From Prevotella sp. (GTDB taxonomy: Bacteria > Bacteroidota > Bacteroidia > Bacteroidales > Bacteroidaceae), in assembly GCA_017478085.1 (NCBI GenBank), contig JAFVEE010000074.1, positions 1-58,853 on the forward strand: a stretch of 58,853 nucleotides of DNA, read 5' to 3'. The notes under the pieces are model-generated. The model was not told where the DNA came from. It saw only the letters and a list, made by a program, of their open reading frames with translations, and did not search any database. The first letter of the stretch is position 1; the number at the start of each line of letters is the position of its first letter. The translations under genes and the position numbers were made by a program. Below are positions 1 through 58,853 of the stretch, one piece after another.

Positions 1-1
1 A

Positions 2-346
2 GAAACCAATTGGGGTGAGCCTCAGTTGTTGAACAAACTGGATGTTGACGAAGTGGAACTGATACTGCCAGTGCCATCTCCTAAAACCGCCCCTGCAAAT
101 GCCCCTGTAAATGCCCCTGTAAATGCCCCTGTAAAACTGAATAAAACGCAATTGGCTATTATTAAAGCCTTGCTGAAAGACAATAGGGCTACCTATGAAG
201 ACTTGGTTCAAACCATAGGAGTAGACAGAACCACTGTTAGACGCAACATTGCAGTATTAAAGGAAAAAGGTTATATCCGACGTATTGGTGAAGATAAGAA
301 TGGCCATTGGGAGGTACTTATCAGCATAGAAGATTGTAACAAGTAA
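2..346 (+). CDS. C-terminal end of a winged-helix DNA-binding protein (5' truncated by window)
   Basis: The reading frame is open from base 2, so the true start lies before the window and only about 114 residues are visible. A linker of roughly 40 residues carries a threefold NAPV repeat and is followed by a winged-helix/HTH domain (LNKTQLAIIKALL, then TRRNIAVLKEKGYIRRIG-like recognition helix and wing). Bacteroidales proteins of the AlbA_2/divergent-ATPase family (often annotated as putative helicase or ATP-binding protein) end in just this way, with a variable linker before an HTH. The assignment of the missing N-terminal part is therefore family inference, not seen here. The gene ends 130 bp before a terminator. 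Confidence 0.7.
   Translation, partial: ETNWGEPQLLNKLDVDEVELILPVPSPKTAPANAPVNAPVNAPVKLNKTQLAIIKALLKDNRATYEDLVQTIGVDRTTVRRNIAVLKEKGYIRRIGEDKNGHWEVLISIEDCNK
97..132 (+). repeat. 12-bp tandem repeat x3 in coding sequence
   Basis: Three identical copies of AAATGCCCCTGT in frame, giving NAPV x3 in the linker before the winged helix. Because the unit is four codons, slippage would change linker length without breaking the frame. Confidence 0.9.
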
Positions 347-477
347 TTGGCAATCTGCTGATTTCCCGTTTATAAAACAGCAGAATAACAGTACCTTATT
401 TGTACCATAACTTTATAACTTGTTGATATACAGTAGTGGTGAATTTCGAGGAGGTGAAGTAAATAACCACATATTGG

Positions 478-513
478 AAAAGCGTGTAGTCTCTCTAAGG
501 CTACGCGCTTTTT
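478..513 (+). terminator. Rho-independent terminator
   Basis: A 12-bp stem (AAAAGCGTGTAG pairing with CTACGCGCTTTT, one G-U pair) closes an 11-nt loop and runs into a T tract. It probably ends transcription of the winged-helix gene. Because it lies only about 25 bp before the next start codon it could also act as a leader attenuator. Confidence 0.75.
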
Positions 514-539
514 CTTTACTTAAATAAACTACAACGACA

Positions 540-1157
540 ATGAAGAAATTGAATCTTTTCGTGCTCGCCCTGATGATGATGGGCAGCATGCAGGGGCAGG
601 AGGTTATCAGCCTGCCACAACCTGAAGTCAGCAAACTGTCTATGTCGCTGGGCAATGCCCTCGGGCAGCGGCGTTCGGAGCGCCAGTACAGCGACAAGGA
701 AATCAGCCAGCAGACGCTCTCTACCCTACTCTGGGCGGCCTGCGGCGTCAGCGACGCAAAGACGGGCAAGATTACGGCTCCATCTGCCGTCAACATGCAG
801 GACATCAAGATTTATGTGTGCTCCAAAGATGGCGTCTGCCTCTATGATGCCAAGGCAAACACGCTGACGAAGGTGTCTGACCAGAATCTGCTGGATGCCA
901 TTGCCGACCGGCAGGACTTTGCCAAGGCTGCTCCCATCGCCCTCGTCCTCGTCAGCACCAAGGACAGCAACCGCGCACCCAACGACAAGTTCGGGGCTAT
1001 GGATGCCGGCTATGTCTCTCAGAACATCTACTTAGCCTGCACCGCCCTCGGCCTCAAGACCGTTGCCCGCGCCAGCATGGACTTCGACACGCTGAAGCGC
1101 GAACTCAATCTGGCTGAGACCTCGTATCTGGAGCTCAACCATCCTATTGGGTATTAG
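540..1157 (+). CDS. Exported nitroreductase/SagB-type oxidoreductase family protein
   Basis: A 205-residue protein with a signal peptide (MKKLNLFVLALMMMGSMQGQ). The body matches the SagB/nitroreductase fold: an N-terminal RRSERQYSDKEIS segment (the usual R-x-S/T-x-R-x-F/Y flavin-phosphate binding start), LSTLLWAACG, then the PSAVNMQ segment and a C-terminal half with MDAGYVSQNIYLACTALGL, the helix that lines the FMN site in this family. Bacteroidales carry many exported single-domain members of this family. The substrate is unknown. It stands alone between two terminators. Confidence 0.8.
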   Translation: MKKLNLFVLALMMMGSMQGQEVISLPQPEVSKLSMSLGNALGQRRSERQYSDKEISQQTLSTLLWAACGVSDAKTGKITAPSAVNMQDIKIYVCSKDGVCLYDAKANTLTKVSDQNLLDAIADRQDFAKAAPIALVLVSTKDSNRAPNDKFGAMDAGYVSQNIYLACTALGLKTVARASMDFDTLKRELNLAETSYLELNHPIGY

Positions 1158-1175
1158 CGATTTCCGCTTAATATT

Positions 1176-1220
1176 AATATCGGCAGGAACAACTGGACGT
1201 TCCTGCCGATATTATTTTTG
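1176..1220 (+). terminator. Strong Rho-independent terminator
   Basis: A perfect 15-bp stem (AATATCGGCAGGAAC with its complement at 1199-1213) with an 8-nt loop is followed by ATTTTTG. It ends the nitroreductase gene; the DUF349 gene converges on it from the other side and may share it. Confidence 0.85.
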
Positions 1221-1240
1221 TTAAGAAGATAGAAGGTTGA

Positions 1241-3187
1241 CTACTCGGCCTGCTCCTTCTCCTGGTTCTGAGCATCGATGGCCTTGATTTTGTCCTTAGT
1301 GAGCTGGAGGTCATCCTTCAGCTTCTGGATCTTGCGGTTCATCTCCTCAATGAGGCTGTTGCCCTTCTTCGAGCTGGCCGAGAGGAAGCCCAGGTTGTTC
1401 TCGTATGTCTGCACTTCCTGCTTGATGGCCTCGTACTGGCGCATCAGTCGGGCGCGCTCGGTGTCGAGTGCAGCCTCGCCACGCTCGGCCACCTGCTTCA
1501 GGTTGTCCTTGAACTTATTCAGACGGCGGCGGGCTACGCTCACGTTCAGTTCCTTATACAGCTTGTCGAGCACGGCGTGGTACTCCTCATAGAGCTTGTC
1601 CTTCTCCTTGAAGGGCACGTGGCCAATGCCGTTGTACTCCTCGACCAGCTTCTGCACGCGGGCCTGGATGTCGTCGCCGGCCTCCTCGGCCACCTGCTTC
1701 AGCTGCTCAATGACGCTGCGCTTCTTCTCCAGGTTCTCGCGCTCCTCGTTGCGCTGTCCGGCACCCTGGGCGTTGCGGGCCTCGAAGAACTTGTTGCAGG
1801 CTCCCAGGAACTCCTCCCACAGCTGGTCGCCCAGCTTCTTGGGCACCATACCGATGGTCTTCCACTCCTTCTGCAGGGCGATGAGCTTGTCGCTCGTCGA
1901 GCGCCACTCGGTGCTGTCTTGCAGGGCCTTGGCCTTCTCGATGAGGGTGCGCTTCTTGTCGGCATTCTCCTTATAGGTGTCTTTCAGCGTGCGGAAGTGC
2001 TCAGCCTTGCGGGCGAAGAAGTCGTCGCAGGCGGCGCGGAAACGCTCAAATATCTTCACGTTCATCTTCTGCGGTGCAAAGCCGATGGTCTTCCACTCGG
2101 CCTGCAGGTCGATGATCTCCTTGGTGTGGCGCTCCCAGTCGGCACTGCCCTTGTTCTCCTCGGCGCAGACGGCCTCTACCTTCTCGCAGAGAGCGGTCTT
2201 CTTGGCCAGGTTCTCCTCCTCGCGGGCACGCAGATTCTCGAAGTGCTGCTGGTGGCGCTTGTTGATGACGGTGCTGGCGGCCTTGAAGCGCTGCCATACC
2301 TCCTCGCGCAGCTCCTTGCTCACGGGGCCTATCTCGCGGTACTCCTGGTGCAGCTTCTGCAGCTGGTGGAAGGCGCTGATCACGTCGGCCTCGTCGGCCA
2401 GCTTCTCGGCGGCCTCGCACAGGCGGTTCTTAGCTTCCAGGTTCTTCTTGAAGTCCAGCTCGCGAGCCTCGCTGTTCAGCTTCAGCAGGTCGTAGAACTG
2501 CTCTACGTAGAGCTGATAGTTGCGCCACAGCTCGTTGGCACGCTCGGCGGGCACGTTCTTGATCTCGCGCCACTCCTGCTGCAGGGCCTTGAACTCCTGG
2601 TAGGTCTTGCTGGCCTCCTCGGGCGAGGTGACCATGCTCTTTATCTTCTCGATGATGTCGAGCTTCTTCTTCAGGTTGTCCTCCTTCTCCTGTTCCTGCT
2701 CGCGGAACAGCTGCTGGCGGCGCTCCTTGATGATGCCCATCTCGGCCTTGAACGCCTCCTCGTCCTCATCGGGTGTCACTTGGTAGGTCTCTGGGTCGCC
2801 ACCTGCGTCGAGATAGGCTTTCTGCTGCGCCTCGCGCTCGGCAATGTGCAGCTTGTAGAAGGCCGTCTTCAGGTATTCCACCTCGTCCTTCTGCGGAGCC
2901 TCTTCGCCGTGGGCTATTTCCTTCACGCGCTCCAGTACCTCCTGCTTTGTCTGGTAGACCTTGCGCTCTTCGGGAGCCTCTTCTTGAGCCTCTGGGGCTT
3001 CTGGGGCCTCTAAGACTTCTGGGGCTGCGGGGGCTACGGGGGCTTCTGCCGTTTCTACTACTTCTGAAGTCTCAACGGCATTCTCCTGCTGAGTTTCTTC
3101 TACCTTTACTTCTTCTTGTTTCCCCTGTTCTTCGCTTGGCGAAGCGGCTGTGCCGTTTACGAGGACGTTTTCTTGAGAGTCCATCAT
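1241..3187 (-). CDS. DUF349 domain-containing protein
   Basis: A 648-residue, highly charged, helix-rich protein. An acidic Pro/Ala/Glu-rich N-terminal tail (about residues 10-75) precedes five DUF349 repeats (roughly residues 185-560), each built around a W/Y-R/K-x-I-G-x-V/A-P core: EWREIKNVP, EYREIGPVS, EWKTIGFAP, EWKTIGMVP, EYNGIGHVP. The end is coiled coil. There is no signal peptide, so it is probably cytoplasmic. DUF349 proteins are nearly universal in Bacteroidetes and their role is not established. Two consecutive ATGs open the frame; the first is used here. A -7 type promoter lies about 50 bp upstream. Confidence 0.92.
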   Translation of the reverse strand: MMDSQENVLVNGTAASPSEEQGKQEEVKVEETQQENAVETSEVVETAEAPVAPAAPEVLEAPEAPEAQEEAPEERKVYQTKQEVLERVKEIAHGEEAPQKDEVEYLKTAFYKLHIAEREAQQKAYLDAGGDPETYQVTPDEDEEAFKAEMGIIKERRQQLFREQEQEKEDNLKKKLDIIEKIKSMVTSPEEASKTYQEFKALQQEWREIKNVPAERANELWRNYQLYVEQFYDLLKLNSEARELDFKKNLEAKNRLCEAAEKLADEADVISAFHQLQKLHQEYREIGPVSKELREEVWQRFKAASTVINKRHQQHFENLRAREEENLAKKTALCEKVEAVCAEENKGSADWERHTKEIIDLQAEWKTIGFAPQKMNVKIFERFRAACDDFFARKAEHFRTLKDTYKENADKKRTLIEKAKALQDSTEWRSTSDKLIALQKEWKTIGMVPKKLGDQLWEEFLGACNKFFEARNAQGAGQRNEERENLEKKRSVIEQLKQVAEEAGDDIQARVQKLVEEYNGIGHVPFKEKDKLYEEYHAVLDKLYKELNVSVARRRLNKFKDNLKQVAERGEAALDTERARLMRQYEAIKQEVQTYENNLGFLSASSKKGNSLIEEMNRKIQKLKDDLQLTKDKIKAIDAQNQEKEQAE

Positions 3188-3236
3188 TTAACTGTTTTAA
3201 GTTACTGATTTGGTTAGTTCAATCACAATTTAGCGC

Positions 3237-3244
3237 CAAAATTA
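3237..3244 (-). promoter_or_regulatory. Bacteroidetes -7 promoter element for DUF349 gene
   Basis: TAATTTTG on the minus strand fits TAnnTTTG, about 50 bp before the start codon. No clear -33 element is seen. Confidence 0.5.
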
Positions 3245-3262
3245 CGAAAAAGTTAGGAGTTA

Positions 3263-3302
3263 AGGGTTATGAAATGGGAGTTATTTCCCATCCGTTAACC
3301 CT
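3263..3302 (-). terminator. Interrupted inverted repeat after corA, possible terminator
   Basis: AGGGTTA and ATGGGA on one side pair with TCCCAT and TAACCCT on the other, with small internal loops. It sits just past the corA stop codon. The T tract is better on the plus strand, so its direction of action is uncertain. Confidence 0.45.
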
Positions 3303-3336
3303 TTTTAACCGAAATAGTCGTTTTTTAACCGCTTGT

Positions 3337-4263
3337 TTACACCAGTCCCTTGCGATGCAGGGTCCACCAGGCCAGTGCCGAGACGCCTACCGAGATGGCC
3401 AGTGCGAGGGGGAACCCTAAGGGGTGGTTCTCCATGCCGTTGATGAGGTTCATGCCGAACAGCGAGGCGATGAGCGTGGGGAACATCATGAGGATCGAGA
3501 CCGAGGTCAGGGTCTTCATCACCGTGTTCATATTATTGTTAATAATAGAGGAATAGGTGTCCATGGTCGACTCCAGGATGTTCGAGTAGATGGCGGCCGT
3601 CTCGCGGGCCTGGGTCATCTCGATGTTCACGTCCTCAATGAGGTCGGCGTCCAGCTCGTCAATCTGCAGTTTGAACTTCAGCTTCGACAACAGCGTCTCG
3701 TTGCCACGGATGGAGGTGTTGAAGTAGGTGAGCGAGTCCTGCAGACGGCTCAGGCCGATGAGGCTCTCGTTGTTCACATCGCGGTCCAGGTTGCGCTTGG
3801 CCTTCTCGATGAGCGAGTTGATTTGCTTCAGCCGCTTCAGGTACCACACTGCCGAGGAGTAGAACAGGCGGAAGATCATGTCGACGTAGTCGGTGAATCC
3901 CACGCCGCGCTTCTGCTGATAGCTGACGAAGTCGATCATCATGTTCGTCTCGTAGTAGCACACGGTGATGGTGACGTCGCGCTTGTGAATGATGCCGATG
4001 GGCACGGTGGTGTAGGGGGTGCGCGAGCGTATCTCCTTCACGTAGGGTATGCGCAGGATGATGAGCATCCAGCCGTCGTCGTACTCATAGCGAGCTCGCT
4101 CGTCGGTATCGCTGATGTCGGTGATGAAATAGTCGGGTATGCCGAACTTCTCTTCCAGCTCGCGCTGGTCTTCCTCTGTAGGACACGTCACTTGTATCCA
4201 GCAATTGGGCTGCCACTCCTGGAGCTGGCTGAGCCCATCTGTTGTGTTCCAGTAGGTCTTCAT
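3337..4263 (-). CDS. corA: CorA family divalent cation (Mg2+) channel
   Basis: A 308-residue member of the CorA/MIT family. A long cytoplasmic N-terminal domain and a helical stalk are followed by the GMN signature (LFGMNLING) between two C-terminal membrane helices (about residues 245-265 and 283-302). These are the hallmarks of pentameric Mg2+/Co2+ channels. The frame runs 30 codons further upstream, but that part encodes translated short repeats; ATG at 4263 (MKTYWNTTDG) matches the usual CorA start. A TACCTTTGCA promoter lies about 170 bp upstream, leaving an unusually long leader. It is the second of two minus-strand genes but has its own promoter. Confidence 0.92.
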   Translation of the reverse strand: MKTYWNTTDGLSQLQEWQPNCWIQVTCPTEEDQRELEEKFGIPDYFITDISDTDERARYEYDDGWMLIILRIPYVKEIRSRTPYTTVPIGIIHKRDVTITVCYYETNMMIDFVSYQQKRGVGFTDYVDMIFRLFYSSAVWYLKRLKQINSLIEKAKRNLDRDVNNESLIGLSRLQDSLTYFNTSIRGNETLLSKLKFKLQIDELDADLIEDVNIEMTQARETAAIYSNILESTMDTYSSIINNNMNTVMKTLTSVSILMMFPTLIASLFGMNLINGMENHPLGFPLALAISVGVSALAWWTLHRKGLV

Positions 4264-4282
4264 TTTGCTAATCCTTTTTTCT

Positions 4283-4311
4283 GAGGTACGGGGTACGGGG
4301 GTACGAGGTAC
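4283..4311. repeat. GGTACG(G/A) short tandem repeat in corA leader
   Basis: Four imperfect copies of GGTACGG/GGTACGA at a 7-8 bp spacing lie about 20-50 bp before the corA start codon, inside its 5' leader. Confidence 0.7.
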
Positions 4312-4430
4312 GAGAATAGACTTGTGCGGCAAGGGGATTAGCGGCCTTGCCACCAGTCCCCTGGCCTAACGTTTAAAAGTTTCCGCCGGGTAGTCGTCCA
4401 TAATTTGTTACTAATTGGTTTGAATTTGCG

Positions 4431-4440
4431 TGCAAAGGTA
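4431..4440 (-). promoter_or_regulatory. Promoter for corA (TACCTTTGCA)
   Basis: Minus-strand TACCTTTGCA fits the TAnnTTTG consensus exactly. The surrounding string TTTGCGTGCAAAGGTA is shared with the promoter at 44850. Confidence 0.65.
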
Positions 4441-4509
4441 CGAAAAAAAGATGAAACGTGAAAGGCGAAAGGGGAAAAATTCGCGAGGAGGGGTGGTTTT
4501 TTGATTGAG

Positions 4510-4572
4510 ACGGGGTGTGGGACTGATTGGGACGAGGTGGGACTGATTGGGATGGATTGGGACGGGGTGGGA
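4510..4572. repeat. 10-bp G-tract array, block A
   Basis: About six units at exact 10-bp spacing, each beginning GGGA and ending in TT or GT before the next GGGA (GGGACTGATT, GGGACGAGGT, GGGATGGATT, GGGACGGGGT). The block lies directly after the stop codon of the four-helix-bundle gene and has the same plus-strand orientation as block B on the other side of it. Confidence 0.9.
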
Positions 4573-4576
4573 AATA

Positions 4577-5140
4577 CTAAAAGTGGCGATGGTTGCGGCG
4601 GGCTTGGGTCATAGCCTCGCTGATGCCGCCCTGGGTGATGAAGCGCTGCTCCAGCATTTTGATGTAGTGCTCAATCAGGTAGATAGACTGGTGAATCAGG
4701 GTGAGTGCCAGGTTGGCCAGCTCTTCGTCGTCCATTTTCTGCCAGGTGGCAATGTGCTGCTCCGGGTTCGTGAGACTGCGGCAGAACTGCTGTAGCCTCG
4801 AGGTGCGTGGGTGATGCTGGCCCCAGATGGGTATGCCCCTTGCCCGTAGGTAGTCCTCGTAGTCGGCTTGCAGCTCGCGCAGGCTGCCCTTTGAGCAGTT
4901 GGTGAGCGACAGTTCCATCTTGCTTGATGTCAGCCCATCGGCAGCCCCCTCGATGATGTTCTGTTTGCCCGACCGTGCAGACTGTAGCATCTGGTCGCGT
5001 GTGCGGTCTTTGACGTCCAGGTAGCGGTTGATGAACTGGAAGGTGATGTCGTAGATAGCCACCAGCTTGGGGTAGAAGAGCAGCTTCTTCGGGTCGGTTT
5101 CGTTGGGGAGAAAGCCGTTGGGGGATGAGGGGACGGGCAT
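4577..5140 (-). CDS. Four-helix-bundle protein (S23/Avd-like 'suffix' family)
   Basis: A 187-residue helical protein. Diagnostic segments are FQFINRYLDVKDRTRDQMLQSARS, KQNIIEGAADG, SKMELSLTNCSKGSLRELQADYEDYLR and a long terminal helix (LALTLIHQSIYLIEHYIKMLEQRF). They match the four-helix-bundle family related to the 23S rRNA intervening-sequence protein and to Avd proteins of diversity-generating retroelements, in the variant called the suffix domain. Related proteins bind nucleic acid or assemble as pentamers; the function here is unknown. The frame extends to 5398, but that part is only translated decamer repeat, so ATG 5140 is chosen. Arrays of G-tract decamers flank it on both sides. No reverse transcriptase is present. 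Confidence 0.8.
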   Translation of the reverse strand: MPVPSSPNGFLPNETDPKKLLFYPKLVAIYDITFQFINRYLDVKDRTRDQMLQSARSGKQNIIEGAADGLTSSKMELSLTNCSKGSLRELQADYEDYLRARGIPIWGQHHPRTSRLQQFCRSLTNPEQHIATWQKMDDEELANLALTLIHQSIYLIEHYIKMLEQRFITQGGISEAMTQARRNHRHF

Positions 5141-5150
5141 GGGGTTGGGG

Positions 5151-5330
5151 GATTTTGGGGGATTGGTTGGGATTTGTTGGGATTGATTGGGACGGAGTGG
5201 GAGTTGTTGGGACTTACTGGGACGGGGTGGGAGTTGTTGGGACGGGGTGGGACTTGCTGGGATTGGGTGGGACTTGCTGGGACTTGCTGGGATGGGGTGG
5301 GACGAGGTGGGAGCGGTTGGGAGCTCAATT
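5151..5330. repeat. 10-bp G-tract array, block B
   Basis: Roughly 17 units of form GGGANNNNNT follow each other at an unbroken 10-bp period on the plus strand. Positions 1-4 (GGGA) and 10 (T) are nearly constant; positions 5-9 vary among a few words such as CGGGG, CTTGC, GTTGT and TTGAT. Runs of three or four G every 10 bp give G-quadruplex potential. The array lies just 5' of the four-helix-bundle gene. Confidence 0.95.
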
Positions 5331-5333
5331 CGT

Positions 5334-5439
5334 CCCAATCCATCCCAATTCGTCCCAGTTAGTCCCAACAACTCCCAGTCAGTCCCAATCAGTCCCAAAT
5401 AGTCCCAATCAGTCCCAGTCAGTCCTAATCACTCCCACT
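5334..5439. repeat. 10-bp G-tract array, block C (inverted)
   Basis: The decamer continues without loss of the 10-bp spacing but in reverse orientation (units now end in TCCCA on the plus strand), with GAGCTC at the turning point near 5330. About ten units run to within 6 bp of the pepD stop codon. Blocks B and C could pair with each other as a long imperfect hairpin. Confidence 0.93.
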
Positions 5440-5444
5440 GCAAG

Positions 5445-6908
5445 CTACTTCTCGGGCACATCCTCGAGCGTCTTCTTCAGCAACTGCCAGAAGGGGGCTA
5501 CCGTGGCGATGAGGGCACGCTCGGTGGTGGTGTGGGGGCTCTTCATGGTGGGGCCGAGGCTCACCACGTCCAGGTGCGGATACTTGCCCAGGATGACCGA
5601 GCACTCCAGACCGGCGTGGTCTACCTGGATGATGCCGTCCTGGCCGAACAGCTCCTTGTACTCCTTGAGCAACAGGTGGAGCACCTCGCTCTGCGGGTTG
5701 GGATCCCAGCCGCCATAGCTGCCGGCCGTCTCTACCTTCATGCCGGCCATCGAGAAGCAGCTCTGCAGCGTGCCTACGATGTAGTCCTTCATATCCTCGC
5801 GGCTGGAGCGGGCCAGAATCTTGATGGCAGCGTGGCCAGCCTCGATGTCGATGATAGCCAGGTTCGAGCTGGTCTCCACCACGTTGGGATAGGCGGGAAT
5901 GTAGCGCACCACGCCGTCGTGGCAGGCGAAGATGGCATCAACCAGGTTGTCCTGGATCTCCTCGGGCACCTCGGTCTTCGGCAGTTCGGCCTTTTCGCAG
6001 AGCACCTCGATGCCCTGGGGCTCAATGAGCTTGAACTCGTCGTTGAACGTGGCGCGCCACTCGTCCAGCTGCTGTGCCAGCTCGGGCAGGTTGTCCTTGG
6101 GCAGGGTGAGCACGGCCTCGGCCTTGAAGGGGATGGCGTTGCGCATGTTGCCGCCGTGCCATGAGGCCAGACGGGCATCGAGCTCCTCGATGGCCTCGCG
6201 CACAATCTGCACCAGCAGCTTGTTGGCGTTGCCACGGCCCTCGTTGATCTCCAGACCACTGTGGCCACCGCGCAGACCCTTCACCGTGACGCGCACGGCA
6301 GCATCCTCCGGGTCGGTGTCCACTTCTTTATAGTCGAGCGTGGCGGTCACGTCGATGCCGCCAGCCGAGCCGATGACGAACTTGCCCCAGTGCTCCGAGT
6401 CCAGGTTCAGCAGGATGTCGCCCTGCAGCTCGCCCTCGGGCAGGTCGTTGGCGCCATACATACCCGTCTCCTCGTCGGCGGTGATCAGCGCGTCGATGGG
6501 GCCGTGCTTCAGGGTCTTGTCCTCCATGATGGCCATGATCGAGGCCACGCCCAGGCCGTTGTCAGCACCCAGCGTGGTGCCGCGGGCCTTCACCCACTCG
6601 CCGTCGATCCACGGCTCAATGGGGTCGGTCTCGAAGTTGTGCGTCGACTCGGGCGTCTTCTGCGGCACCATGTCCATGTGTGCCTGCAGGATGATGCCCT
6701 TGCGGTTCTCCATGCCCGGCGTGGCTGGCTTGCGCATGTGGATGTTGCCAGCGGGATCTTTCACGGCATAGACACCGGCCTGCTGTGCGAAGTCGAGCAG
6801 GAACTGCTGAATTTTCTCCAAGTGTCCGCTGGGGCGGGGCACCTGCGTCAGTTTGTAGAAGTTGCGCCAGATGCATTCCGGCTTCAGGTTCTGAATTTCG
6901 TTGTTCAT
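5445..6908 (-). CDS. pepD: Aminoacyl-histidine dipeptidase (M20C, cytosol non-specific dipeptidase)
   Basis: A 487-residue zinc peptidase that cleaves Xaa-His and other dipeptides in the cytoplasm. Metal and catalytic residues are in place: H77 and D79 in QAHMDMVPQ, D116 in GADNGLGVA, and E146/E147 in TADEETGMYGA, with a late HAGLECS histidine. The inserted dimerisation (lid) domain begins around GGHSGLEI. Length equals the family norm of about 485. There is no signal peptide. The stop codon abuts decamer block C, which therefore occupies its 3' untranslated region. Confidence 0.96.
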   Translation of the reverse strand: MNNEIQNLKPECIWRNFYKLTQVPRPSGHLEKIQQFLLDFAQQAGVYAVKDPAGNIHMRKPATPGMENRKGIILQAHMDMVPQKTPESTHNFETDPIEPWIDGEWVKARGTTLGADNGLGVASIMAIMEDKTLKHGPIDALITADEETGMYGANDLPEGELQGDILLNLDSEHWGKFVIGSAGGIDVTATLDYKEVDTDPEDAAVRVTVKGLRGGHSGLEINEGRGNANKLLVQIVREAIEELDARLASWHGGNMRNAIPFKAEAVLTLPKDNLPELAQQLDEWRATFNDEFKLIEPQGIEVLCEKAELPKTEVPEEIQDNLVDAIFACHDGVVRYIPAYPNVVETSSNLAIIDIEAGHAAIKILARSSREDMKDYIVGTLQSCFSMAGMKVETAGSYGGWDPNPQSEVLHLLLKEYKELFGQDGIIQVDHAGLECSVILGKYPHLDVVSLGPTMKSPHTTTERALIATVAPFWQLLKKTLEDVPEK

Positions 6909-6970
6909 TGTTTTTGGTTTTTAGGTGTTAATATTAATATTTAGGGGATTGCCTTCGGCAAGAAATTCCA

Positions 6971-7000
6971 CAAAATTAAAATCAAAATTCTACAAAATTA
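6971..7000 (-). promoter_or_regulatory. Two TAATTTTG promoter-like elements before pepD
   Basis: Minus-strand TAATTTTG occurs at 6971-6978 and again at 6993-7000, 22 bp apart, 60-90 bp before the pepD start. One may be the -7 element. The region is very AT-rich, so chance matches are possible. Confidence 0.35.
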
Positions 7001-7002
7001 TC

Positions 7003-7428
7003 TTACAAAAGTCGTATCTTTTCAATTTCTGCTGTATCGGGATGCCTGTAGTACCATTCTGAGAAAAGGCTCTCGGCTCCGAAGTTGATAATCATTCCGT
7101 AGGGTATGTGCGTCAGATTCATATAGTTCCACAATTGTCGGCGATGCTGGGTGTCGACGTATGAGATGGCTTTCAGCTCAATGATGATGTTACTATTGAC
7201 GACCAGGTCCATTTTGTAATACTGGTCCAACTGCACATTGTCCCAGAAGATAGGCAACATTTTTTGGCGCTCCACCTGATAGCCGTCCTGCTCTAAAAGA
7301 TATTTCAAAGCGGCTTCATAGGCCGATTCAAGCAAACCTGGACGATACTTGCTGTGAACCTTCATTGCCACACCTGTTATGGTGCGGAAGAAATCCCATC
7401 TTCTGTTATATTCTTCAATTACAGTCAT
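7003..7428 (-). CDS. GxxExxY protein (PD-(D/E)XK_3 nuclease-like)
   Basis: A 141-residue protein with the family signature GLLESAY (G-x-x-E-x-x-Y) near residue 30 and a PD-(D/E)XK-type core: D in YKMDLVV followed by IIIELKAI. The family is widespread in Bacteroidetes and has no proven function, although the fold predicts nuclease activity. The frame is open to 7536, but ATG 7428 (MTVIEEYNRRWDF) gives the standard family N-terminus; the extension overlaps the end of the next gene. It lies downstream of and in the same direction as the LPG-synthase-TM gene. Confidence 0.85.
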   Translation of the reverse strand: MTVIEEYNRRWDFFRTITGVAMKVHSKYRPGLLESAYEAALKYLLEQDGYQVERQKMLPIFWDNVQLDQYYKMDLVVNSNIIIELKAISYVDTQHRRQLWNYMNLTHIPYGMIINFGAESLFSEWYYRHPDTAEIEKIRLL

Positions 7429-7483
7429 CTTTATTTTGAAAAATTTTGAAATATATTTTGAGAAATTTTGAGCGAAGCGACCC

Positions 7484-8524
7484 TCACACCGAGTTCGCAG
7501 AAACACTACCTCGCAGCATGTCCGGCCTAAGGCCATCCTCTTTGAGCGACTTCTTCCTCGTAAACGAGAGGCGCACCCAGCCCCATACCCCCAGGGCCAT
7601 GACCAGCATGGTCTGAACGGAGTGGACGATGAGGACGAAGTAGAGGGCCTGCTCGTCTTGCACGCCGTAGAGGATGAGCATCGTCTTCACGGCGAAGTGC
7701 CAGGGACCGGCACCATTGGGCGTGGGCACGATCACGGCGATGCTGCCCACCACAAACGACACCAAGGCGCAGCCCAGCCCCAGGTGCTCGGTGAACGAGA
7801 AGCAGAAGAACGTGAGATAGTAGTGCAGGAAATAGCTGACCCAGATGCCCAGCGTGAGCAGCACGAACAGCGGCAGGTTGCGCACGCCCCGCAGCGAGAT
7901 CACACCCTCCCAGATGCCGGTGAGCGTGGCCTTCACCTTATTATATATATAAAGGCGCTTCAGCAGCCAGTGCAGCAGGATGAGCACGGCCACGCCGCAG
8001 ATGGCGGTGACCAGATAGCCCGTGAGCGAGAACCCCTGCAAGAGGCTGTCGAGCGACGTGCCCGTCTTCTCGAAGAACGTGCCGAAGATGCTCATCTGGA
8101 AGAGCAGCGTGCTGCCCGTGACCAGCAGCACCAGCAGCGAGTCGACGGCCCGCTCGGTGACCACCGTGCCCAGCGCCTTGGGAAACGACACGCCGTCCCA
8201 CCGGCGCAGCACGCCGCAGCGCGTGAACTCGCCGATGCGCGGTATGACCAGCGAGGCGGCATAGCTCAGGAAGATGCTGTTCACGGCCACCGACCGCCGG
8301 GGCCGCTCGCCCACGGGCTCCAGCGACTGCCGCCACCGCCAGCCGCGCATGGCCTGCGCCAGGATGCCGAAGGGAAACGACAGCAGCATCCACGTCCAGT
8401 TCATCTCGTGCCACAGCACGTGCTCTATGCTGTGGAAGTCGAACTCCCGGTACATCCACCACAGGATGGCACCACCCAGCACGAGTGGCATCACGACCTT
8501 CATTATGTTGACAACCGTCTTCAT
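7484..8524 (-). CDS. Flippase-like membrane protein (LPG_synthase_TM / UPF0104 family)
   Basis: A 346-residue integral membrane protein with about eight hydrophobic helices. Family landmarks are AMRGWRWRQSLEP after the second helix, GEFTRCGVLRR, and the late PTPNGAGPWHFAVKT turn, typical of the transmembrane part of lysylphosphatidylglycerol synthase-like proteins. Stand-alone members lack the cytosolic aminoacyl-transferase domain, and so does this one; glycolipid or isoprenoid-carrier export has been suggested for the family. ATG 8524 is chosen over an upstream TTG because a perfect -7 element begins 10 bp before it. Confidence 0.82.
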   Translation of the reverse strand: MKTVVNIMKVVMPLVLGGAILWWMYREFDFHSIEHVLWHEMNWTWMLLSFPFGILAQAMRGWRWRQSLEPVGERPRRSVAVNSIFLSYAASLVIPRIGEFTRCGVLRRWDGVSFPKALGTVVTERAVDSLLVLLVTGSTLLFQMSIFGTFFEKTGTSLDSLLQGFSLTGYLVTAICGVAVLILLHWLLKRLYIYNKVKATLTGIWEGVISLRGVRNLPLFVLLTLGIWVSYFLHYYLTFFCFSFTEHLGLGCALVSFVVGSIAVIVPTPNGAGPWHFAVKTMLILYGVQDEQALYFVLIVHSVQTMLVMALGVWGWVRLSFTRKKSLKEDGLRPDMLRGSVSANSV

Positions 8525-8533
8525 AGCTGTGCG

Positions 8534-8541
8534 CAAAGATA
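8534..8541 (-). promoter_or_regulatory. Promoter immediately before the flippase-like gene
   Basis: TATCTTTG on the minus strand, 10 bp before ATG 8524, predicts a leaderless or nearly leaderless mRNA. Confidence 0.6.
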
Positions 8542-8566
8542 CTACATTTTCGGCTTATGGCAAAAT

Positions 8567-9718
8567 TTATGCCATCTGATTTAGCTTATTTTGATAATCG
8601 CGCGGCCCCACCCCCTTCACCATCTTGAAGTTGCGGTAGAACGAGGCATTGCTCGTGAAGCCCGACGAGCGCGCCACCTCGGTGAGCGACATATCGGGGA
8701 AACGCACCATGAGCGACACGGCATAGTCTATGCGCTTCCTGTTGACATACTCGGTAAACGACATGCCCATCTCGCGGTTGATGGCCCTGTACAGGTAGTT
8801 GCGGTTGGTGCCCAGCATCTGCACCAGGTCCATAATCCGCAGGTTGGGCTGCAGGAAAAGCTGCTGCTCCATCATCAGCCCCTCTATCTGCTGCCGCAGG
8901 TTGGTGTTCTCGTCCTGCACGCCCGGCGCGGCGTCGGCCTCCTGCTCGTCGCGCTCTATCTCGTCTATCGAGAACTGCTGCGCGTAGCCAGCATAGCCTA
9001 TGGCAAACAGCAGGGCCGAGAACGTGACCGACGGTATGGCCAGCAGCCACGCATCGCCGGTGAAGTGGTGGCGCCCTATGATGTTGGCCACAAACGATGC
9101 CGCCGACGTGACGGCCAGCAGCACCAGCAGCCAGTGGTGCGCATCGAGCGTCTTGTGCTCGGTGTCGGCGTAGGCCGTGCCCACCAGCCGGTCGAAGTCG
9201 TGCAGATAGCGGCGGCCCAGCACGCATACGGGCACGATCTGCAGGGCGAACAGCACCTTGCACGTGTCGTGCACGAAGGCCTGGTGCAGAGCCAGCCCCT
9301 GCAGCCCCTCCATCTGGTGGCGGTACAGGTACAGGTCGATGAACAGCCGCGTCTCCTCGGCCGACATCAGCACGTAGAGCGCCGCGCAGGCCGTGCCCCC
9401 CACGGCGGTGGGCAGCAGCGTGAGCCACTGCAGCTGGTGGTGCTCGCGCCGGTTGGTCAGCGCGCTTATGTACATAAAGAACAGCGGGTAGACCGCCAGG
9501 TTGCTGGTCAGGTAGAGCGTGTCGAGCAAGGGCATCTGCTCCGTCACGCGGTTGAAGAAGGCACAGTGGCCCAAGTACAGCGTGGTGGCCGTGAGCATAA
9601 AGCCCAGCAGGTAGCGGTGCGAGCGGTTGCCCTGCCGCTCCACGAGCCTGATGGTCAGCATCACGCTCCAGAACAGGCACACGAACATGGGCATCGCCGT
9701 GAAGATCATTTCTTTCAT
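8567..9718 (-). CDS. AraC-family transcriptional regulator with membrane sensor half
   Basis: A 383-residue protein. The first about 225 residues form some six or seven hydrophobic helices, followed by a short acidic linker (IDEIERDEQEAD) and a C-terminal AraC/XylS double HTH (residues about 285-380: LRIMDLVQMLGTNRNYLYRAIN, then SLTEVARSSGFTSNASFYRNFK and GPRDYQ). This layout, a membrane-embedded sensor joined to an AraC DNA-binding domain, is common in Bacteroidales. Target genes are unknown; the flippase-like gene downstream has its own promoter. ATG 9718 is preferred to an upstream TTG. Confidence 0.85.
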   Translation of the reverse strand: MKEMIFTAMPMFVCLFWSVMLTIRLVERQGNRSHRYLLGFMLTATTLYLGHCAFFNRVTEQMPLLDTLYLTSNLAVYPLFFMYISALTNRREHHQLQWLTLLPTAVGGTACAALYVLMSAEETRLFIDLYLYRHQMEGLQGLALHQAFVHDTCKVLFALQIVPVCVLGRRYLHDFDRLVGTAYADTEHKTLDAHHWLLVLLAVTSAASFVANIIGRHHFTGDAWLLAIPSVTFSALLFAIGYAGYAQQFSIDEIERDEQEADAAPGVQDENTNLRQQIEGLMMEQQLFLQPNLRIMDLVQMLGTNRNYLYRAINREMGMSFTEYVNRKRIDYAVSLMVRFPDMSLTEVARSSGFTSNASFYRNFKMVKGVGPRDYQNKLNQMA

Positions 9719-9722
9719 AGCG

Positions 9723-9732
9723 TGCAAAATTA
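9723..9732 (-). promoter_or_regulatory. Promoter of the AraC-type regulator
   Basis: Minus-strand TAATTTTGCA begins 14 bp and ends 5 bp before ATG 9718, again suggesting a leaderless transcript. Confidence 0.6.
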
Positions 9733-9837
9733 GTCATTTTCGTCGAGATAAAGCACTTTGAGCGTCACAATTCACAATTTCAATGTTTTTTTTGTGAATT
9801 TGAACGATTAGGGCAGGATTCCTGACGGAATCCCGTT

Positions 9838-10246
9838 CGGAAAGAAATTTTCAGAAATTAACCAGAAATTTTATCCAGAAATTAATCTATCCCAAAAGGG
9901 TCATTAGGCACGGAAAAACTCTAATGGCCGATTCGGGTTTATACAACGTTCGCAAGCTATGAAAGCAACACGTAGCAACGGCCTGAAAGGCCAACAAGCC
10001 CCCAGCCCAGGGCATCGCCCTGGGTAAATGTAGTGCGCTGCCTACGCCCTGCAAGGGCAAAAGCATCAGGACGGTAGGTGTGCTTTTGCTCTTTCAGGGC
10101 GGTTTTACCCACCTCCTTGTACCCAGGGCGATGCCCTGGGCTGGGGGCTTTCTGGCCTTTCAGGCCGGTCTTTGCGAAGCTTGCGAAAGCTGAACAGATT
10201 AATTTCTGGATAAAATTTCTGGTTAATTTCTTACAATTTCTTTCCG
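9838..10246. repeat. 409-bp nested inverted-repeat element
   Basis: Outer arms 9838-9888 and 10196-10246 are 51 bp each and match at 49 positions. GC-rich inner arms 9979-10025 and 10121-10167 are 47 bp each and match at 45; each contains its own palindrome (GGCCTGAAAGGCC and CCCAGGGCATCGCCCTGGG). A third, weaker pairing (GGGCAAAAGCA with TGCTTTTGCT) closes a 15-nt loop at 10066-10080. The left side carries about 60 bp more than the right between the outer and inner arms. Reading frames through it only translate the repeats. No transposase lies nearby; a MITE-like or REP-like element is the likeliest identity. Confidence 0.88.
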
Positions 10247-10300
10247 ACAAAATTTTCGCCAGAAAATTTTCAAAATGCGACGAGGATTTCGCTGATCGCT

Positions 10301-10403
10301 AACGGAGGCTCCGTTAATCGCTAACGGAGGCTCCATTGACGCTCAACGGAGGCTCCGTTGATGGTCAACGAGGGCCCCGTTGAGCCTTAACGGAGGCTCC
10401 GTT
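10301..10403. repeat. 22-bp-period palindrome array, locus 1 (5 copies)
   Basis: Five copies of a 15-bp palindrome related to AACGGAGGCTCCGTT start at 10301, 10323, 10345, 10367 and 10389, exactly 22 bp apart, separated by 7-nt spacers (AATCGCT, GACGCTC, GATGGTC, GAGCCTT). Where a copy departs from consensus the change is sometimes compensated in the opposite arm (AACGAGGGCCCCGTT). The array ends 44 bp before the ksgA promoter. Confidence 0.95.
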
Positions 10404-10446
10404 CCAAATAGAGGGATTTTTTCTTGCGTCATTTCCCATTTTTTTG

Positions 10447-10456
10447 TATCTTTGCA
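10447..10456 (+). promoter_or_regulatory. Promoter of ksgA (TATCTTTGCA)
   Basis: An exact TAnnTTTG -7 element seven bases before the start codon; a TTG lies about 20 bp further upstream in the -33 region. Confidence 0.7.
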
Positions 10457-10462
10457 CCCACA

Positions 10463-11257
10463 ATGAAGCAAGTAAGACCGAAGAAGAACCTGGGTCAGCA
10501 CTTCCTGACCGACCTGAGCGTAGCCCGCCGCATAGCCGACACCGTCGACGCCTGTCCCGACCTGCCCGTGCTCGAGGTGGGCCCCGGCATGGGCGTCATG
10601 ACCCAGTATCTCGCTGAGAAGCCCCGCCCCCTCCGCGTGGTCGAGATAGACCGCGAGAGCGTGGCCTACCTGAAGCAGACGCTGTTCCAGGGCGACGAGA
10701 GCCCCATCATAGAGGGCGACTTCCTGCGCATGGACCTGCACCAGCTGTTCGGCGGCCAGCAGTTCGTGCTCACCGGCAACTACCCCTACGACATCTCGTC
10801 GCAGATCTTCTTCAAGATGCTCGACAACCGCGACCTCATACCCTGCTGCACCGGCATGATACAGCACGAGGTGGCCCTGCGCATGGCCTCGCAGCCCGGC
10901 TCCAAGCAGTACGGCATCCTGTCGGTGCTCATCCAGGCCTGGTACAACGTAGAGTACCTCTTCACCGTTGAGCCCTCGGTGTTCAACCCGCCGCCCAAGG
11001 TGCAGAGCGCCGTCATCCGCATGACGCGCAACGAGGTGCAGCACCTGGGGTGCGACGAGCAGCTCTTCCGCCGGGTGGTGAAGACCGTCTTCAACCAGCG
11101 CCGCAAGATGCTGCGCGTCAGCCTGCGCCAGCTGCTGCCGCCCGAGGCCCCGCTCTTCACCCAGTACGCCACCCTGCTGACCCGCCGCCCCGAGCAGCTC
11201 AGCATTGCCGAGTTTGTAGAACTGACCAATATCGTCGCCGAAGATGGGAAAAGCTAA
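10463..11257 (+). CDS. rsmA: 16S rRNA (adenine1518/1519-N6)-dimethyltransferase
   Basis: A 264-residue KsgA. It dimethylates two adjacent adenines near the 3' end of 16S rRNA during 30S assembly. The N-terminal KKNLGQHFLTD, SAM motif I VLEVGPGMGVMTQYL, the acidic end of strand 2 (VVEIDRES) and catalytic motif IV GNYPYDISSQ are all intact, and the C-terminal helical domain is complete. The frame is open 13 codons upstream, but ATG 10463 fits both the family N-terminus and the promoter position. A strong terminator follows, so it is transcribed alone. Confidence 0.97.
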   Translation: MKQVRPKKNLGQHFLTDLSVARRIADTVDACPDLPVLEVGPGMGVMTQYLAEKPRPLRVVEIDRESVAYLKQTLFQGDESPIIEGDFLRMDLHQLFGGQQFVLTGNYPYDISSQIFFKMLDNRDLIPCCTGMIQHEVALRMASQPGSKQYGILSVLIQAWYNVEYLFTVEPSVFNPPPKVQSAVIRMTRNEVQHLGCDEQLFRRVVKTVFNQRRKMLRVSLRQLLPPEAPLFTQYATLLTRRPEQLSIAEFVELTNIVAEDGKS

Positions 11258-11294
11258 ATTTACCCCCCCCAATTCATAGCTGCTTGTTCCTTCA

Positions 11295-11358
11295 CACAGA
11301 GGCACAGCGATGCCGAGGAGAGAGAACCTCCTCGCGTCGCTGTGCCTCTGTGTTTTTT
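11295..11358 (+). terminator. Terminator after ksgA
   Basis: A perfect 16-bp stem (CACAGAGGCACAGCGA with its complement at 11337-11352) encloses a second short hairpin (GAGGAG/CTCCTC) and is followed by six T. It separates ksgA from the surface-protein operon. A C8 run directly after the ksgA stop codon precedes it. Confidence 0.85.
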
Positions 11359-11417
11359 GGGGCGCATTGACGCCATTGAACACGACAGTAACAACAACAA
11401 AAACAGATACTAAGAAC

Positions 11418-12443
11418 ATGAGAAAAGACAAAACACTCCAGGCTGCCCTTGCAGCCCTGATGCTGGCCTGCCTCGGCACCACGGCGCAGGCCAGCTCGTG
11501 GCGCATCAACAGCGATGCCGCGAAGAAGCCGCACTTCGCCGACATCAATGCCGCCATGGCCAGCGAAAAGGTAGTGGCGGGCGACACGCTCTACCTGGAC
11601 CCCGGCACTGCGCTCACCACCGAGCAGAACGTCACCAAGCAGGTCACCATCATTGGTTGCGGCTATTTCCTCGGCAATGCCCCCCATCAGGCAGCCACCA
11701 TCAGTGCCACCACCAACCTGAAGGCTGCCGGCATCAAGGTCGAGGCCGTCGACATGGTGGGCATCGTGGCCTTTGCCGACGACATCGTGATTGAGCGGTG
11801 CAAGACCGGCTCCATCTCGAGGAGTGGCGACGCGGTCAGGAACCTCACGGTGCGCCAGTGCTACGTGGCCAATGGCCACATCATAGGCGACTACTCTAAA
11901 GCCTCCTGCACGGGGTGGGTCGTTGAGAACTGCTACGTGTTCTGCCAGCAATACCTGCACGTCATTGAGGGACTGAACAGCCCCATTGTTCGCAACAACT
12001 ACATCCGCCTGAATTATAACAACACCACTCCCAAGCCCGTGGCCGCCGTCACGAACGGGGTCATCATCAACAACATCATCATCAACCAGTACTACCCGAA
12101 TGTAGACTATCTCGAAGTGACCAATTGCACCGTGAGCAACAACCTGCTGTCGGCCGCCGAGGGCACCTACAGCTATGCCGACACCCACTGCGGAACAACC
12201 GACGAGCAGGTGTTCTTCCAGATGCAGGGCCAGAACGACCAGCGCTTCCGCCTGGCCGACGACAGCCCCGCCCGTGGTGCAGCCATCGACGGCGGCGACT
12301 GCGGCCCCACGGGTGGCCGCTACCCCTACGTGTGCTCCGGATTCCCGCTCGGCATGCCCTATTTCGAGAGCAGCACCGTGCCCTCCCGCCCGCAAGACGG
12401 ACTGCTGCGGGTAACGCAGAAGGTGGTGCAGCAGGCAGAATAG
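11418..12443 (+). CDS. Exported beta-helix-like protein, paralogue 1
   Basis: 341 residues with a signal peptide (MRKDKTLQAALAALMLACLGTTAQA). After SSWRIN, a DINAAMAS...GDTLYLDPG block resembles the start of right-handed parallel beta-helix proteins, and the body has repeating short strands with V/I-x-N/R-C/N-Y patterns (IERCKTG, VRQCYVANG, VENCYVF, VRNNYIRLN, INNIIINQYY). The end has PARGAAIDGGDCGPTGGRYPYV, common at the close of such proteins. No catalytic residues of pectate lyases are evident. It is the first gene of a tight same-strand run to 24411 and a close paralogue of the next gene. No consensus promoter was found upstream. Confidence 0.72.
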   Translation: MRKDKTLQAALAALMLACLGTTAQASSWRINSDAAKKPHFADINAAMASEKVVAGDTLYLDPGTALTTEQNVTKQVTIIGCGYFLGNAPHQAATISATTNLKAAGIKVEAVDMVGIVAFADDIVIERCKTGSISRSGDAVRNLTVRQCYVANGHIIGDYSKASCTGWVVENCYVFCQQYLHVIEGLNSPIVRNNYIRLNYNNTTPKPVAAVTNGVIINNIIINQYYPNVDYLEVTNCTVSNNLLSAAEGTYSYADTHCGTTDEQVFFQMQGQNDQRFRLADDSPARGAAIDGGDCGPTGGRYPYVCSGFPLGMPYFESSTVPSRPQDGLLRVTQKVVQQAE

Positions 12444-12486
12444 CCCCCATACCATTCAACGAAAAATCAAAAAAAACAATAGAACA

Positions 12487-13503
12487 ATGAAAACAAAGAA
12501 CTTGAAACAACTGGTGGCCCTGGCTTTGCTCGCCCTGATGGCCACTGCCGCACAGGCCCGCTCCTGGCGCATCAACCACAACACCATGCAGAATCCCGAC
12601 TTCGCCGACATCAATGCCGCCATGGCCAGTGCCAGCGTGGCCGACGGCGACACGCTCTACCTGGACCCCGGCTGCTCGCTCACTGCCGACCAGACCATCT
12701 CGAAGCAGGTCACCGTCGTGGGTTGCGGCTACTTCCGCACCGACTTGGCCTACCCCTTCGCCTCTATTTTAGGTAAGCTCTATATTACAGCTCCCTTTGC
12801 TAAGGTGGAAAGTGCTATTCTGAACAATGTTTATATACGAGCAGAGAATGTTACAGTACAACGTTGCTATGCGCTTGATTTCTATCTGGCCGATAATAGT
12901 GCCCCTTCCGCAAATGCAAATATTCGGCAGTGCTATTGTCGGTGTATTTACGGAAAAGGTAAAAGTGATGCACTCAGTGCCTATTGCTCTATTGAAAATT
13001 GCATGATTTTAGCAGATGGGGGGAATGATGGCTTTTATGCAGTAATAAATTTATATTACCCAACGATAAGAAATTGTTACATTTATGAAAATTGCCAAAC
13101 AACAGGTTACTCCAACATATATGCCTTAACCAACTTGAGCTATTATACAATAGTAAATTGCATCATACTGAATGGTAAAAAATCAAGCTATATTCTGAAT
13201 GGTTGTTCTAACGCAGTTACAAATGCATATAATATAACTTCAAATACCGATGGCATGAGTAGAACAGCTCTGTTTCTTTGGAGCGAAGGCAACAACGACG
13301 AGCGCTACCAGCTAAACGAGACCAGCCCTGCCAGAGGCTATGCCGCCGACGGCAGCGACATTGGCCCCTTTGCGGGCAACTACCCCTACGTGCTGGGCGG
13401 TCTGCCTATGGGTCACCCTTACTACACGAAGGCCCAGATTTCGCCCCGCTCGGACGACGATAAGGTAAAAGTTTCACTCCAAATCAAGATGCAAGATGAA
13501 TAA
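12487..13503 (+). CDS. Exported beta-helix-like protein, paralogue 2 (mosaic)
   Basis: 338 residues with a signal peptide ending at AAQA. Residues 1-95 and 265-338 resemble paralogue 1 closely (RSWRIN, FADINAAMAS, GDTLYLDPG, SKQVTVVGCGYF; then SPARGYAADGSDIGPFAGNYPYV). The middle third (about 12765-13285) is clearly more AT-rich, uses AT-ending codons, and shares only the loose N-C-Y/I strand pattern, suggesting a replaced central cassette. It ends 8 bp inside the next gene (ATGAATAA overlap), implying translational coupling. Confidence 0.72.
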   Translation: MKTKNLKQLVALALLALMATAAQARSWRINHNTMQNPDFADINAAMASASVADGDTLYLDPGCSLTADQTISKQVTVVGCGYFRTDLAYPFASILGKLYITAPFAKVESAILNNVYIRAENVTVQRCYALDFYLADNSAPSANANIRQCYCRCIYGKGKSDALSAYCSIENCMILADGGNDGFYAVINLYYPTIRNCYIYENCQTTGYSNIYALTNLSYYTIVNCIILNGKKSSYILNGCSNAVTNAYNITSNTDGMSRTALFLWSEGNNDERYQLNETSPARGYAADGSDIGPFAGNYPYVLGGLPMGHPYYTKAQISPRSDDDKVKVSLQIKMQDE

Positions 13504-16500
13504 GCCACTGTTCCATCAACCAGCAATGGCGCGGCGATGGATGGCGGTATTTAGTCTTATCATTATTCACTGTACCCTATTCATAAGCCGCGCAGCGGCA
13601 CAAGCGCAGCTGGAGTACTGGTTCGACAGCGACCCAGGCCGTGGCCAGGCCACGACAGTTGCTGCCACCATCGATGCCGAAGGGCTGGTGCAGTTCGATG
13701 CGCCCACCGACGGCCTGACCGAAGGCAACCACCTTATGGGCGTGCGCAGCTACCACACCGATGCCGAGGGCCACACCAGCTTCGGCCCCACCATACTGCG
13801 TTATGTGGCGGTGACCCGCCCCGCCCATGAGGGCATAGCCTATCTGGAGTACTTCTGGGACGAAGATCCCGGCGTGGGCCACGCCACAAAGCTACCCATC
13901 GTGGCCCAGCGCGAGCTGAACCTCGACAACGTGGAGTTCTCTACCCAGCATCTCTCAGCAGGCCTGCACGAGCTGGGCATTCGCTCCTTCGGCGGCGTGG
14001 GCTGGAGCCCCACCGTGCGCTTGGAGACCTACGTACCCATGCGCCAGGCCGACGTCCAGGTGAGCTACGCCGAGTACTTCTGGAACGAAGACCCCGGCTA
14101 CGGCCAGGGCACCCCCATCGAGATCGATCCCGCTGCCCAGGTGTCGCTCGAGTCGCTCGGCATTCCCACGACCGATATTCACGGCGATGCCCTGTTCTTC
14201 ATTCGCTATTACGGCAACAACGGCTGGAGCCCCACCCTGTGCTACAACATCATCGTCGATGCCGAGGGCAACTTCACCCTGAACAGCCAGGCCGCCACCT
14301 CGCTCGACAACCGCAACTACCAGTCGCTGCCCGACCTGGTGGCCGATCTGGCCGACCGCAGCGTGGGCAACGACATAACGCTCAACGTCATCACCACCGG
14401 CACCGACTATGCACTCGACGCCACCACCCCCGAGGTGCTGCAGCAGCTCGCGGCCATCAGCCAGAGCATAGACCAGGTGTCGACTTACAGCGAGGGCAAG
14501 ACCATTGGCTTCAAGGCCACGGCCGGCAGCGGCAATACGCTCAGCGTGAGCACTACCCCCGAGGGGCTGCCCACGGCAATCAACATGCTGGCCCACACGT
14601 GGCTTGAGAACGTTGGCCTGACCATCAACGGCACGGCCTACGACTTCTCGGCCTGGGCCCGCGCCCCCCGCTATCAGGCCGAGCCCATCTGCCCGGGCCA
14701 GACCACCGACGAGCTGACCATCGGCACGCCCGCCGAGGGCCTTGTGGTGGCCTATACCGCCCAGCCTCATCAGGGCTGCACCATCGTGGGCCACCAGACC
14801 TCAGTGACCTACGAGGGCACGCTGCCCGCCATGCAGCTGCTGAACAACGGCTCGAAGACCGACTCGCTGGCCTTCCTCGTCGAACTGAAGGACAACGAGG
14901 GCACCACCCTGAGCAGCTACACCTATTATATATATGTGCGCGCGAGCGTGAGCGACAAGGCCTTCAGCGGCATGCAGCCCGCCGATGCCAGCAGCCTCAA
15001 TCCCGGCACCACCACGCTGCGCTGGAACGCCATTGGCGGCGCCCAGGGCTACCGCCTCACCCTGACCGACGACGACACCACCGTGCTCGACGGTTCCCCC
15101 GTCACGAAGACCACCTACTCCCTAACCGTTGAACCCGGCCACCAATACACCTGGCAGGTAGTGGCCATAGGCCCGTGCGACGAGCTGTCAAGCCAGACCA
15201 TGCACTTCAGTGGCCGCCTGCTGCCCGACCTCGCGGTGACGGCCATCGACCAGCCCGCCACGGCCCAGGCCGGCAACACCGTAACGGTGACGGCCACCAT
15301 AGCCAACCAGGGCCAGGGTGCCACCACCGAGAGCAGCTGGACCGACCGTCTGTACTACGCCATCGACAGCGACGACTTCGCCCAGGCCACCCAGGCCGCC
15401 AGCGTGGCCCACTCGGGCGCCCTGGCCGCCGATGCGAGCTACGAAGTGACATTCAGCTTCAAGGCCCCGCAGGTAGAAACGGGCCAGATGTACCTGTTTG
15501 TGGCCACCGATGCTGAGAGCAAGGTGCTCGAGAGCAATGCCGACAACAACCGCACCACCGCAGCCACCGCCACCACCCTGCAGCCGTTCTATATGAACGC
15601 CAGCGACCTGGCCGCCCTGCGCCGTCTGCACGCCGACTTTGGCGGCAGCCAGTGGAACGGCACCCAGTGGGACACCACCTCCGAGCTCATCAGGCCCGGC
15701 AACTGGAGCGGCGTGAGCTTCGACACCGAGGGCCGCGTCACCGCCATCAGCCTGCAGGGCAGGGGCCTCAGCGGCTCGCTCTCGGAGGCAGAAGCCCCCG
15801 CACTGCCGCAGCTGAAGACGCTGAACCTGAGCCGCAACACCCTGAGCGGCAATCCGGCTGCCTTCGTCACCGCCAGCTGCATGCCCCTCATTGCCTCGCT
15901 GAACCTGAGCTACAACCAGATCGACGAGCTGTCGGCACCGCTGCCCAGCACCATCAGCAGCCTGAACCTGGGCTACCAGCACCGCAGGGAAGGCAGCAAC
16001 AGCGTGCTGCCCGGACTGGACCAGCTGGCCACCCGCCTGCTGCCGATAGGCAACAATATGGACAACGTGCAGCTGTCGGCCGTGGCCTACTACAACCACA
16101 CGGCACAGGACTTCACGGCCCATCCGGCACTCAACGTCTACAGTACCGACCTGAACACACGCTACGGCACACTGAACTGGAGCAACACCCTGCAGGCCTA
16201 CAGCTATGCCGCCAACAGCTGGCAGCAGACCATGGAGCAAGACACACCCGCCCTGCTCGTAGTGGAGAGCGGCGCTACGCAAGGGTCGGTATGGCCGGCA
16301 CAGATGCACTTCACGCTGGGCGATGCCAACCTGAGCGGACTGGTCGACGTGAACGACGTGCAGCGCACGCTAAACTATGTGATCAACTCCAGCAGCAACA
16401 ACACTATGTTCGGCCTCTGGGCTGCCAACACCTTCACCGAGGGCGAGGCTGAGCAGCAGACGGTGATCAACATTCAGGACATCGTGTGCACGGTGAACAT

Positions 16501-17056
16501 TGTGCTCAGCAATGAGGGCCTGGCAGCCACGCGCCGCCTTCGCGCTCCCGGCCTCAACGCCGCAGAGCAGCAGCAGGAGGCAGCCCACGCCACCTTCTAT
16601 GCCGATGGCCGCAGCCTCATGCTGCAGACCTACGACGAGATAGGTGCCTTCGACCTGGAGCTGCAAGGCGTGAATGACCGGCAGGTGAAGCTCCTGCTGA
16701 ACAGCCGCGAGTGGCAGATGCTCACGCGCAACACCGCCCAGGGCGTGCGCCTCGTGGTGTTCTCGCCCACTGGCCAGACCCTGCCCGCAGGCACCACCCA
16801 GCTGCTGCGCCTTGGCGGCGATGCCACCCTGGTAGCCGTTCAGGCCACCAGCCCCGACGCACAGGAAGTGCCCGCCAGCACTGCCACTGCCACCGCCACC
16901 GGCATCCATGATGCCTATGGGTCCTATGGGTCCTATGAGCCCTATTCGCCCCATGAGTCCTACAAGACCTACGACCTGCAAGGCCGCCAGCTGAACAACA
17001 GCCACCAGCTGCGCAAGGGCCTCTATATACAAAACGGAAAAAAGATTAGGAGGTAA
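13496..17056 (+). CDS. Large secreted multidomain protein with dockerin and C-terminal sorting tail
   Basis: 1186 residues with a signal peptide. Three about 75-residue repeats start with LEYWFDSDPG, LEYFWDEDPG and AEYFWNEDPG (near residues 38, 117 and 192). A fibronectin-like segment (about 500-560) is followed by a CARDB domain (about 575-690, DLAVTAIDQPATAQAGNTV), a leucine-rich stretch (about 715-835, LKTLNLSRNTLSGN) and a type I dockerin-like duplex (about 941-1006: GDANLSGLVDVNDVQ and a second INIQDIVCTVNIV). A tyrosine-rich 9-bp-repeat linker leads to YDLQGRQLNN...GLYIQNGKKI, a Por-type sorting tail. It is probably secreted and surface-bound. No catalytic domain is visible. Confidence 0.8.
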   Translation: MNKPLFHQPAMARRWMAVFSLIIIHCTLFISRAAAQAQLEYWFDSDPGRGQATTVAATIDAEGLVQFDAPTDGLTEGNHLMGVRSYHTDAEGHTSFGPTILRYVAVTRPAHEGIAYLEYFWDEDPGVGHATKLPIVAQRELNLDNVEFSTQHLSAGLHELGIRSFGGVGWSPTVRLETYVPMRQADVQVSYAEYFWNEDPGYGQGTPIEIDPAAQVSLESLGIPTTDIHGDALFFIRYYGNNGWSPTLCYNIIVDAEGNFTLNSQAATSLDNRNYQSLPDLVADLADRSVGNDITLNVITTGTDYALDATTPEVLQQLAAISQSIDQVSTYSEGKTIGFKATAGSGNTLSVSTTPEGLPTAINMLAHTWLENVGLTINGTAYDFSAWARAPRYQAEPICPGQTTDELTIGTPAEGLVVAYTAQPHQGCTIVGHQTSVTYEGTLPAMQLLNNGSKTDSLAFLVELKDNEGTTLSSYTYYIYVRASVSDKAFSGMQPADASSLNPGTTTLRWNAIGGAQGYRLTLTDDDTTVLDGSPVTKTTYSLTVEPGHQYTWQVVAIGPCDELSSQTMHFSGRLLPDLAVTAIDQPATAQAGNTVTVTATIANQGQGATTESSWTDRLYYAIDSDDFAQATQAASVAHSGALAADASYEVTFSFKAPQVETGQMYLFVATDAESKVLESNADNNRTTAATATTLQPFYMNASDLAALRRLHADFGGSQWNGTQWDTTSELIRPGNWSGVSFDTEGRVTAISLQGRGLSGSLSEAEAPALPQLKTLNLSRNTLSGNPAAFVTASCMPLIASLNLSYNQIDELSAPLPSTISSLNLGYQHRREGSNSVLPGLDQLATRLLPIGNNMDNVQLSAVAYYNHTAQDFTAHPALNVYSTDLNTRYGTLNWSNTLQAYSYAANSWQQTMEQDTPALLVVESGATQGSVWPAQMHFTLGDANLSGLVDVNDVQRTLNYVINSSSNNTMFGLWAANTFTEGEAEQQTVINIQDIVCTVNIVLSNEGLAATRRLRAPGLNAAEQQQEAAHATFYADGRSLMLQTYDEIGAFDLELQGVNDRQVKLLLNSREWQMLTRNTAQGVRLVVFSPTGQTLPAGTTQLLRLGGDATLVAVQATSPDAQEVPASTATATATGIHDAYGSYGSYEPYSPHESYKTYDLQGRQLNNSHQLRKGLYIQNGKKIRR
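16914..16976 (+). repeat. 9-bp tandem array inside coding sequence (locus 3)
   Basis: Seven 9-bp units (CCTATGGGT x2, CCTATGAGC, CCTATTCGC, CCCATGAGT, CCTACAAGA, CCTACGACC) in frame encode a tyrosine every third residue (GSYGSYEPY...). The unit resembles those of the two non-coding arrays at 42833 and 51564. Confidence 0.85.
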
Positions 17057-17062
17057 AGACAG

Positions 17063-20000
17063 ATGACAAGACATCAAGCTATAAAACACAGAGCCGCCTG
17101 CCTGCTCGGCCTGCTCATCATGCTGATGGGCTCGCTGACAGCCGTGGCGCAAAACCGACTGTATGTCACCGACTTTACGGCTGCCGCAGGCAAGGAGGCC
17201 ATCGTGCCCATATACCTGGAAAACAGCAGCGACGTGGTGGGCATGCAGTTCGACATTACGCTGCCCTACGCCAAGAGCGGCAGCAGTGCCACGCTGGTCG
17301 ATGCCCGCACAAGCGGCCACAGCATCTCGCTGCGCAAGCTGGCAGACAAGCGATACACCGTGGTGGTGATGTCGCTCGAGAACAAGGCCCTGCGCGGCAA
17401 TGCCGGACTGCTGGTGCGCTTCCCCGTTTCGGTGCCTGCCACCGCACAGGCCGACGACGAGGTGGCTTTCAGCATCAGCAATGTGGTGCTGACCGACAAG
17501 ACCGGACACAACGTAGCCACAGAGACCACGTCGGAGGCCAGCTTCACCGTGCTGCGCACGCCCACACCCGACTTCACCGTGACCGACCTGCTCATCTACA
17601 ACAGCAGCGAGACACTCATGCCGGGCGGCAAGCTGCAGCTCAGCTTCACCGTGAACAACGAGGGCACGGGTGCCAGCACCGACGGCTGGACGGAGAAGAT
17701 CTACCTGGAAGACCAGCTGTCCGGCCTGCGCACCTATGTGACCACGCAGAACTATGCCAACACGCTGGAGGCCGGCGAGAGCATGCCACGCCTATTCGAG
17801 GTAGACCTGCCGCAGGCCATGAAGATGGAAGGCACCGTGAGGGCCTACGTCGAGGTGACGGCCCGCAAGAGCACCGACGAGCTGATTGCCGACCAGGGCA
17901 ACAACAACGCCACGTCGACCAACACGAAGGAGCTGGGGAAACGCCTGTTCCTGAGCGACAGCCGCATAGAACTGAACGAAGGCAATTCGAGGTACGTCAC
18001 GGTGACCCGGTCGGGCGACTGGTCGATGGACGAGACCTTCAGCCTGGCCATCACCGGGCAGCACGACGAAACGCGCATCAGCTTCCCCGCCACCGTGACC
18101 ATCCGGGCCAAGCAGACCTCGGCAACGTTTTCCGTGCGCAGCATCGACGACAAGAAGGTAAACACCCAATACCGCACGGTGCTGACCGCCCAGGGCAACG
18201 ACTATGAGGCCGTGAGTATGAACGTCGACGTGAAGGACAACGACCACTACGAGCTGGCACTCACCACCGACAAGGACACCTATACCGAGGGCGAAGAGGT
18301 GACGCTCACCGCCACCATAGGCCAGACGCAGGCGAGCGACCTCACGGTGAACCTGACCAACACGGCGGGCGGGTCGTTCAGTCCCTTCGTGCGCTCGATC
18401 ATCATACCTGCCGGACAGCTGCAGGCCACGGCCACCACGCAGGTGGTCGACGACAACTACCCCATGTCCGACAAGAGCGTAACCTTCACCGCCACGGCCT
18501 CGGGCTACTACTCGGCCACTCGCACCATCACGCTGCAAGACGATGACCGCCCGCAGCTGTCGCTCACGCTGCAGAACACCATCGTGAGCGAGGGGGCCGG
18601 CTATGGCGCCACCATGGCCACGCTGACACGAACGGGCAACACAGCCGCTAACGTGACCATATACCTGACCACCAACGCGGGGCTGGAGCTGTACTTCGAC
18701 TCGCAATACGTGATTATTCCGGCTGGCCAGACGTCGGTGACCTTCCCCATCAGCGTGGAAGACAACTCGAAGATCGACAGCCACCGCACCTGGACCATCA
18801 CGGCCACGGCCTGCAACGCACAGACAGGAAAGCCCTTCGGACAGAGCACAGGAGCCTGGACGACGGCCCAGCTCACCGTGACCGACGATGACACCGACGC
18901 GGTGCTGAAGCTGTCGTCGAGGGTGGCCACACTCGAGGAGAACGGCAATGCAGCCACCGTGACCATAGAGCGCAACACGAAGGCTGGCGACCTGACGGTG
19001 ACGCTGGCAAGCGATGCCGACTTCCTGGAGCTGCCGCAGTCGGTGACCATCAAGAACGGCCAGACCAGTGCCACGTTTACCGTGAAGGCTGGTGCAGGCA
19101 TTGAGAGCACGGAGAACTACTTTGCCCGCGTAACGGCCTCGGCCGAGAACTTCCAGTCGGCACAGTTCGTGTTCCTCGTAAGTACCAAGCCCAATGCCAC
19201 GTGCTCGGCTCCCCGGCTGTCGAAGAACAATCCCTTTGGCGGCGAAAGCATCACCGTGACGCTGCCCGTATCGAACATAGGCACCAGCGAGCTGCCTGCC
19301 GGCATGGAGGTGCGCATGTACCTCTCGACCAACAGGACGTATAGCCCCGAAAGAAGTTCGGAGGCCGAGCTTCTGCGCACCACACTGCCCAGAAGCGTGC
19401 AGGCCGGCGAGACAGAGGAGATGGACTTCACCGTAACGATGCCCATGTACTACGCCGAGAAGCAGTATTACATCTTTGCCTGGCTGAACCCCGCGCAGAA
19501 AAGCACCGAGTCGAACTTCGGCAACAACCTATGCACGGGCACGGCGGTCAACATCAAGCCTGCCTTCAAGCTGGCCTCGATCAGTACCGACAGGACCAAC
19601 TACACCCGTGGCAACACCATTCACTTCACAGGCACAATGAGCAACAGCGCATCGGGCGTGAGCATGGAAGGCAAGCAGGTAGACGTGTTCTTGCTGAACG
19701 ACACCAAGCGCTACCAGGTGACCACCACACTCGATGCCGCCGGCAACTTTGAGGCCGACTACACCTTTGGCGAACAGACGGGCGGACGCTACCTGACGGG
19801 AGCCTGCGTGCACGGCACGGGCGGCACCGAGACCCTGGGCCACATCAACGTGACGCGACTGAAGATAGAGCGCAGCAGCTACCTGATGGAAAACATTACC
19901 GAGGGCGTGCCCCGCGAGGGCAACATAGGCGTGACCAACCTGTCGGAGGAGCCACTCTACAACGTGTCGTTCCGTATGGACGGCCTACCCGATGACTGGG

Positions 20001-23000
20001 AGGTACAGCTGTCGAGCGTGGCAGTGCTGAAAGGCGGCGCCACGGCCAATGCCCACTACCGCATCGTGCCCACAGCTCCCCGCAACGGCGTGAAGACCCG
20101 CTACGACGGTACCTTCGTGGTGAGCGCCAACGATGCCGACGGCGAGGCCATTGCCGAGAGCGAGATGCCCGTGTACTTCTGGAACTATCCTGCCGTGAGC
20201 AAACTGGCAGCCAACGACATCAAGACCACGCTCTACCGCGACGGCCAGCGCACGCTGCAGCTCAGGGTGGAGAACGGCGGACTGAAGGCCACGGGCAACA
20301 TCAGCGTGGTATGGCCCTCGGGACAGTCGTGGCTCTCGGCCGCCACCACACAGCTGGCCTCGATACCTGCCGGCGGCAGCACCACACTGGCACTGAACCT
20401 GAAGGGACAGGCCGACATGATAGTCGACGGCACCTACGAAGCCACCATAAGACTGAAGCCTGAAACGGGCGAGAAGCTCGACGTGAAGGTGACGGCCACG
20501 GTGGTGAGCACCAACATAGGCACGCTGAAGGTCGACGTGGTCGATGCCTACACGCTGGGAGCCGAAGACGGCGAGGGCCCGCACGTGAGCGGTGCCTCGG
20601 TACGGCTGACCAACGCCATGACCGGCGAGGTGACGATGACTGGTACCACCGGCAGCGACGGTCTCTTTACCACCGACATACTGAAAGAAGGCACCTACTA
20701 TGTGTACGTGACCGCCCCCAACCACTACTATGCCGAGAAGACCATCACGATTGATCCCGGCGTGGTGAACCAGATGGAGGTGTTCCTGAACTACGAGGTG
20801 GTGAAGATGACCTACACTGTGGAGCGCACCACCGTGGTCGACGAATACCAGACGGTGGTCACGATGGACATTGTGCCCGACATTCCGCAAGCCATCGTGG
20901 TGGCCAGTCTGCCCGAAGACTGGGGCACAGGCGAGCACAGCTACAGCGTGAGACTGACCAACAAGGGCCGACTGACGGCCTACACGCCCTACCTGGAGTT
21001 CCCCAACGTGGAAGGCGTGACCTTCACCGTGGTGAGCGACTACCCCGCCGTGATCTATCCGAACGAGAGCTTCGACGTGACGGTAGACTTCAAAGGCCCC
21101 GAGGGCGCAGAACACACGCAGCTGGGCTACATCGTGATGCACTATGCCTACAAGCTGAAAGGCGAGACCCACTGGGGTGCCGACACCTACCTGGCATCGA
21201 TGGGGCGCGGCGAGCTGCTCTTCCTGCCCGGCGGCGGTCTGGGCAGCGTGACGGGCGACACCGAGGACCGCAACTTCGGCACCTATACGCCCCCCTCAGG
21301 AGGTTCTGACGACGGCGGCTTTGCCATTATGGATGGCGGCGACCTGAAACTGGTGGAACCGGAGGTCTTGACACGCGACTATACTCAATCGATTGACAAC
21401 CGCGTGCGCCTGCAGTTCGAGCAGAACTTCTTCCTGGAGCGCGAGGCCTTCCAAGGCAACCTGAAAGTAGAGAACTTGCAGATGGATGGCATTGAGGCCA
21501 TCACGCTGACACCCAACGTGAAGACGATAAGCGGCGAGGATGTGTCGGCCCTGTTTGCCATATCGACCGTGGGCAGCAGCCAGAACTGGACAAGCAAGGA
21601 GTCGGGCGAGTGGTCGCTGGCCAGCAGCCAGACGGGCGAGGCAAAGGTAATCTACGTGCCCTCGAAGGAAACGGCTCCCACTGAGCCGGTAAGCTATCTG
21701 TTTGGCGGCACGGTGTCTTATCGCGACATTGCCTCGGGCAACCTTATCACGCAGGAGCTGACTCCCACACAGCTCACCGTGAACCCGTCGCCCGACCTGC
21801 ACCTGACCTACTTCGTGCAGCGCGACTTCATCAGCGACGACCCGCTCACAGAGGATATAGAGCCGTGGGAGCCTGCACAGTTTGCCCTGCTCATACAGAA
21901 CAAGGGCGCTGGCGATGCCATTGACCTGAAGATTGAGACCGAAGACCCGCAAATAGTAGACAATGCCTGCAACCTGCCCGTGGAGTTCATCAAGCTCTAT
22001 GCCACCATCGACGGCGAGCAGCAGAACATGGACTTCAACAAACTGAACCTGGGCGGCATAGCCGCCGGGCAAAGCAAGATGGCCCGCTGGTGGTTCTACA
22101 GCAACGCGTCGGCCCACGTGGCCAACTTCGAGGCAAGGATGACGAAGCACTCTAACTATGGCATCGAGTTCGACCTCATTACCTTAGACGGCGTGCACGA
22201 ACTGACGCGCTCGGTGAGCGGCTCGCTCACGAGCAGTGAGAACGGTGCACAGGCAAGGCGAATGGCATTCTCGCCCAGTGAGAGCAGCACGGACATTTAC
22301 CTGCTGAACCTGATTGAGGACGAGGACAACCTGCCCGACCACGTGATGGACGGCAATGGCAACGAGACTGACGACCTGGAGATTGTGAGCGACAACATGA
22401 CTTGCATAGCCGCTTCGGGCGAGAACCAATACACGCTGAGCGTATCGGCTTCGCGCGAAGGCTGGGTCTACGGCGTGATGCACGACCCCACCAACTGCAC
22501 CATGAACCTGGTGAGAGTGGTGCGCAACAGCGATGGCAGCGACGTGACCACAAACATCTGGCAAACAGACCGCACGGTGACCGCCGACTATGCCACCATC
22601 GTGGACAACCGCCTGCATCTGGCCGACAACATCGGCACGGAAGAGAGCTACACGCTCTACTACGAGCCGAAGCCTGCCCCGGCACCCAAGGTGAAGAGCA
22701 TAGAACTGGTGGTTGAGGAGGGAAGCAGTGAGGCCAAGGCCACGCAAGCCCTCGTCACCTTCGAGGAAGCCATCGATACCGAGAGCGTCGATGCCAGCGA
22801 TATGGTGCTCAGCATCGGCGAGAAGGAGCAGACGGTAACGGTCAGCGTGAAGAACTCCACTCAGGTGCTGGTGAACTGGAGCAGCAGCGCGCTCACCAAC
22901 AACAGCTGCATGCTCACCGTCTACACGGCCGACATTCAGAACACTGAGGGCACAAAGGGCTCTACCTGCCGCAGCCTGACTTGGACGGCTGAGGCCGACG

Positions 23001-23182
23001 TGCTACCGGGCGACGTGAATGGCGACGGTGTGGTGAACGTGACCGACATCATGGCTTTGTCGAGTCATATTATGGGCAGCTCTCCTGCCAACTTCGTACC
23101 CGCCAATGCCGATGTGAACGGCAACGGAAGCATCAACGTGAACGACATTATGGGTACGGCTAAGATTATTATGAACAAATAA
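17063..23182 (+). CDS. Giant secreted protein: cohesin-like, Calx-beta/CARDB repeats, dockerin
   Basis: 2039 residues with a signal peptide. Residues about 30-165 resemble a cohesin-type beta-sandwich (VPIYLENSSDVVGMQFDITLP). A CARDB-like domain follows, then four Calx-beta-like repeats (about 300-700), each ending in D-D/N-D (VKDNDHYEL, LQDDDRPQL, VTDDDTDAV), and further CARDB/Ig-like domains. Around 1155-1240 is a carboxypeptidase-regulatory-like fold (GASVRLTNAMTGEV...GTYYVYV). The C-terminus (about 1975-2039) is a duplicated Ca-binding dockerin (GDVNGDGVVNVTDIM and DVNGNGSINVNDIM). It starts 6 bp after the previous gene. The role is likely structural or adhesive; no enzyme domain is seen. 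Confidence 0.82.
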   Translation: MTRHQAIKHRAACLLGLLIMLMGSLTAVAQNRLYVTDFTAAAGKEAIVPIYLENSSDVVGMQFDITLPYAKSGSSATLVDARTSGHSISLRKLADKRYTVVVMSLENKALRGNAGLLVRFPVSVPATAQADDEVAFSISNVVLTDKTGHNVATETTSEASFTVLRTPTPDFTVTDLLIYNSSETLMPGGKLQLSFTVNNEGTGASTDGWTEKIYLEDQLSGLRTYVTTQNYANTLEAGESMPRLFEVDLPQAMKMEGTVRAYVEVTARKSTDELIADQGNNNATSTNTKELGKRLFLSDSRIELNEGNSRYVTVTRSGDWSMDETFSLAITGQHDETRISFPATVTIRAKQTSATFSVRSIDDKKVNTQYRTVLTAQGNDYEAVSMNVDVKDNDHYELALTTDKDTYTEGEEVTLTATIGQTQASDLTVNLTNTAGGSFSPFVRSIIIPAGQLQATATTQVVDDNYPMSDKSVTFTATASGYYSATRTITLQDDDRPQLSLTLQNTIVSEGAGYGATMATLTRTGNTAANVTIYLTTNAGLELYFDSQYVIIPAGQTSVTFPISVEDNSKIDSHRTWTITATACNAQTGKPFGQSTGAWTTAQLTVTDDDTDAVLKLSSRVATLEENGNAATVTIERNTKAGDLTVTLASDADFLELPQSVTIKNGQTSATFTVKAGAGIESTENYFARVTASAENFQSAQFVFLVSTKPNATCSAPRLSKNNPFGGESITVTLPVSNIGTSELPAGMEVRMYLSTNRTYSPERSSEAELLRTTLPRSVQAGETEEMDFTVTMPMYYAEKQYYIFAWLNPAQKSTESNFGNNLCTGTAVNIKPAFKLASISTDRTNYTRGNTIHFTGTMSNSASGVSMEGKQVDVFLLNDTKRYQVTTTLDAAGNFEADYTFGEQTGGRYLTGACVHGTGGTETLGHINVTRLKIERSSYLMENITEGVPREGNIGVTNLSEEPLYNVSFRMDGLPDDWEVQLSSVAVLKGGATANAHYRIVPTAPRNGVKTRYDGTFVVSANDADGEAIAESEMPVYFWNYPAVSKLAANDIKTTLYRDGQRTLQLRVENGGLKATGNISVVWPSGQSWLSAATTQLASIPAGGSTTLALNLKGQADMIVDGTYEATIRLKPETGEKLDVKVTATVVSTNIGTLKVDVVDAYTLGAEDGEGPHVSGASVRLTNAMTGEVTMTGTTGSDGLFTTDILKEGTYYVYVTAPNHYYAEKTITIDPGVVNQMEVFLNYEVVKMTYTVERTTVVDEYQTVVTMDIVPDIPQAIVVASLPEDWGTGEHSYSVRLTNKGRLTAYTPYLEFPNVEGVTFTVVSDYPAVIYPNESFDVTVDFKGPEGAEHTQLGYIVMHYAYKLKGETHWGADTYLASMGRGELLFLPGGGLGSVTGDTEDRNFGTYTPPSGGSDDGGFAIMDGGDLKLVEPEVLTRDYTQSIDNRVRLQFEQNFFLEREAFQGNLKVENLQMDGIEAITLTPNVKTISGEDVSALFAISTVGSSQNWTSKESGEWSLASSQTGEAKVIYVPSKETAPTEPVSYLFGGTVSYRDIASGNLITQELTPTQLTVNPSPDLHLTYFVQRDFISDDPLTEDIEPWEPAQFALLIQNKGAGDAIDLKIETEDPQIVDNACNLPVEFIKLYATIDGEQQNMDFNKLNLGGIAAGQSKMARWWFYSNASAHVANFEARMTKHSNYGIEFDLITLDGVHELTRSVSGSLTSSENGAQARRMAFSPSESSTDIYLLNLIEDEDNLPDHVMDGNGNETDDLEIVSDNMTCIAASGENQYTLSVSASREGWVYGVMHDPTNCTMNLVRVVRNSDGSDVTTNIWQTDRTVTADYATIVDNRLHLADNIGTEESYTLYYEPKPAPAPKVKSIELVVEEGSSEAKATQALVTFEEAIDTESVDASDMVLSIGEKEQTVTVSVKNSTQVLVNWSSSALTNNSCMLTVYTADIQNTEGTKGSTCRSLTWTAEADVLPGDVNGDGVVNVTDIMALSSHIMGSSPANFVPANADVNGNGSINVNDIMGTAKIIMNK

Positions 23183-23195
23183 AGACATTTTCGAT

Positions 23196-24236
23196 ATGAG
23201 CATTAAAAGAATAATGACCGCAGCCTTGCTTGCCCTGACCACACTGGTCGGGGCACAGGCCGACGGCATACGCATTGAACCATTTACACTGGCTGCCAAT
23301 GAGGTAAAAGACGTGGAAATTCTTTTCGACAACGCTACGAACTATGGTGGTTTGCAGTTTGACTTGCTTCTACCTGACGGTGTGAGTATTGTTGAGAATG
23401 ATGATAACGAACTCTGTGATCAAAACACCGACCGACTATCCTATAAGGATTTTACGGTAAATGCTAACCAACAAGAAGATGGAAGCTACCGTTTCCTCAT
23501 CTACAACACAAAGGGAAAGAACATTGCCGGCACATCGGGCAATCCTATCCTCACCATTCGCCTGACTGCCAATGACCGGGTACAGTCATCGACCCAGCAG
23601 GTTCGTGTGCAAGGTCAGGTGCTGTCGACTGTAGATGCCGAAGAGACACAGGTGCCCAACTCTTCTTTTCCCTTCTCGCTGACGGTGAAGACCACGATAA
23701 GCGCTGTGGGCTATGCTACTTTCAGCTGGCCTATAGACCTTGACTTCACGGGGCTTGAGGTTAAAGCATACGTTGCAACGGAATGCAAGAATGGAAGCAT
23801 TCATCTGGAGCAAGTAGAGAAGGTGCCTGCAGGCACAGGCCTTATGCTAAAGGGCGAACAGGGCACCTACACCCTGCAGACCACCTATGAGGAATGCGAG
23901 GCGATAACAACCAACCTGCTGACGGGCACTGCCTATGGCGAAATAATCGTGAGTGGCAACGACACGTTTGTGCTGTCGGCTCCTGAAGGCAAGGTAGGCT
24001 TATACCCGGCTAAAGAGGGACTGAAGATATACCAGTACAAGTCTTATCTTCAGACAAACTCGGAAGCAAGGTCGCTCTTCTTCGACGACGACACCGCCGG
24101 CATTGAGGAGGCGAGAAGTTCTGTCAATACCACCCCAGCAGCAGTCTACACGCTGCAAGGAGTGCAGATAAGCACGCCCTCGCGCAGCGGCCTGTACATA
24201 AAGGGTGGAAAGATAATGGTCGTAAAACAGAAATAG
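23196..24236 (+). CDS. Secreted cohesin-like protein
   Basis: 346 residues with a signal peptide (MSIKRIMTAALLALTTLVGAQA). Residues about 25-165 form a cohesin-like domain (VKDVEILFDNATNYGGLQFDLLLPDGV), the same arrangement as the N-terminus of the 2039-residue neighbour. The remainder resembles the tail region of Prevotella surface proteins (ISAVGYATFSWPIDL, GTGLMLKGEQGTY) and ends VYTLQGVQISTPSRSGLYIKGGKIMVVKQK-like, a Por-type tail. It follows two dockerin-bearing genes by 13 bp and could be their partner, which is inference. Confidence 0.75.
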   Translation: MSIKRIMTAALLALTTLVGAQADGIRIEPFTLAANEVKDVEILFDNATNYGGLQFDLLLPDGVSIVENDDNELCDQNTDRLSYKDFTVNANQQEDGSYRFLIYNTKGKNIAGTSGNPILTIRLTANDRVQSSTQQVRVQGQVLSTVDAEETQVPNSSFPFSLTVKTTISAVGYATFSWPIDLDFTGLEVKAYVATECKNGSIHLEQVEKVPAGTGLMLKGEQGTYTLQTTYEECEAITTNLLTGTAYGEIIVSGNDTFVLSAPEGKVGLYPAKEGLKIYQYKSYLQTNSEARSLFFDDDTAGIEEARSSVNTTPAAVYTLQGVQISTPSRSGLYIKGGKIMVVKQK

Positions 24237-24243
24237 GAAAGTT

Positions 24244-24411
24244 ATGAAAAAGGTATATGTAGCCCCAAAGATTGAAACACTGATTGTTTCAACCCACGTA
24301 ATGGATTCTATGAGCATGAGTATTTACGAAAACGAAGAAGCCGTCGATAATCCTGATGCCGTGCTTTCACGAAGAATGTGGAGCCAGAGCGCCTTCGACG
24401 ACGAAGACTAA
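24244..24411 (+). CDS. 55-residue peptide with acidic C-terminus, last gene of the surface operon
   Basis: ATG at 24244, 7 bp after the previous stop codon, encodes MKKVYVAPKIETLIV... ending ...WSQSAFDDED. It has no hydrophobic signal peptide. Small proteins starting M-K-K-x-Y-x-x-P and ending in a Trp-containing acidic tail occur repeatedly in Bacteroidales genomes and are of unknown function (from memory, not searched). The coding sequence keeps operon spacing and stops 22 bp before the operon terminator, which supports it being real. A role as processed peptide, export cargo or small regulator is speculative. Confidence 0.65.
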   Translation: MKKVYVAPKIETLIVSTHVMDSMSMSIYENEEAVDNPDAVLSRRMWSQSAFDDED

Positions 24412-24433
24412 TCAAGCAAGGGAAATATAGTCG

Positions 24434-24472
24434 TGTGTGCGAGCATAAACAACTTGTGCTCGCACACATTTT
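24434..24472 (+). terminator. Terminator of the 11.4-24.4 kb operon
   Basis: A perfect 12-bp stem (TGTGTGCGAGCA with TGCTCGCACACA), an 11-nt loop and four T residues. Confidence 0.85.
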
Positions 24473-24549
24473 GATTGACGTGGGTCAATAATGAGCGGAT
24501 TTTTCGATAAAACTGGAGGGAAAATGATACGGCATTCGGATTTTCGTCG

Positions 24550-24559
24550 TACCTTTGCA
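24550..24559 (+). promoter_or_regulatory. Promoter of the candidate small RNA (TACCTTTGCA)
   Basis: An exact TAnnTTTG element in a stretch with no following large gene on this strand; predicted start near 24564. Confidence 0.65.
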
Positions 24560-24757
24560 TCGTCAAAAGGACACAGAGAGATTTTCAATAGAGAAAAAAG
24601 ATACGAGGTATTAGTTAAGGTAAAAGAGATTGACAAAGTAAAGAGAAAGTAATAGAAAGTAGTTCAGTAGGTAAAGTTAGTAAAAAAGGTAAAGATTCGT
24701 TTCAGGACAGTAGGTATTAAGAATAAGGTAAAGAAAGATTGAACGAAGGATAACAAG

Positions 24758-24871
24758 ATGTGCAGGGGCGTCGTGATGACGCGTACTGCTCGCAAGCGAG
24801 GGGGAAAAGAGAAGTACCCCGCAAGGTTGGTAAAGACCTTGTTTTCAGGAAAAAAGGTTTTTAGTTATTAA
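24758..24871 (+). CDS. Possible 37-residue basic peptide within the candidate RNA
   Basis: ATG to TAA without interruption encodes a strongly basic peptide (MCRGVVMTRTARKRGG...). It overlaps the hairpin-rich half of the transcript, so RNA structure alone may explain the sequence. I do not recognise a protein family. Confidence 0.25.
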   Translation: MCRGVVMTRTARKRGGKEKYPARLVKTLFSGKKVFSY

Positions 24872-24880
24872 TATCGTTGA

Positions 24881-24926
24881 TAGTGCAGCGCTTGGGCAAA
24901 CAAGTCCCAGGGGCTGCACTATTTTT
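24881..24926 (+). terminator. Terminator of the candidate small RNA
   Basis: TAGTGCAGC pairs with GCTGCACTA, extended inside by CTTGGG/CCCAGG, and is followed by TTTTT. The T tract touches the stop codon of the convergent cyclophilin gene. Confidence 0.85.
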
Positions 24927-25596
24927 AGCGGATGACGGTGGCACGCAGGATGCGCACATCGTCGACGGGACGGTCGTAGTCGTCGGTCATCACGCGCTGT
25001 ATGCGGTCGACCACATCGAGACCCTCGGTGACCTCGCCAAACACGGTGTACTGGCCATCGAGATGGGGCGTACCGCCCACGCGGCGATAGTCGCTCAGCA
25101 TCTGGGGCGTGAGCGTCACGGTGTGGTTGGTCATCGTGTCGAGGCGCACCTGCATATCCTCTAACTGTGTACTGGAGAAGGTCTTACCCCACACGATGTA
25201 GAACTGGCAACCACTGCTGCGGCGCTCGGGGTTCACATCGTCGCCCTCGCGGGCCATAGCCACCATACCCCGGCGGTGATAGAGCTGCGGCGTGCGGAAC
25301 TCGGCAGGCAGAGTGTAGCCCACCTCGCCCTCGCCCAGTTCCTGTCCCGGCTCGGCATGGCGACTGGTGGGGTCGCCTCCCTGAATCATAAAATTGCGAA
25401 TGACACGGTGGAAGAGCAGCGAATCGTAGAAATGCTCGTCGACCAGCTGGATGAAGTTGTCGCGATGCAGGGGTGTCTCGTCTGACAACCGGATCTGAAT
25501 GTTGCCCAGGGTGGTCTCAAGTAGCACGGAGGTCTGCGCCCACACACCACTGGCCAGGGTAAGAAATGCAGACAATACCCAAAGTTTTGCTTTCAT
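24925..25596 (-). CDS. Exported cyclophilin-type peptidyl-prolyl isomerase
   Basis: 223 residues with a signal peptide (MKAKLWVLSAFLTLASGVWAQ). The cyclophilin core is complete: FHRVIRNFMIQGGDP (catalytic Arg and the FxMxGGD motif), then SSGCQFYIVWG, matching the usual S-x-x-SQFFI, and HLDGQYTVFGEV. It assists folding of proteins outside the cytoplasm. The frame is open far upstream through the MATE gene; ATG 25596 gives the signal peptide. It follows the MATE gene by 14 bp in the same direction. Confidence 0.93.
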   Translation of the reverse strand: MKAKLWVLSAFLTLASGVWAQTSVLLETTLGNIQIRLSDETPLHRDNFIQLVDEHFYDSLLFHRVIRNFMIQGGDPTSRHAEPGQELGEGEVGYTLPAEFRTPQLYHRRGMVAMAREGDDVNPERRSSGCQFYIVWGKTFSSTQLEDMQVRLDTMTNHTVTLTPQMLSDYRRVGGTPHLDGQYTVFGEVTEGLDVVDRIQRVMTDDYDRPVDDVRILRATVIR

Positions 25597-25610
25597 CGTC
25601 TTTTTTCGGA

Positions 25611-26999
25611 TTAATCTTTTGAGAAACGTTTCTGCCAGTTGCCACGGAACAGACGGGCAAGGAAGATGATGCCACGGAACGTAAGGTCGATGGCCATGGC
25701 CACCCATACGCCGCGCAGTCCGAAGCGGGGGGCCAGCGTGGCAGCCAGCGTGAGGCGCACGCCCCACATCGACGAGAGGCTCATCATAGCGGGTATGAGC
25801 GTGTCGCCTGCACCGATGAATACGCCGTTGGCCACGATGGTGGCGGCAAACATAGGTTCGGCGAAGGCCTCGATGCGCAGCACCTGTGCTCCCAAGTCGA
25901 TAATACCGTCGACGGGCGACATAATGGCCATGAGCTCGGGGGCAAAGACATACATCAGCACGCCCATCAGCGTCATCACCAGGATGCCCAGGCCCACCGA
26001 CATGTGGGCAAAGGAACGGGTGAGCGCCTTCTGCCCGGCACCTATGCCCTGCCCTACCAGCGTGGTAGCGGCTTCGGCAATGCCGTAGCCGGGCATATAG
26101 CACAGGCTCTCAACGGTGATGGCCATCGAATTGGCTGCGATGGCCACGGTGCCCAATGGGGCCACGATGATGGTGCTCACAATCTGTGCCGACCCCATAA
26201 GCAGGTGCTGCAAGCCCATCGGTGCACCAATCTTGAAGGCCGTACGCACTACGTCGGAAGTAGGAAAGAAACTTCTCAGTTGAGAGTTAAGAGTGGTGAG
26301 TTTCAGCATCGGCGACCGCCACAGCAGGAAATAGAGCATCAGCGCCGCGGTAACGAGTTCGGCCATCGCCGTGCCCATAGCGGCACCCTTCACCCCCATG
26401 TCGAGCAGATAGATGAAGCAGTAGTTGAACACCACGTCGAGCACACACATCAGGATATTCAGGGCCGATGGGATCTTCATATTGCCCGAGCACTTCAGCA
26501 TAGAACCGGCCAGACCCTCCATCTGGAAGAGCATGCCTGCCAGCCCGATAATGAGGAAGTACATCGAGGCATCGTGGGCAATCTCCTCGGTGCCGCCCAG
26601 CCAGAAAGGCAGCCTGCTATGGACAGCCACACAGATGAGCGACAGCAGGAAGCTCCACAAGAAGCAGCACACCAGCGACTGCCGCAGCACGCGGCGGGCA
26701 GCCTCGTAGTCCTTGGCCCCAATGAAGTGGGCCACCTGCACCGAGAAGCCCATCGACACGGCTGAGGCCAGTCCACCCATGAGCCACGTGGTGGTCTCAA
26801 CCAGTCCCACCGATGCCGTGGCCTTCTCGCCCAGATGGCCCACCATGGCATAGTCGATGAAGAACATCACCGTGGCCGAGATCTGCGCCAGAATGCTGGG
26901 CACAGAAAGCTGCACGATGAGGCGTAGCTTCTCGCTCTGCGTCATCGTGCGGCCTTCGCGTATGTAGGATAAAAGATCGGTTTTCTGTTGATCAGCCAT
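25611..26999 (-). CDS. MATE family efflux transporter
   Basis: 462 residues, 12 predicted membrane helices in two homologous halves (VQLSVPSILAQISATVMFFIDYAMVGHLG opening the first; KIGAPMGLQHLLMGSAQIVSTIIV opening the second), the standard size and order for multidrug and toxin extrusion Na+/H+ antiporters. Its start codon directly follows the flotillin stop codon with no spacer, so flotillin-MATE-cyclophilin form one transcript. The substrate cannot be told from sequence. Confidence 0.93.
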   Translation of the reverse strand: MADQQKTDLLSYIREGRTMTQSEKLRLIVQLSVPSILAQISATVMFFIDYAMVGHLGEKATASVGLVETTTWLMGGLASAVSMGFSVQVAHFIGAKDYEAARRVLRQSLVCCFLWSFLLSLICVAVHSRLPFWLGGTEEIAHDASMYFLIIGLAGMLFQMEGLAGSMLKCSGNMKIPSALNILMCVLDVVFNYCFIYLLDMGVKGAAMGTAMAELVTAALMLYFLLWRSPMLKLTTLNSQLRSFFPTSDVVRTAFKIGAPMGLQHLLMGSAQIVSTIIVAPLGTVAIAANSMAITVESLCYMPGYGIAEAATTLVGQGIGAGQKALTRSFAHMSVGLGILVMTLMGVLMYVFAPELMAIMSPVDGIIDLGAQVLRIEAFAEPMFAATIVANGVFIGAGDTLIPAMMSLSSMWGVRLTLAATLAPRFGLRGVWVAMAIDLTFRGIIFLARLFRGNWQKRFSKD

Positions 27000-28496
27000 T
27001 TAGTCCTTCTTTCCCGTGATGTTGTCAACGGCATCGCGGGCCTCGTCGTTCAGGTTGATGTTGCGCGTGGTCTTGGCCTCGATGGTACCGGCACGCATGA
27101 TGTCGGCCATGTCGACACCCGTGGCACTCTTCAGCACGTCGAAGGCCTGACGGATGGCTACGGGCACGTTGCCGCTCATAGCCGAGATGCCCTGACCGTC
27201 GCCACTATAGATGTTGACATCCTTGATGGCCGAGATGGGCTTGGCCACGTTCTCCACCACCTGCGGCAGCACCTCGATCATCATCTGCATCACGGCAGCA
27301 TTGTTATACTTCTTGTAGGCCTCGGCCTTCTTGTCCATTGCCAGAGCCTCGGCCTCGCCCTTCTTCTGGATGGCGTAAGCCTCAGCCTCGCCCTTGGCCT
27401 TGATACCGGCAGCCTCCTGCTCCAGACGGTAGCGGGTGGCATCCGACTCGGCATTCTGGGCCAGTGCACGCTGCTCGGCCTCGTACTTCTGAGCCTCGGC
27501 CACGCGCTTGCGCTGCTCCAGGTCGGCGGCTGCGTCAATCTCCACCTTGTACTTGTCGGCATCGGCCTTCTTCTCCACCTCGGCGGCCAGCTGGTTTTGC
27601 TTGATCTCAATCTGTTCCTTCGAGAGAATCTGCTCGCGCTTGGTCTTCTCAATCTCGGCCTCCACGGTCTTCACGTTGATGGTCTTCTGCTGCTCCTGCT
27701 GCTGAATGGCGTAGGCGGCATCGGCATCGGCCTGAGCGGTGTCGGCCTCCTTCTTCAGGGCAGCACGGCGCAGGGCCAGCTCGTTGTTCTTGATGGCGAT
27801 GGCCGTGTCGGCATCCACGCGGGCGTCGTTGCTCTCCTTGTCGGCCTTCGATACCTCGATCTTCACGTCGCGCTCGGCAATGGCACGGTTGATGGCGGCA
27901 TCCTTCTTGATCTTGGCCGTGTTGTCGGCACCCAGGTCCTTGATCAGGCCCTCGCGGTCGGTCACGTTCTGAATGTTGCACGAAATGATCTCGATGCCCA
28001 GCTTGGCCATATCAGGCTGCGCCTTCATCATCACCTGGTCGGAGAAGCCGTCGCGGTCGGTGTTCAGCGAGCGCAGGTCGAGCGTGCCGATAATCTCACG
28101 CATGTTACCCTGCAGCGAGTCCTGCAACTGAGCGGCAATCTCGTCGGGGGTCATATTCAGGAAGTTCTTGGCAGCCAGGCGGGTACCCTCGCTGTTGGGC
28201 GTGACGCGAATCTTGGCCACGGCGTCCACATCGACGTTGATGAAGTCGTTGGTGGGCACGCTCTCCTCGGTCTTGATGTCGACCGTAATCTGTCCCAGAT
28301 AGACACGGTCCATACGCTCGAAGAAGGGGATGCGGAAGCCACCCGAGCCAATGAGCACGCGGGGCTCCTTGCTGAGACCCGAGATGATAAACGCGAACGA
28401 AGGCGGGGCCTTGACGTAGGAAATGAAGAGGAACACGACGAGCAGCACCACGGCTACTGCAATCCAGATGTAAAGCGAATATTCTCCGAACATCAT
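27000..28496 (-). CDS. floT: Flotillin-like SPFH protein
   Basis: 498 residues. One N-terminal membrane helix (about 8-26) is followed by an SPFH/band 7 domain (residues about 30-210) and a long Ala/Glu/Lys-rich coiled coil (about 220-400: QQEQQKTINVKTVEAEIEKT, KKADADKYKVEIDAAADLEQ). The C-terminus has the oligomerisation-type segment. This is the flotillin/YqiK organisation, a scaffold of membrane microdomains. The NfeD-like partner often found beside such genes is absent here. A weak promoter-like pair (TTTG, 20 bp, GAAATTTG) lies in the AT-rich upstream 100 bp. Confidence 0.92.
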   Translation of the reverse strand: MMFGEYSLYIWIAVAVVLLVVFLFISYVKAPPSFAFIISGLSKEPRVLIGSGGFRIPFFERMDRVYLGQITVDIKTEESVPTNDFINVDVDAVAKIRVTPNSEGTRLAAKNFLNMTPDEIAAQLQDSLQGNMREIIGTLDLRSLNTDRDGFSDQVMMKAQPDMAKLGIEIISCNIQNVTDREGLIKDLGADNTAKIKKDAAINRAIAERDVKIEVSKADKESNDARVDADTAIAIKNNELALRRAALKKEADTAQADADAAYAIQQQEQQKTINVKTVEAEIEKTKREQILSKEQIEIKQNQLAAEVEKKADADKYKVEIDAAADLEQRKRVAEAQKYEAEQRALAQNAESDATRYRLEQEAAGIKAKGEAEAYAIQKKGEAEALAMDKKAEAYKKYNNAAVMQMMIEVLPQVVENVAKPISAIKDVNIYSGDGQGISAMSGNVPVAIRQAFDVLKSATGVDMADIMRAGTIEAKTTRNINLNDEARDAVDNITGKKD

Positions 28497-28602
28497 AATA
28501 GTAATTCTTTAATTAGGTGAGTAAATATTCAAGTTTGGAACCACAAATTTCGCAATTAATATTCAATTGAGCAAATGTTTTACCAATATTAACTAAAAAA
28601 TA

Positions 28603-29268
28603 CTACAGAATAAGTTTGCAGATTTGCTTCTCTGTGGCGTTGGGCAGCAGCTGGCGCAGATGGTTCAGCAGCAACTGGCGCGATTCGTCGGGCGTACAGT
28701 CGCACTGACAGGCCTCGCGGCCATACAGCTGCTCGGGCGTGGTGAGCAGCGACCAGCCCCAGCCATACTCGCGGCCATGGCGGTCGGTGGGATAGACGAA
28801 ATCCTCGGTCACGATATGGCATCCCATCTGCAAACGGGTGATGTAGGCATCGAAACGGCTGCGCATCTTCGGCCCAGTGAAGCCGCAGGCTGCCCGCAGC
28901 TGCCGGGTGATCAAGCTGCCGTGCTCGCGCAGCGTCTGCAAGATGGCCTCCTCGATGCTACCCTCGGCTGGCGCAGGATGAACGCTGCGCCGGTAGTTGC
29001 ACAGGTGGGGCCACCACTGGCGACTGACGAAGCCCGCCTTGCCGGCGAAGAACTTGCCATAGACGCAGTTGCCCTCGGTCACCACCGGGCCCTTCCACTT
29101 CCACAGCGGCCAGTCCCACCCGCCATCGGGAAACACCACATAGCGGCAGTCGTCGGCCACGACATCCTCGGCTGAGTAGCCCCTGATGCCACTGTCGAGC
29201 AGCGGCAGGAAGCCCACCTCCTGAATATACGCCATCAGCTGGGCGGCAGAATAAATCTCGTTTTTCAT
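28603..29268 (-). CDS. AlkZ/YcaQ-related winged-helix protein
   Basis: 221 residues without signal peptide. The sequence runs LMAYIQEVGFLPLLDSGIRGYSAEDV, a Trp-rich segment (GWDWPLWKWKGPVV), a predicted winged helix (EAILQTLREHGSLITRQLRAACG) and GWGWSLLTTPEQL. This recalls Bacteroidales proteins annotated as AlkZ-related, distant relatives of the YcaQ/AlkZ interstrand-crosslink glycosylases. The catalytic Gln-x-Gln motif of AlkZ is not obvious, so activity is doubtful. The start overlaps the stop of the acetyltransferase gene by 3 bp (coupled pair). Confidence 0.6.
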   Translation of the reverse strand: MKNEIYSAAQLMAYIQEVGFLPLLDSGIRGYSAEDVVADDCRYVVFPDGGWDWPLWKWKGPVVTEGNCVYGKFFAGKAGFVSRQWWPHLCNYRRSVHPAPAEGSIEEAILQTLREHGSLITRQLRAACGFTGPKMRSRFDAYITRLQMGCHIVTEDFVYPTDRHGREYGWGWSLLTTPEQLYGREACQCDCTPDESRQLLLNHLRQLLPNATEKQICKLIL

Positions 29269-29825
29269 TTCTTGATGTTCTTAACCACATGGCAGGGGTT
29301 GCCCACGGCCACGGTGTTGCTGGGAATATCGCTTACCACCACCGAGCCTGCGCCGATGGTCACATTGCTGCCTATCGTCACACCGGGCAAAATGGTCACG
29401 CTGCCACCTATCCACACATTGTCGCCAATCGTCACGGGCAAGGCCCACTCCTGGCGGGTGTTGCGCTCTACAGGATCAGTGCTGTGGCAGGCTGTATAGA
29501 TGCTCACGTTGGGCCCGATGAAGCAGTCGTCGCCTATGATCACCCGCGCCTCGTCGAGCACCGTCAGGTTGAAGTTGGCAAAGAAGCGGTGCCCCACGCT
29601 GATCTGCTTGCCGTAGTCACAATAAAAGGGCTGGTTGATGATGATCTCGTCGTCGGCCACGTGGCCCAGCAACTGCTTCAGCATCAGCAGCCTACGGTGG
29701 GTGTCGCCCGGCGACAGCTGGTTGTACTGGTGAATCACTTCCTTCACGGCATTCAGCTCGCTGAGCAACTCCGGGTCGATGACCGAATAGATCTGTCCCG
29801 CCAGCATTTTCTCTTTCTCAGTCAT
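29265..29825 (-). CDS. maa: Maltose/sugar O-acetyltransferase (left-handed beta helix)
   Basis: 186 residues. An N-terminal Maa helical domain (EKMLAGQIYSVIDPELLSEL) precedes a hexapeptide-repeat beta helix: PFYCDYGKQISVG, FIGPNVSIYTACHS (catalytic His in the TACH segment), and repeated (I/V)GxN/DVxIG triplets to the end. It transfers acetyl from acetyl-CoA to a sugar hydroxyl. It leads a two-gene unit with the AlkZ-related gene. The only -7 candidate upstream, TTTCTTTGCA at 29859-29868, departs from consensus at one key base. Confidence 0.88.
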   Translation of the reverse strand: MTEKEKMLAGQIYSVIDPELLSELNAVKEVIHQYNQLSPGDTHRRLLMLKQLLGHVADDEIIINQPFYCDYGKQISVGHRFFANFNLTVLDEARVIIGDDCFIGPNVSIYTACHSTDPVERNTRQEWALPVTIGDNVWIGGSVTILPGVTIGSNVTIGAGSVVVSDIPSNTVAVGNPCHVVKNIKK

Positions 29826-29862
29826 ATCGTTTCGTTCTATTCGATGGGTTGTTTGCGGTGCA

Positions 29863-29896
29863 AAGAAAGGCGTGGAAACTCAGGAAGTTCCACGCC
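29863..29896 (-). terminator. Terminator of secG, overlapping a promoter-like element
   Basis: Minus-strand GGCGTGGAA/TTCCACGCC, 9-bp stem with a 10-nt loop, followed by TTTCTTT. The T-rich end coincides with the possible -7 element of the acetyltransferase gene. Confidence 0.7.
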
Positions 29897-29942
29897 AACA
29901 CGATTCTTTGCAGGGATGCAATCGGGGGCGATTGCTGCGATA

Positions 29943-30299
29943 CTACTGGGCAGGAGCCTCAGCGGGAGCCTCAGCAGGAGCGTCCTGCTGGGTCTGGCTG
30001 GCACCAAAGCCGGGCAGATTGTTGGGGTTGGTAACGGGGTTCTCGACACCTTCCATCACCGAGCTGCTGGTGCTGGCCTGGGGAGCCACGTAGGCACAGG
30101 CAATGCTGACCACCACCATGAAAGCGGCGAGGCCCCAGGTGGCCTTCTCGATAACGTCGGTGGTCTTGCGAACGCCACCGAACTGGTTGTAGGAAGCGAA
30201 GCTCGATGCCAGACCGCCACCCTTAGACTCCTGAATCAGCACAATGCCAATCATAAGCAGTGCTGCAATCACAATGAAAATTACTAATAATGTGTACAT
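29943..30299 (-). CDS. secG: Preprotein translocase subunit SecG
   Basis: 118 residues. Two membrane helices (about 1-22 and 56-76) flank the cytoplasmic loop ESKGGGLASSFASYNQFGGVRKTTD, which carries the GGGL signature and F-G-G pair conserved in SecG. The C-terminal extension ends in an EAPAEAPAQ-like repeat, longer than in enteric SecG but usual in Bacteroidales. It is the last gene of the sigma54-LptE/TPR/secG run, 9 bp after the TPR gene. Confidence 0.93.
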   Translation of the reverse strand: MYTLLVIFIVIAALLMIGIVLIQESKGGGLASSFASYNQFGGVRKTTDVIEKATWGLAAFMVVVSIACAYVAPQASTSSSVMEGVENPVTNPNNLPGFGASQTQQDAPAEAPAEAPAQ

Positions 30300-30308
30300 T
30301 TTTTACAG

Positions 30309-31067
30309 TTATTTTTTGTTGTTATTAATGATCAATTTCTCGAGGAAACGAATTTGGTCTGCAAAGTAAGCATTTTTTTTTGGATATTGCAAACTTAATC
30401 GCCTAATAATTTCTAAAGCCTTGGAATATCTGCCCTGTTTTATGTAAATTCGGGCCAAAGTCTCGGTAAAATAGCCTTCGTCGCCCTCATTTTCCCCAAT
30501 TTCGCCGGTATCGTCGATTTCGGGTTTCAGCACTGGGTTCTCGTTGAGCACGATCTTCCCCTTGTCGTTGTTGATGAAGGTGTCAATCAGGCTATGGCCT
30601 ATGAGCTTCGGTGTAGAGGCAGCCTGCTCGCGTTCTTCGTCGCTTTCGCTTTCCAGCAGGTACGACACGTAGTCCACGGCGGCATCGGCCGGGGTGGGCT
30701 TCCGCTTCTTCTCCTTCGGCTCGTCGTCAGCCTCCTTGGGTATGGAGTCCAGGAAGTTGTCGATGAGCGAGATGGTACGGTTCAGCTGTGGCTCGCCGCT
30801 TTGCTCCTCGACGGGCTGCTGGCGTTGCGTAGCCATCTTGTAGTGGCCGGCCTCAATCATCTGGAACAGCACGCTGCGGTCGGTGATGTAGATGGCGGCC
30901 CGGCGCAGTTCCTCATCGAACGATGCATCGTGCAGCAGGTACAGGTTCTGCAGCATAAGCAGCCTTACCGTCTGGAAATAGGGATAGAGGGCCAGCATAG
31001 ACCGCAGCTCGTACAGCGTGTCGCGGTCGAGTCGTTCCGGGTGTTTGATGAGCTCTGTTATTTCCAT
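30309..31067 (-). CDS. Conserved Bacteroidales TPR-like cytoplasmic protein
   Basis: 252 residues without signal peptide. The N-terminus (LYELRSMLALYPYFQTVRLLMLQNLYLLHD) and the C-terminal TPR-like pair (ETLARIYIKQGRYSKALEIIRRLSLQYPKKNAYFADQIRFLEKL) are helical; the middle is acidic and low in complexity. Bacteroidales genomes keep this gene between lptE and secG, as here. Its function is unknown; position suggests a link to envelope biogenesis. Confidence 0.85.
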   Translation of the reverse strand: MEITELIKHPERLDRDTLYELRSMLALYPYFQTVRLLMLQNLYLLHDASFDEELRRAAIYITDRSVLFQMIEAGHYKMATQRQQPVEEQSGEPQLNRTISLIDNFLDSIPKEADDEPKEKKRKPTPADAAVDYVSYLLESESDEEREQAASTPKLIGHSLIDTFINNDKGKIVLNENPVLKPEIDDTGEIGENEGDEGYFTETLARIYIKQGRYSKALEIIRRLSLQYPKKNAYFADQIRFLEKLIINNNKK

Positions 31068-31095
31068 TGGGCCTAAGCGTGAATCATATTACGTG

Positions 31096-32820
31096 TTACC
31101 AGTTGGCTACGGTGGCGTTGAATATCTGGTCGACAATCTCCTCGACCATCTGCGTGACCAGTGTCTCCTGCACCGAGTTGAGCGACTGGGTGGTGGGATA
31201 GCTGGAGCTTGCGGTGAAGGTGCGCTCGAAGTCCTCGGTGTGGTTCTTGTTGTTGGTGAACCTCACGTTGACGGTCATCGACAGCTCTGTCTGGGCCGAA
31301 TAGCCTTCGCTCGACACCGACTTGTTGCGCTGCTCGTACTTGGTTATCTCGCCGTCCACCTTGAGGTCGCCGTTGCGCTTCACCTGTATGAGCTTGGTGT
31401 GGTTGGCATAGAGATCCTTCAGCTGGTTGTTGAAGATGTTGGCCATCGGTCCCCAGACGTAGTTGGCACGGATGGGGAAGTCGGTTATCTGAATGGTCTT
31501 GGTCTTCGTGTAGTCGATGCTGGCGCCATTGAACTTATAGCTGATAGAGCAGGACACGGCCATCACGGAGAGAGTCAGGAAGCAGAGCAGCGCCAGGCCG
31601 TACTGCTTCAGCCGCCGGTACAGCGTGCGGTCGCTGATGCCCAGCTCCTGTGCGGCCTTCTTGCGGTTGCCGTTGTTGCGCTCCAGCGCCTTCTCCAGCA
31701 TCTGCCGGCTCAGGTCGTTCAGGTTCAGGTTCTCCTGTTCCGGGGCCGGTTCCACGTATTCCTCGGCCTCGGCATCCTCCAGGGCGGGCTGCATCGTCTG
31801 GATGGGCTGAATGGGGGGAATGGGCGTGATGGCCGTCGCGGTAGAAGGTATGGTGGTGCTCCGGGTGCCGCCCTGCACATCATCTATCTGCTTCTTCAGC
31901 TGGCTCATCTCGCGCCGCATATCGTTGACGTTGCCGCGCAGCTCAAACAATATCTTATACAAGATCTCCCGCTCGTTCTCGAAGGAGTGGTCGCTGCCAT
32001 TGTTGATGACGGCCAGCTGGGTGCTCTCCCTGTCCTGGGGAATGAACTGCGACAGCACTTCGGGGGTGATGACGCGGCTGGGACTCAGAATGCTTATCTG
32101 CTCGGTGATGTTCTTCAGTTGTCGCACATTGCCGGGCCACTTATAGCGCATAAGCATCTGGCGGGCCTCATCGGTCAGCTGCACGCGCTCCATACGGTAT
32201 TTCTCGGCCATCTGCATGGCAAAGAGGCGGAACAGCAGCACGATGTCCTCGCCACGCTCACGAAGCGGAGGCATCATCAGCGGCACCTGGTTCAGGCGGT
32301 AGTACAGGTCTTCGCGGAACTTGCCCTCGCTGATGGCCTTCTGAATGTTCACGTTGGTAGCAGCCACGATGCGCACATCGGTCTTCTTCACCTCGTTGGC
32401 TCCCACCGAGATATACTCGCCCGTCTCCAGCACGCGCAGCAACCGGGCCTGGGTGGCCAGCGGCAGCTCGCCCACCTCGTCGAGAAACAGCGTGCCCTTG
32501 TTGGCCACGCCGAAATAGCCCGGCGAATCGTTGATGGCCCCGGTGAAGGAGCCCTTCACGTGGCCGAACAGCTCAGAGTCGATGGTACCTTCGGGAATAG
32601 AGCCGCAGTTAATGGCGAAATACTTCTCGCGACGCCGTGGCGAGTTGTCGTGAATGACGCGCGGAATAATCTCCTTGCCCACGCCGCTCTCGCCGATGAT
32701 CAGCACGGAAATGTCGATGGGCGCCACCTTCAGGGCGACGTCGAGCACTTGGTTCAATGCCTCGCAGTTACCTACGATATTGTACCGCTGCTTGATGTTT
32801 TGCAGTTCCGAACTTTTCAT
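31096..32820 (-). CDS. Sigma54-dependent activator fused in frame to LptE
   Basis: 574 residues. Residues 1-405 are a stand-alone bEBP without receiver domain: Walker A GESGVGKE (K49), GSFTGA (90-95, in place of GAFTGA), Walker B TLFLDE (114-115), and a C-terminal Fis-type HTH (RKKAAQELGISDRTLYRRLK). With no stop codon the frame continues as YGLALLCFLTLSVMAVSC, a lipoprotein signal peptide with lipobox cysteine C424, then an LptE domain (SYKFNGASIDYTKTKTIQI to the end), the outer-membrane lipoprotein that plugs LptD. Normally these are two adjacent genes. Separate LptE could arise only from a CTG at 31611 or a similar non-ATG start. ATG 32820 is preferred to an upstream TTG. Confidence 0.85.
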   Translation of the reverse strand: MKSSELQNIKQRYNIVGNCEALNQVLDVALKVAPIDISVLIIGESGVGKEIIPRVIHDNSPRRREKYFAINCGSIPEGTIDSELFGHVKGSFTGAINDSPGYFGVANKGTLFLDEVGELPLATQARLLRVLETGEYISVGANEVKKTDVRIVAATNVNIQKAISEGKFREDLYYRLNQVPLMMPPLRERGEDIVLLFRLFAMQMAEKYRMERVQLTDEARQMLMRYKWPGNVRQLKNITEQISILSPSRVITPEVLSQFIPQDRESTQLAVINNGSDHSFENEREILYKILFELRGNVNDMRREMSQLKKQIDDVQGGTRSTTIPSTATAITPIPPIQPIQTMQPALEDAEAEEYVEPAPEQENLNLNDLSRQMLEKALERNNGNRKKAAQELGISDRTLYRRLKQYGLALLCFLTLSVMAVSCSISYKFNGASIDYTKTKTIQITDFPIRANYVWGPMANIFNNQLKDLYANHTKLIQVKRNGDLKVDGEITKYEQRNKSVSSEGYSAQTELSMTVNVRFTNNKNHTEDFERTFTASSSYPTTQSLNSVQETLVTQMVEEIVDQIFNATVANW

Positions 32821-32829
32821 TTTGGCTGA

Positions 32830-32837
32830 CAAAGTTA
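32830..32837 (-). promoter_or_regulatory. Promoter of the sigma54-LptE gene (TAACTTTG)
   Basis: Minus-strand TAnnTTTG match 10 bp before ATG 32820, a further near-leaderless arrangement. It separates this unit from rlmN-pdxA upstream. Confidence 0.55.
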
Positions 32838-32968
32838 CTCAAAAATAATTATCTATGCGTGGAAAGTTCCCAAAAATTATAAATTTTTCGTGGAAAATTC
32901 GCATTTTTGCCTAAAACGACTGCCATTTGGACAGAAAAGCGATGCTTTCAGGGGCCTGTGCCGTGGCA

Positions 32969-34090
32969 CTACTCCTTAGGCTCCTCGCCCTCCTGCGCCC
33001 CCTTCTTGCCAGGGGCAGAGCGGAAGCGCACCTTCTCGCTCTCGTCGCGCTTCTCGTGATAGAGCTTGGGCAGCGGGTTCTGCAAGGGCTCGTCGTAGGT
33101 CTGACGGTTGCGCCACACGTCGATGGCCAGGTAGATGGCATTGCGCATCGAGGTGGCATCGGCCTGGTTGCGGCCAGCCTGAGCGAAGCAAGGTCCCTGT
33201 GCCGGAGCCGTGCGCACGATGGGCAGACCCGACGTGAAGCGCACGCCGCTGAAGGGATCGATGGTTTTGAAGGGAGTAAGCCCCTGGTCGTGGTACATAG
33301 CCAGCACGCCGTCGAAGCGCAGGTAGTCGCCACGGCCAAAGAAATTGTCGGCTGCATAGGGGCCGAAAGCCTGGATGCCCTGTGCGGCCAGCTCCTCGAT
33401 GGCAGGACTGATGATCTCCTGCTCCTCCTCGCCCAGTGCGCCGTCTTCGCCGCAACGGGGGTTCAGCGACATCACCGCGATGCGGGGGTTCGACAGGCGC
33501 AGGTCGCGGCGCAGGGCCTGGTGCATGAGCTGGGCCTTCTCTACGATCTTCTGCTTCGTAATGGCCTCGGCTATATCCTTGATGGCCACGTTGTTGGTCA
33601 CCAGACCTACCCTGACATCCTCGTTCACCAGCAGACTGATGCCCTGGGTCTGGCTGTCAAGCTGCCGCTGCAGGTAGTCGCAGTGGCCGTTGAAGCTCTC
33701 GATGGTGCTGCGGTTCACGGGGGCGGTCACCAGCACGTCGAACAGCCCTTGGCGGTAGTCTTCGATGGCTTTGTCGAGTGCCCGCTTGGCGGCACTGGCG
33801 CTGATGTCAGTAGGCTCGCCCAAGTCGACCTTCACCTCATCCTCGCCGAAGCAGTTCAGAATGTTCAGCCGGTTGTCCTGCGCCTCGCTGGCCTCGTTGA
33901 TGATCGAGAACTGTGCCTCTATGCCGAGGGCCTTGGCGTGGTAGGCGGCTACCTTGGGCGAACCATAGATGATGGGGGTGAAGAGCTCGAGGATGGTCAT
34001 GTCTTCGAGTGCCTTCAAGATGAGCTCATATCCAATGCCATTGGTGTCGCCGTGCGTAATGGCTACGCGTATTTTCTTTTCTTGTTCCAT
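32969..34090 (-). CDS. pdxA: 4-hydroxythreonine-4-phosphate dehydrogenase
   Basis: 373 residues. PdxA oxidises 4-phosphohydroxy-threonine in the DXP-dependent vitamin B6 pathway. Family marks are HGDTNGIGYELILKAL at the N-terminus, VTAPVNR, the metal-binding histidine in FNGHCDYLQ, LNPRCGEDGALGEEE, and AMYHDQGLTPFKT, which supplies a further metal ligand. The C-terminal about 40 residues are charged and longer than in E. coli. It starts 1 bp after the rlmN stop (TAG-T-ATG), so the two are co-transcribed. Confidence 0.96.
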   Translation of the reverse strand: MEQEKKIRVAITHGDTNGIGYELILKALEDMTILELFTPIIYGSPKVAAYHAKALGIEAQFSIINEASEAQDNRLNILNCFGEDEVKVDLGEPTDISASAAKRALDKAIEDYRQGLFDVLVTAPVNRSTIESFNGHCDYLQRQLDSQTQGISLLVNEDVRVGLVTNNVAIKDIAEAITKQKIVEKAQLMHQALRRDLRLSNPRIAVMSLNPRCGEDGALGEEEQEIISPAIEELAAQGIQAFGPYAADNFFGRGDYLRFDGVLAMYHDQGLTPFKTIDPFSGVRFTSGLPIVRTAPAQGPCFAQAGRNQADATSMRNAIYLAIDVWRNRQTYDEPLQNPLPKLYHEKRDESEKVRFRSAPGKKGAQEGEEPKE

Positions 34091-34091
34091 A

Positions 34092-35171
34092 CTATTTTAT
34101 TGGGAATTGTTGGGATTTTTCTTGTGATTTCCTGGCGGTAGAGAGCAGGCCGCAGGCGGCAAAGATGTCCTGCCCGCGGCTGGCGCGAATGGTGGTAAAC
34201 ACGCCGTGGGCGGTGAGGAAGTCGCGCAGTTGCTCCATACGCCGCTCGTCAGAGCCAGGCAGGTCTACGCCGGGTATGGCGTGGAAGCGAATCAGGTTGA
34301 CGCGGCACTCCAGTCCGCTCACCAGCTTCACGATCTCACGGCCATGGGCCAGCGTATCGTTCAGTCCGCCAAAGCAGATGTACTCGAACGAGCACCGCCG
34401 CTGGTGGGTGAAGTCGTACTGTCTGAGCAGTCCTACCGTCTCTTCGATGGACATGGCCCGTTCGGCAGGCATCAGCTGCAGGCGCTGCTCGTGCAGGGGC
34501 GAGTGCATCGAGATGGCCACGTGGCATTCGCTCTCGTCGAGGTAGCGCTTCAGCTTGCCGCGCACGCCCACCGAGCTCACCGTGATGCGCTTGGGGCTCC
34601 AGGCATAGCCGTCGGGGGCCGTCAGCAGCTGGGTCACGCGGAGCACGTTGTCCAGATTGTCCATCGGTTCTCCCTGCCCCATAAACACGATGTTGGTGAG
34701 CTGTTCGCGCTCCGGCAGCGAGTATATCTGGTTCAGGATGTCGGCAGCCGTGAGCTGACCCTCGAAGCCCTGCTTGCCCGTCTGGCAGAACAGGCAGTTC
34801 ATCTTGCAGCCCACCTGGCACGACACGCAGAGCGTGCCCCGCTCGCCGTCGGGAATGAAGACGGTCTCTACGAACCTGTGTGCGGGTGCCGCAGCATGGT
34901 CGGCACACCTTACGGGAAACAGGTACTTCACCGTGCCATCCTGCGAGCGCTGGCAGTCCATAGGAGGCATGGCCCCCACCTGGTAGGCCTCGGCCAGGCG
35001 TTCGCGGTTGGCTTTTGAAAGATTGGTCATCTCGTCGATGCTGGTAGCGTGCTTGCCGTAGAGCCACTGCCCTATCTGCTTGCCCGCAAAGGCAGGCAAG
35101 CCCATCGCGACCGCAACCTCTTTCAGTTCTGCCACGGTCATACCCATCAGCACCTTCTTTTCGCTGTTCAT
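34092..35171 (-). CDS. rlmN: Dual-specificity rRNA/tRNA (adenine-C2)-methyltransferase RlmN
   Basis: 359 residues, radical SAM. The cluster motif CKMNCLFC has C122, C126 and C129; the methyl-carrying cysteine is in DIFAACGLL near the end. The N-terminal KQIGQWLYGK helix and the MGQGEPMDNLDNV loop are typical. It methylates C2 of A2503 in 23S rRNA and A37 of some tRNAs. A TACCTTTGC promoter ends 3 bp before the ATG, predicting leaderless mRNA shared with pdxA. Confidence 0.97.
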   Translation of the reverse strand: MNSEKKVLMGMTVAELKEVAVAMGLPAFAGKQIGQWLYGKHATSIDEMTNLSKANRERLAEAYQVGAMPPMDCQRSQDGTVKYLFPVRCADHAAAPAHRFVETVFIPDGERGTLCVSCQVGCKMNCLFCQTGKQGFEGQLTAADILNQIYSLPEREQLTNIVFMGQGEPMDNLDNVLRVTQLLTAPDGYAWSPKRITVSSVGVRGKLKRYLDESECHVAISMHSPLHEQRLQLMPAERAMSIEETVGLLRQYDFTHQRRCSFEYICFGGLNDTLAHGREIVKLVSGLECRVNLIRFHAIPGVDLPGSDERRMEQLRDFLTAHGVFTTIRASRGQDIFAACGLLSTARKSQEKSQQFPIK

Positions 35172-35174
35172 TGG

Positions 35175-35184
35175 TGCAAAGGTA
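35175..35184 (-). promoter_or_regulatory. Promoter of rlmN-pdxA (TACCTTTGCA)
   Basis: Exact -7 consensus on the minus strand starting 13 bp before the start codon. Confidence 0.7.
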
Positions 35185-35293
35185 CGAATATTTTCCGGTC
35201 TTTTATGCGTTAAGCCCCATTTATTATTATTTCTTAAATGTTCAAGGCGGTCTGCACACTTTTTTCTGTCCCCCTGCGTTTCTTATATATAAT

Positions 35294-37945
35294 ATGGTAG
35301 TAAGAGACTTCAACAAGGAGCAACTCGAGGTAATCGAGGTGCAGGGCGGGCACCACCTGGTGCTGGCCCCGCCGGGGTGCGGCAAGACCGCCGTACTGGC
35401 CGAACGAGTGGTGTGGGCCCGTGAGCACGGGGTGGATTTCCGGGACATGGCCTGCCTGACGTTTACGAACCGGGCCTCGCGGGGCATGCGCGAGCGCATT
35501 TGGCAACGCATGCCCGACATTGAGGACCTCGACGAGCTGTTCGTGGGCAATGTGCACCGCTTCTGCTCGCAGTTCCTGTTTCAGGGCGGGGTGGTGCCCG
35601 ACGATGCCTCGGTCATCGACACCGACACGAGTATGAGCATCATTGCCGACTATCTGGGCGAGGACGAGCTGCAGGTGCTGGCCGAGGCCAAGCACCGTCA
35701 GCGCTACTCCATGATCATCAACCTGCAGCACCTCATGTACCAGTGCTGCCAGGGCTACCCCTCGCGGCTTATGGTTCACCGCGATGCCCTGCCCCCGGCA
35801 GCCCTGCGCGAGCTATGCACGGCTTTCGGTCTGCCCTACAGCAGGACGGCATCCATCGACCTGTACCGTCACGCCGACCACTACCGACAGGAGGAGGTGC
35901 TGCTGAGCAGCGATGCCCGCCACCTGCTCGAAGCCCTCTACGCCGCCCACCAGTACGAGCGCTACAAGCGGCGCAACGACCTGCTCGACTTCGAAGACCT
36001 GCTGCTTCGCACCTACGACACCCTTGCGCAGGACAATGCGGCTGAACCGCATGGCACAGCGGCGGCCCACCGTCGCTTCAGCTGGATACAGGTAGACGAG
36101 GTACAAGACCTGAACCCGCTACAACTGGCCATCATCGACCTTTTTGCCACTCCCCAGGCCACGGTGGTCTATCTGGGCGACGCCCAGCAGGCCATCTTCT
36201 CGTTCATGGGTGCCCAGACCGACACGCTGACCCTGCTGCGCCAGCGGTGCGGGGCTGAGGGCTTCCACAACTTCTACCAGAACTACCGCTCGCCCCAGTA
36301 CCTGCTCAACGTGTTCAATGAGTATGGCGAGCGCCAGCTGGGCATTGCCCGCGAGCTGCTGCCCACCACGCAGAACCTGGAGCCGCAGCGACCGGGCGAC
36401 CTGGTGCTGAGCGACAGCGAGACCAACATCGACGAGGTGAACCTGGTGGCACGCATGGTGAAGCGCCTGTACGAGGCCTATCCCAACGAGACCACCGCCG
36501 TGGTCGTGGCCTTCAACAGCGATGCCGACGAGGTGAGCGCGGCCCTGGGCCAGCTGCCGCACTTCAAGATTTCGGGGCAGGACTTCTTCGCCACGCCCTC
36601 CATGCGCCTGCTGCTGGCCCATCTGGGCGTGCTGGCTATGGAGCACGACTTCATAGCCTGGTCGCACATCTTCGCCGGACTGCGCGTCTTCGCCACAAGC
36701 TCGGCATCGCGCCAGTTCGTCCATGCGCTCATCGAGCAGGCCGTCTCGCCCATCGATTTCCTGGACTACGATGGTTCCACCTACGTAGCCGAGTTCGTGA
36801 AGACCTACGAGCAACAGGACCTGACCATCTTCGATACCGAGACCACCGGCCTGAGCGTGTTCAGCGACGATGTGGTGCAGATAGCGGCCATCAGGGTGCG
36901 AGGGGGCAAGGTTATCGATGAGCTGAACCTCTTCCTGGAGACCACGAAGCCCATTCCGCCCATGCTGGGCGACGTGCCCAACCCGCTCATCGAGGAATAT
37001 GGCAGGCACGAGCACCTGCCGCTGGCCGTGGCCCTCCAGCGGTTTGTCGCCTTTGCGCGGGGCAGTGCCATCCTGGGCCATAACGCCACCTACGACTACC
37101 AGATTCTGGAGCACAACATGCGCCGCCACGCCCCCGGGCTGTCCATGCAACGGGAGTGGCCCCGCTACTACGACTCGCTGAAGCTGGCCAGACTGCTGCT
37201 TCCACGCCTGCAGAGCTACAAGCTGAAGGCGCTCGTAGAACAGCTGGGGCTGGAAGGACAGAACTCGCACCTGGCCAACGACGACATTATGGCCACGAAG
37301 AGCCTGGCCGACCACTGCTACGGGCTGGCACGGCAGAAGGTGGGGGCGCAGCTGGAGTTCGTGAGCCGCCACCGCAGGACGGCAGAGAAATTCCGTGCGG
37401 CCTACCGCGAGCTGTTCGAGCACTCACGGCAACGGCTCTACCAGCAGCAGACTGAGCCCGCGCTGCCAGGCGAGTTGCGCCACGCCTACCAATACCTGCT
37501 GGAGCAAAAGAAGGTGGAAGTGCTGCCGAAGCTGACCTACCTGCTGCGCTACATCGAGCTTGACCTGCTATCGGAGGCCAGCGGCTGCTCGCTCTCGGAG
37601 CAGCTGGCACGGCACATTCAAGACCTGTCGACCATCAAAGAGGCCGACCTTTGCGGGTCGGCCAGTATGCAGGAGCGGGTGTTCGTCTCGACCGTTCACA
37701 AGGCCAAGGGTCTCGAGTTCGACAATGTGATTGTGTTTGATGCCGTGGTGGGCAAGTACCCCAGCGTCTATGCCGACACGGCCACGCGGGGCGAAGAGGA
37801 GGCCCGCAAGTTCTACGTGGCCATCTCGCGTGCCCGCCGCAGGCTCGTCGTTACCTATTGTCGCAACGCCATCAACCGCTGGGGCCGCATGTTCTCCAAG
37901 AGCCTCACGCCCTATATGGACAGCATAGCGCGCTTCTTCAGCTAA
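35294..37945 (+). CDS. UvrD-type helicase with internal DEDDh 3'-5' exonuclease domain
   Basis: 883 residues. Helicase motif I APPGCGKT (K31), Ia LTFTNRA, II VDEVQD (about 267), III YLGDAQQAIFSFMGA, V VHKAKGLEFDNV (about 800) and VI FYVAISRARRRL are present. Between motifs III-IV and V sits a complete DnaQ-like exonuclease (about 510-675): D514 and E516 in FDTETTG, HNATYDYQIL, and HLANDDIMAT with the final His/Asp pair. The protein could therefore unwind and degrade DNA from 3' ends. ATG 35294 (MVVRDFNKEQLEVI) gives the standard UvrD N-terminus; an upstream extension has no homology. The stop codon lies 2 bp from the convergent gene. Confidence 0.9.
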   Translation: MVVRDFNKEQLEVIEVQGGHHLVLAPPGCGKTAVLAERVVWAREHGVDFRDMACLTFTNRASRGMRERIWQRMPDIEDLDELFVGNVHRFCSQFLFQGGVVPDDASVIDTDTSMSIIADYLGEDELQVLAEAKHRQRYSMIINLQHLMYQCCQGYPSRLMVHRDALPPAALRELCTAFGLPYSRTASIDLYRHADHYRQEEVLLSSDARHLLEALYAAHQYERYKRRNDLLDFEDLLLRTYDTLAQDNAAEPHGTAAAHRRFSWIQVDEVQDLNPLQLAIIDLFATPQATVVYLGDAQQAIFSFMGAQTDTLTLLRQRCGAEGFHNFYQNYRSPQYLLNVFNEYGERQLGIARELLPTTQNLEPQRPGDLVLSDSETNIDEVNLVARMVKRLYEAYPNETTAVVVAFNSDADEVSAALGQLPHFKISGQDFFATPSMRLLLAHLGVLAMEHDFIAWSHIFAGLRVFATSSASRQFVHALIEQAVSPIDFLDYDGSTYVAEFVKTYEQQDLTIFDTETTGLSVFSDDVVQIAAIRVRGGKVIDELNLFLETTKPIPPMLGDVPNPLIEEYGRHEHLPLAVALQRFVAFARGSAILGHNATYDYQILEHNMRRHAPGLSMQREWPRYYDSLKLARLLLPRLQSYKLKALVEQLGLEGQNSHLANDDIMATKSLADHCYGLARQKVGAQLEFVSRHRRTAEKFRAAYRELFEHSRQRLYQQQTEPALPGELRHAYQYLLEQKKVEVLPKLTYLLRYIELDLLSEASGCSLSEQLARHIQDLSTIKEADLCGSASMQERVFVSTVHKAKGLEFDNVIVFDAVVGKYPSVYADTATRGEEEARKFYVAISRARRRLVVTYCRNAINRWGRMFSKSLTPYMDSIARFFS

Positions 37946-37947
37946 GA

Positions 37948-38691
37948 TCAGAGCAGGCTGAGGCGGAAGCACAGACCGCCCGAGAAGTAGCGGCACTGCT
38001 GCAGCGAGGCCTGCAGGAGGAAGTACTTGTAGATGGTGCAGTCGGCACCGATGTTCACCTCGGTACCGTCCCACTCGCCAATGAGGCGCAGGGGCTTGTA
38101 GAACGCAGGCTGGAAGGTAAGTCCGCCCACCACGCCGTTCCACTTATGGTTATAGTCGCGCTTCCACTTGCGGTAGGCCAGATGAGTGCCTGCCAGGCCG
38201 AAGCCCAGATCGAAGTGCTTGGTCATGGCCACGTAGAAGTTGCGGTAGTAATTGCTGCCCGAAGCCCCGTCGTCGCCCGAGCCCCACACGTCGGTGCCGC
38301 CGATGACCACCGAAGGCCAGTAGCGCCCCTCCTGCAAAGGCTGCAGGCGCAGCGACAAGTAGCGGTCTTTGGCATAGAAGCCGGTCTTGGCGGTCTTCAC
38401 CTTGTTCTTGTGCAGCTTCCAGAGTGTGTAGCCATAGCCCACCTCGATCCAGCGGAAGGGGGTGACCGAGAGGTAGTTGGTCAGCGAGTTGAACTTTTCG
38501 CCATCGAGCTTCATGCCGTCGGGAATCATCCCCTTGTCGACATAGTGCACGCCGATGCGGGCCACTCCGGCCGAGTCCATATCGGCCGACGGCACGTGGA
38601 TCAGTCCCTCCATGCCCGAGTATTGCTGGGCCGAGGCCACATAGCCAAGCAGGCACCACAGCAGGCTGAGCAGCAAGCGTTTCGTCTTCAT
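37948..38691 (-). CDS. YjbH-like outer-envelope protein (second of pair)
   Basis: 247 residues with a signal peptide ending SAQQ. IHVPSADMDSAGVARIGVHYVDKGM resembles the conserved start of YjbH-type exopolysaccharide proteins, followed by amphipathic beta strands (FRWIEVGYGYTLWK, RYLSLRLQPLQEGRYWPSVVIGG) ending in an aromatic/Leu strand, as in outer-membrane barrels. It overlaps the upstream gene by one base (TGATG). Genetic linkage to capD points to a polysaccharide export or assembly role. Confidence 0.7.
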   Translation of the reverse strand: MKTKRLLLSLLWCLLGYVASAQQYSGMEGLIHVPSADMDSAGVARIGVHYVDKGMIPDGMKLDGEKFNSLTNYLSVTPFRWIEVGYGYTLWKLHKNKVKTAKTGFYAKDRYLSLRLQPLQEGRYWPSVVIGGTDVWGSGDDGASGSNYYRNFYVAMTKHFDLGFGLAGTHLAYRKWKRDYNHKWNGVVGGLTFQPAFYKPLRLIGEWDGTEVNIGADCTIYKYFLLQASLQQCRYFSGGLCFRLSLL

Positions 38692-39596
38692 CAGCGCACC
38701 CCTCCTTTCATCGTGCCTGTGCCCCACCCTATGCGCATGGGCAACTGGCGCTCGTTCTCCTCTGGATCGGTATTGTACATACGCATCGAGATGCCATCGC
38801 TCTGGGCTATGTAGGTCAGGCGAAAGTTCGAAGCCGGGCGCACCACCAGCTTTTTCGTGCTCTTCCTGTAGGGCGGCAGCATCATCACCACCTTGAAGCC
38901 ACCGGCCTCGGTGTGGTTGCTGTAGCGGGTGTTGCCGCGCTCGTGCAGCTGGGCAAAGGCCGTGATGGTGCAGTACTTGAAGTGGCGCATCACCTCCAGC
39001 TGAGCCCCGTAGTCCTCGTTGATATAGCGCCCCCCCGACAGGCGGAACTCGGTGTTCCACGGCGTCAGGTAGAAGTTGGCCCCGGCAATGGCCGTGGCCG
39101 TCAGCTTCCCGTCGAAGTCGGTCTCGCTGTTGCCATACATATCGAAGCCCAGCGCCCAGTGCTTCGTCAGTCCGGCCTGCGCGTTCAGCAGCAGCCAGTC
39201 GTTCACGGGCATCATCCACTTCACGTCGGCTCCCCACCGTTCTCTCGAAAAAAGTCCTACTGAAATCTTGGCGTGCTGGCGGGCGTTCTCGAAATGCAGT
39301 TCCTTCGAGAGCACTGCCGTGTTCAGCCGCGCCATGTGGTAGCGGCTGTCGTAGCCATCGTTGATGAGGGGCACCCACGCATTGGCAGCAATCAGCCAGT
39401 CGTCGCCCAAGTGCCACTTCACGCCTGGGGTCAGGTTGATAAGCAGGTTGTAGAGCCTGGCAAAGTTCACATCGGCATAGTTCAGGTCGGCACCACAGAA
39501 CAGCTCCACCTGCTGCGAAGTGCTGTGGCCGGCCTCGTCTTGTGCATAGATGTGAACGGCAGCCACGAGGGCCAGGGCCATGAGTAGTTTTCTCAT
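38691..39596 (-). CDS. YjbH-like outer-envelope protein (first of pair)
   Basis: 301 residues with a signal peptide ending IYAQ. The rest is rich in alternating aromatic strands (WLIAANAWVPL, NFYLTPWNTEFRLSGGRYINEDYGAQLEVM), and GRYINEDYGA strongly recalls the C-terminal half of YjbH. Together with its downstream neighbour it looks like YjbH divided over two genes in reversed domain order, as found in Bacteroidales. It lies 11 bp after capD in the same direction. Confidence 0.68.
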   Translation of the reverse strand: MRKLLMALALVAAVHIYAQDEAGHSTSQQVELFCGADLNYADVNFARLYNLLINLTPGVKWHLGDDWLIAANAWVPLINDGYDSRYHMARLNTAVLSKELHFENARQHAKISVGLFSRERWGADVKWMMPVNDWLLLNAQAGLTKHWALGFDMYGNSETDFDGKLTATAIAGANFYLTPWNTEFRLSGGRYINEDYGAQLEVMRHFKYCTITAFAQLHERGNTRYSNHTEAGGFKVVMMLPPYRKSTKKLVVRPASNFRLTYIAQSDGISMRMYNTDPEENERQLPMRIGWGTGTMKGGVR

Positions 39597-39607
39597 GCTG
39601 CGTCAGT

Positions 39608-41578
39608 CTATTTGTGGGGGGGGTAATTCTCGTCGAGCTTACTGTAAACCGAGTTGTTCGACTTGTATTCCGGCACGATCTCCTTCATCTTCCTCACCGT
39701 CTCCATATCGTCGTAGCCCCTCGATATGGCTATCAGCTCGTCGATGTCCTTGCTCACCTGCTCGAAGTCGTACTCGCGCACGTTGGCTATGCGAATCTTC
39801 TCGTGGAACGACGGTATGGTGCCCTCCATTTCGTTGAGCACCTCCTCGTAGAGCTTCTCGCCAGCCCGGAGGCCGGTGTACTTAATCTCTACGTTCATGG
39901 CACCGCTCAGCCGGATCATGCGCTGGGCCAGGTCGGCAATCTTCACCGGCTTGCCCATATCGAACACAAAGATCTCGCCGCCATTGCCCTTGGTGCCGGC
40001 TTCGAGCACCAGCTTGCAGGCCTCGGGTATGAGCATGAAGAAGCGAATAATGTCGGGATGGGTCACCGTGACGGGGCCTCCCTTCTTGATCTGCTCCCTG
40101 AAGAGGGGTATGACCGAGCCGTTCGAGCCCAGCACGTTGCCAAAACGGGTGGTCACGAACTGCGTATGGCCGGCTCCCCGCTCATGGTCGAGCTTCTTGT
40201 TCAGGCTCTGCACGTAGATCTCGCAGATGCGCTTCGAGCATCCCATCACGTTGGTGGGGTTCACGGCCTTGTCGGTCGACACCATCACGAACTTCTTCAC
40301 GCCGTACTTCACGCTCAGGTCGGCAATCACCTTGGTGCCGTAAATGTTGTTCTGCACGGCCTCGCTGGGGTTGTCCTCCATCATGGGCACGTGCTTGTAG
40401 GCAGCGGCGTGGAACACGTAGTCGGGCCTGAACTCGCTGAAGATATTCTCCATGCGGTCGGGCTTGCAAATGCTGGTCACCACCGTCTGGCACTCAATAG
40501 TGGGGTAGTCACGGCTCATCATCAGCCGTATGTCGTGCTCGGGCGTCTCGGCCTGGTCTATGAGCATCATAGCCTGGGGCTTGAAGACGGCCACCTGGCG
40601 CACCATCTCGGAACCGATGCTACCTGCCGAACCCGTAATGAGGATGCGCTTGCCCGACAGCTCACGGCCCACCGACTCCAGGTCTACCTTGATCTCGTCG
40701 CGGGGCAGCAGGTCTTCCACGCTCACCTCTTGTATCTGTACGGCCGAGAAGTCGCTTTCGTGGCCGTCCCACTTCTGGACCATCGTGGCCATATAGATCT
40801 TGACTCCGGCCCCAATCAGAATGTCCTGCAGCTCCTGCTCGTTGCGGAAGTCCTCGGTGCGCAGGGGCGACACCAGCACGGCCTCTATGCGGTCTTTCTT
40901 GATAATGGCCGGCAGGTCGTCTTCCATGCTATACACCTTCTCGCCCATAATCAGGTTGTGGCGATACTGCGGGTCGTGGGTGATGAAGCCCTTCAGCACG
41001 AAGCGCGTGGGCTTCTGCGAGCGTATGTTCTTGGCCAGGCCCACACCGCCCGTCATGGCACCGTAGATGAGCACCCGTATGGCGCGCTTGTCGCTCGTGG
41101 CCACGTCGTAGAGCATCTTCACCACCACGCGCACGCCCCACATCAGCATGGTGGCGATGAAATACATGGCAATGGTCTGCAGCACCGTGAGGTGGGCATA
41201 CGACTTTTCGGGTATCTCCTTCATCACAGTGCAGGCCCCTATGGCCAGCAGCATAGCGCCCAGGTTGGCATAGCCCACCTTCTGCAGGTCTATGAACGAG
41301 GAGTAGCGCACAATGCCGGAATAGGTTCTGAAAATGCGGAAGAAGATGATGCTGATGACGCAGTAGATGGCCAGCGTGCGGGCCAACGGGAAGAAGTTGA
41401 CCATCGTCTGATAGCCACGATGGAAGAGGTAGAACACGAATACGCCAGAGAAAAATACAATAGCACAATCGAGCAGCAACATACACCAGTATGGCAGTGC
41501 CGACCGTCTAAAATACCAATTCAACAGCTTATCGATGGGATTCATACATTCATATTTTGTTTTCTCCTTTGCCGTCAT
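39608..41578 (-). CDS. CapD/PglF-like nucleotide-sugar 4,6-dehydratase, membrane-bound
   Basis: 656 residues. Four N-terminal membrane helices (about 25-150), a CoA-binding-like Rossmann domain (about 160-290), then the dehydratase domain: NAD site TGSAGSIGSEMVRQ, AAAYKHVPMMEDNP, and the STDKAVNPTNVMGCSK active-site segment with Met in place of Tyr before xxxK, as usual for the long FlaA1/PglF group. It most likely converts UDP-GlcNAc to the 4-keto-6-deoxy sugar for capsule or glycan synthesis. Its last codons run through a C8 tract. A TAACTTTG promoter lies about 41 bp upstream. Confidence 0.9.
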   Translation of the reverse strand: MTAKEKTKYECMNPIDKLLNWYFRRSALPYWCMLLLDCAIVFFSGVFVFYLFHRGYQTMVNFFPLARTLAIYCVISIIFFRIFRTYSGIVRYSSFIDLQKVGYANLGAMLLAIGACTVMKEIPEKSYAHLTVLQTIAMYFIATMLMWGVRVVVKMLYDVATSDKRAIRVLIYGAMTGGVGLAKNIRSQKPTRFVLKGFITHDPQYRHNLIMGEKVYSMEDDLPAIIKKDRIEAVLVSPLRTEDFRNEQELQDILIGAGVKIYMATMVQKWDGHESDFSAVQIQEVSVEDLLPRDEIKVDLESVGRELSGKRILITGSAGSIGSEMVRQVAVFKPQAMMLIDQAETPEHDIRLMMSRDYPTIECQTVVTSICKPDRMENIFSEFRPDYVFHAAAYKHVPMMEDNPSEAVQNNIYGTKVIADLSVKYGVKKFVMVSTDKAVNPTNVMGCSKRICEIYVQSLNKKLDHERGAGHTQFVTTRFGNVLGSNGSVIPLFREQIKKGGPVTVTHPDIIRFFMLIPEACKLVLEAGTKGNGGEIFVFDMGKPVKIADLAQRMIRLSGAMNVEIKYTGLRAGEKLYEEVLNEMEGTIPSFHEKIRIANVREYDFEQVSKDIDELIAISRGYDDMETVRKMKEIVPEYKSNNSVYSKLDENYPPHK

Positions 41579-41618
41579 GATGGGGACACAACCGCCCAGA
41601 CGCAGCTGATTCAGGGTG

Positions 41619-41626
41619 CAAAGTTA
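41619..41626 (-). promoter_or_regulatory. Promoter of the capD-yjbH-like unit
   Basis: Minus-strand TAACTTTG followed by CA; fits TAnnTTTG. Confidence 0.6.
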
Positions 41627-41740
41627 AATAAAAAATATGAAATGACCGCATTTTCGGTCGCGAAAATGGTCGGCTAAATGTTTTTTAATGATTCCCGACA
41701 AATAAATTATCGTTTTTGGCGCACAAAACGGGTGCCTTGG

Positions 41741-41843
41741 AACGGAGGCTCCGTTATGTTAGAACGAGGGCTCCGTTGTGTTCCAATGGAGGCTCCGTTG
41801 CGTTCTAATGGAGCCTCCGTTAGAAGGCAACGGAGCCCTCGTT
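41741..41843. repeat. 22-bp-period palindrome array, locus 2 (5 copies)
   Basis: Copies of a 15-bp palindrome begin at 41741, 41763, 41785, 41807 and 41829, exactly 22 bp apart: AACGGAGGCTCCGTT, AACGAGGGCTCCGTT, AATGGAGGCTCCGTT, AATGGAGCCTCCGTT, AACGGAGCCCTCGTT. The 7-nt spacers differ. It has the same unit, period and copy number as locus 1 and sits just past the cysK stop codon, between two minus-strand units. Confidence 0.95.
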
Positions 41844-41858
41844 CCGAATAAGGCTGAT

Positions 41859-42806
41859 TTACAGGGGATATTCCTCGAAGGCGTAGAGCACGGTCGACAG
41901 GTAGCGCTCGCCCGTGTCGGGCAGCAGTACCACGATGCGCTTGCCCTTGTTCTCGGGGCGCTTGGCCAGCTGAGCGGCGCCAAAGGCGGCGGCACCGCTG
42001 CTGATGCCTACGAGCAGTCCCTCTTGCTGGGCCAGCTGACGGCCAGTGCGGATGGCATCGTCATTGTCGATGTCGAGCACCTCGTCGATGATGCTGGCAT
42101 CGTAGGTCTTAGGCACGAAGCCGGCGCCAATGCCCTGAATCTTGTGCGGACCGCTCTGGCCGCCGTTCAGCACGGGCGACGACGAGGGTTCCACGGCCAC
42201 GATCTTCACGTTGGGGTTCTGCTCCTTCAGGTAGCGGCCCACACCCGAGATGGTGCCACCCGTGCCCACACCGGCCACGAAGATGTCGACCTGGCCGTCG
42301 GTCTGCTGCCACACCTCAACGCCCGTGGTCTTGTAGTGCTTCTCGGGGTTGGCGGCGTTCTCGAACTGCTGCAGGATGATGCTGCCGGGAATGGCAGCCC
42401 GCAGCTCCTCGGCTGCACGTATGGCGCCGGGCATACCGTCCTTGCCGCTGGTCAGTCGCACCTCGGCCCCGTAGGCCTTCACCAGGTTGCGACGCTCCAC
42501 GCTCATGGTCTCGGGCATGGTGAGGATGAGCTTGTAGCCCTTCACGGCGCTCACGAGGGCCAGGCCTACGCCTGTGTTGCCGCTGGTGGGCTCGATGATG
42601 GTGGCACCGGGCTTCAGCAGGCCCTTGGCCTCAGCATCTTCGATCATAGCCAGGGCGATGCGGTCTTTCACGCTGCCGCCGGGGTTGAAGTACTCGATCT
42701 TGGCTACGATGGGTGTCTCGATGCCCTGTGCCTCAGAAAACTTGTTGAGCTCAAGAAGAGGGGTATTGCCGATGAGCTCGGTCAGCTGTTTTGCTATCTT
42801 TGCCAT
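41859..42806 (-). CDS. cysK: Cysteine synthase A (O-acetylserine sulfhydrylase)
   Basis: 315 residues, PLP enzyme making cysteine from O-acetylserine and sulfide. PLP lysine K47 in [12 protein letters not shown], substrate loop [12 protein letters not shown], phosphate-binding [15 protein letters not shown] and the C-terminal [11 protein letters not shown] are all present. Length is normal. It follows metY on the same strand across a 79-bp spacer made largely of a 9-bp repeat array. Confidence 0.97.
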
Positions 42807-42832
42807 TGCTGTTGTGTTTTTTTGTAGGACAT

Positions 42833-42877
42833 ATAGGTCTTATAGGGCCTATAGGTCTTATGGGGCCTATAGGCCTT
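42833..42877. repeat. 9-bp tandem array, locus 1 (metY-cysK spacer)
   Basis: Five 9-bp units on the plus strand (ATAGGTCTT, ATAGGGCCT, ATAGGTCTT, ATGGGGCCT, ATAGGCCTT). Read in the direction of transcription it begins AAGGCCTATAGGCCC after the metY stop, the same words that open the array at 51564. Confidence 0.9.
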
Positions 42878-42885
42878 ATTTGTGA

Positions 42886-44175
42886 CTAAATCTGGTCGAA
42901 AGCCTGCTGCAGGTCGTCGATGATGTCGTCGATGTGCTCGGTGCCTATAGAGAGGCGGATGGTGGCAGGCGTGATGTGCTGCTGTTCCAGTTCCTCGGGC
43001 GACATCTGCGAGTGGGTGGTGGTGTAGGGATGGATGACCAGGCTCTTCACGTCGGCCACGTTGGCCAGCAGCGAGAAGATCTGGAGGGCATCGATGAACT
43101 TCCAGGCCTCCTGCTCGCCGCCCTTGATCTCGAAGGTGAAGATGCTGCCGCCGCCCTGGGGGAAGTACTTCTGATAGAGGGCGTGGTCGGGATGCGTGGG
43201 CAGCGAGGGATGGTTCACCTTGGCCACCTTCGGGTGGTTCTTCAGGAAGTCCACCACCTTCAGGGCGTTCTCCACGTGGCGCTCAACGCGCAGTGAGAGC
43301 GTCTCCAGTCCTTGCAGCAGGATCCAGGCGTTGAAGGGGCTGATGGCAGCACCGGTATCGCGCAGGATCACGGCACGGATGCGGGTCACGAAGGCGGCAG
43401 CACCGGCCACGTCGGCAAACACGGCACCGTGGTACGAAGGATCGGGCTTGCCCAGCGTGGGATATTTGTCGGCGTTCTTCTTCCAGTCGAACGAGCCGCC
43501 GTCGACGATCACGCCGCCGAGGCTTGAACCGTGACCACCCAGAAACTTCGTGGCCGAGTGTACCACCACGTCGGCTCCGTGCTCCAGCGGACGGATGAGG
43601 AACGGCGTGCCGAAGGTGTTGTCGACGATGAAGGGAATGTTGTGCTTGTGGGCAATCTCGGCCACGGCGTCCAGATTGGTCACGTCGCTATTGGGATTGC
43701 CGAAGGTCTCGGCGTAGATGACCTTCGTGTTGGGCTGGATGGCGGCCTCGAGGGCGGCCAGGTCGTTCACGTTGACGATGGTATTGCTGATGCCCTGGGT
43801 AGAGAGGGTATGCGTAATCAGGTTGAACGAGCCGCCATACAGGTTGTCGGCTGCCACGATGTGGTCGCCAGCCTGGGCAATGTTCTGCAGGGCGTAGGTC
43901 ACGGCTGCTGCGCCGCTGGCCACGGCCAGACCTGCCACGCCGCCTTCCAGTGCGGCCACGCGGTCTTCGAACACGCCCTGGGTAGAGTTGGTCAGACGAC
44001 CATAGATATTACCGGCATCGCGCAGGCCGAAGCGGTCGGCAGCATGCTGCGAGTTGCGGAACACGTAGCTCGTGGTCTGGTAGATAGGCACGGCGCGTGC
44101 GTCGGTTGCGGGATCAGGATTCTCTTGTCCTACGTGCAGCTGAAGGGTCTCGAAATGAAGTTTCTTGTTGCTCAT
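42886..44175 (-). CDS. metY: O-acetylhomoserine aminocarboxypropyltransferase/sulfhydrylase
   Basis: 429 residues of the Cys/Met-metabolism PLP family. The PLP lysine is K210 in [40 protein letters not shown] and [14 protein letters not shown] match MetY. It makes homocysteine from O-acetylhomoserine and sulfide (or cysteine synthase-like activity). Together with cysK it forms a sulfur-assimilation pair driven by one promoter. Confidence 0.95.
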
Positions 44176-44233
44176 AACTTTTGTCCTTTCTTTTTATTTT
44201 TGTTATTATTTGTTGTTCTTAATCATTGACAGG

Positions 44234-44243
44234 TGCAAAGGTA
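44234..44243 (-). promoter_or_regulatory. Promoter of metY-cysK (TACCTTTGCA)
   Basis: Exact -7 consensus on the minus strand, about 60 bp before metY. Confidence 0.7.
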
Positions 44244-44249
44244 CGGCAA

Positions 44250-44324
44250 AAAAATAGCCCCCAGAATCGCACAAATGCGGCATTCGGCCTACCACAAATG
44301 TGGTATTTGAGCGATTCTGGGGGC
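44250..44324 (-). terminator. Large terminator between the Por-tailed gene and metY
   Basis: A perfect 14-bp stem (GCGATTCTGGGGGC with its complement at 44257-44270) holds a 40-nt loop that itself contains ACCACA/TGTGGT. On the minus strand it runs into TATTTTTTTG. It ends the gene at 44345 and lies just before the metY promoter. Confidence 0.85.
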
Positions 44325-44344
44325 CACTTTGAGTGGATTATGCA

Positions 44345-44821
44345 CTATTTATTCATAACCTTCTTGGTTTCTGTGCCAACTTTCACAATGTAGACGCCTT
44401 TCACCATGCCGTTCAGGTTCACCTCGGTCTCGCCCGGAGTAGCCGTCACCTTGCGCACGGCCTTGCCGCCCATGTCGTAGACGGTCACCGTAGAGGGCTC
44501 GGTAATGTTCACGCGCAGCACGCCATCCTTCATCGAGATGGTGGGCTGGGTGCTCACGGCGGCAATGCCGTTGGTGCCCGTCTCCGAGAAGAACATCTTC
44601 GAGAGACTGGCCAGGGGCAGCCTCTGCTCGGTGCCATTGGCAAGGTGCAGCACCATATTGCTGGAATCGAAGGTGATGCGGCTGATGTCGCTCACCGAGA
44701 CACTGGTCTCACCACCCGTCTGGCCGATGGTCAGGTAGGCATAGCTATCGGCAAAGGCAGTGCCGCTGACTGTCAGCAGCAGGGCCATCAGTGCGTTACG
44801 TAATGCTTTCATCTTCTTCAT
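44345..44821 (-). CDS. Small secreted protein with Por/T9SS-type C-terminal domain
   Basis: 158 residues with a signal peptide ending TAFADS. The middle (SVSVSDISRITFDSSNMVLHLANG) is a short beta region seen in many Prevotella secreted proteins. Residues about 85-158 are the sorting domain: VLRVNITEPSTVTVYDMGGKAVRKV...GVYIVKVGTETKKVMNK. It is essentially a tail with almost no cargo. ATG 44821 is preferred to the upstream non-ATG start; a second ATG at 44812 is possible. A consensus promoter lies 29 bp upstream. Confidence 0.8.
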   Translation of the reverse strand: MKKMKALRNALMALLLTVSGTAFADSYAYLTIGQTGGETSVSVSDISRITFDSSNMVLHLANGTEQRLPLASLSKMFFSETGTNGIAAVSTQPTISMKDGVLRVNITEPSTVTVYDMGGKAVRKVTATPGETEVNLNGMVKGVYIVKVGTETKKVMNK

Positions 44822-44849
44822 TCTTTGATTATTAAATACTTGATTTGCG

Positions 44850-44859
44850 TGCAAAGGTA
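44850..44859 (-). promoter_or_regulatory. Promoter of the Por-tailed gene (TACCTTTGCA)
   Basis: Exact -7 consensus on the minus strand; TTTGCGTGCAAAGGTA context is shared with the corA promoter. Confidence 0.7.
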
Positions 44860-44946
44860 AAAAAAAATATCGAAGTGCATCTGTTTTTATCCGTTAAACT
44901 TTCATATTTTCGCTTTCATTCGCCCTGCACGTAAGAAAATATTCAT

Positions 44947-44956
44947 TATCTTTGCA
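44947..44956 (+). promoter_or_regulatory. Promoter of the alpha-2-macroglobulin operon (TATCTTTGCA)
   Basis: Exact -7 consensus 33 bp before ATG 44989, divergent from the promoter at 44850. Confidence 0.75.
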
Positions 44957-44988
44957 CTTCACTATTATAATAAATAAGGTGTAAGCGT

Positions 44989-47900
44989 ATGAAAAAACAA
45001 TTTCTGGGTGTGCTTGCCACACTGCTCATGATGCCTATGATACTATTCGGACAGACCTACGACAGCCTGTGGAAGCAGGTGAGCCAGGCAGAGGAGAAAG
45101 ACCTGCCGCAGACGCAGCTGAAAGCCCTGCAGCAGATAGCCGCCAAGGCAGAGAAAGAGCGGGCCTACGGCCAGCTGATGAAGGCCGAGCTGATGCAGGC
45201 CCGCGTGCAGACCACGGTGAGCCCCGACTCGCTGCTGCCCGCCGTAGAGCGGCTGCGCCAGCGGGCTGAGGCCTGCAAGGACGTGCCCCTACAGGCCATC
45301 TACTACGCCGTGCTGGGCAAGATCTACCAGCAGAACAGCGAGATAGTCGACGACTGGAAGGCCATTGCCGACGACTACTTCCGCCGTGCGCTGGCCCACC
45401 CGGAGCAGCTGGCCGCCGTGAAGGCCACCGACTACCAGCCCTTCGTAGAGAAAGGCGAGGACAGCCGCATGTACAACCACGACCTGCTGAGCCTCATTGG
45501 CCGCGAGACGCAGCAATACCAGCCGCTGGTAGACTACTATATGACCACCGACAACCGCCTGGCCCAGCTGCTCAGCTCGCTGGAGCTGATAGAGAGTGAA
45601 GAGCCCGACGAGAGCGAGGACGTGGAGAACTCGCCCTACTTGCGGCGCATCGACTCGCTGATAGCGCGCTACGGCGACCTGCCGGAGTGTGGCGAGGCAG
45701 CCCTGGAGCGCTTCGAGTTTATGGACGATAAGACCATCGCCACGGCTGAGCAGAAGGTGGCCTACATCGACGAGGCACTGAGCCGCTGGGGCAGCTGGAA
45801 GCGCATGAACTGGCTGCGCAACAGCCGCAACGACCTGACAGCCCTGCAGTTCAACGCCCGTCTGGAGCGGCGGGTGTGGATTCCCAACCGGAAGCAGACC
45901 ATTCATTTAGACAACCTGCGGGGCATCAGCCAGCTCACCCTGCGCTTCTACCGCGTAAACGTAGACGGCGACACGCAGCTTCAGCCCGAGAACAATGAAG
46001 ACTACAAACAGCTGAAGCCGCTGCTCACGCAGCTGCCCATCACCTTGCAGCGCACCTATACCGGCAAGAAGGACTACGAGCTCTACGACGACACGCTGAC
46101 GCTCGAAGGCCTGCCCGTGGGTGTCTATATGATGGAGGCCGAGAGCCTGCCTGAGACTTCAATCTCGCGCACGCTGTTCTTCGTGAGCGATGTGCGCGTG
46201 CTCATAGAGCCGCTGCCCCAGAACCAGCTGCGCTTCGTGGCCGTGAGCGCCACCACGGGCCAGCCGCTGCCGGGCGCAAAGCTGCGCCTCACCCAGCGCA
46301 ACGGCTATCGAAAGAACAAGCTGATAACCACGCTCACCACGGGCAAGGATGGCGAATACCTCTATTCTTTTAAGGACGGCGAGCGCCCCACCGAGGCCTT
46401 TGCCACCACGGCCAATGACCGTGCCTGCCCCACGATGAGCTGCTATAGCTACTACAACTACAGCGACGACCCGCGCACCCAGTCACACACCAACATCTAC
46501 ACCGACCGCGCCATCTACCGCCCAGGTCAGACGGTGCAGGTGGCAGCCATCGTCTACCAGACGGAACGTGGCTTCGAGCACCAGGTGCTTCCCGGCAAGA
46601 AGGTGAAGGCCCAGCTGCGCGATGCCAATTACAAGGTGGTGGAGGAGAAGGAGCTGCTGACCGACGACTTCGGCACCGTGAGCACGCAGTTCACGCTGCC
46701 CTCATCGGCACTGACGGGAGAGTTCTCGGTGCAGGTGAACGGCCACTCGCAGTATTTCCGTGTAGAGGAGTACAAGCGGCCCACGTTCCAAGTGGAGTTC
46801 CCCAAGGTGGAGCAGGACTATAAGGACGGCGACACGCTCACCGTCAAGGCCACGGCCCGCACCTACGCTGGCGTGCCCGTGCAAGGCGCGCGCGTAAAAT
46901 ATAAGGTAGAGCGGCGCATGGCCTTCTGGTGGATGAGCTACTGGCGCTACTGGCAGGGTGGCTTCATCGGCACGGCCCAGCAGAACGAAGAGGTGTTTGC
47001 GGGCGAGGCCGTAACTGCCGACGATGGCACCTTCCTGGTGCAGATGCCTATGGTGCTGCCACGCCTGCAGCATCCGCTGTTCTATAACTTCGTGGTCGTG
47101 GCCGACGTGACCGATCAGGCCGGCGAGACGCATCAGGGCCAGCTGTCGTTGCCATTGGGCAACCGCAAGACGGCTCTCACTGTCGACCTGCCCGACAAGG
47201 TGCTGGCCGAGCAGATGCCGCAAGTGAAGCTGCACGTGCTGAATGCCGCAGGCAACGATGTGCAGGCCACGGTTCGCTACCAACTGGACGGCGGCAAATG
47301 GCAAGAGGTGGCCAGCAATTCTCCTTTCTCATTACTCACTTCTCATTTAAAGAGCGGCAAGCACACGCTGAAGGCAGAATACGAGGGCGAGACGCTGGAG
47401 CGCGACTTCGTGGTGTTCTCGCTCGACGACAAGCGGCCCGCAGCCGAGACCGACGACTGGTTCTACGTCTCGGCAGCGCAGTTCCCCAATGATGGCAAGC
47501 CCGTCACCGTGCAGGTGGGCTCGTCGGCCAAGGACGTGCACATCGTCTACACGCTGGTGGCTGGCAACGACATCATTGAGCAGGGAGCCATCGACCGCTC
47601 GAACGAGCTCGTCAACCGCAAGCTCGTCTACAAGCCTGAGTATGGCAACGGCCTGGCCCTGAGCTTTGCCTGGATAAAAGAGGGCAAGACCTATCTGCAC
47701 ACCCAGCAGATTCAGCGTCCGCTGCCCAACAAGAAACTCACGATGAAGTGGGAAACCTTCCGCGACCGCCTCACCCCCGGTCAGCAGGAAGAGTGGACGC
47801 TCAGCATTGACAACTCAACCATAAAACACTCTCAGCTGCTTGCCGTTCTCTACGACAAGAGCCTCGACCAGATTGTTTCTCACCAGTGGTCTTTGGAGCC

Positions 47901-50481
47901 TGCAACCTATCTGCCTATGGCTCATCTGCGCTGGATCAATACCGACTGGGGCAGCACCGCCTGCTATGGCAGCTACCACGAGAAGGCACTGCGGGCCGAC
48001 CTGCTGGAGTGGAGCCACTTCGACAGCGACTGCTTCCCCCACTACTGGATGGGGCGCCGCAGACAGATGATGTTCAAAGGTATGGCTATGAATGAGATAG
48101 CCGTTTCAAAGCAAACGGCTGCGCCACGCATGGCGATGGCCGAGGATGCCGCCATTGGCACATTCGACGTGAGAGGCAACGACGAGGCGATGGAGTCAGC
48201 CATGGACGATGCCGGCAATGGAGCGGAGGCTAAGGCCGACGCCCCGGAGGTGGCGGTGCGCGAGAATCTGCAGGAGACCGCCTTCTTCTATCCGCAGCTG
48301 CTGACTGACGAAGGGGGGCGCATCAGCCTGAAGTTCACGCTGCCCGAAAGCCTCACCACCTGGCGCTTTATGGGCATCGCCCACACCCAGGACATGATGC
48401 ACGGCTACCTGGATGGCGAGGCAGTGGCGCAGAAGGACGTGATGATACAGCCCAACGTGCCGCGCTTCCTCCGTGTGGGCGACGAGGGCACCATCTCGGC
48501 TCGCATCTTCAACACGACCGACCGCGAGCAGAGCGGCACCGCACGCCTGCTGCTGATAGACCCCGAGAGCAACCAGCCCGTCTACGATGAGCAAACGGCC
48601 TGCTTGGTTGGAGCAAACAGCACCGATGCCGTCAGTTTCCACGTCGATTGCTCCAAGCTGCAAGACTACTCGCTCCTCGTCTGCAAGATGACCGTGAGCG
48701 GCGAGACCTTCAGCGACGGCGAGCAACACTATCTGCCCATCCTGCCCAATCGTGAGCACGTCACCGTGACCGTGCCCTTCACGCAGAACGAGCCGGGCAC
48801 GAAGACCGTCGACCTGAAGGCAATCGTTCCCGATGGCGTGTCACAAGAAAAGCTCACCTTCGAATATACGAACAATCCCGCTTGGCTGATGGTGCAGGCC
48901 CTGCCCACCATTGCTTCGCCTTGCGACAAGAATGCCATCAGCCAGGCCGCCTCGCTCTATGCCAACAGCCTGGGCAAGTTCATCCTCGACCAGAACCCGC
49001 AGGCCAAGCATGTGTTTGAGATGTGGAAGCGGGAAACTGGCGACGAGACCTCCATGATGAGTGCACTGGAGAAGGACGAAGAGCTGAAGGACCTGATGCT
49101 CACCGAGACCCCGTGGGTGATGGATGCCGACCGCGAGGCCGAGCAGAAGCAACGCCTGGCCGACTTCTTCGACGAGAACCTGATGCAGCAGCGCCTGGCT
49201 TCGGCCACCACGCAACTGCAGAAGCTACAGAACGCCGACGGCTCGTGGAGCTGGTGGGAAGGCATGCGCGGCTCATTCTATATGACCGTTGAGATCAGTG
49301 AGATGCTGGTGCGACTGAACCAGATGGCCAGTGTGCAGGACGACACGAAGCAAATGCTCACCAGCTCGTTCAAGTTTATGAACAAGGAAATCCTGGAGTT
49401 GGTAGCCGAGATGAAGAAGGAAGAGAAGAAAGGCCACAAGCAGACGTTCCCCAGCTTCAAGGCCCTGCAGTACCTCTACCTCTCGACGATCGACGGTCGC
49501 AAGCAGCCTGCCAATGTGCAGGAGGCGCAGGAATACCTGAAGAAGCTGTTGAAGAAGGACATCAAGAACCAGACCATCTACGAGAAGGCCATGTCGGCCA
49601 TCATCCTCCATGCGCCGCTCTACATTCAGAGCCTGAAGGAGTACACCGTCTATAAAGAGGAGATGGGCCGCTACTACGACACGCCGCGCGCAGGCTACTC
49701 GTGGCGCGACTACCGCATACCCACGCAGGTGGCTGCCATCGAGGCCCTGCAACGCCTGTCGCCCAGCGACCAGCAGACCATCGAAGAGATGCAACGCTGG
49801 CTGCTGCAGGAGAAGCGCACTGTAGGCTGGGATACGCCCATTAACAGCGTCGATGCCATCTATGCCTTCCTGAACGGTCGCTCGCAGGTGCTTGCCGCCC
49901 AGCCCAAGACCGTGCTGAAGGTCGACGGCAAGGAGCTCGAAACGTCTGCCGCCACCGCCGGCATCGGCTACGTGAAGTCCTCGATGACGGGTCAGGCTCC
50001 CCAGACATTCACAGCCGAGAAGACTTCCACCGGCACCAGCTGGGGTGCTGTCTATGCGCAGTTCATGCAGCCCGTGAAAGACATCGCCCACCAGAAGAGC
50101 GGCATCAGCGTAAAGCGCGAGATACTGACTGCAGAAACAAATTCTAAACTCAAAGTGGGCAACCGCGTAAAGGTGCGCCTCACCATCGAGGCCGACCGCG
50201 ACTACGACTTCGTGGAGGTCGTCGACCGCCGGGCCGCCTGCATGGAGCCCGTGCAGCAGCTCAGCGGCTATCATAGCGGAGCCTACTGCGCACCGAAGGA
50301 CTTCGCCACCTGCTATTACTTCGACCTGCTGCCCAAGGGCAAGCGCGTCTTCGAGACCGAATATTACATCGACCGTCCCGGCCGCTACGAGACGGGCACC
50401 TGCACCGTGCAGTGCGCCTACGCCCCCGAGTTCCGCGGTACCACCCATTCGCAGACCATACAAGTAGAACCAAACGAATAA
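44989..50481 (+). CDS. Bacterial alpha-2-macroglobulin-like protein, thioester motif absent
   Basis: 1830 residues with a signal peptide (MKKQFLGVLATLLMMPMILFGQ). Macroglobulin domains are visible: TNIYTDRAIYRPGQTVQVAAIVYQ (MG2-type start), GEFSVQVNGHSQYFRVEEYKRPTFQVEF, and FFYPQLLTDEGGRISLKFTLPESLTTWRFMGIAHT, the strongly conserved A2M block. An alpha/alpha toroid follows (QKLQNADGSWSWWEG). The CxEQ thioester is missing: the equivalent place reads IASPCDKNAISQAASLY. It is likely an envelope protein of the protease-trap superfamily acting without covalent capture. It is followed after 3 bp by a DUF1573 gene. Confidence 0.88.
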   Translation: MKKQFLGVLATLLMMPMILFGQTYDSLWKQVSQAEEKDLPQTQLKALQQIAAKAEKERAYGQLMKAELMQARVQTTVSPDSLLPAVERLRQRAEACKDVPLQAIYYAVLGKIYQQNSEIVDDWKAIADDYFRRALAHPEQLAAVKATDYQPFVEKGEDSRMYNHDLLSLIGRETQQYQPLVDYYMTTDNRLAQLLSSLELIESEEPDESEDVENSPYLRRIDSLIARYGDLPECGEAALERFEFMDDKTIATAEQKVAYIDEALSRWGSWKRMNWLRNSRNDLTALQFNARLERRVWIPNRKQTIHLDNLRGISQLTLRFYRVNVDGDTQLQPENNEDYKQLKPLLTQLPITLQRTYTGKKDYELYDDTLTLEGLPVGVYMMEAESLPETSISRTLFFVSDVRVLIEPLPQNQLRFVAVSATTGQPLPGAKLRLTQRNGYRKNKLITTLTTGKDGEYLYSFKDGERPTEAFATTANDRACPTMSCYSYYNYSDDPRTQSHTNIYTDRAIYRPGQTVQVAAIVYQTERGFEHQVLPGKKVKAQLRDANYKVVEEKELLTDDFGTVSTQFTLPSSALTGEFSVQVNGHSQYFRVEEYKRPTFQVEFPKVEQDYKDGDTLTVKATARTYAGVPVQGARVKYKVERRMAFWWMSYWRYWQGGFIGTAQQNEEVFAGEAVTADDGTFLVQMPMVLPRLQHPLFYNFVVVADVTDQAGETHQGQLSLPLGNRKTALTVDLPDKVLAEQMPQVKLHVLNAAGNDVQATVRYQLDGGKWQEVASNSPFSLLTSHLKSGKHTLKAEYEGETLERDFVVFSLDDKRPAAETDDWFYVSAAQFPNDGKPVTVQVGSSAKDVHIVYTLVAGNDIIEQGAIDRSNELVNRKLVYKPEYGNGLALSFAWIKEGKTYLHTQQIQRPLPNKKLTMKWETFRDRLTPGQQEEWTLSIDNSTIKHSQLLAVLYDKSLDQIVSHQWSLEPATYLPMAHLRWINTDWGSTACYGSYHEKALRADLLEWSHFDSDCFPHYWMGRRRQMMFKGMAMNEIAVSKQTAAPRMAMAEDAAIGTFDVRGNDEAMESAMDDAGNGAEAKADAPEVAVRENLQETAFFYPQLLTDEGGRISLKFTLPESLTTWRFMGIAHTQDMMHGYLDGEAVAQKDVMIQPNVPRFLRVGDEGTISARIFNTTDREQSGTARLLLIDPESNQPVYDEQTACLVGANSTDAVSFHVDCSKLQDYSLLVCKMTVSGETFSDGEQHYLPILPNREHVTVTVPFTQNEPGTKTVDLKAIVPDGVSQEKLTFEYTNNPAWLMVQALPTIASPCDKNAISQAASLYANSLGKFILDQNPQAKHVFEMWKRETGDETSMMSALEKDEELKDLMLTETPWVMDADREAEQKQRLADFFDENLMQQRLASATTQLQKLQNADGSWSWWEGMRGSFYMTVEISEMLVRLNQMASVQDDTKQMLTSSFKFMNKEILELVAEMKKEEKKGHKQTFPSFKALQYLYLSTIDGRKQPANVQEAQEYLKKLLKKDIKNQTIYEKAMSAIILHAPLYIQSLKEYTVYKEEMGRYYDTPRAGYSWRDYRIPTQVAAIEALQRLSPSDQQTIEEMQRWLLQEKRTVGWDTPINSVDAIYAFLNGRSQVLAAQPKTVLKVDGKELETSAATAGIGYVKSSMTGQAPQTFTAEKTSTGTSWGAVYAQFMQPVKDIAHQKSGISVKREILTAETNSKLKVGNRVKVRLTIEADRDYDFVEVVDRRAACMEPVQQLSGYHSGAYCAPKDFATCYYFDLLPKGKRVFETEYYIDRPGRYETGTCTVQCAYAPEFRGTTHSQTIQVEPNE

Positions 50482-50484
50482 GCA

Positions 50485-51561
50485 ATGAACAGAAGATTAG
50501 GAATATTTGCAGTATCATTTATCATTTGTCATTTATCATTTAGCCCCGCAGGGGCGCAGAAGCTCGTCGTTCAGCAGCAGACCATCAACTGCGGCAAGAC
50601 GGGCTACGAGGTGCCCGCCACCGCTACCTTCGAGCTGAGGAACAAAGGACTGAAACGCCTGGTCATCAAGGAAGTGCACCCTGACTGCGGCTGCACCCAG
50701 GTACAGGTGTCGAAAAAGGAGCTGGGGGCTAACGACAAGGCCACCATCAAGCTTACCTACGATGCCCGTCAGCTGGGCCACTACGTGAAGCAGGCCGCCG
50801 TCTATACCAATGCCAGCGACCAGCCCGTCTACCTCACTATGAAGGGTGTAGTGCTGGAGGAGCTGAAGGACTACAGTGGCGTTTATCCCTACGCCATGGG
50901 CGAGCTGCTGGCCGACAAGAACGTGCTGGAGTTCGACGACGTGAACAAGGGCGACCACCCCATACAGGAGATTCACATCCTGAACAACAGCGAACGCCAG
51001 ATGACGCCCAACATTCAGCATCTGCCATCCTATCTCTCGGCCATCGTCACCCCTGAGAAGCTGGCTCCCGGCCATGCAGGCAAGGTGTCGGTCATGCTCA
51101 ACTCTGAGAACATCAACGACTACGGGCTCACCCAGTCGGCGGTCTATCTGGCCAGCAACCTGGGCGACAAGGTAAGCCCCGACAACGAGCTGCCCATCTC
51201 GGTGGTGCTGTTGCCCGACCTAAAGAACTACGAGGGCAATCTGAAGCAGTATGCCGCCCGCATGGAACTGTCTGACAGCGTACTCACCCTGGGCATGATC
51301 GACGGCAAGAACCACAAGAGCGGCACCATCCTCATCACCAACCGTGGCCGTCAGCCACTCAAGATCTCGTCGCTACAGATGTTTACAGCGGGCCTCACCC
51401 TGACCCTCGGCAAGCGCGAGCTGCAACCCGGCGAGCAAACCAAGCTGAAGATTGAGGCCGACCGCGACAAGCTGCTGAAAGCCCGCTCGAAGCCCCGTGT
51501 GCTGATGATCACCAACGACCCCGACCACACCAAAGTAGTAATCACCATTCAAGTAAAATAA
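50485..51561 (+). CDS. Exported DUF1573 protein
   Basis: 358 residues with a signal peptide ending PAGAQ. Two DUF1573 (ASPM-SPD-2-Hydin-like Ig) modules occur: residues about 27-125 (TATFELRNKGLKRLVIKEVHPDCGCTQVQ, the diagnostic DCGCT) and a second from about 245 (GTILITNRGRQPLKISSLQM). A middle module resembles the first. Function unknown. The signal-peptide region contains a 7-bp TCATTTA-like repeat. It starts 3 bp after the macroglobulin stop codon. Confidence 0.88.
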   Translation: MNRRLGIFAVSFIICHLSFSPAGAQKLVVQQQTINCGKTGYEVPATATFELRNKGLKRLVIKEVHPDCGCTQVQVSKKELGANDKATIKLTYDARQLGHYVKQAAVYTNASDQPVYLTMKGVVLEELKDYSGVYPYAMGELLADKNVLEFDDVNKGDHPIQEIHILNNSERQMTPNIQHLPSYLSAIVTPEKLAPGHAGKVSVMLNSENINDYGLTQSAVYLASNLGDKVSPDNELPISVVLLPDLKNYEGNLKQYAARMELSDSVLTLGMIDGKNHKSGTILITNRGRQPLKISSLQMFTAGLTLTLGKRELQPGEQTKLKIEADRDKLLKARSKPRVLMITNDPDHTKVVITIQVK

Positions 51562-51563
51562 GG

Positions 51564-51635
51564 CCTATAGGCCCTATAAGTCCTATAAGACCCATTAGCC
51601 CTATAAGACCCATAAGACCCATAAGACCCATACCC
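51564..51635. repeat. 9-bp tandem array, locus 2 (DUF1573-meaB spacer)
   Basis: Eight 9-bp units, starting right after the stop codon: CCTATAGGC, CCTATAAGT, CCTATAAGA, CCCATTAGC, CCTATAAGA, CCCATAAGA x2, CCCATACCC. It fills nearly the whole spacer before meaB and has the same orientation relative to transcription as the metY-cysK array. Confidence 0.93.
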
Positions 51636-51644
51636 CCAAGAACT

Positions 51645-52757
51645 ATGGAACACCCCGAAAACAGCTCAGAATATGCAGGCCTGCAAGTGAATAGCGGCGT
51701 AGAGCAGCCCAGTATCGTGAACCCCTACCTGAAGCAGAAGCGCTTCCGTCGCCGCGAGCTCTCGGCTGCCGAGATGGTCGAAGGCATCGTGCGCGGCGAC
51801 GTGACCATCCTCTCGCAGGCCGTCACGCTCATCGAGAGCGTGAACCCCCTGCACCAGGCCAAGGCACAGGAGGTCATCGAGAAGTGCCTGCCCTATAGCG
51901 GACGCTCCGTGCGCGTAGGCATCAGCGGCGTGCCCGGTGCAGGCAAGAGCACCAGCATCGACGAGTTTGGCATGCACGTGCTGCGCGAAAAGGGCGGCAA
52001 GCTGGCCGTGCTGGCCATCGACCCCTCGTCGGAACGTACCAAAGGCAGCATCCTGGGCGACAAGACGCGCATGGAGAAGCTGGCCCAGCACCCCTCGTCG
52101 TTCATCCGTCCCAGCCCCTCGGCCGGCTCCTTAGGCGGCGTGGCTCGCAAGACGCGCGAGACCATCATCCTGTGCGAGGCCGCCGGCTTCGACAAGATCT
52201 TCGTCGAGACCGTGGGCGTAGGCCAGAGCGAGACGGCCTGCCACTCGATGGTCGACTTCTTCCTGCTCATCCAGGTGGCCGGTACGGGCGACGAGCTGCA
52301 GGGCATCAAGCGCGGCATTATGGAAATATCGGATGGCATCGTCATCAACAAGTGCGACGGCGACAACGTGGACCGCTGTCAGATGGCGGCCACCAACTTC
52401 CGCAACGCCCTGCACTTCTTCCCCATGCCCGAGAGCGGCTGGCTGCCCAAGGTGCTGTGCTACAGCGGCTTCTACGGCACGGGCGTGAAGGAAATCTGGG
52501 ATATGATCTACGAGTACATCGACTTCGTGCGCCATAACGGCTACTTCGACTACCGCCGCAACGAGCAGGCCAAGTACTGGATGTACGAGAGCATCAACGA
52601 GCACCTGCGCCTCAACTTTTACAACAACCCGCTCATCCAGCAGCAGCTCGGGCTGGCCGAGCAATCGGTGCTGCAAGGCCAGAAGACCAGCTTCGTGGCC
52701 GCCCAGGACCTGCTCGACAGCTATTTCAACACATTGAAGAAGATTTTTGCTCCTTGA
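51645..52757 (+). CDS. meaB: Methylmalonyl-CoA mutase-associated GTPase MeaB
   Basis: 370 residues, G3E family. GTPase motifs: Walker A GVPGAGKST (K101), DPSSERTKGSILGDKTRM switch region, FVETVGVGQSE (G3-like), and NKCDGDN (G4). It gates cobalamin loading and protects the mutase of the succinate-propionate pathway used by Prevotella-type fermenters; the mutase genes are not in this window. The last 32 bp overlap the end of the convergent res pseudogene. Confidence 0.95.
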   Translation: MEHPENSSEYAGLQVNSGVEQPSIVNPYLKQKRFRRRELSAAEMVEGIVRGDVTILSQAVTLIESVNPLHQAKAQEVIEKCLPYSGRSVRVGISGVPGAGKSTSIDEFGMHVLREKGGKLAVLAIDPSSERTKGSILGDKTRMEKLAQHPSSFIRPSPSAGSLGGVARKTRETIILCEAAGFDKIFVETVGVGQSETACHSMVDFFLLIQVAGTGDELQGIKRGIMEISDGIVINKCDGDNVDRCQMAATNFRNALHFFPMPESGWLPKVLCYSGFYGTGVKEIWDMIYEYIDFVRHNGYFDYRRNEQAKYWMYESINEHLRLNFYNNPLIQQQLGLAEQSVLQGQKTSFVAAQDLLDSYFNTLKKIFAP

Positions 52758-54354
52758 TAATCTTGATGACCTTGCGGATAAACTCTTCTGGGTTGTTCTT
52801 GAATAGCAGCAGACGTGCCGGCAGGATGCCTTTCAGTATGCGTACCACCGTCTTTCTTGCCAATGTTGCCCCACGGGCAATATCGCCCACCAAGTCGTAA
52901 GGAACGTTGGAGGTACTTACCTCGCGCATTTCCTGGCGGCGCGTTTCTACCCTGCCGTCAAATTCAGTCCCCTCTCCTTGCTGTCCTGTGGTCACCACAT
53001 ATTTCAGCGGGGTAACGGTCAGGTCATTGTCGATGGCCGCAACCGACTTCTTGATCAGTTCCTCGCTATCGTAATGAACGGTGTAGACGTAGCGGTGGTT
53101 GATTTCTGCCCACAGGCGTTTGAACTCCTCCTTGCTGGCATTGTCATTCAGTTTCTCGTTGACCACTTCTGCCTTATCATTGCCATCTTCAATCATACCC
53201 TCCAAGGCCGACGGATCGAAGAAGCCCTGAATCAGCCGATGCACCTGTTCGCCGATGGGCTGCAACTTCTTCGAGAGCGGTGCCAGCGTGCCTTGCGCCA
53301 TATCGCTGTGATAGGCAGGCAAATGTTTCCTTTGGCATCCGTATAGTCATTGTCAAAACAGATAACTGACGATGCTGGCAGCCTCCTGACTGCTGATGGT
53401 GTAGCGCTCCGTTCCCACCATAAAGGTCTTGCCCTCGAAATAGGCAACCGTTGCCTGGGTGGGACGTTCGCGCAGCGCCTCGCGAGTTTCCTTTTGCAGG
53501 TCATCCACAAAAGTGCTGTAACTCTCGTTAGCTATCACCGTCAGTTTGTTGATGTCGTGCACAGCATCGCCCAGTCGCTCAGCATCCATGCGGTTACCCT
53601 GACTATCCACGCAGGTTCTGCACCGTGATGCCCTTCACCTGTATCTTCTTCACCAGCTTCTGGCGATAGGCATCATAGGCATCCAGCGCGTAGATGCAGT
53701 TATAGGCCGGCGACTCTGGAAGTCATCGCGCTTGGTGTACATAATCAGACTCACCTTGTTCTTGCCGTCTTCCTTGAAGTCGCGTGCAAAAGCCTGCGTG
53801 TTGATAATCATCACATTGATGGAGGCATCGCTACTGAACCCGTCTATCTGCGTCAGGTTCGAACTGTCGTAGATAAAGTAGCGGGCCTTCTTCCCGTATT
53901 GCTCCATAAAGTGCTCTTCCAGCATTTTGAAGCTTTTCATCACGCCCTCGCGAATGGCGATACTGGGCACCACCACGATGAACTTCGACCAGCCATAGCG
54001 CTTGTTCATCTCGAACATCGTTTTGATATAGACGTATGTCTTACCCGTACCCGTTTCCATTTCTATATCAAGCGAACAAGCGCCCAGTCCGTCTTGCCTC
54101 ACCAGCAGTTTGCTCTGAGGGATGTTTGCCTCCACCTGCATCTTCCTGATGTTCTGCAGCAGTTGGGCGTCCGTCAGTTCCACATCATTGTTGCGCCATC
54201 CCACATACTCCTCTTCAAATGTTATCTGCCCTTTGCGCTTACCCAAGTCACGACGATATTGCGCATTCGTTTTCGACGGCTGCCCGGCAAACACGTTCAC
54301 CGTCTGTTCCACCGCCTCCGTCTAGTATTGTTGTATCTTAAATTTAAACTTCAT
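52726..54354 (-). pseudogene. Degraded type III restriction endonuclease (Res) subunit
   Basis: Starting at ATG 54354 (MKFKFKIQQY) the frame hits TAG at codon 11, where intact Res proteins continue. Beyond it lies a recognisable DEAD-type N-terminus (YRRDLGKRKGQITFEEEYVGW, Walker A METGTGKTYVYIKTMFE, FIVVVPSIAIREGVMKS). The reading frame then shifts near 53.7 kb, stops near 53.6 kb, and shifts again twice near 53.3 kb; fragments such as HDINKLTVIANESYSTFVDDLQKE and DLVGDIARGATLARKTVVRIL are Res-like. It ends inside the 3' end of meaB and lacks the full C-terminal part. With a nonsense codon and several frameshifts it is non-functional. Confidence 0.88.
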
Positions 54355-55663
54355 ATTGTCTGTTATTCTTTCTTATCAACTCTTCCCTAAACGCGTAAAG
54401 GGGGATACATTCTAACCATCCTTGACTAACCCATGGTTTCATGGAAATGCGCAGGCCCGTCAATTCCGGATGCTTTTGTATAAAAGTCTTCATAGATTTC
54501 GACTGTAGGTTTTCCTCAGCTTTGACTTCTATCGGATAGACATTGGTATCCAGTTGTACTGCAAAATCAATCTCTATGCGGGAGTTCTCTGCTGTATAGT
54601 AATAGACTGGTATGTCTGTTCCCTGCATTTGCGTACAGACAAACAATTCCGTGAAAGCCCCCTTATATTCAGAGAAAATATTGCTTTTCACCAGCATTGC
54701 AGCTGCCGTAACATCCATCATTGCCCCCAACAATCCCACATCAAGCATATACAATTTGAAGGCCGAGAAGTCCTCATAAAACTTCAACGGCATTTTCACA
54801 GCCCTTACTCGACGGGTCTGATATACCAGACCGGCGTCCTGTAACCATTGAATAGCTATTTCAAACTGTGATGCCCGTGCACCAGGCCTTAGGGCACCAT
54901 AGATAAACTTCTTGTTCTCTTTTGCCAGCTGTGCAGGTATACTATTCCACACCATCCTAATTCGAGGAACTTCAGAACTGGGAGCATGTTTTGAGAAATC
55001 AGCTTCATAATCAGCTAAGATTTTTTTTTGCAAACGTCTCACATCCTGTAGCTTGCCTGTTGCAGCGTAGGATTTCACTACGGCAGGCATACCTCCAACA
55101 TAGTAATACTGACGCAGCAAATCCGTGTAGGTGGTATCTAATGCAGAAATGATGTCCCATTCCCCACGCTCCAGTTCATCTGCCATCATTCCTTGGCCCA
55201 TAGCCCTTAAAAACTCACTAAACGTCATGGGGTACAAGCGCATAACATCCACTTTCCCTACAGGATAAGACGATTGACCATGCAGTGAAATGCCTAACAG
55301 CGAACCCGCTACGACAACATGTATTTCAGGTGTCTCTTCACAGAAATATTTCAGGGCTGTCAAAGCACGGGGACAATCTTGGATTTCATCCAGAAACAGG
55401 AGCGTATCGCCTGCCGTAATATCAATATTAGCCAAAGCTGATAGTTTGCGAAGCAACTCATGAGGATCTCCACTTTGTTCAAACACGCTCCTCGCTGCTA
55501 CATTGCGGTCGAGGCTGAACATAGCCAATTTCTTATACTCTCGGCGACCAAACTCTGTCAGTAGCCAAGTTTTTCCCACTTGTCTGGCTCCATTGAGTAC
55601 AAGCGGCATACGCGTTTGGCTTTTCTTCCACTCTATCAATGCTTTATATATATCCCTTTCCAT
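54344..55663 (-). CDS. AAA_14/DUF4143 ATP-binding protein
   Basis: 439 residues. AAA_14 ATPase: Walker A LNGARQVGKTWLL (K31), Walker B TLLFLDEIQDC, sensor VVAGSLLGI. The DUF4143 half contains a PD-(D/E)XK-like core, RIEIDFAVQ then YPIEVKAEEN. Such genes are numerous in Bacteroidales and have mobile or defence-like distribution; function unknown. It stands between the mod and res parts of a type III system, which normally adjoin, so it probably intruded. Its stop codon overlaps the res start by 11 bp. Its leader holds 33-bp-phased repeats. Confidence 0.9.
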   Translation of the reverse strand: MERDIYKALIEWKKSQTRMPLVLNGARQVGKTWLLTEFGRREYKKLAMFSLDRNVAARSVFEQSGDPHELLRKLSALANIDITAGDTLLFLDEIQDCPRALTALKYFCEETPEIHVVVAGSLLGISLHGQSSYPVGKVDVMRLYPMTFSEFLRAMGQGMMADELERGEWDIISALDTTYTDLLRQYYYVGGMPAVVKSYAATGKLQDVRRLQKKILADYEADFSKHAPSSEVPRIRMVWNSIPAQLAKENKKFIYGALRPGARASQFEIAIQWLQDAGLVYQTRRVRAVKMPLKFYEDFSAFKLYMLDVGLLGAMMDVTAAAMLVKSNIFSEYKGAFTELFVCTQMQGTDIPVYYYTAENSRIEIDFAVQLDTNVYPIEVKAEENLQSKSMKTFIQKHPELTGLRISMKPWVSQGWLECIPLYAFREELIRKNNRQYEV

Positions 55664-55672
55664 AAATTAACA

Positions 55673-55753
55673 CACTTTTATGTACGACTTTTATTCGAAA
55701 CAATACACTTTTATGTACGACTTTTCGCTGCAAAGTTACACTTTTATTGACGA
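55673..55753. promoter_or_regulatory. Three 33-bp-phased operator-like repeats before the AAA_14 gene
   Basis: CACTTTTATGTACGACTTTT occurs identically at 55673 and 55706, and a degenerate copy (CACTTTTATTGACGA) at 55739, each 33 bp apart. Two lie between the promoter and the start codon and the third just upstream of the -7 element, a layout suited to a repressor. Confidence 0.6.
55729..55738 (-). promoter_or_regulatory. Promoter of the AAA_14 gene (TAACTTTGCA)
   Basis: Minus-strand TAnnTTTG match about 66 bp before ATG 55663. Confidence 0.65.
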
Positions 55754-55767
55754 ATATCCAAACTTTT

Positions 55768-55821
55768 TGCCAATTTTTCGGGGGAATAATCACCTTTAGC
55801 TGCCAATTTTTCGGGGGAATA
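55768..55821. repeat. 21-bp direct repeat, 33 bp apart
   Basis: The 21-bp word containing CCAATTTTTCGGGGG is found at 55768-55788 and 55801-55821, ending against the mod stop codon. It shares the 33-bp phase of the neighbouring repeats and may mark the boundary of the inserted AAA_14 segment. Confidence 0.8.
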
Positions 55822-56226
55822 TTATAGTATCCGCCTGATGGTGTCTTTGCTGTAGTGCTCGAATATCTGTTCGAAGTTGTCGGCTACGTTATCATTGGCC
55901 AGGCTGCTGTCGCGCATCACGAAGTAGTAGGGCTGTTGTTGGGCAATCGCGGTGATGGTGGTCTCGTTCACGTTTTCGTCGAAGCAAGCCAACAGGTAGC
56001 CATCGGCCACGTTCCACACCGTCTTGCCAGCAATCTCTGTCTGTTCAATCTTCGCGCTCAACTCTATGCCGAGTTCTATCATCGTTTGGAACAACAGGTC
56101 TTCGTCTGTGCGACCTTGCTTGATGTTATTAGCGAACAAGTCTTTTTCACTAAACTCTGCTGGTGTATAATACACATCCTCCATATTTGAACTGTCTAAC
56201 TTAAGCACTCTGAAGCCAATATCCAA
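55822..56226 (-). pseudogene. C-terminal part of type III DNA methyltransferase (Mod), out of frame
   Basis: About 134 residues (DIGFRVLKLDSSNMEDVYYTPAEF...LACFDENV...) that normally form the end of type III Mod proteins. It has no ATG of its own and sits one base out of frame with the upstream 482-residue part, the two meeting at a run of seven G. Eight (or five) G would restore a single protein of about 620 residues, the family length. Confidence 0.85.
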
Positions 56227-56228
56227 AT

Positions 56229-57677
56229 TTACCCCCCCATTTTACCAAACAGGTCTGGCTGTTTTTCCCGCTGTTCATCAAGGTTTTTTCTACCAGCTCT
56301 CCGAATGCGCTCTTTACCAATCTCACAGATATTCTTATAGCCTGCTAATTGAGCCACACTATTATCTGTTGGCTTCTCTGGCAGTTGGACTAAAATAAAT
56401 TTTCGATGTTTGCCATCAGTTGCATTTTGCATAATAACAGCATGAGCAGTAGTTGCACTACCCGAGAAAAAGTCTAAGATAATTGCCTCGTCATCAAAGT
56501 TTGTAATCATTTTCACACAACGAAGAACAAGATTGATATTCTTAGGGTTATCGAAACACTTGCCTCCCATTAAGCTGTCCAATGCTTTTGTTGCAGATGA
56601 TGTGAGGAAATCTTCATCCCACCATGTGGTTACTGTCCTTCTTGATTCCTTTGCTTGGTCTTTATAATATTTCTGTTGTAAGCCATTTGGTGTCCTTACT
56701 ATCAATCCCGCATCGTATTTCTTCTGCATCGTTTCTTTTGAATATCTCCAGTATCCTGTCACGCCAAGAAACTCATAATGAGGGTTGCCTTTTTTGGCAC
56801 CTCCAGGACCATCTACAGGAGTTAATTTGTATTCTCCTTTTTCGTCACGTAGATTAAAACCTTCCAAAATAGGGTCTTCACCTATGCGTTTTTGATTAGC
56901 ATAGGTTACATTGATGTTCTTTGCATAGAAAACAAGGTGATTATGGTTCTCAGAGATAATTCTGTCGTTAGAGACTGATGCACGATGTTTGTGACAGATG
57001 CTGGCAATAAAGTTATACTCACCAAAAATTTCGTTACAAACTTTAATTAAATTTGCTTCTTCATCATCACCAATTGAAATAAAGATCGCCCCATCCTCAC
57101 TCAACAAATCTTTTGCGACTTTCAAGCGAGGATATAGCATGTTAAGCCAATCGGTATGAAAACGCCCATTACTTTCTGTGTTCGCGACGAGACGATTGCC
57201 TTCTTTATCTTCCTGTCCACTATTATGAATGTACTCGCCAGCCGACTGCGCAAAGTTGTCATTATACACAAAGTCATTGCCCGTATTGTAAGGCGGATCG
57301 ATGTAGATCATCTTCACCTTGCCCAGATAGTTCTCGCGCAGCAGTTTCAGCACTTGCAGGTTGTCACCTTCTATATAAAGGTTCTGCGTCGTGTCGAAAT
57401 CCACGCTCTCCTCACGGCAAGGGCGCAGGGTGTCGGTTGTTGGCGCATTAGCCAGTCGAATGGCATTGCGTTTGTCTGGCCAAGTGAACTGATACCGTTC
57501 TTCTGGCCCTTCCACTATATCCTTTGACAACTCCTGCCTGAGCTGGTCGAAGTCAATGGCCGTTTCCGGCTGCCCTTTCTCGTTCAGTCGTTCCGTCAAG
57601 CAATTGGGAAACATTTCCCCAATCCGCCTGATATTCTCGTCCACCACGTTCGTGGTCTGTAAATGAAGTTTTTCCAT
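56229..57677 (-). CDS. Type III restriction-modification DNA methyltransferase (Mod), N-terminal part
   Basis: 482 residues of a beta-class N6-adenine methyltransferase: catalytic motif IV DPPYNTG (127-133), then the target-recognition region, then SAM motif I DFFSGSATTAHA near the C-terminus. That order is the type III/beta order. The frame ends ATG-GGG-GGG-TAA at a G7 tract just before the conserved C-terminal part. Motifs for catalysis are all upstream of the break, but the missing end is conserved in the family. With res degraded, Mod would be an orphan methylase if active. Confidence 0.9.
   Translation of the reverse strand: MEKLHLQTTNVVDENIRRIGEMFPNCLTERLNEKGQPETAIDFDQLRQELSKDIVEGPEERYQFTWPDKRNAIRLANAPTTDTLRPCREESVDFDTTQNLYIEGDNLQVLKLLRENYLGKVKMIYIDPPYNTGNDFVYNDNFAQSAGEYIHNSGQEDKEGNRLVANTESNGRFHTDWLNMLYPRLKVAKDLLSEDGAIFISIGDDEEANLIKVCNEIFGEYNFIASICHKHRASVSNDRIISENHNHLVFYAKNINVTYANQKRIGEDPILEGFNLRDEKGEYKLTPVDGPGGAKKGNPHYEFLGVTGYWRYSKETMQKKYDAGLIVRTPNGLQQKYYKDQAKESRRTVTTWWDEDFLTSSATKALDSLMGGKCFDNPKNINLVLRCVKMITNFDDEAIILDFFSGSATTAHAVIMQNATDGKHRKFILVQLPEKPTDNSVAQLAGYKNICEIGKERIRRAGRKNLDEQREKQPDLFGKMGG
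56232..56238 (-). repeat. G7 homopolymer at the mod frame break
   Basis: Seven G on the coding (minus) strand, directly at the frameshift between the two Mod parts; a change of +1 or -2 joins the frames. Confidence 0.9.
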
Positions 57678-57685
57678 TGTTTATT

Positions 57686-57718
57686 TTGTTTTTTCAGTTT
57701 TTATAGTTACTTTTGCAG
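57686..57718 (+). promoter_or_regulatory. Complete -33/-7 promoter for the small gene pair
   Basis: TTTG at 57686-57689, 19-bp gap, then TACTTTTGCA at 57709-57718. Divergent from mod. Confidence 0.75.
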
Positions 57719-57743
57719 TCGAATTAATTAAAAAATTATCATC

Positions 57744-57923
57744 ATGGAAGCAAAAAACCTGGACCGTCCAATACGAACTAAGGAAGAAATCCTTTCTTGG
57801 CTGAACGCAGCACGTCAACGCAAAGAAGCTTGGGAGAAAAAAGTGGATGCTAAATTTTCCAAACGTCTGCATAGCAAAAAAGTTGCGGCAGAATCTGGTT
57901 ACTATGATTTGGAGTGGGTCTAA
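57744..57923 (+). CDS. 59-residue charged protein upstream of DUF6169
   Basis: ATG to TAA encodes a basic, helical protein (RTKEEILSWLNAARQRKEAWEKK, ending YYDLEWV). It sits 26 bp after a complete promoter and 3 bp before the DUF6169 gene, so translation of both from one mRNA is likely. The size, charge and pairing recall toxin-antitoxin or small regulator pairs, but I recognise no family. Confidence 0.7.
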   Translation: MEAKNLDRPIRTKEEILSWLNAARQRKEAWEKKVDAKFSKRLHSKKVAAESGYYDLEWV

Positions 57924-57926
57924 GTC

Positions 57927-58418
57927 ATGAATAAACTTCTCACTGACAGAATCAACGAACATTCGCCATATGATGTAGAATATGACGATGGACTCCTTGT
58001 GTTCACTACTGAACACGGGCTTACCTATGCTGTTGACTTTGACGATGATGCCAATCCTTATTTCACAGCATATTGGCTTAATTTGAGGAATGTTTACGGA
58101 CAGGCTTCTCCTAGCGACAAAAAGGTAGCACAAACATTGATTTGTATCGTAGAGGAATTCTTTCGGCAAAACTCCGATGTTCTGCTTTATATCTGTAGTT
58201 CGGCTGACGGCCACCAAGCGCAAAGGGCAAGGCTCTTCTTGAGATGGTTTAATGGTGCAGAGCAGCAAAAATTCTATGTTTCCAGGACTGTAGAAGTAAA
58301 AGGTGAGGGTAAAATGGAATATGTTGCACTTATTGCACAACGTACGCGTCCTGATATAGACAAAATTCTCTTGCGTTTTGACGAAGAAACAGCTATGTTC
58401 AATGCTATGAAGCCTTAG
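57927..58418 (+). CDS. DUF6169 family protein
   Basis: 163 residues: DYDDGLLVFTTEHGLTYAVDF, then VAQTLICIVEEFFRQNSDVLLYICSSADGHQAQRARLFLRWFN, matching small Bacteroidales proteins annotated DUF6169 (VYICD/CSSADG-R-F-RWF core). No signal peptide or membrane helix. Function unknown; the pairing with a 59-residue basic partner next to a restriction-modification locus suggests a defence or addiction-type unit, which is inference. Confidence 0.75.
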   Translation: MNKLLTDRINEHSPYDVEYDDGLLVFTTEHGLTYAVDFDDDANPYFTAYWLNLRNVYGQASPSDKKVAQTLICIVEEFFRQNSDVLLYICSSADGHQAQRARLFLRWFNGAEQQKFYVSRTVEVKGEGKMEYVALIAQRTRPDIDKILLRFDEETAMFNAMKP

Positions 58419-58423
58419 ATTTT

Positions 58424-58711
58424 TCATTCCGCTAACAGTTCTTTTAGTTTCACAATCTGTTGATGCAACTCATAGCGCTTCCGTGTCTGTTCCTCAGCTC
58501 GGCAGCGCTTTTCTAATGCCTCTATCTGGCAAAGCAGCTTTTCGTGCTGTTCGCGATAAGTGTGAAAGGCATAGATGGAGAAGCAGGAGGCCGCTATCGA
58601 GAGTCGGCTTCCTGGTTGCAGCTGCTGCATCAAGTCATCGTACAGTAACTTATTTGGTTCCAAGCGTTGGAACTGTTTGTTCCAAGCCTCCGTACTGTTT
58701 GTTCCAGGCAT
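58424..58711 (-). CDS. Small coiled-coil protein with repeat-derived N-terminus
   Basis: 95 residues from ATG 58711 (a TTG at 58729 is possible). The first about 20 residues (MPGTNSTEAWNKQFQRLEP) are translated from the 22-bp array; the rest is a short hydrophobic segment (RLSIAASCFSIYAF) followed by a charged coiled coil (EQHEKLLCQIEALEKRCRAEE). No known domain. Similar ORFs whose N-termini read through such repeats are common in Bacteroidales (from memory), so the translation start is uncertain. Confidence 0.5.
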   Translation of the reverse strand: MPGTNSTEAWNKQFQRLEPNKLLYDDLMQQLQPGSRLSIAASCFSIYAFHTYREQHEKLLCQIEALEKRCRAEEQTRKRYELHQQIVKLKELLAE

Positions 58712-58738
58712 TGGAACTGTTTGTTCCAAGCCTCCGTA
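58658..58738. repeat. 22-bp-period array, locus 3 (4 copies)
   Basis: Fifteen-bp elements start at 58658, 58680, 58702 and 58724 (TTCCAAGCGTTGGAA, TTCCAAGCCTCCGTA, TTCCAGGCATTGGAA, TTCCAAGCCTCCGTA) with a constant 7-nt spacer CTGTTTG. Element length, spacer length and period equal those of the arrays at 10301 and 41741, and the CCTCCGTA half resembles their CTCCGTT arm. Confidence 0.93.
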
Positions 58739-58800
58739 CTAAACTAAAACAGCATCCATTGCGGTACAATCGGGCTTTTTTGAACGAACGGCCTTAATTA

Positions 58801-58834
58801 TTTGGCGGTTTCAGGAAAAAAGCGTACTTTTGCA
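58801..58834 (+). promoter_or_regulatory. Complete -33/-7 promoter at the right edge
   Basis: TTTG at 58801, 20-bp gap, TACTTTTGCA at 58825-58834. An ATG follows at 58841. Confidence 0.75.
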
Positions 58835-58840
58835 TAACGA

Positions 58841-58853
58841 ATGGAAGAAAAGG
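58841..58853 (+). CDS. Possible start of the next gene (cut by window end)
   Basis: ATGGAAGAAAAGG begins 7 bp after a complete promoter. Only four codons are visible, so identity is unknown. Confidence 0.35.

What the first reader, a model, noticed from the sequence alone, without database searches (positions are those of the whole stretch)
4510..5439. Four-helix-bundle gene embedded in orientation-switching 10-bp G-tract arrays
More than 30 decamers GGGANNNNNT keep an exact 10-bp step in three blocks. Blocks A and B flank the gene in the same orientation; block C continues in phase but inverted, with GAGCTC at the switch. The step is about one DNA turn, so all G-tracts face one side of the helix, and G-quadruplexes or a B/C hairpin are possible. 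The variable five middle bases come from a small set of words, which suggests copying of units rather than drift. The enclosed protein belongs to the S23/Avd-like fold, whose relatives handle nucleic acid. Gene plus repeats may form one mobile or self-templated element.
Basis: partly seen in the sequence, partly recalled or inferred. Interest (0 to 1): 0.78.

Follow-up and report, generated by a model that had tools for sequence, protein, structure and literature searches.

The report
Four-helix gene bounded by matching repeats
A small bacterial gene of unknown function sits inside ladders of short DNA repeats; in related bacteria genes of this family often come with such ladders, and the repeat word tends to go with the gene's lineage rather than with its place in the genome, which suggests that gene and repeats form one travelling unit.

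Summary
In detail: 32 exact GGGAN5T decamers in three blocks; 26 stepped triplets against 0.00 expected. Read literally, the co-occurrence claim fails: this genome has decamer arrays at 10 further places without a TIGR04258 gene, and its second TIGR04258 gene has none. But that gene is flanked on both sides by another 10-bp unit. Over 62 TIGR04258 genes from 59 genomes, period-9/10 arrays occur in 52 of 100 adjoining gaps against 12 of 255 other gaps (p=4e-23). With arrays on both sides the period agrees in 21 of 22. The unit tends to follow the protein lineage, not the site, and matching solo arrays occur in the same genomes. Next to pepD the gene is absent from 29 of 30 loci of other genomes. 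Non-suffix relatives often lie between inverted 7/8-bp arrays (7 of 11). Best reading: an array-bounded four-helix-bundle element with its own repeat word. Recognition of the word by the protein, and mobility, are inferred, not shown.

The parts
4519..4578 (+). Block A: 6 GGGAN5T decamers after the stop of the four-helix gene; reads TCCC on the gene's sense strand
4577..5140 (-). Four-helix-bundle gene with suffix domain, 187 aa
   Evidence: TIGR04258 66 bits, TIGR02436 24.5 bits; ortholog in L151 76% identical; low-confidence helical model, mean pLDDT 64
5159..5318 (+). Block B: 16 decamers upstream of the gene, same orientation as block A
5321..5326 (.). GAGCTC at the orientation switch
   Evidence: sequence
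5327..5436 (-). Block C: 10 exact decamers in inverted orientation directly after the pepD stop; pairs with block B in the predicted RNA
   Evidence: fold -147.9 kcal/mol, z -13.2; inversion also present in L151, z -6.3

Best explanation
This is one member of a family of array-bounded four-helix-bundle elements in Prevotella-like bacteria. A TIGR04258 gene lies in an intergenic gap, often with an array of 9- or 10-bp units directly after its stop, just before its start, or both; the unit is usually the same on both sides and tends to be characteristic of the protein lineage. Related genes carry their unit into different neighbourhoods, and arrays of the same unit occur alone elsewhere in the genome. 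SHOWN by comparison: the association, the shared unit, clustering of unit with protein lineage, absence of the gene beside pepD in nearly all relatives examined, and solo arrays. INFERRED: the protein recognises its own unit, as RNA or DNA, and this ties unit to gene. INFERRED, weaker: the element is mobile and selfish, and solo arrays are left or seeded by it, much as REPs relate to RAYT genes. In this window block C is an inverted array that with B makes a long RNA hairpin between pepD and the gene, at a place where several relatives have a terminator-like hairpin.
For: Period-9/10 arrays in 52 of 100 gaps beside the gene against 12 of 255 other gaps of the same stretches, and more in each of four gap-length bins. 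Either flank scores 20 or more in 42 of 62 genes against 49 of 290 control genes, both in 16 against 6. Period equal in 21 of 22 two-sided loci, flanks aligning at mean 37.5 against 8.4 across loci. Direct match between the two flanks in 22 of 61 against 5 of 290. Unit labels need 15 changes on the protein tree against 30.6 shuffled, 0 of 200 as low. Protein pairs of 65% identity or more without shared flanking homologs share the unit in 29 of 58; under 50% identity in 4 of 594; two gaps with homologous neighbours on both sides hold different genes and different units, 0 of 2 sharing. TCCGGA arrays in 8 of 150 genomes, all 8 with TIGR04258; CCTAGG arrays in 12, 10 with it; 83 of 150 overall. 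Gene absent beside pepD in 29 of 30 loci of other genomes.
Against: 20 of 62 genes have no flank scoring 20. Some unit labels do not cluster on the tree (CTAGA9 and CTATAG9: 500 of 500 shuffles as low; ACTAGT9 84; CTAGG10 17), and labels were assigned by me. Half of the close pairs in different neighbourhoods do not share the unit by my score, e.g. L339/L347 at 82% identity. Two genomes with CCTAGG arrays have no TIGR04258 hit (G074, G119). This genome has 9-bp ATAAGNCC arrays on at least 11 contigs but no gene found with that unit (completeness 77%). No binding, transposition or excision was observed; pairs and loci are not independent.
Confidence: 0.6

Rival explanations
1. Post-transcriptional regulon: the four-helix protein is a resident regulator that binds its unit in mRNA; flanking arrays are autoregulatory and solo arrays are target sites in operons. 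Nothing needs to be mobile.
For: Arrays end a median 27 bases before the start and begin 4.5 bases after the stop. The 10 other decamer arrays of this genome all read TCCC on the sense strand, 8 of them between co-directional genes. MacGregor proposed translational regulation for TAACTGA repeats (PMC4679880, abstract and two sections read).
Against: The gene changes neighbourhood, is present in only 83 of 150 genomes and is absent from most orthologous pepD gaps. Two decamer arrays lie inside genes by my calls.
Confidence: 0.2
2. Neutral expansion: short repeats grow by slippage in permissive gaps, and the four-helix gene merely sits in permissive gaps.
For: Other gaps have arrays too, 39 of 255 at score 20, mostly of period 7 or 8. 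One gap upstream of a conserved gene has different units in different genomes.
Against: Gap length was matched; the period differs (9/10 against 7/8); the unit matches across the gene and clusters with protein lineage.
Confidence: 0.08
3. Target preference: the gene inserts into arrays that were there before, without owning the unit.
For: Solo arrays are common and would serve as targets.
Against: Related genes in unrelated neighbourhoods share the unit far more often than distant ones (29 of 58 against 4 of 594), and two shared gaps hold different genes with different units.
Confidence: 0.06
4. Structure element: the decamers act as G-quadruplex, Rho-loading or terminator sequence unrelated to the gene.
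For: GGGA at 10-bp steps leaves 7-base loops; sense strands are C-rich in 10 of 10 other decamer arrays; GGGNATC repeats form quadruplexes in vitro and lie between aligned ORFs (PMC4692102, abstract and three sections read).
Against: Other units of the same gene family (TCCGGANNN, CTATAGNNN, ATAAGNCCN, AATCAGA-type) lack GGG runs, and TGGGAG arrays have the opposite strand sense at their genes.
Confidence: 0.06

Closest known systems
23S rRNA intervening sequences (IVS) with an S23 ORF, e.g. of Coxiella burnetii (PMC4990558, abstract start and passages seen)
   Same: A four-helix-bundle gene as cargo of a small element; the ORF lies in the loop of a stem; tandem heptamers of varying number stand before the S23 start codon; called selfish in that paper. 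Non-suffix genes here lie between inverted arrays in 7 of 11 cases.
   Different: Not in rRNA here; long arrays of lineage-specific units on the gene's flanks; solo arrays elsewhere. RNase III excision not tested.
REP sequences and RAYT genes (recalled, no paper read)
   Same: A gene flanked by copies of a short repeat that is also scattered alone in the genome; repeat type tied to gene lineage.
   Different: The gene is a four-helix bundle, not a Y1 transposase; the repeats are tandem arrays of 9-10 bp, not single palindromes.
GGGNATC / GGGGA(C/T)T repeats of Xanthomonas and Nostoc (Rehm 2015, PMC4692102; abstract and sections 10, 13, 16 read)
   Same: Short G-rich tandem units, mostly intergenic, often between aligned ORFs, with inverted pairs close together (70 cases in Xcc).
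   Different: 7-bp units without a reported link to a gene family; here 10-bp units with a variable middle.
TAACTGA direct repeats (MacGregor 2015, PMC4679880; abstract and sections 10, 15 read)
   Same: Intergenic short tandem arrays near start codons, patchy between species, some overlapping stop codons.
   Different: One fixed heptamer; no linked four-helix gene reported in what I read.
Avd of diversity-generating retroelements (PMC10053308, passages seen)
   Same: PF05635-like four-helix bundle.
   Different: No retroelement is claimed here; reverse transcriptase was not searched for.

Membership tests
TIGR04258 four helix bundle suffix domain | Match over curated cut-off | tested here: met
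   66 bits, cut-off 40
TIGR02436 / PF05635 (S23 type) | Match over curated cut-off | tested here: inconclusive
   TIGR02436 24.5 bits against 24; PF05635 20.2 bits under 33.8. Fold search: 2rld (S23 family) second, E 0.15, probability 0.97; nothing at E 0.001 or less
23S rRNA intervening sequence | Lies inside a 23S rRNA gene | tested here: not met
   Gene lies between pepD-like and corA-like genes; no Rfam match in the window
23S rRNA intervening sequence | Gene in the loop of an inverted repeat | tested here: inconclusive
   Block C is inverted to A and B, but the predicted hairpin is C with B, upstream of the gene
23S rRNA intervening sequence | RNase III excision | not testable with these tools
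   needs RNA
REP/RAYT | Gene flanked by repeats also found alone in the genome | tested here: met
REP/RAYT | Y1 tyrosine transposase | tested here: not met
   the gene matches TIGR04258, TIGR02436 and weakly PF05635 only
Rehm G-rich repeats | 7-bp GGGNATC-type unit | tested here: not met
   10-bp step with variable N5
Rehm G-rich repeats | Quadruplex formation | not testable with these tools
   needs CD spectroscopy
Diversity-generating retroelement | Reverse transcriptase with template and variable repeats | not tested
   no search made

The most novel reading that the evidence does not exclude
Four-helix-bundle proteins of the S23/Avd kind are readers of short tandem words: each protein lineage specifies its own 7-10-base unit, and gene plus arrays form a mobile element that seeds solo arrays into gaps between genes and sometimes into coding sequence. 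Suffix proteins go with same-orientation 9/10-bp arrays, non-suffix ones with inverted 7/8-bp arrays. rRNA intervening sequences would then be a special case of a wider class, and many lineage-specific short repeats of these bacteria would be explained.
Probability: 0.35. Interest if true: 0.9.

Novelty: new variant of a known kind. Interest (0 to 1): 0.74.

Why it matters
The role of S23-type four-helix-bundle proteins is unknown although structures exist, and so is the cause of lineage-specific short intergenic repeats. A link in which protein lineage helps to predict the repeat word makes both questions testable: bind the protein to its own word, and ask whether solo arrays respond to the gene. 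It also connects intergenic repeats with rRNA intervening sequences, where heptamers before the S23 start codon are on record (PMC4990558).

Tried and rejected
First I concluded that the gene was incidental, because decamers and TIGR04258 did not co-occur. That was an error of unit: allowing any short-period array reversed it. A Rho-loading reading (C-rich sense strand, 10-nt steps) fitted the decamers but not the other units. Rfam found nothing in the window at gathering threshold. A profile search of solved structures found nothing. The protein was found in no phage record and in one plasmid record, a 568-kb Prevotella nigrescens replicon, where the array after the gene scores only 17 and there is none before it.

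Weak points. Genes were called by a home-made hexamer model. Unit labels for the tree were assigned by me; 42 of 63 rows are labelled. Of 65 HMM hits three were dropped (two halves of a broken gene in L350; L380, misparsed by my script), leaving 62 genes from 58 stretches plus two in the own genome. The 60 stretches are one per genome from the 83 genomes with a match. Of 13 non-suffix loci two gave no hit with my query and were dropped. Of the five control genes with a strong direct flank match, two are a duplicated small gene pair, not arrays; they stay in the counts. Cross-locus pairs scored 20 or more in 10 of 600 (suffix, direct) and 4 of 110 (non-suffix, inverted). Counts put by hand into (2 of 56; 4 of 52) leave out two genomes looked at later; my recount over 63 sampled genomes is 5 of 5 against 2 of 58 for TCCGGA and 5 of 8 against 5 of 55 for CCTAGG; the Fisher tests were not rerun. 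Hairpins in relatives of the pepD gap were seen by eye, not folded. The names murA, rimM, REP and RAYT are recalled.

Full report
What is there. The window holds 32 exact GGGAN5T decamers in blocks A (4519-4578), B (5159-5318) and C (5327-5436, inverted), around a four-helix-bundle suffix gene at 4577-5140 on the minus strand. Stepped triplets number 26 against 0.00 in shuffles. The neighbours, a pepD-like dipeptidase and a corA-like transporter gene, run in the same direction. The 42 distinct middle words are fewer than the 58.4 expected from independent columns, so units have been copied.

Decamers elsewhere. The same genome carries decamer arrays at 10 further places. By my gene lie between co-directional genes and 2 inside genes; all 10 have TCCC on the sense strand. 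One in-gene array fits an in-frame insertion: in seven other genomes the homolog aligns up to query residue 100-107 and again from 136, skipping the array-coded stretch. Two TIGR04258 genes were found in this genome (completeness 77%). Among 60 genomes searched, this one included, two have five-unit decamer arrays, this one and G023.

The turn. I therefore measured any periodic array, lag 6-12, around TIGR04258 genes: one stretch from each of 60 of the 83 genomes with a match, plus the own genome; 62 full-length genes from 59 genomes were kept. In 300-bp flanks the score reached 20 upstream in 30, downstream in 28, both in 16, either in 42 of 62; among 290 other genes of the same stretches, either in 49 and both in 6. 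With only the intergenic part counted, gaps of 60-700 bases, period-9/10 arrays occur in 52 of 100 gaps beside the gene and 12 of 255 other gaps (p=4e-23), and more often in each of four length bins. Other gaps do have arrays, 39 of 255, of which 26 have period 7 or 8. Arrays hug the gene: median 4.5 bases after the stop (34 arrays), 27 before the start (31 arrays). An earlier, cruder count gave 23 of 30 TIGR04258 loci against 7 of 29 loci of a control gene.

Same unit on both sides, unit tied to protein. In 22 loci with arrays on both sides (score 12 or more) the period agrees in 21, and the two sides align at a mean of 37.5 against 8.4 between loci. Direct similarity of the two flanks reaches 20 in 22 of 61 genes against 5 of 290 controls. 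Units include GTCCCANNNN, CCTAGGNNNN, TCCGGANNN, CTATAGNNN, ACTAGTNNN, TGGGAGNNC, ATAAGNCCN and AATCAGA-type. On the protein tree the unit label needs 15 changes against 30.6 for shuffled labels, 0 of 200 as low; AATCAGA, CCGGA, GGGAG and TCCCA labels each need one change, while CTAGA and CTATAG labels do not cluster. Among 47 loci with arrays, protein pairs at 65% identity or more that share no flanking homolog share the unit in 29 of 58 cases, at 50-65% in 25 of 407, below 50% in 4 of 594. Conversely, two gaps with homologous neighbours on both sides hold different four-helix genes and different units (0 of 2). These pairs are not independent, but the direction is consistent: the unit goes with the gene, not with the site.

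Solo arrays follow. Four-unit TCCGGANNN arrays occur in 8 of 150 genomes, all 8 with TIGR04258; CCTAGGNNNN in 12, of which 10 have it; of the 19 distinct genomes 17 carry TIGR04258, against 66 of the other 131 (p=0.001; the three calls show the same draw as far as handles are listed). All five sampled genomes whose own gene bears a CCGGA unit have such an array on another contig. One of these was read after the fact: G162 had solo TCCGGA arrays, and its second TIGR04258 gene, fetched later, has a CCGGA array after its stop. Within the same stretches, 12 period-9 arrays lie in other gaps; four rank 1 to 3 of 47 in likeness to the local gene's array (two in L349, one each in L338 and L395), two rank 5, five rank 13 or lower including both in the window, and one has no local array to compare.

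The insertion site. Of 31 pepD loci (the window's own, 29 from other genomes, and L151) only the window and L151, a rumen Prevotellaceae contig, have the four-helix gene beside pepD within the stretch held. In 19 of the 29 corA begins within 500 bases of the pepD stop; some of these gaps show, by eye, a terminator-like hairpin. L151 keeps the C/B inversion with other words and fewer units but has no block A. In several relatives the hairpin arms at this place are themselves short tandem repeats, so block C may have arisen from, or replaced, such a hairpin; this is inference.

Non-suffix relatives. Eleven TIGR02436 genes without the suffix, one from this genome, tend to be enclosed by inverted 7- or 8-bp arrays: inverted flank match in 7 of 11, against 3 of 290 controls and 4 of 110 cross-locus pairs. 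That resembles the S23 ORF of rRNA intervening sequences, which lies in the loop of a stem; the Coxiella paper also records tandem heptamers before the S23 start codon (PMC4990558, passages).

Reading. I describe this as an array-bounded four-helix-bundle element with its own repeat word. Association, unit sharing, lineage clustering, absence from relatives and solo arrays are shown. Recognition of the unit by the protein, and mobility by any mechanism, are inferred. In layout it works like REP-RAYT but fails that family's test, having no Y1 transposase; it resembles an IVS but is not in rRNA. The literature searches listed no paper whose title or abstract start reports such a link; the library lacks most subscription papers.

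Noticed in passing
window 4366-4401 (-): Short ORF (MDDYPAETFKR) just upstream of corA behind a TTTG promoter-like element; the start ATGGACGA(T/C)TA(T/C)CCGGCG is seen in 17 of the 19 relatives in which corA begins within 500 bases of pepD. Looks like a conserved leader peptide; no Rfam match.
   Followed up: no
window 42832-42879 and 51558-51632: 9-bp ATAAGNCCN arrays between co-directional genes, sense-oriented; the same unit lies on at least 11 contigs of this genome and in 3 of 40 genomes searched, yet no four-helix gene with this unit was found here.
   Followed up: partly
window 10293-10403, 41744-41821, 58657-58731: 22-bp-period intergenic arrays, the first two with a GGAGGCTCC core; 22-bp arrays with other cores also occur in G016 and G023.
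   Followed up: no
window 7003-7480 (-): A PDDEXK_3 gene with CAAAATT repeats before its start and AATTTTG repeats after its stop, i.e. inverted, by eye; another small gene that may be array-bounded. My flank score did not pick it up because it used the wrong start.
   Followed up: partly
L437, L438, L448, L451, L458, directly after pepD: Terminator-like hairpins whose two arms both look like tandem repeats of 7 or 9 bp, as if one arm had been copied from the other; seen by eye.
   Followed up: no
L018 4619-4734 and L196, L212, L194, L203, L205: The same gap upstream of a conserved gene (rimM by recall) has a 10-bp array here, 9-bp arrays of other units in other genomes and a 7-bp array in one.
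   Followed up: partly
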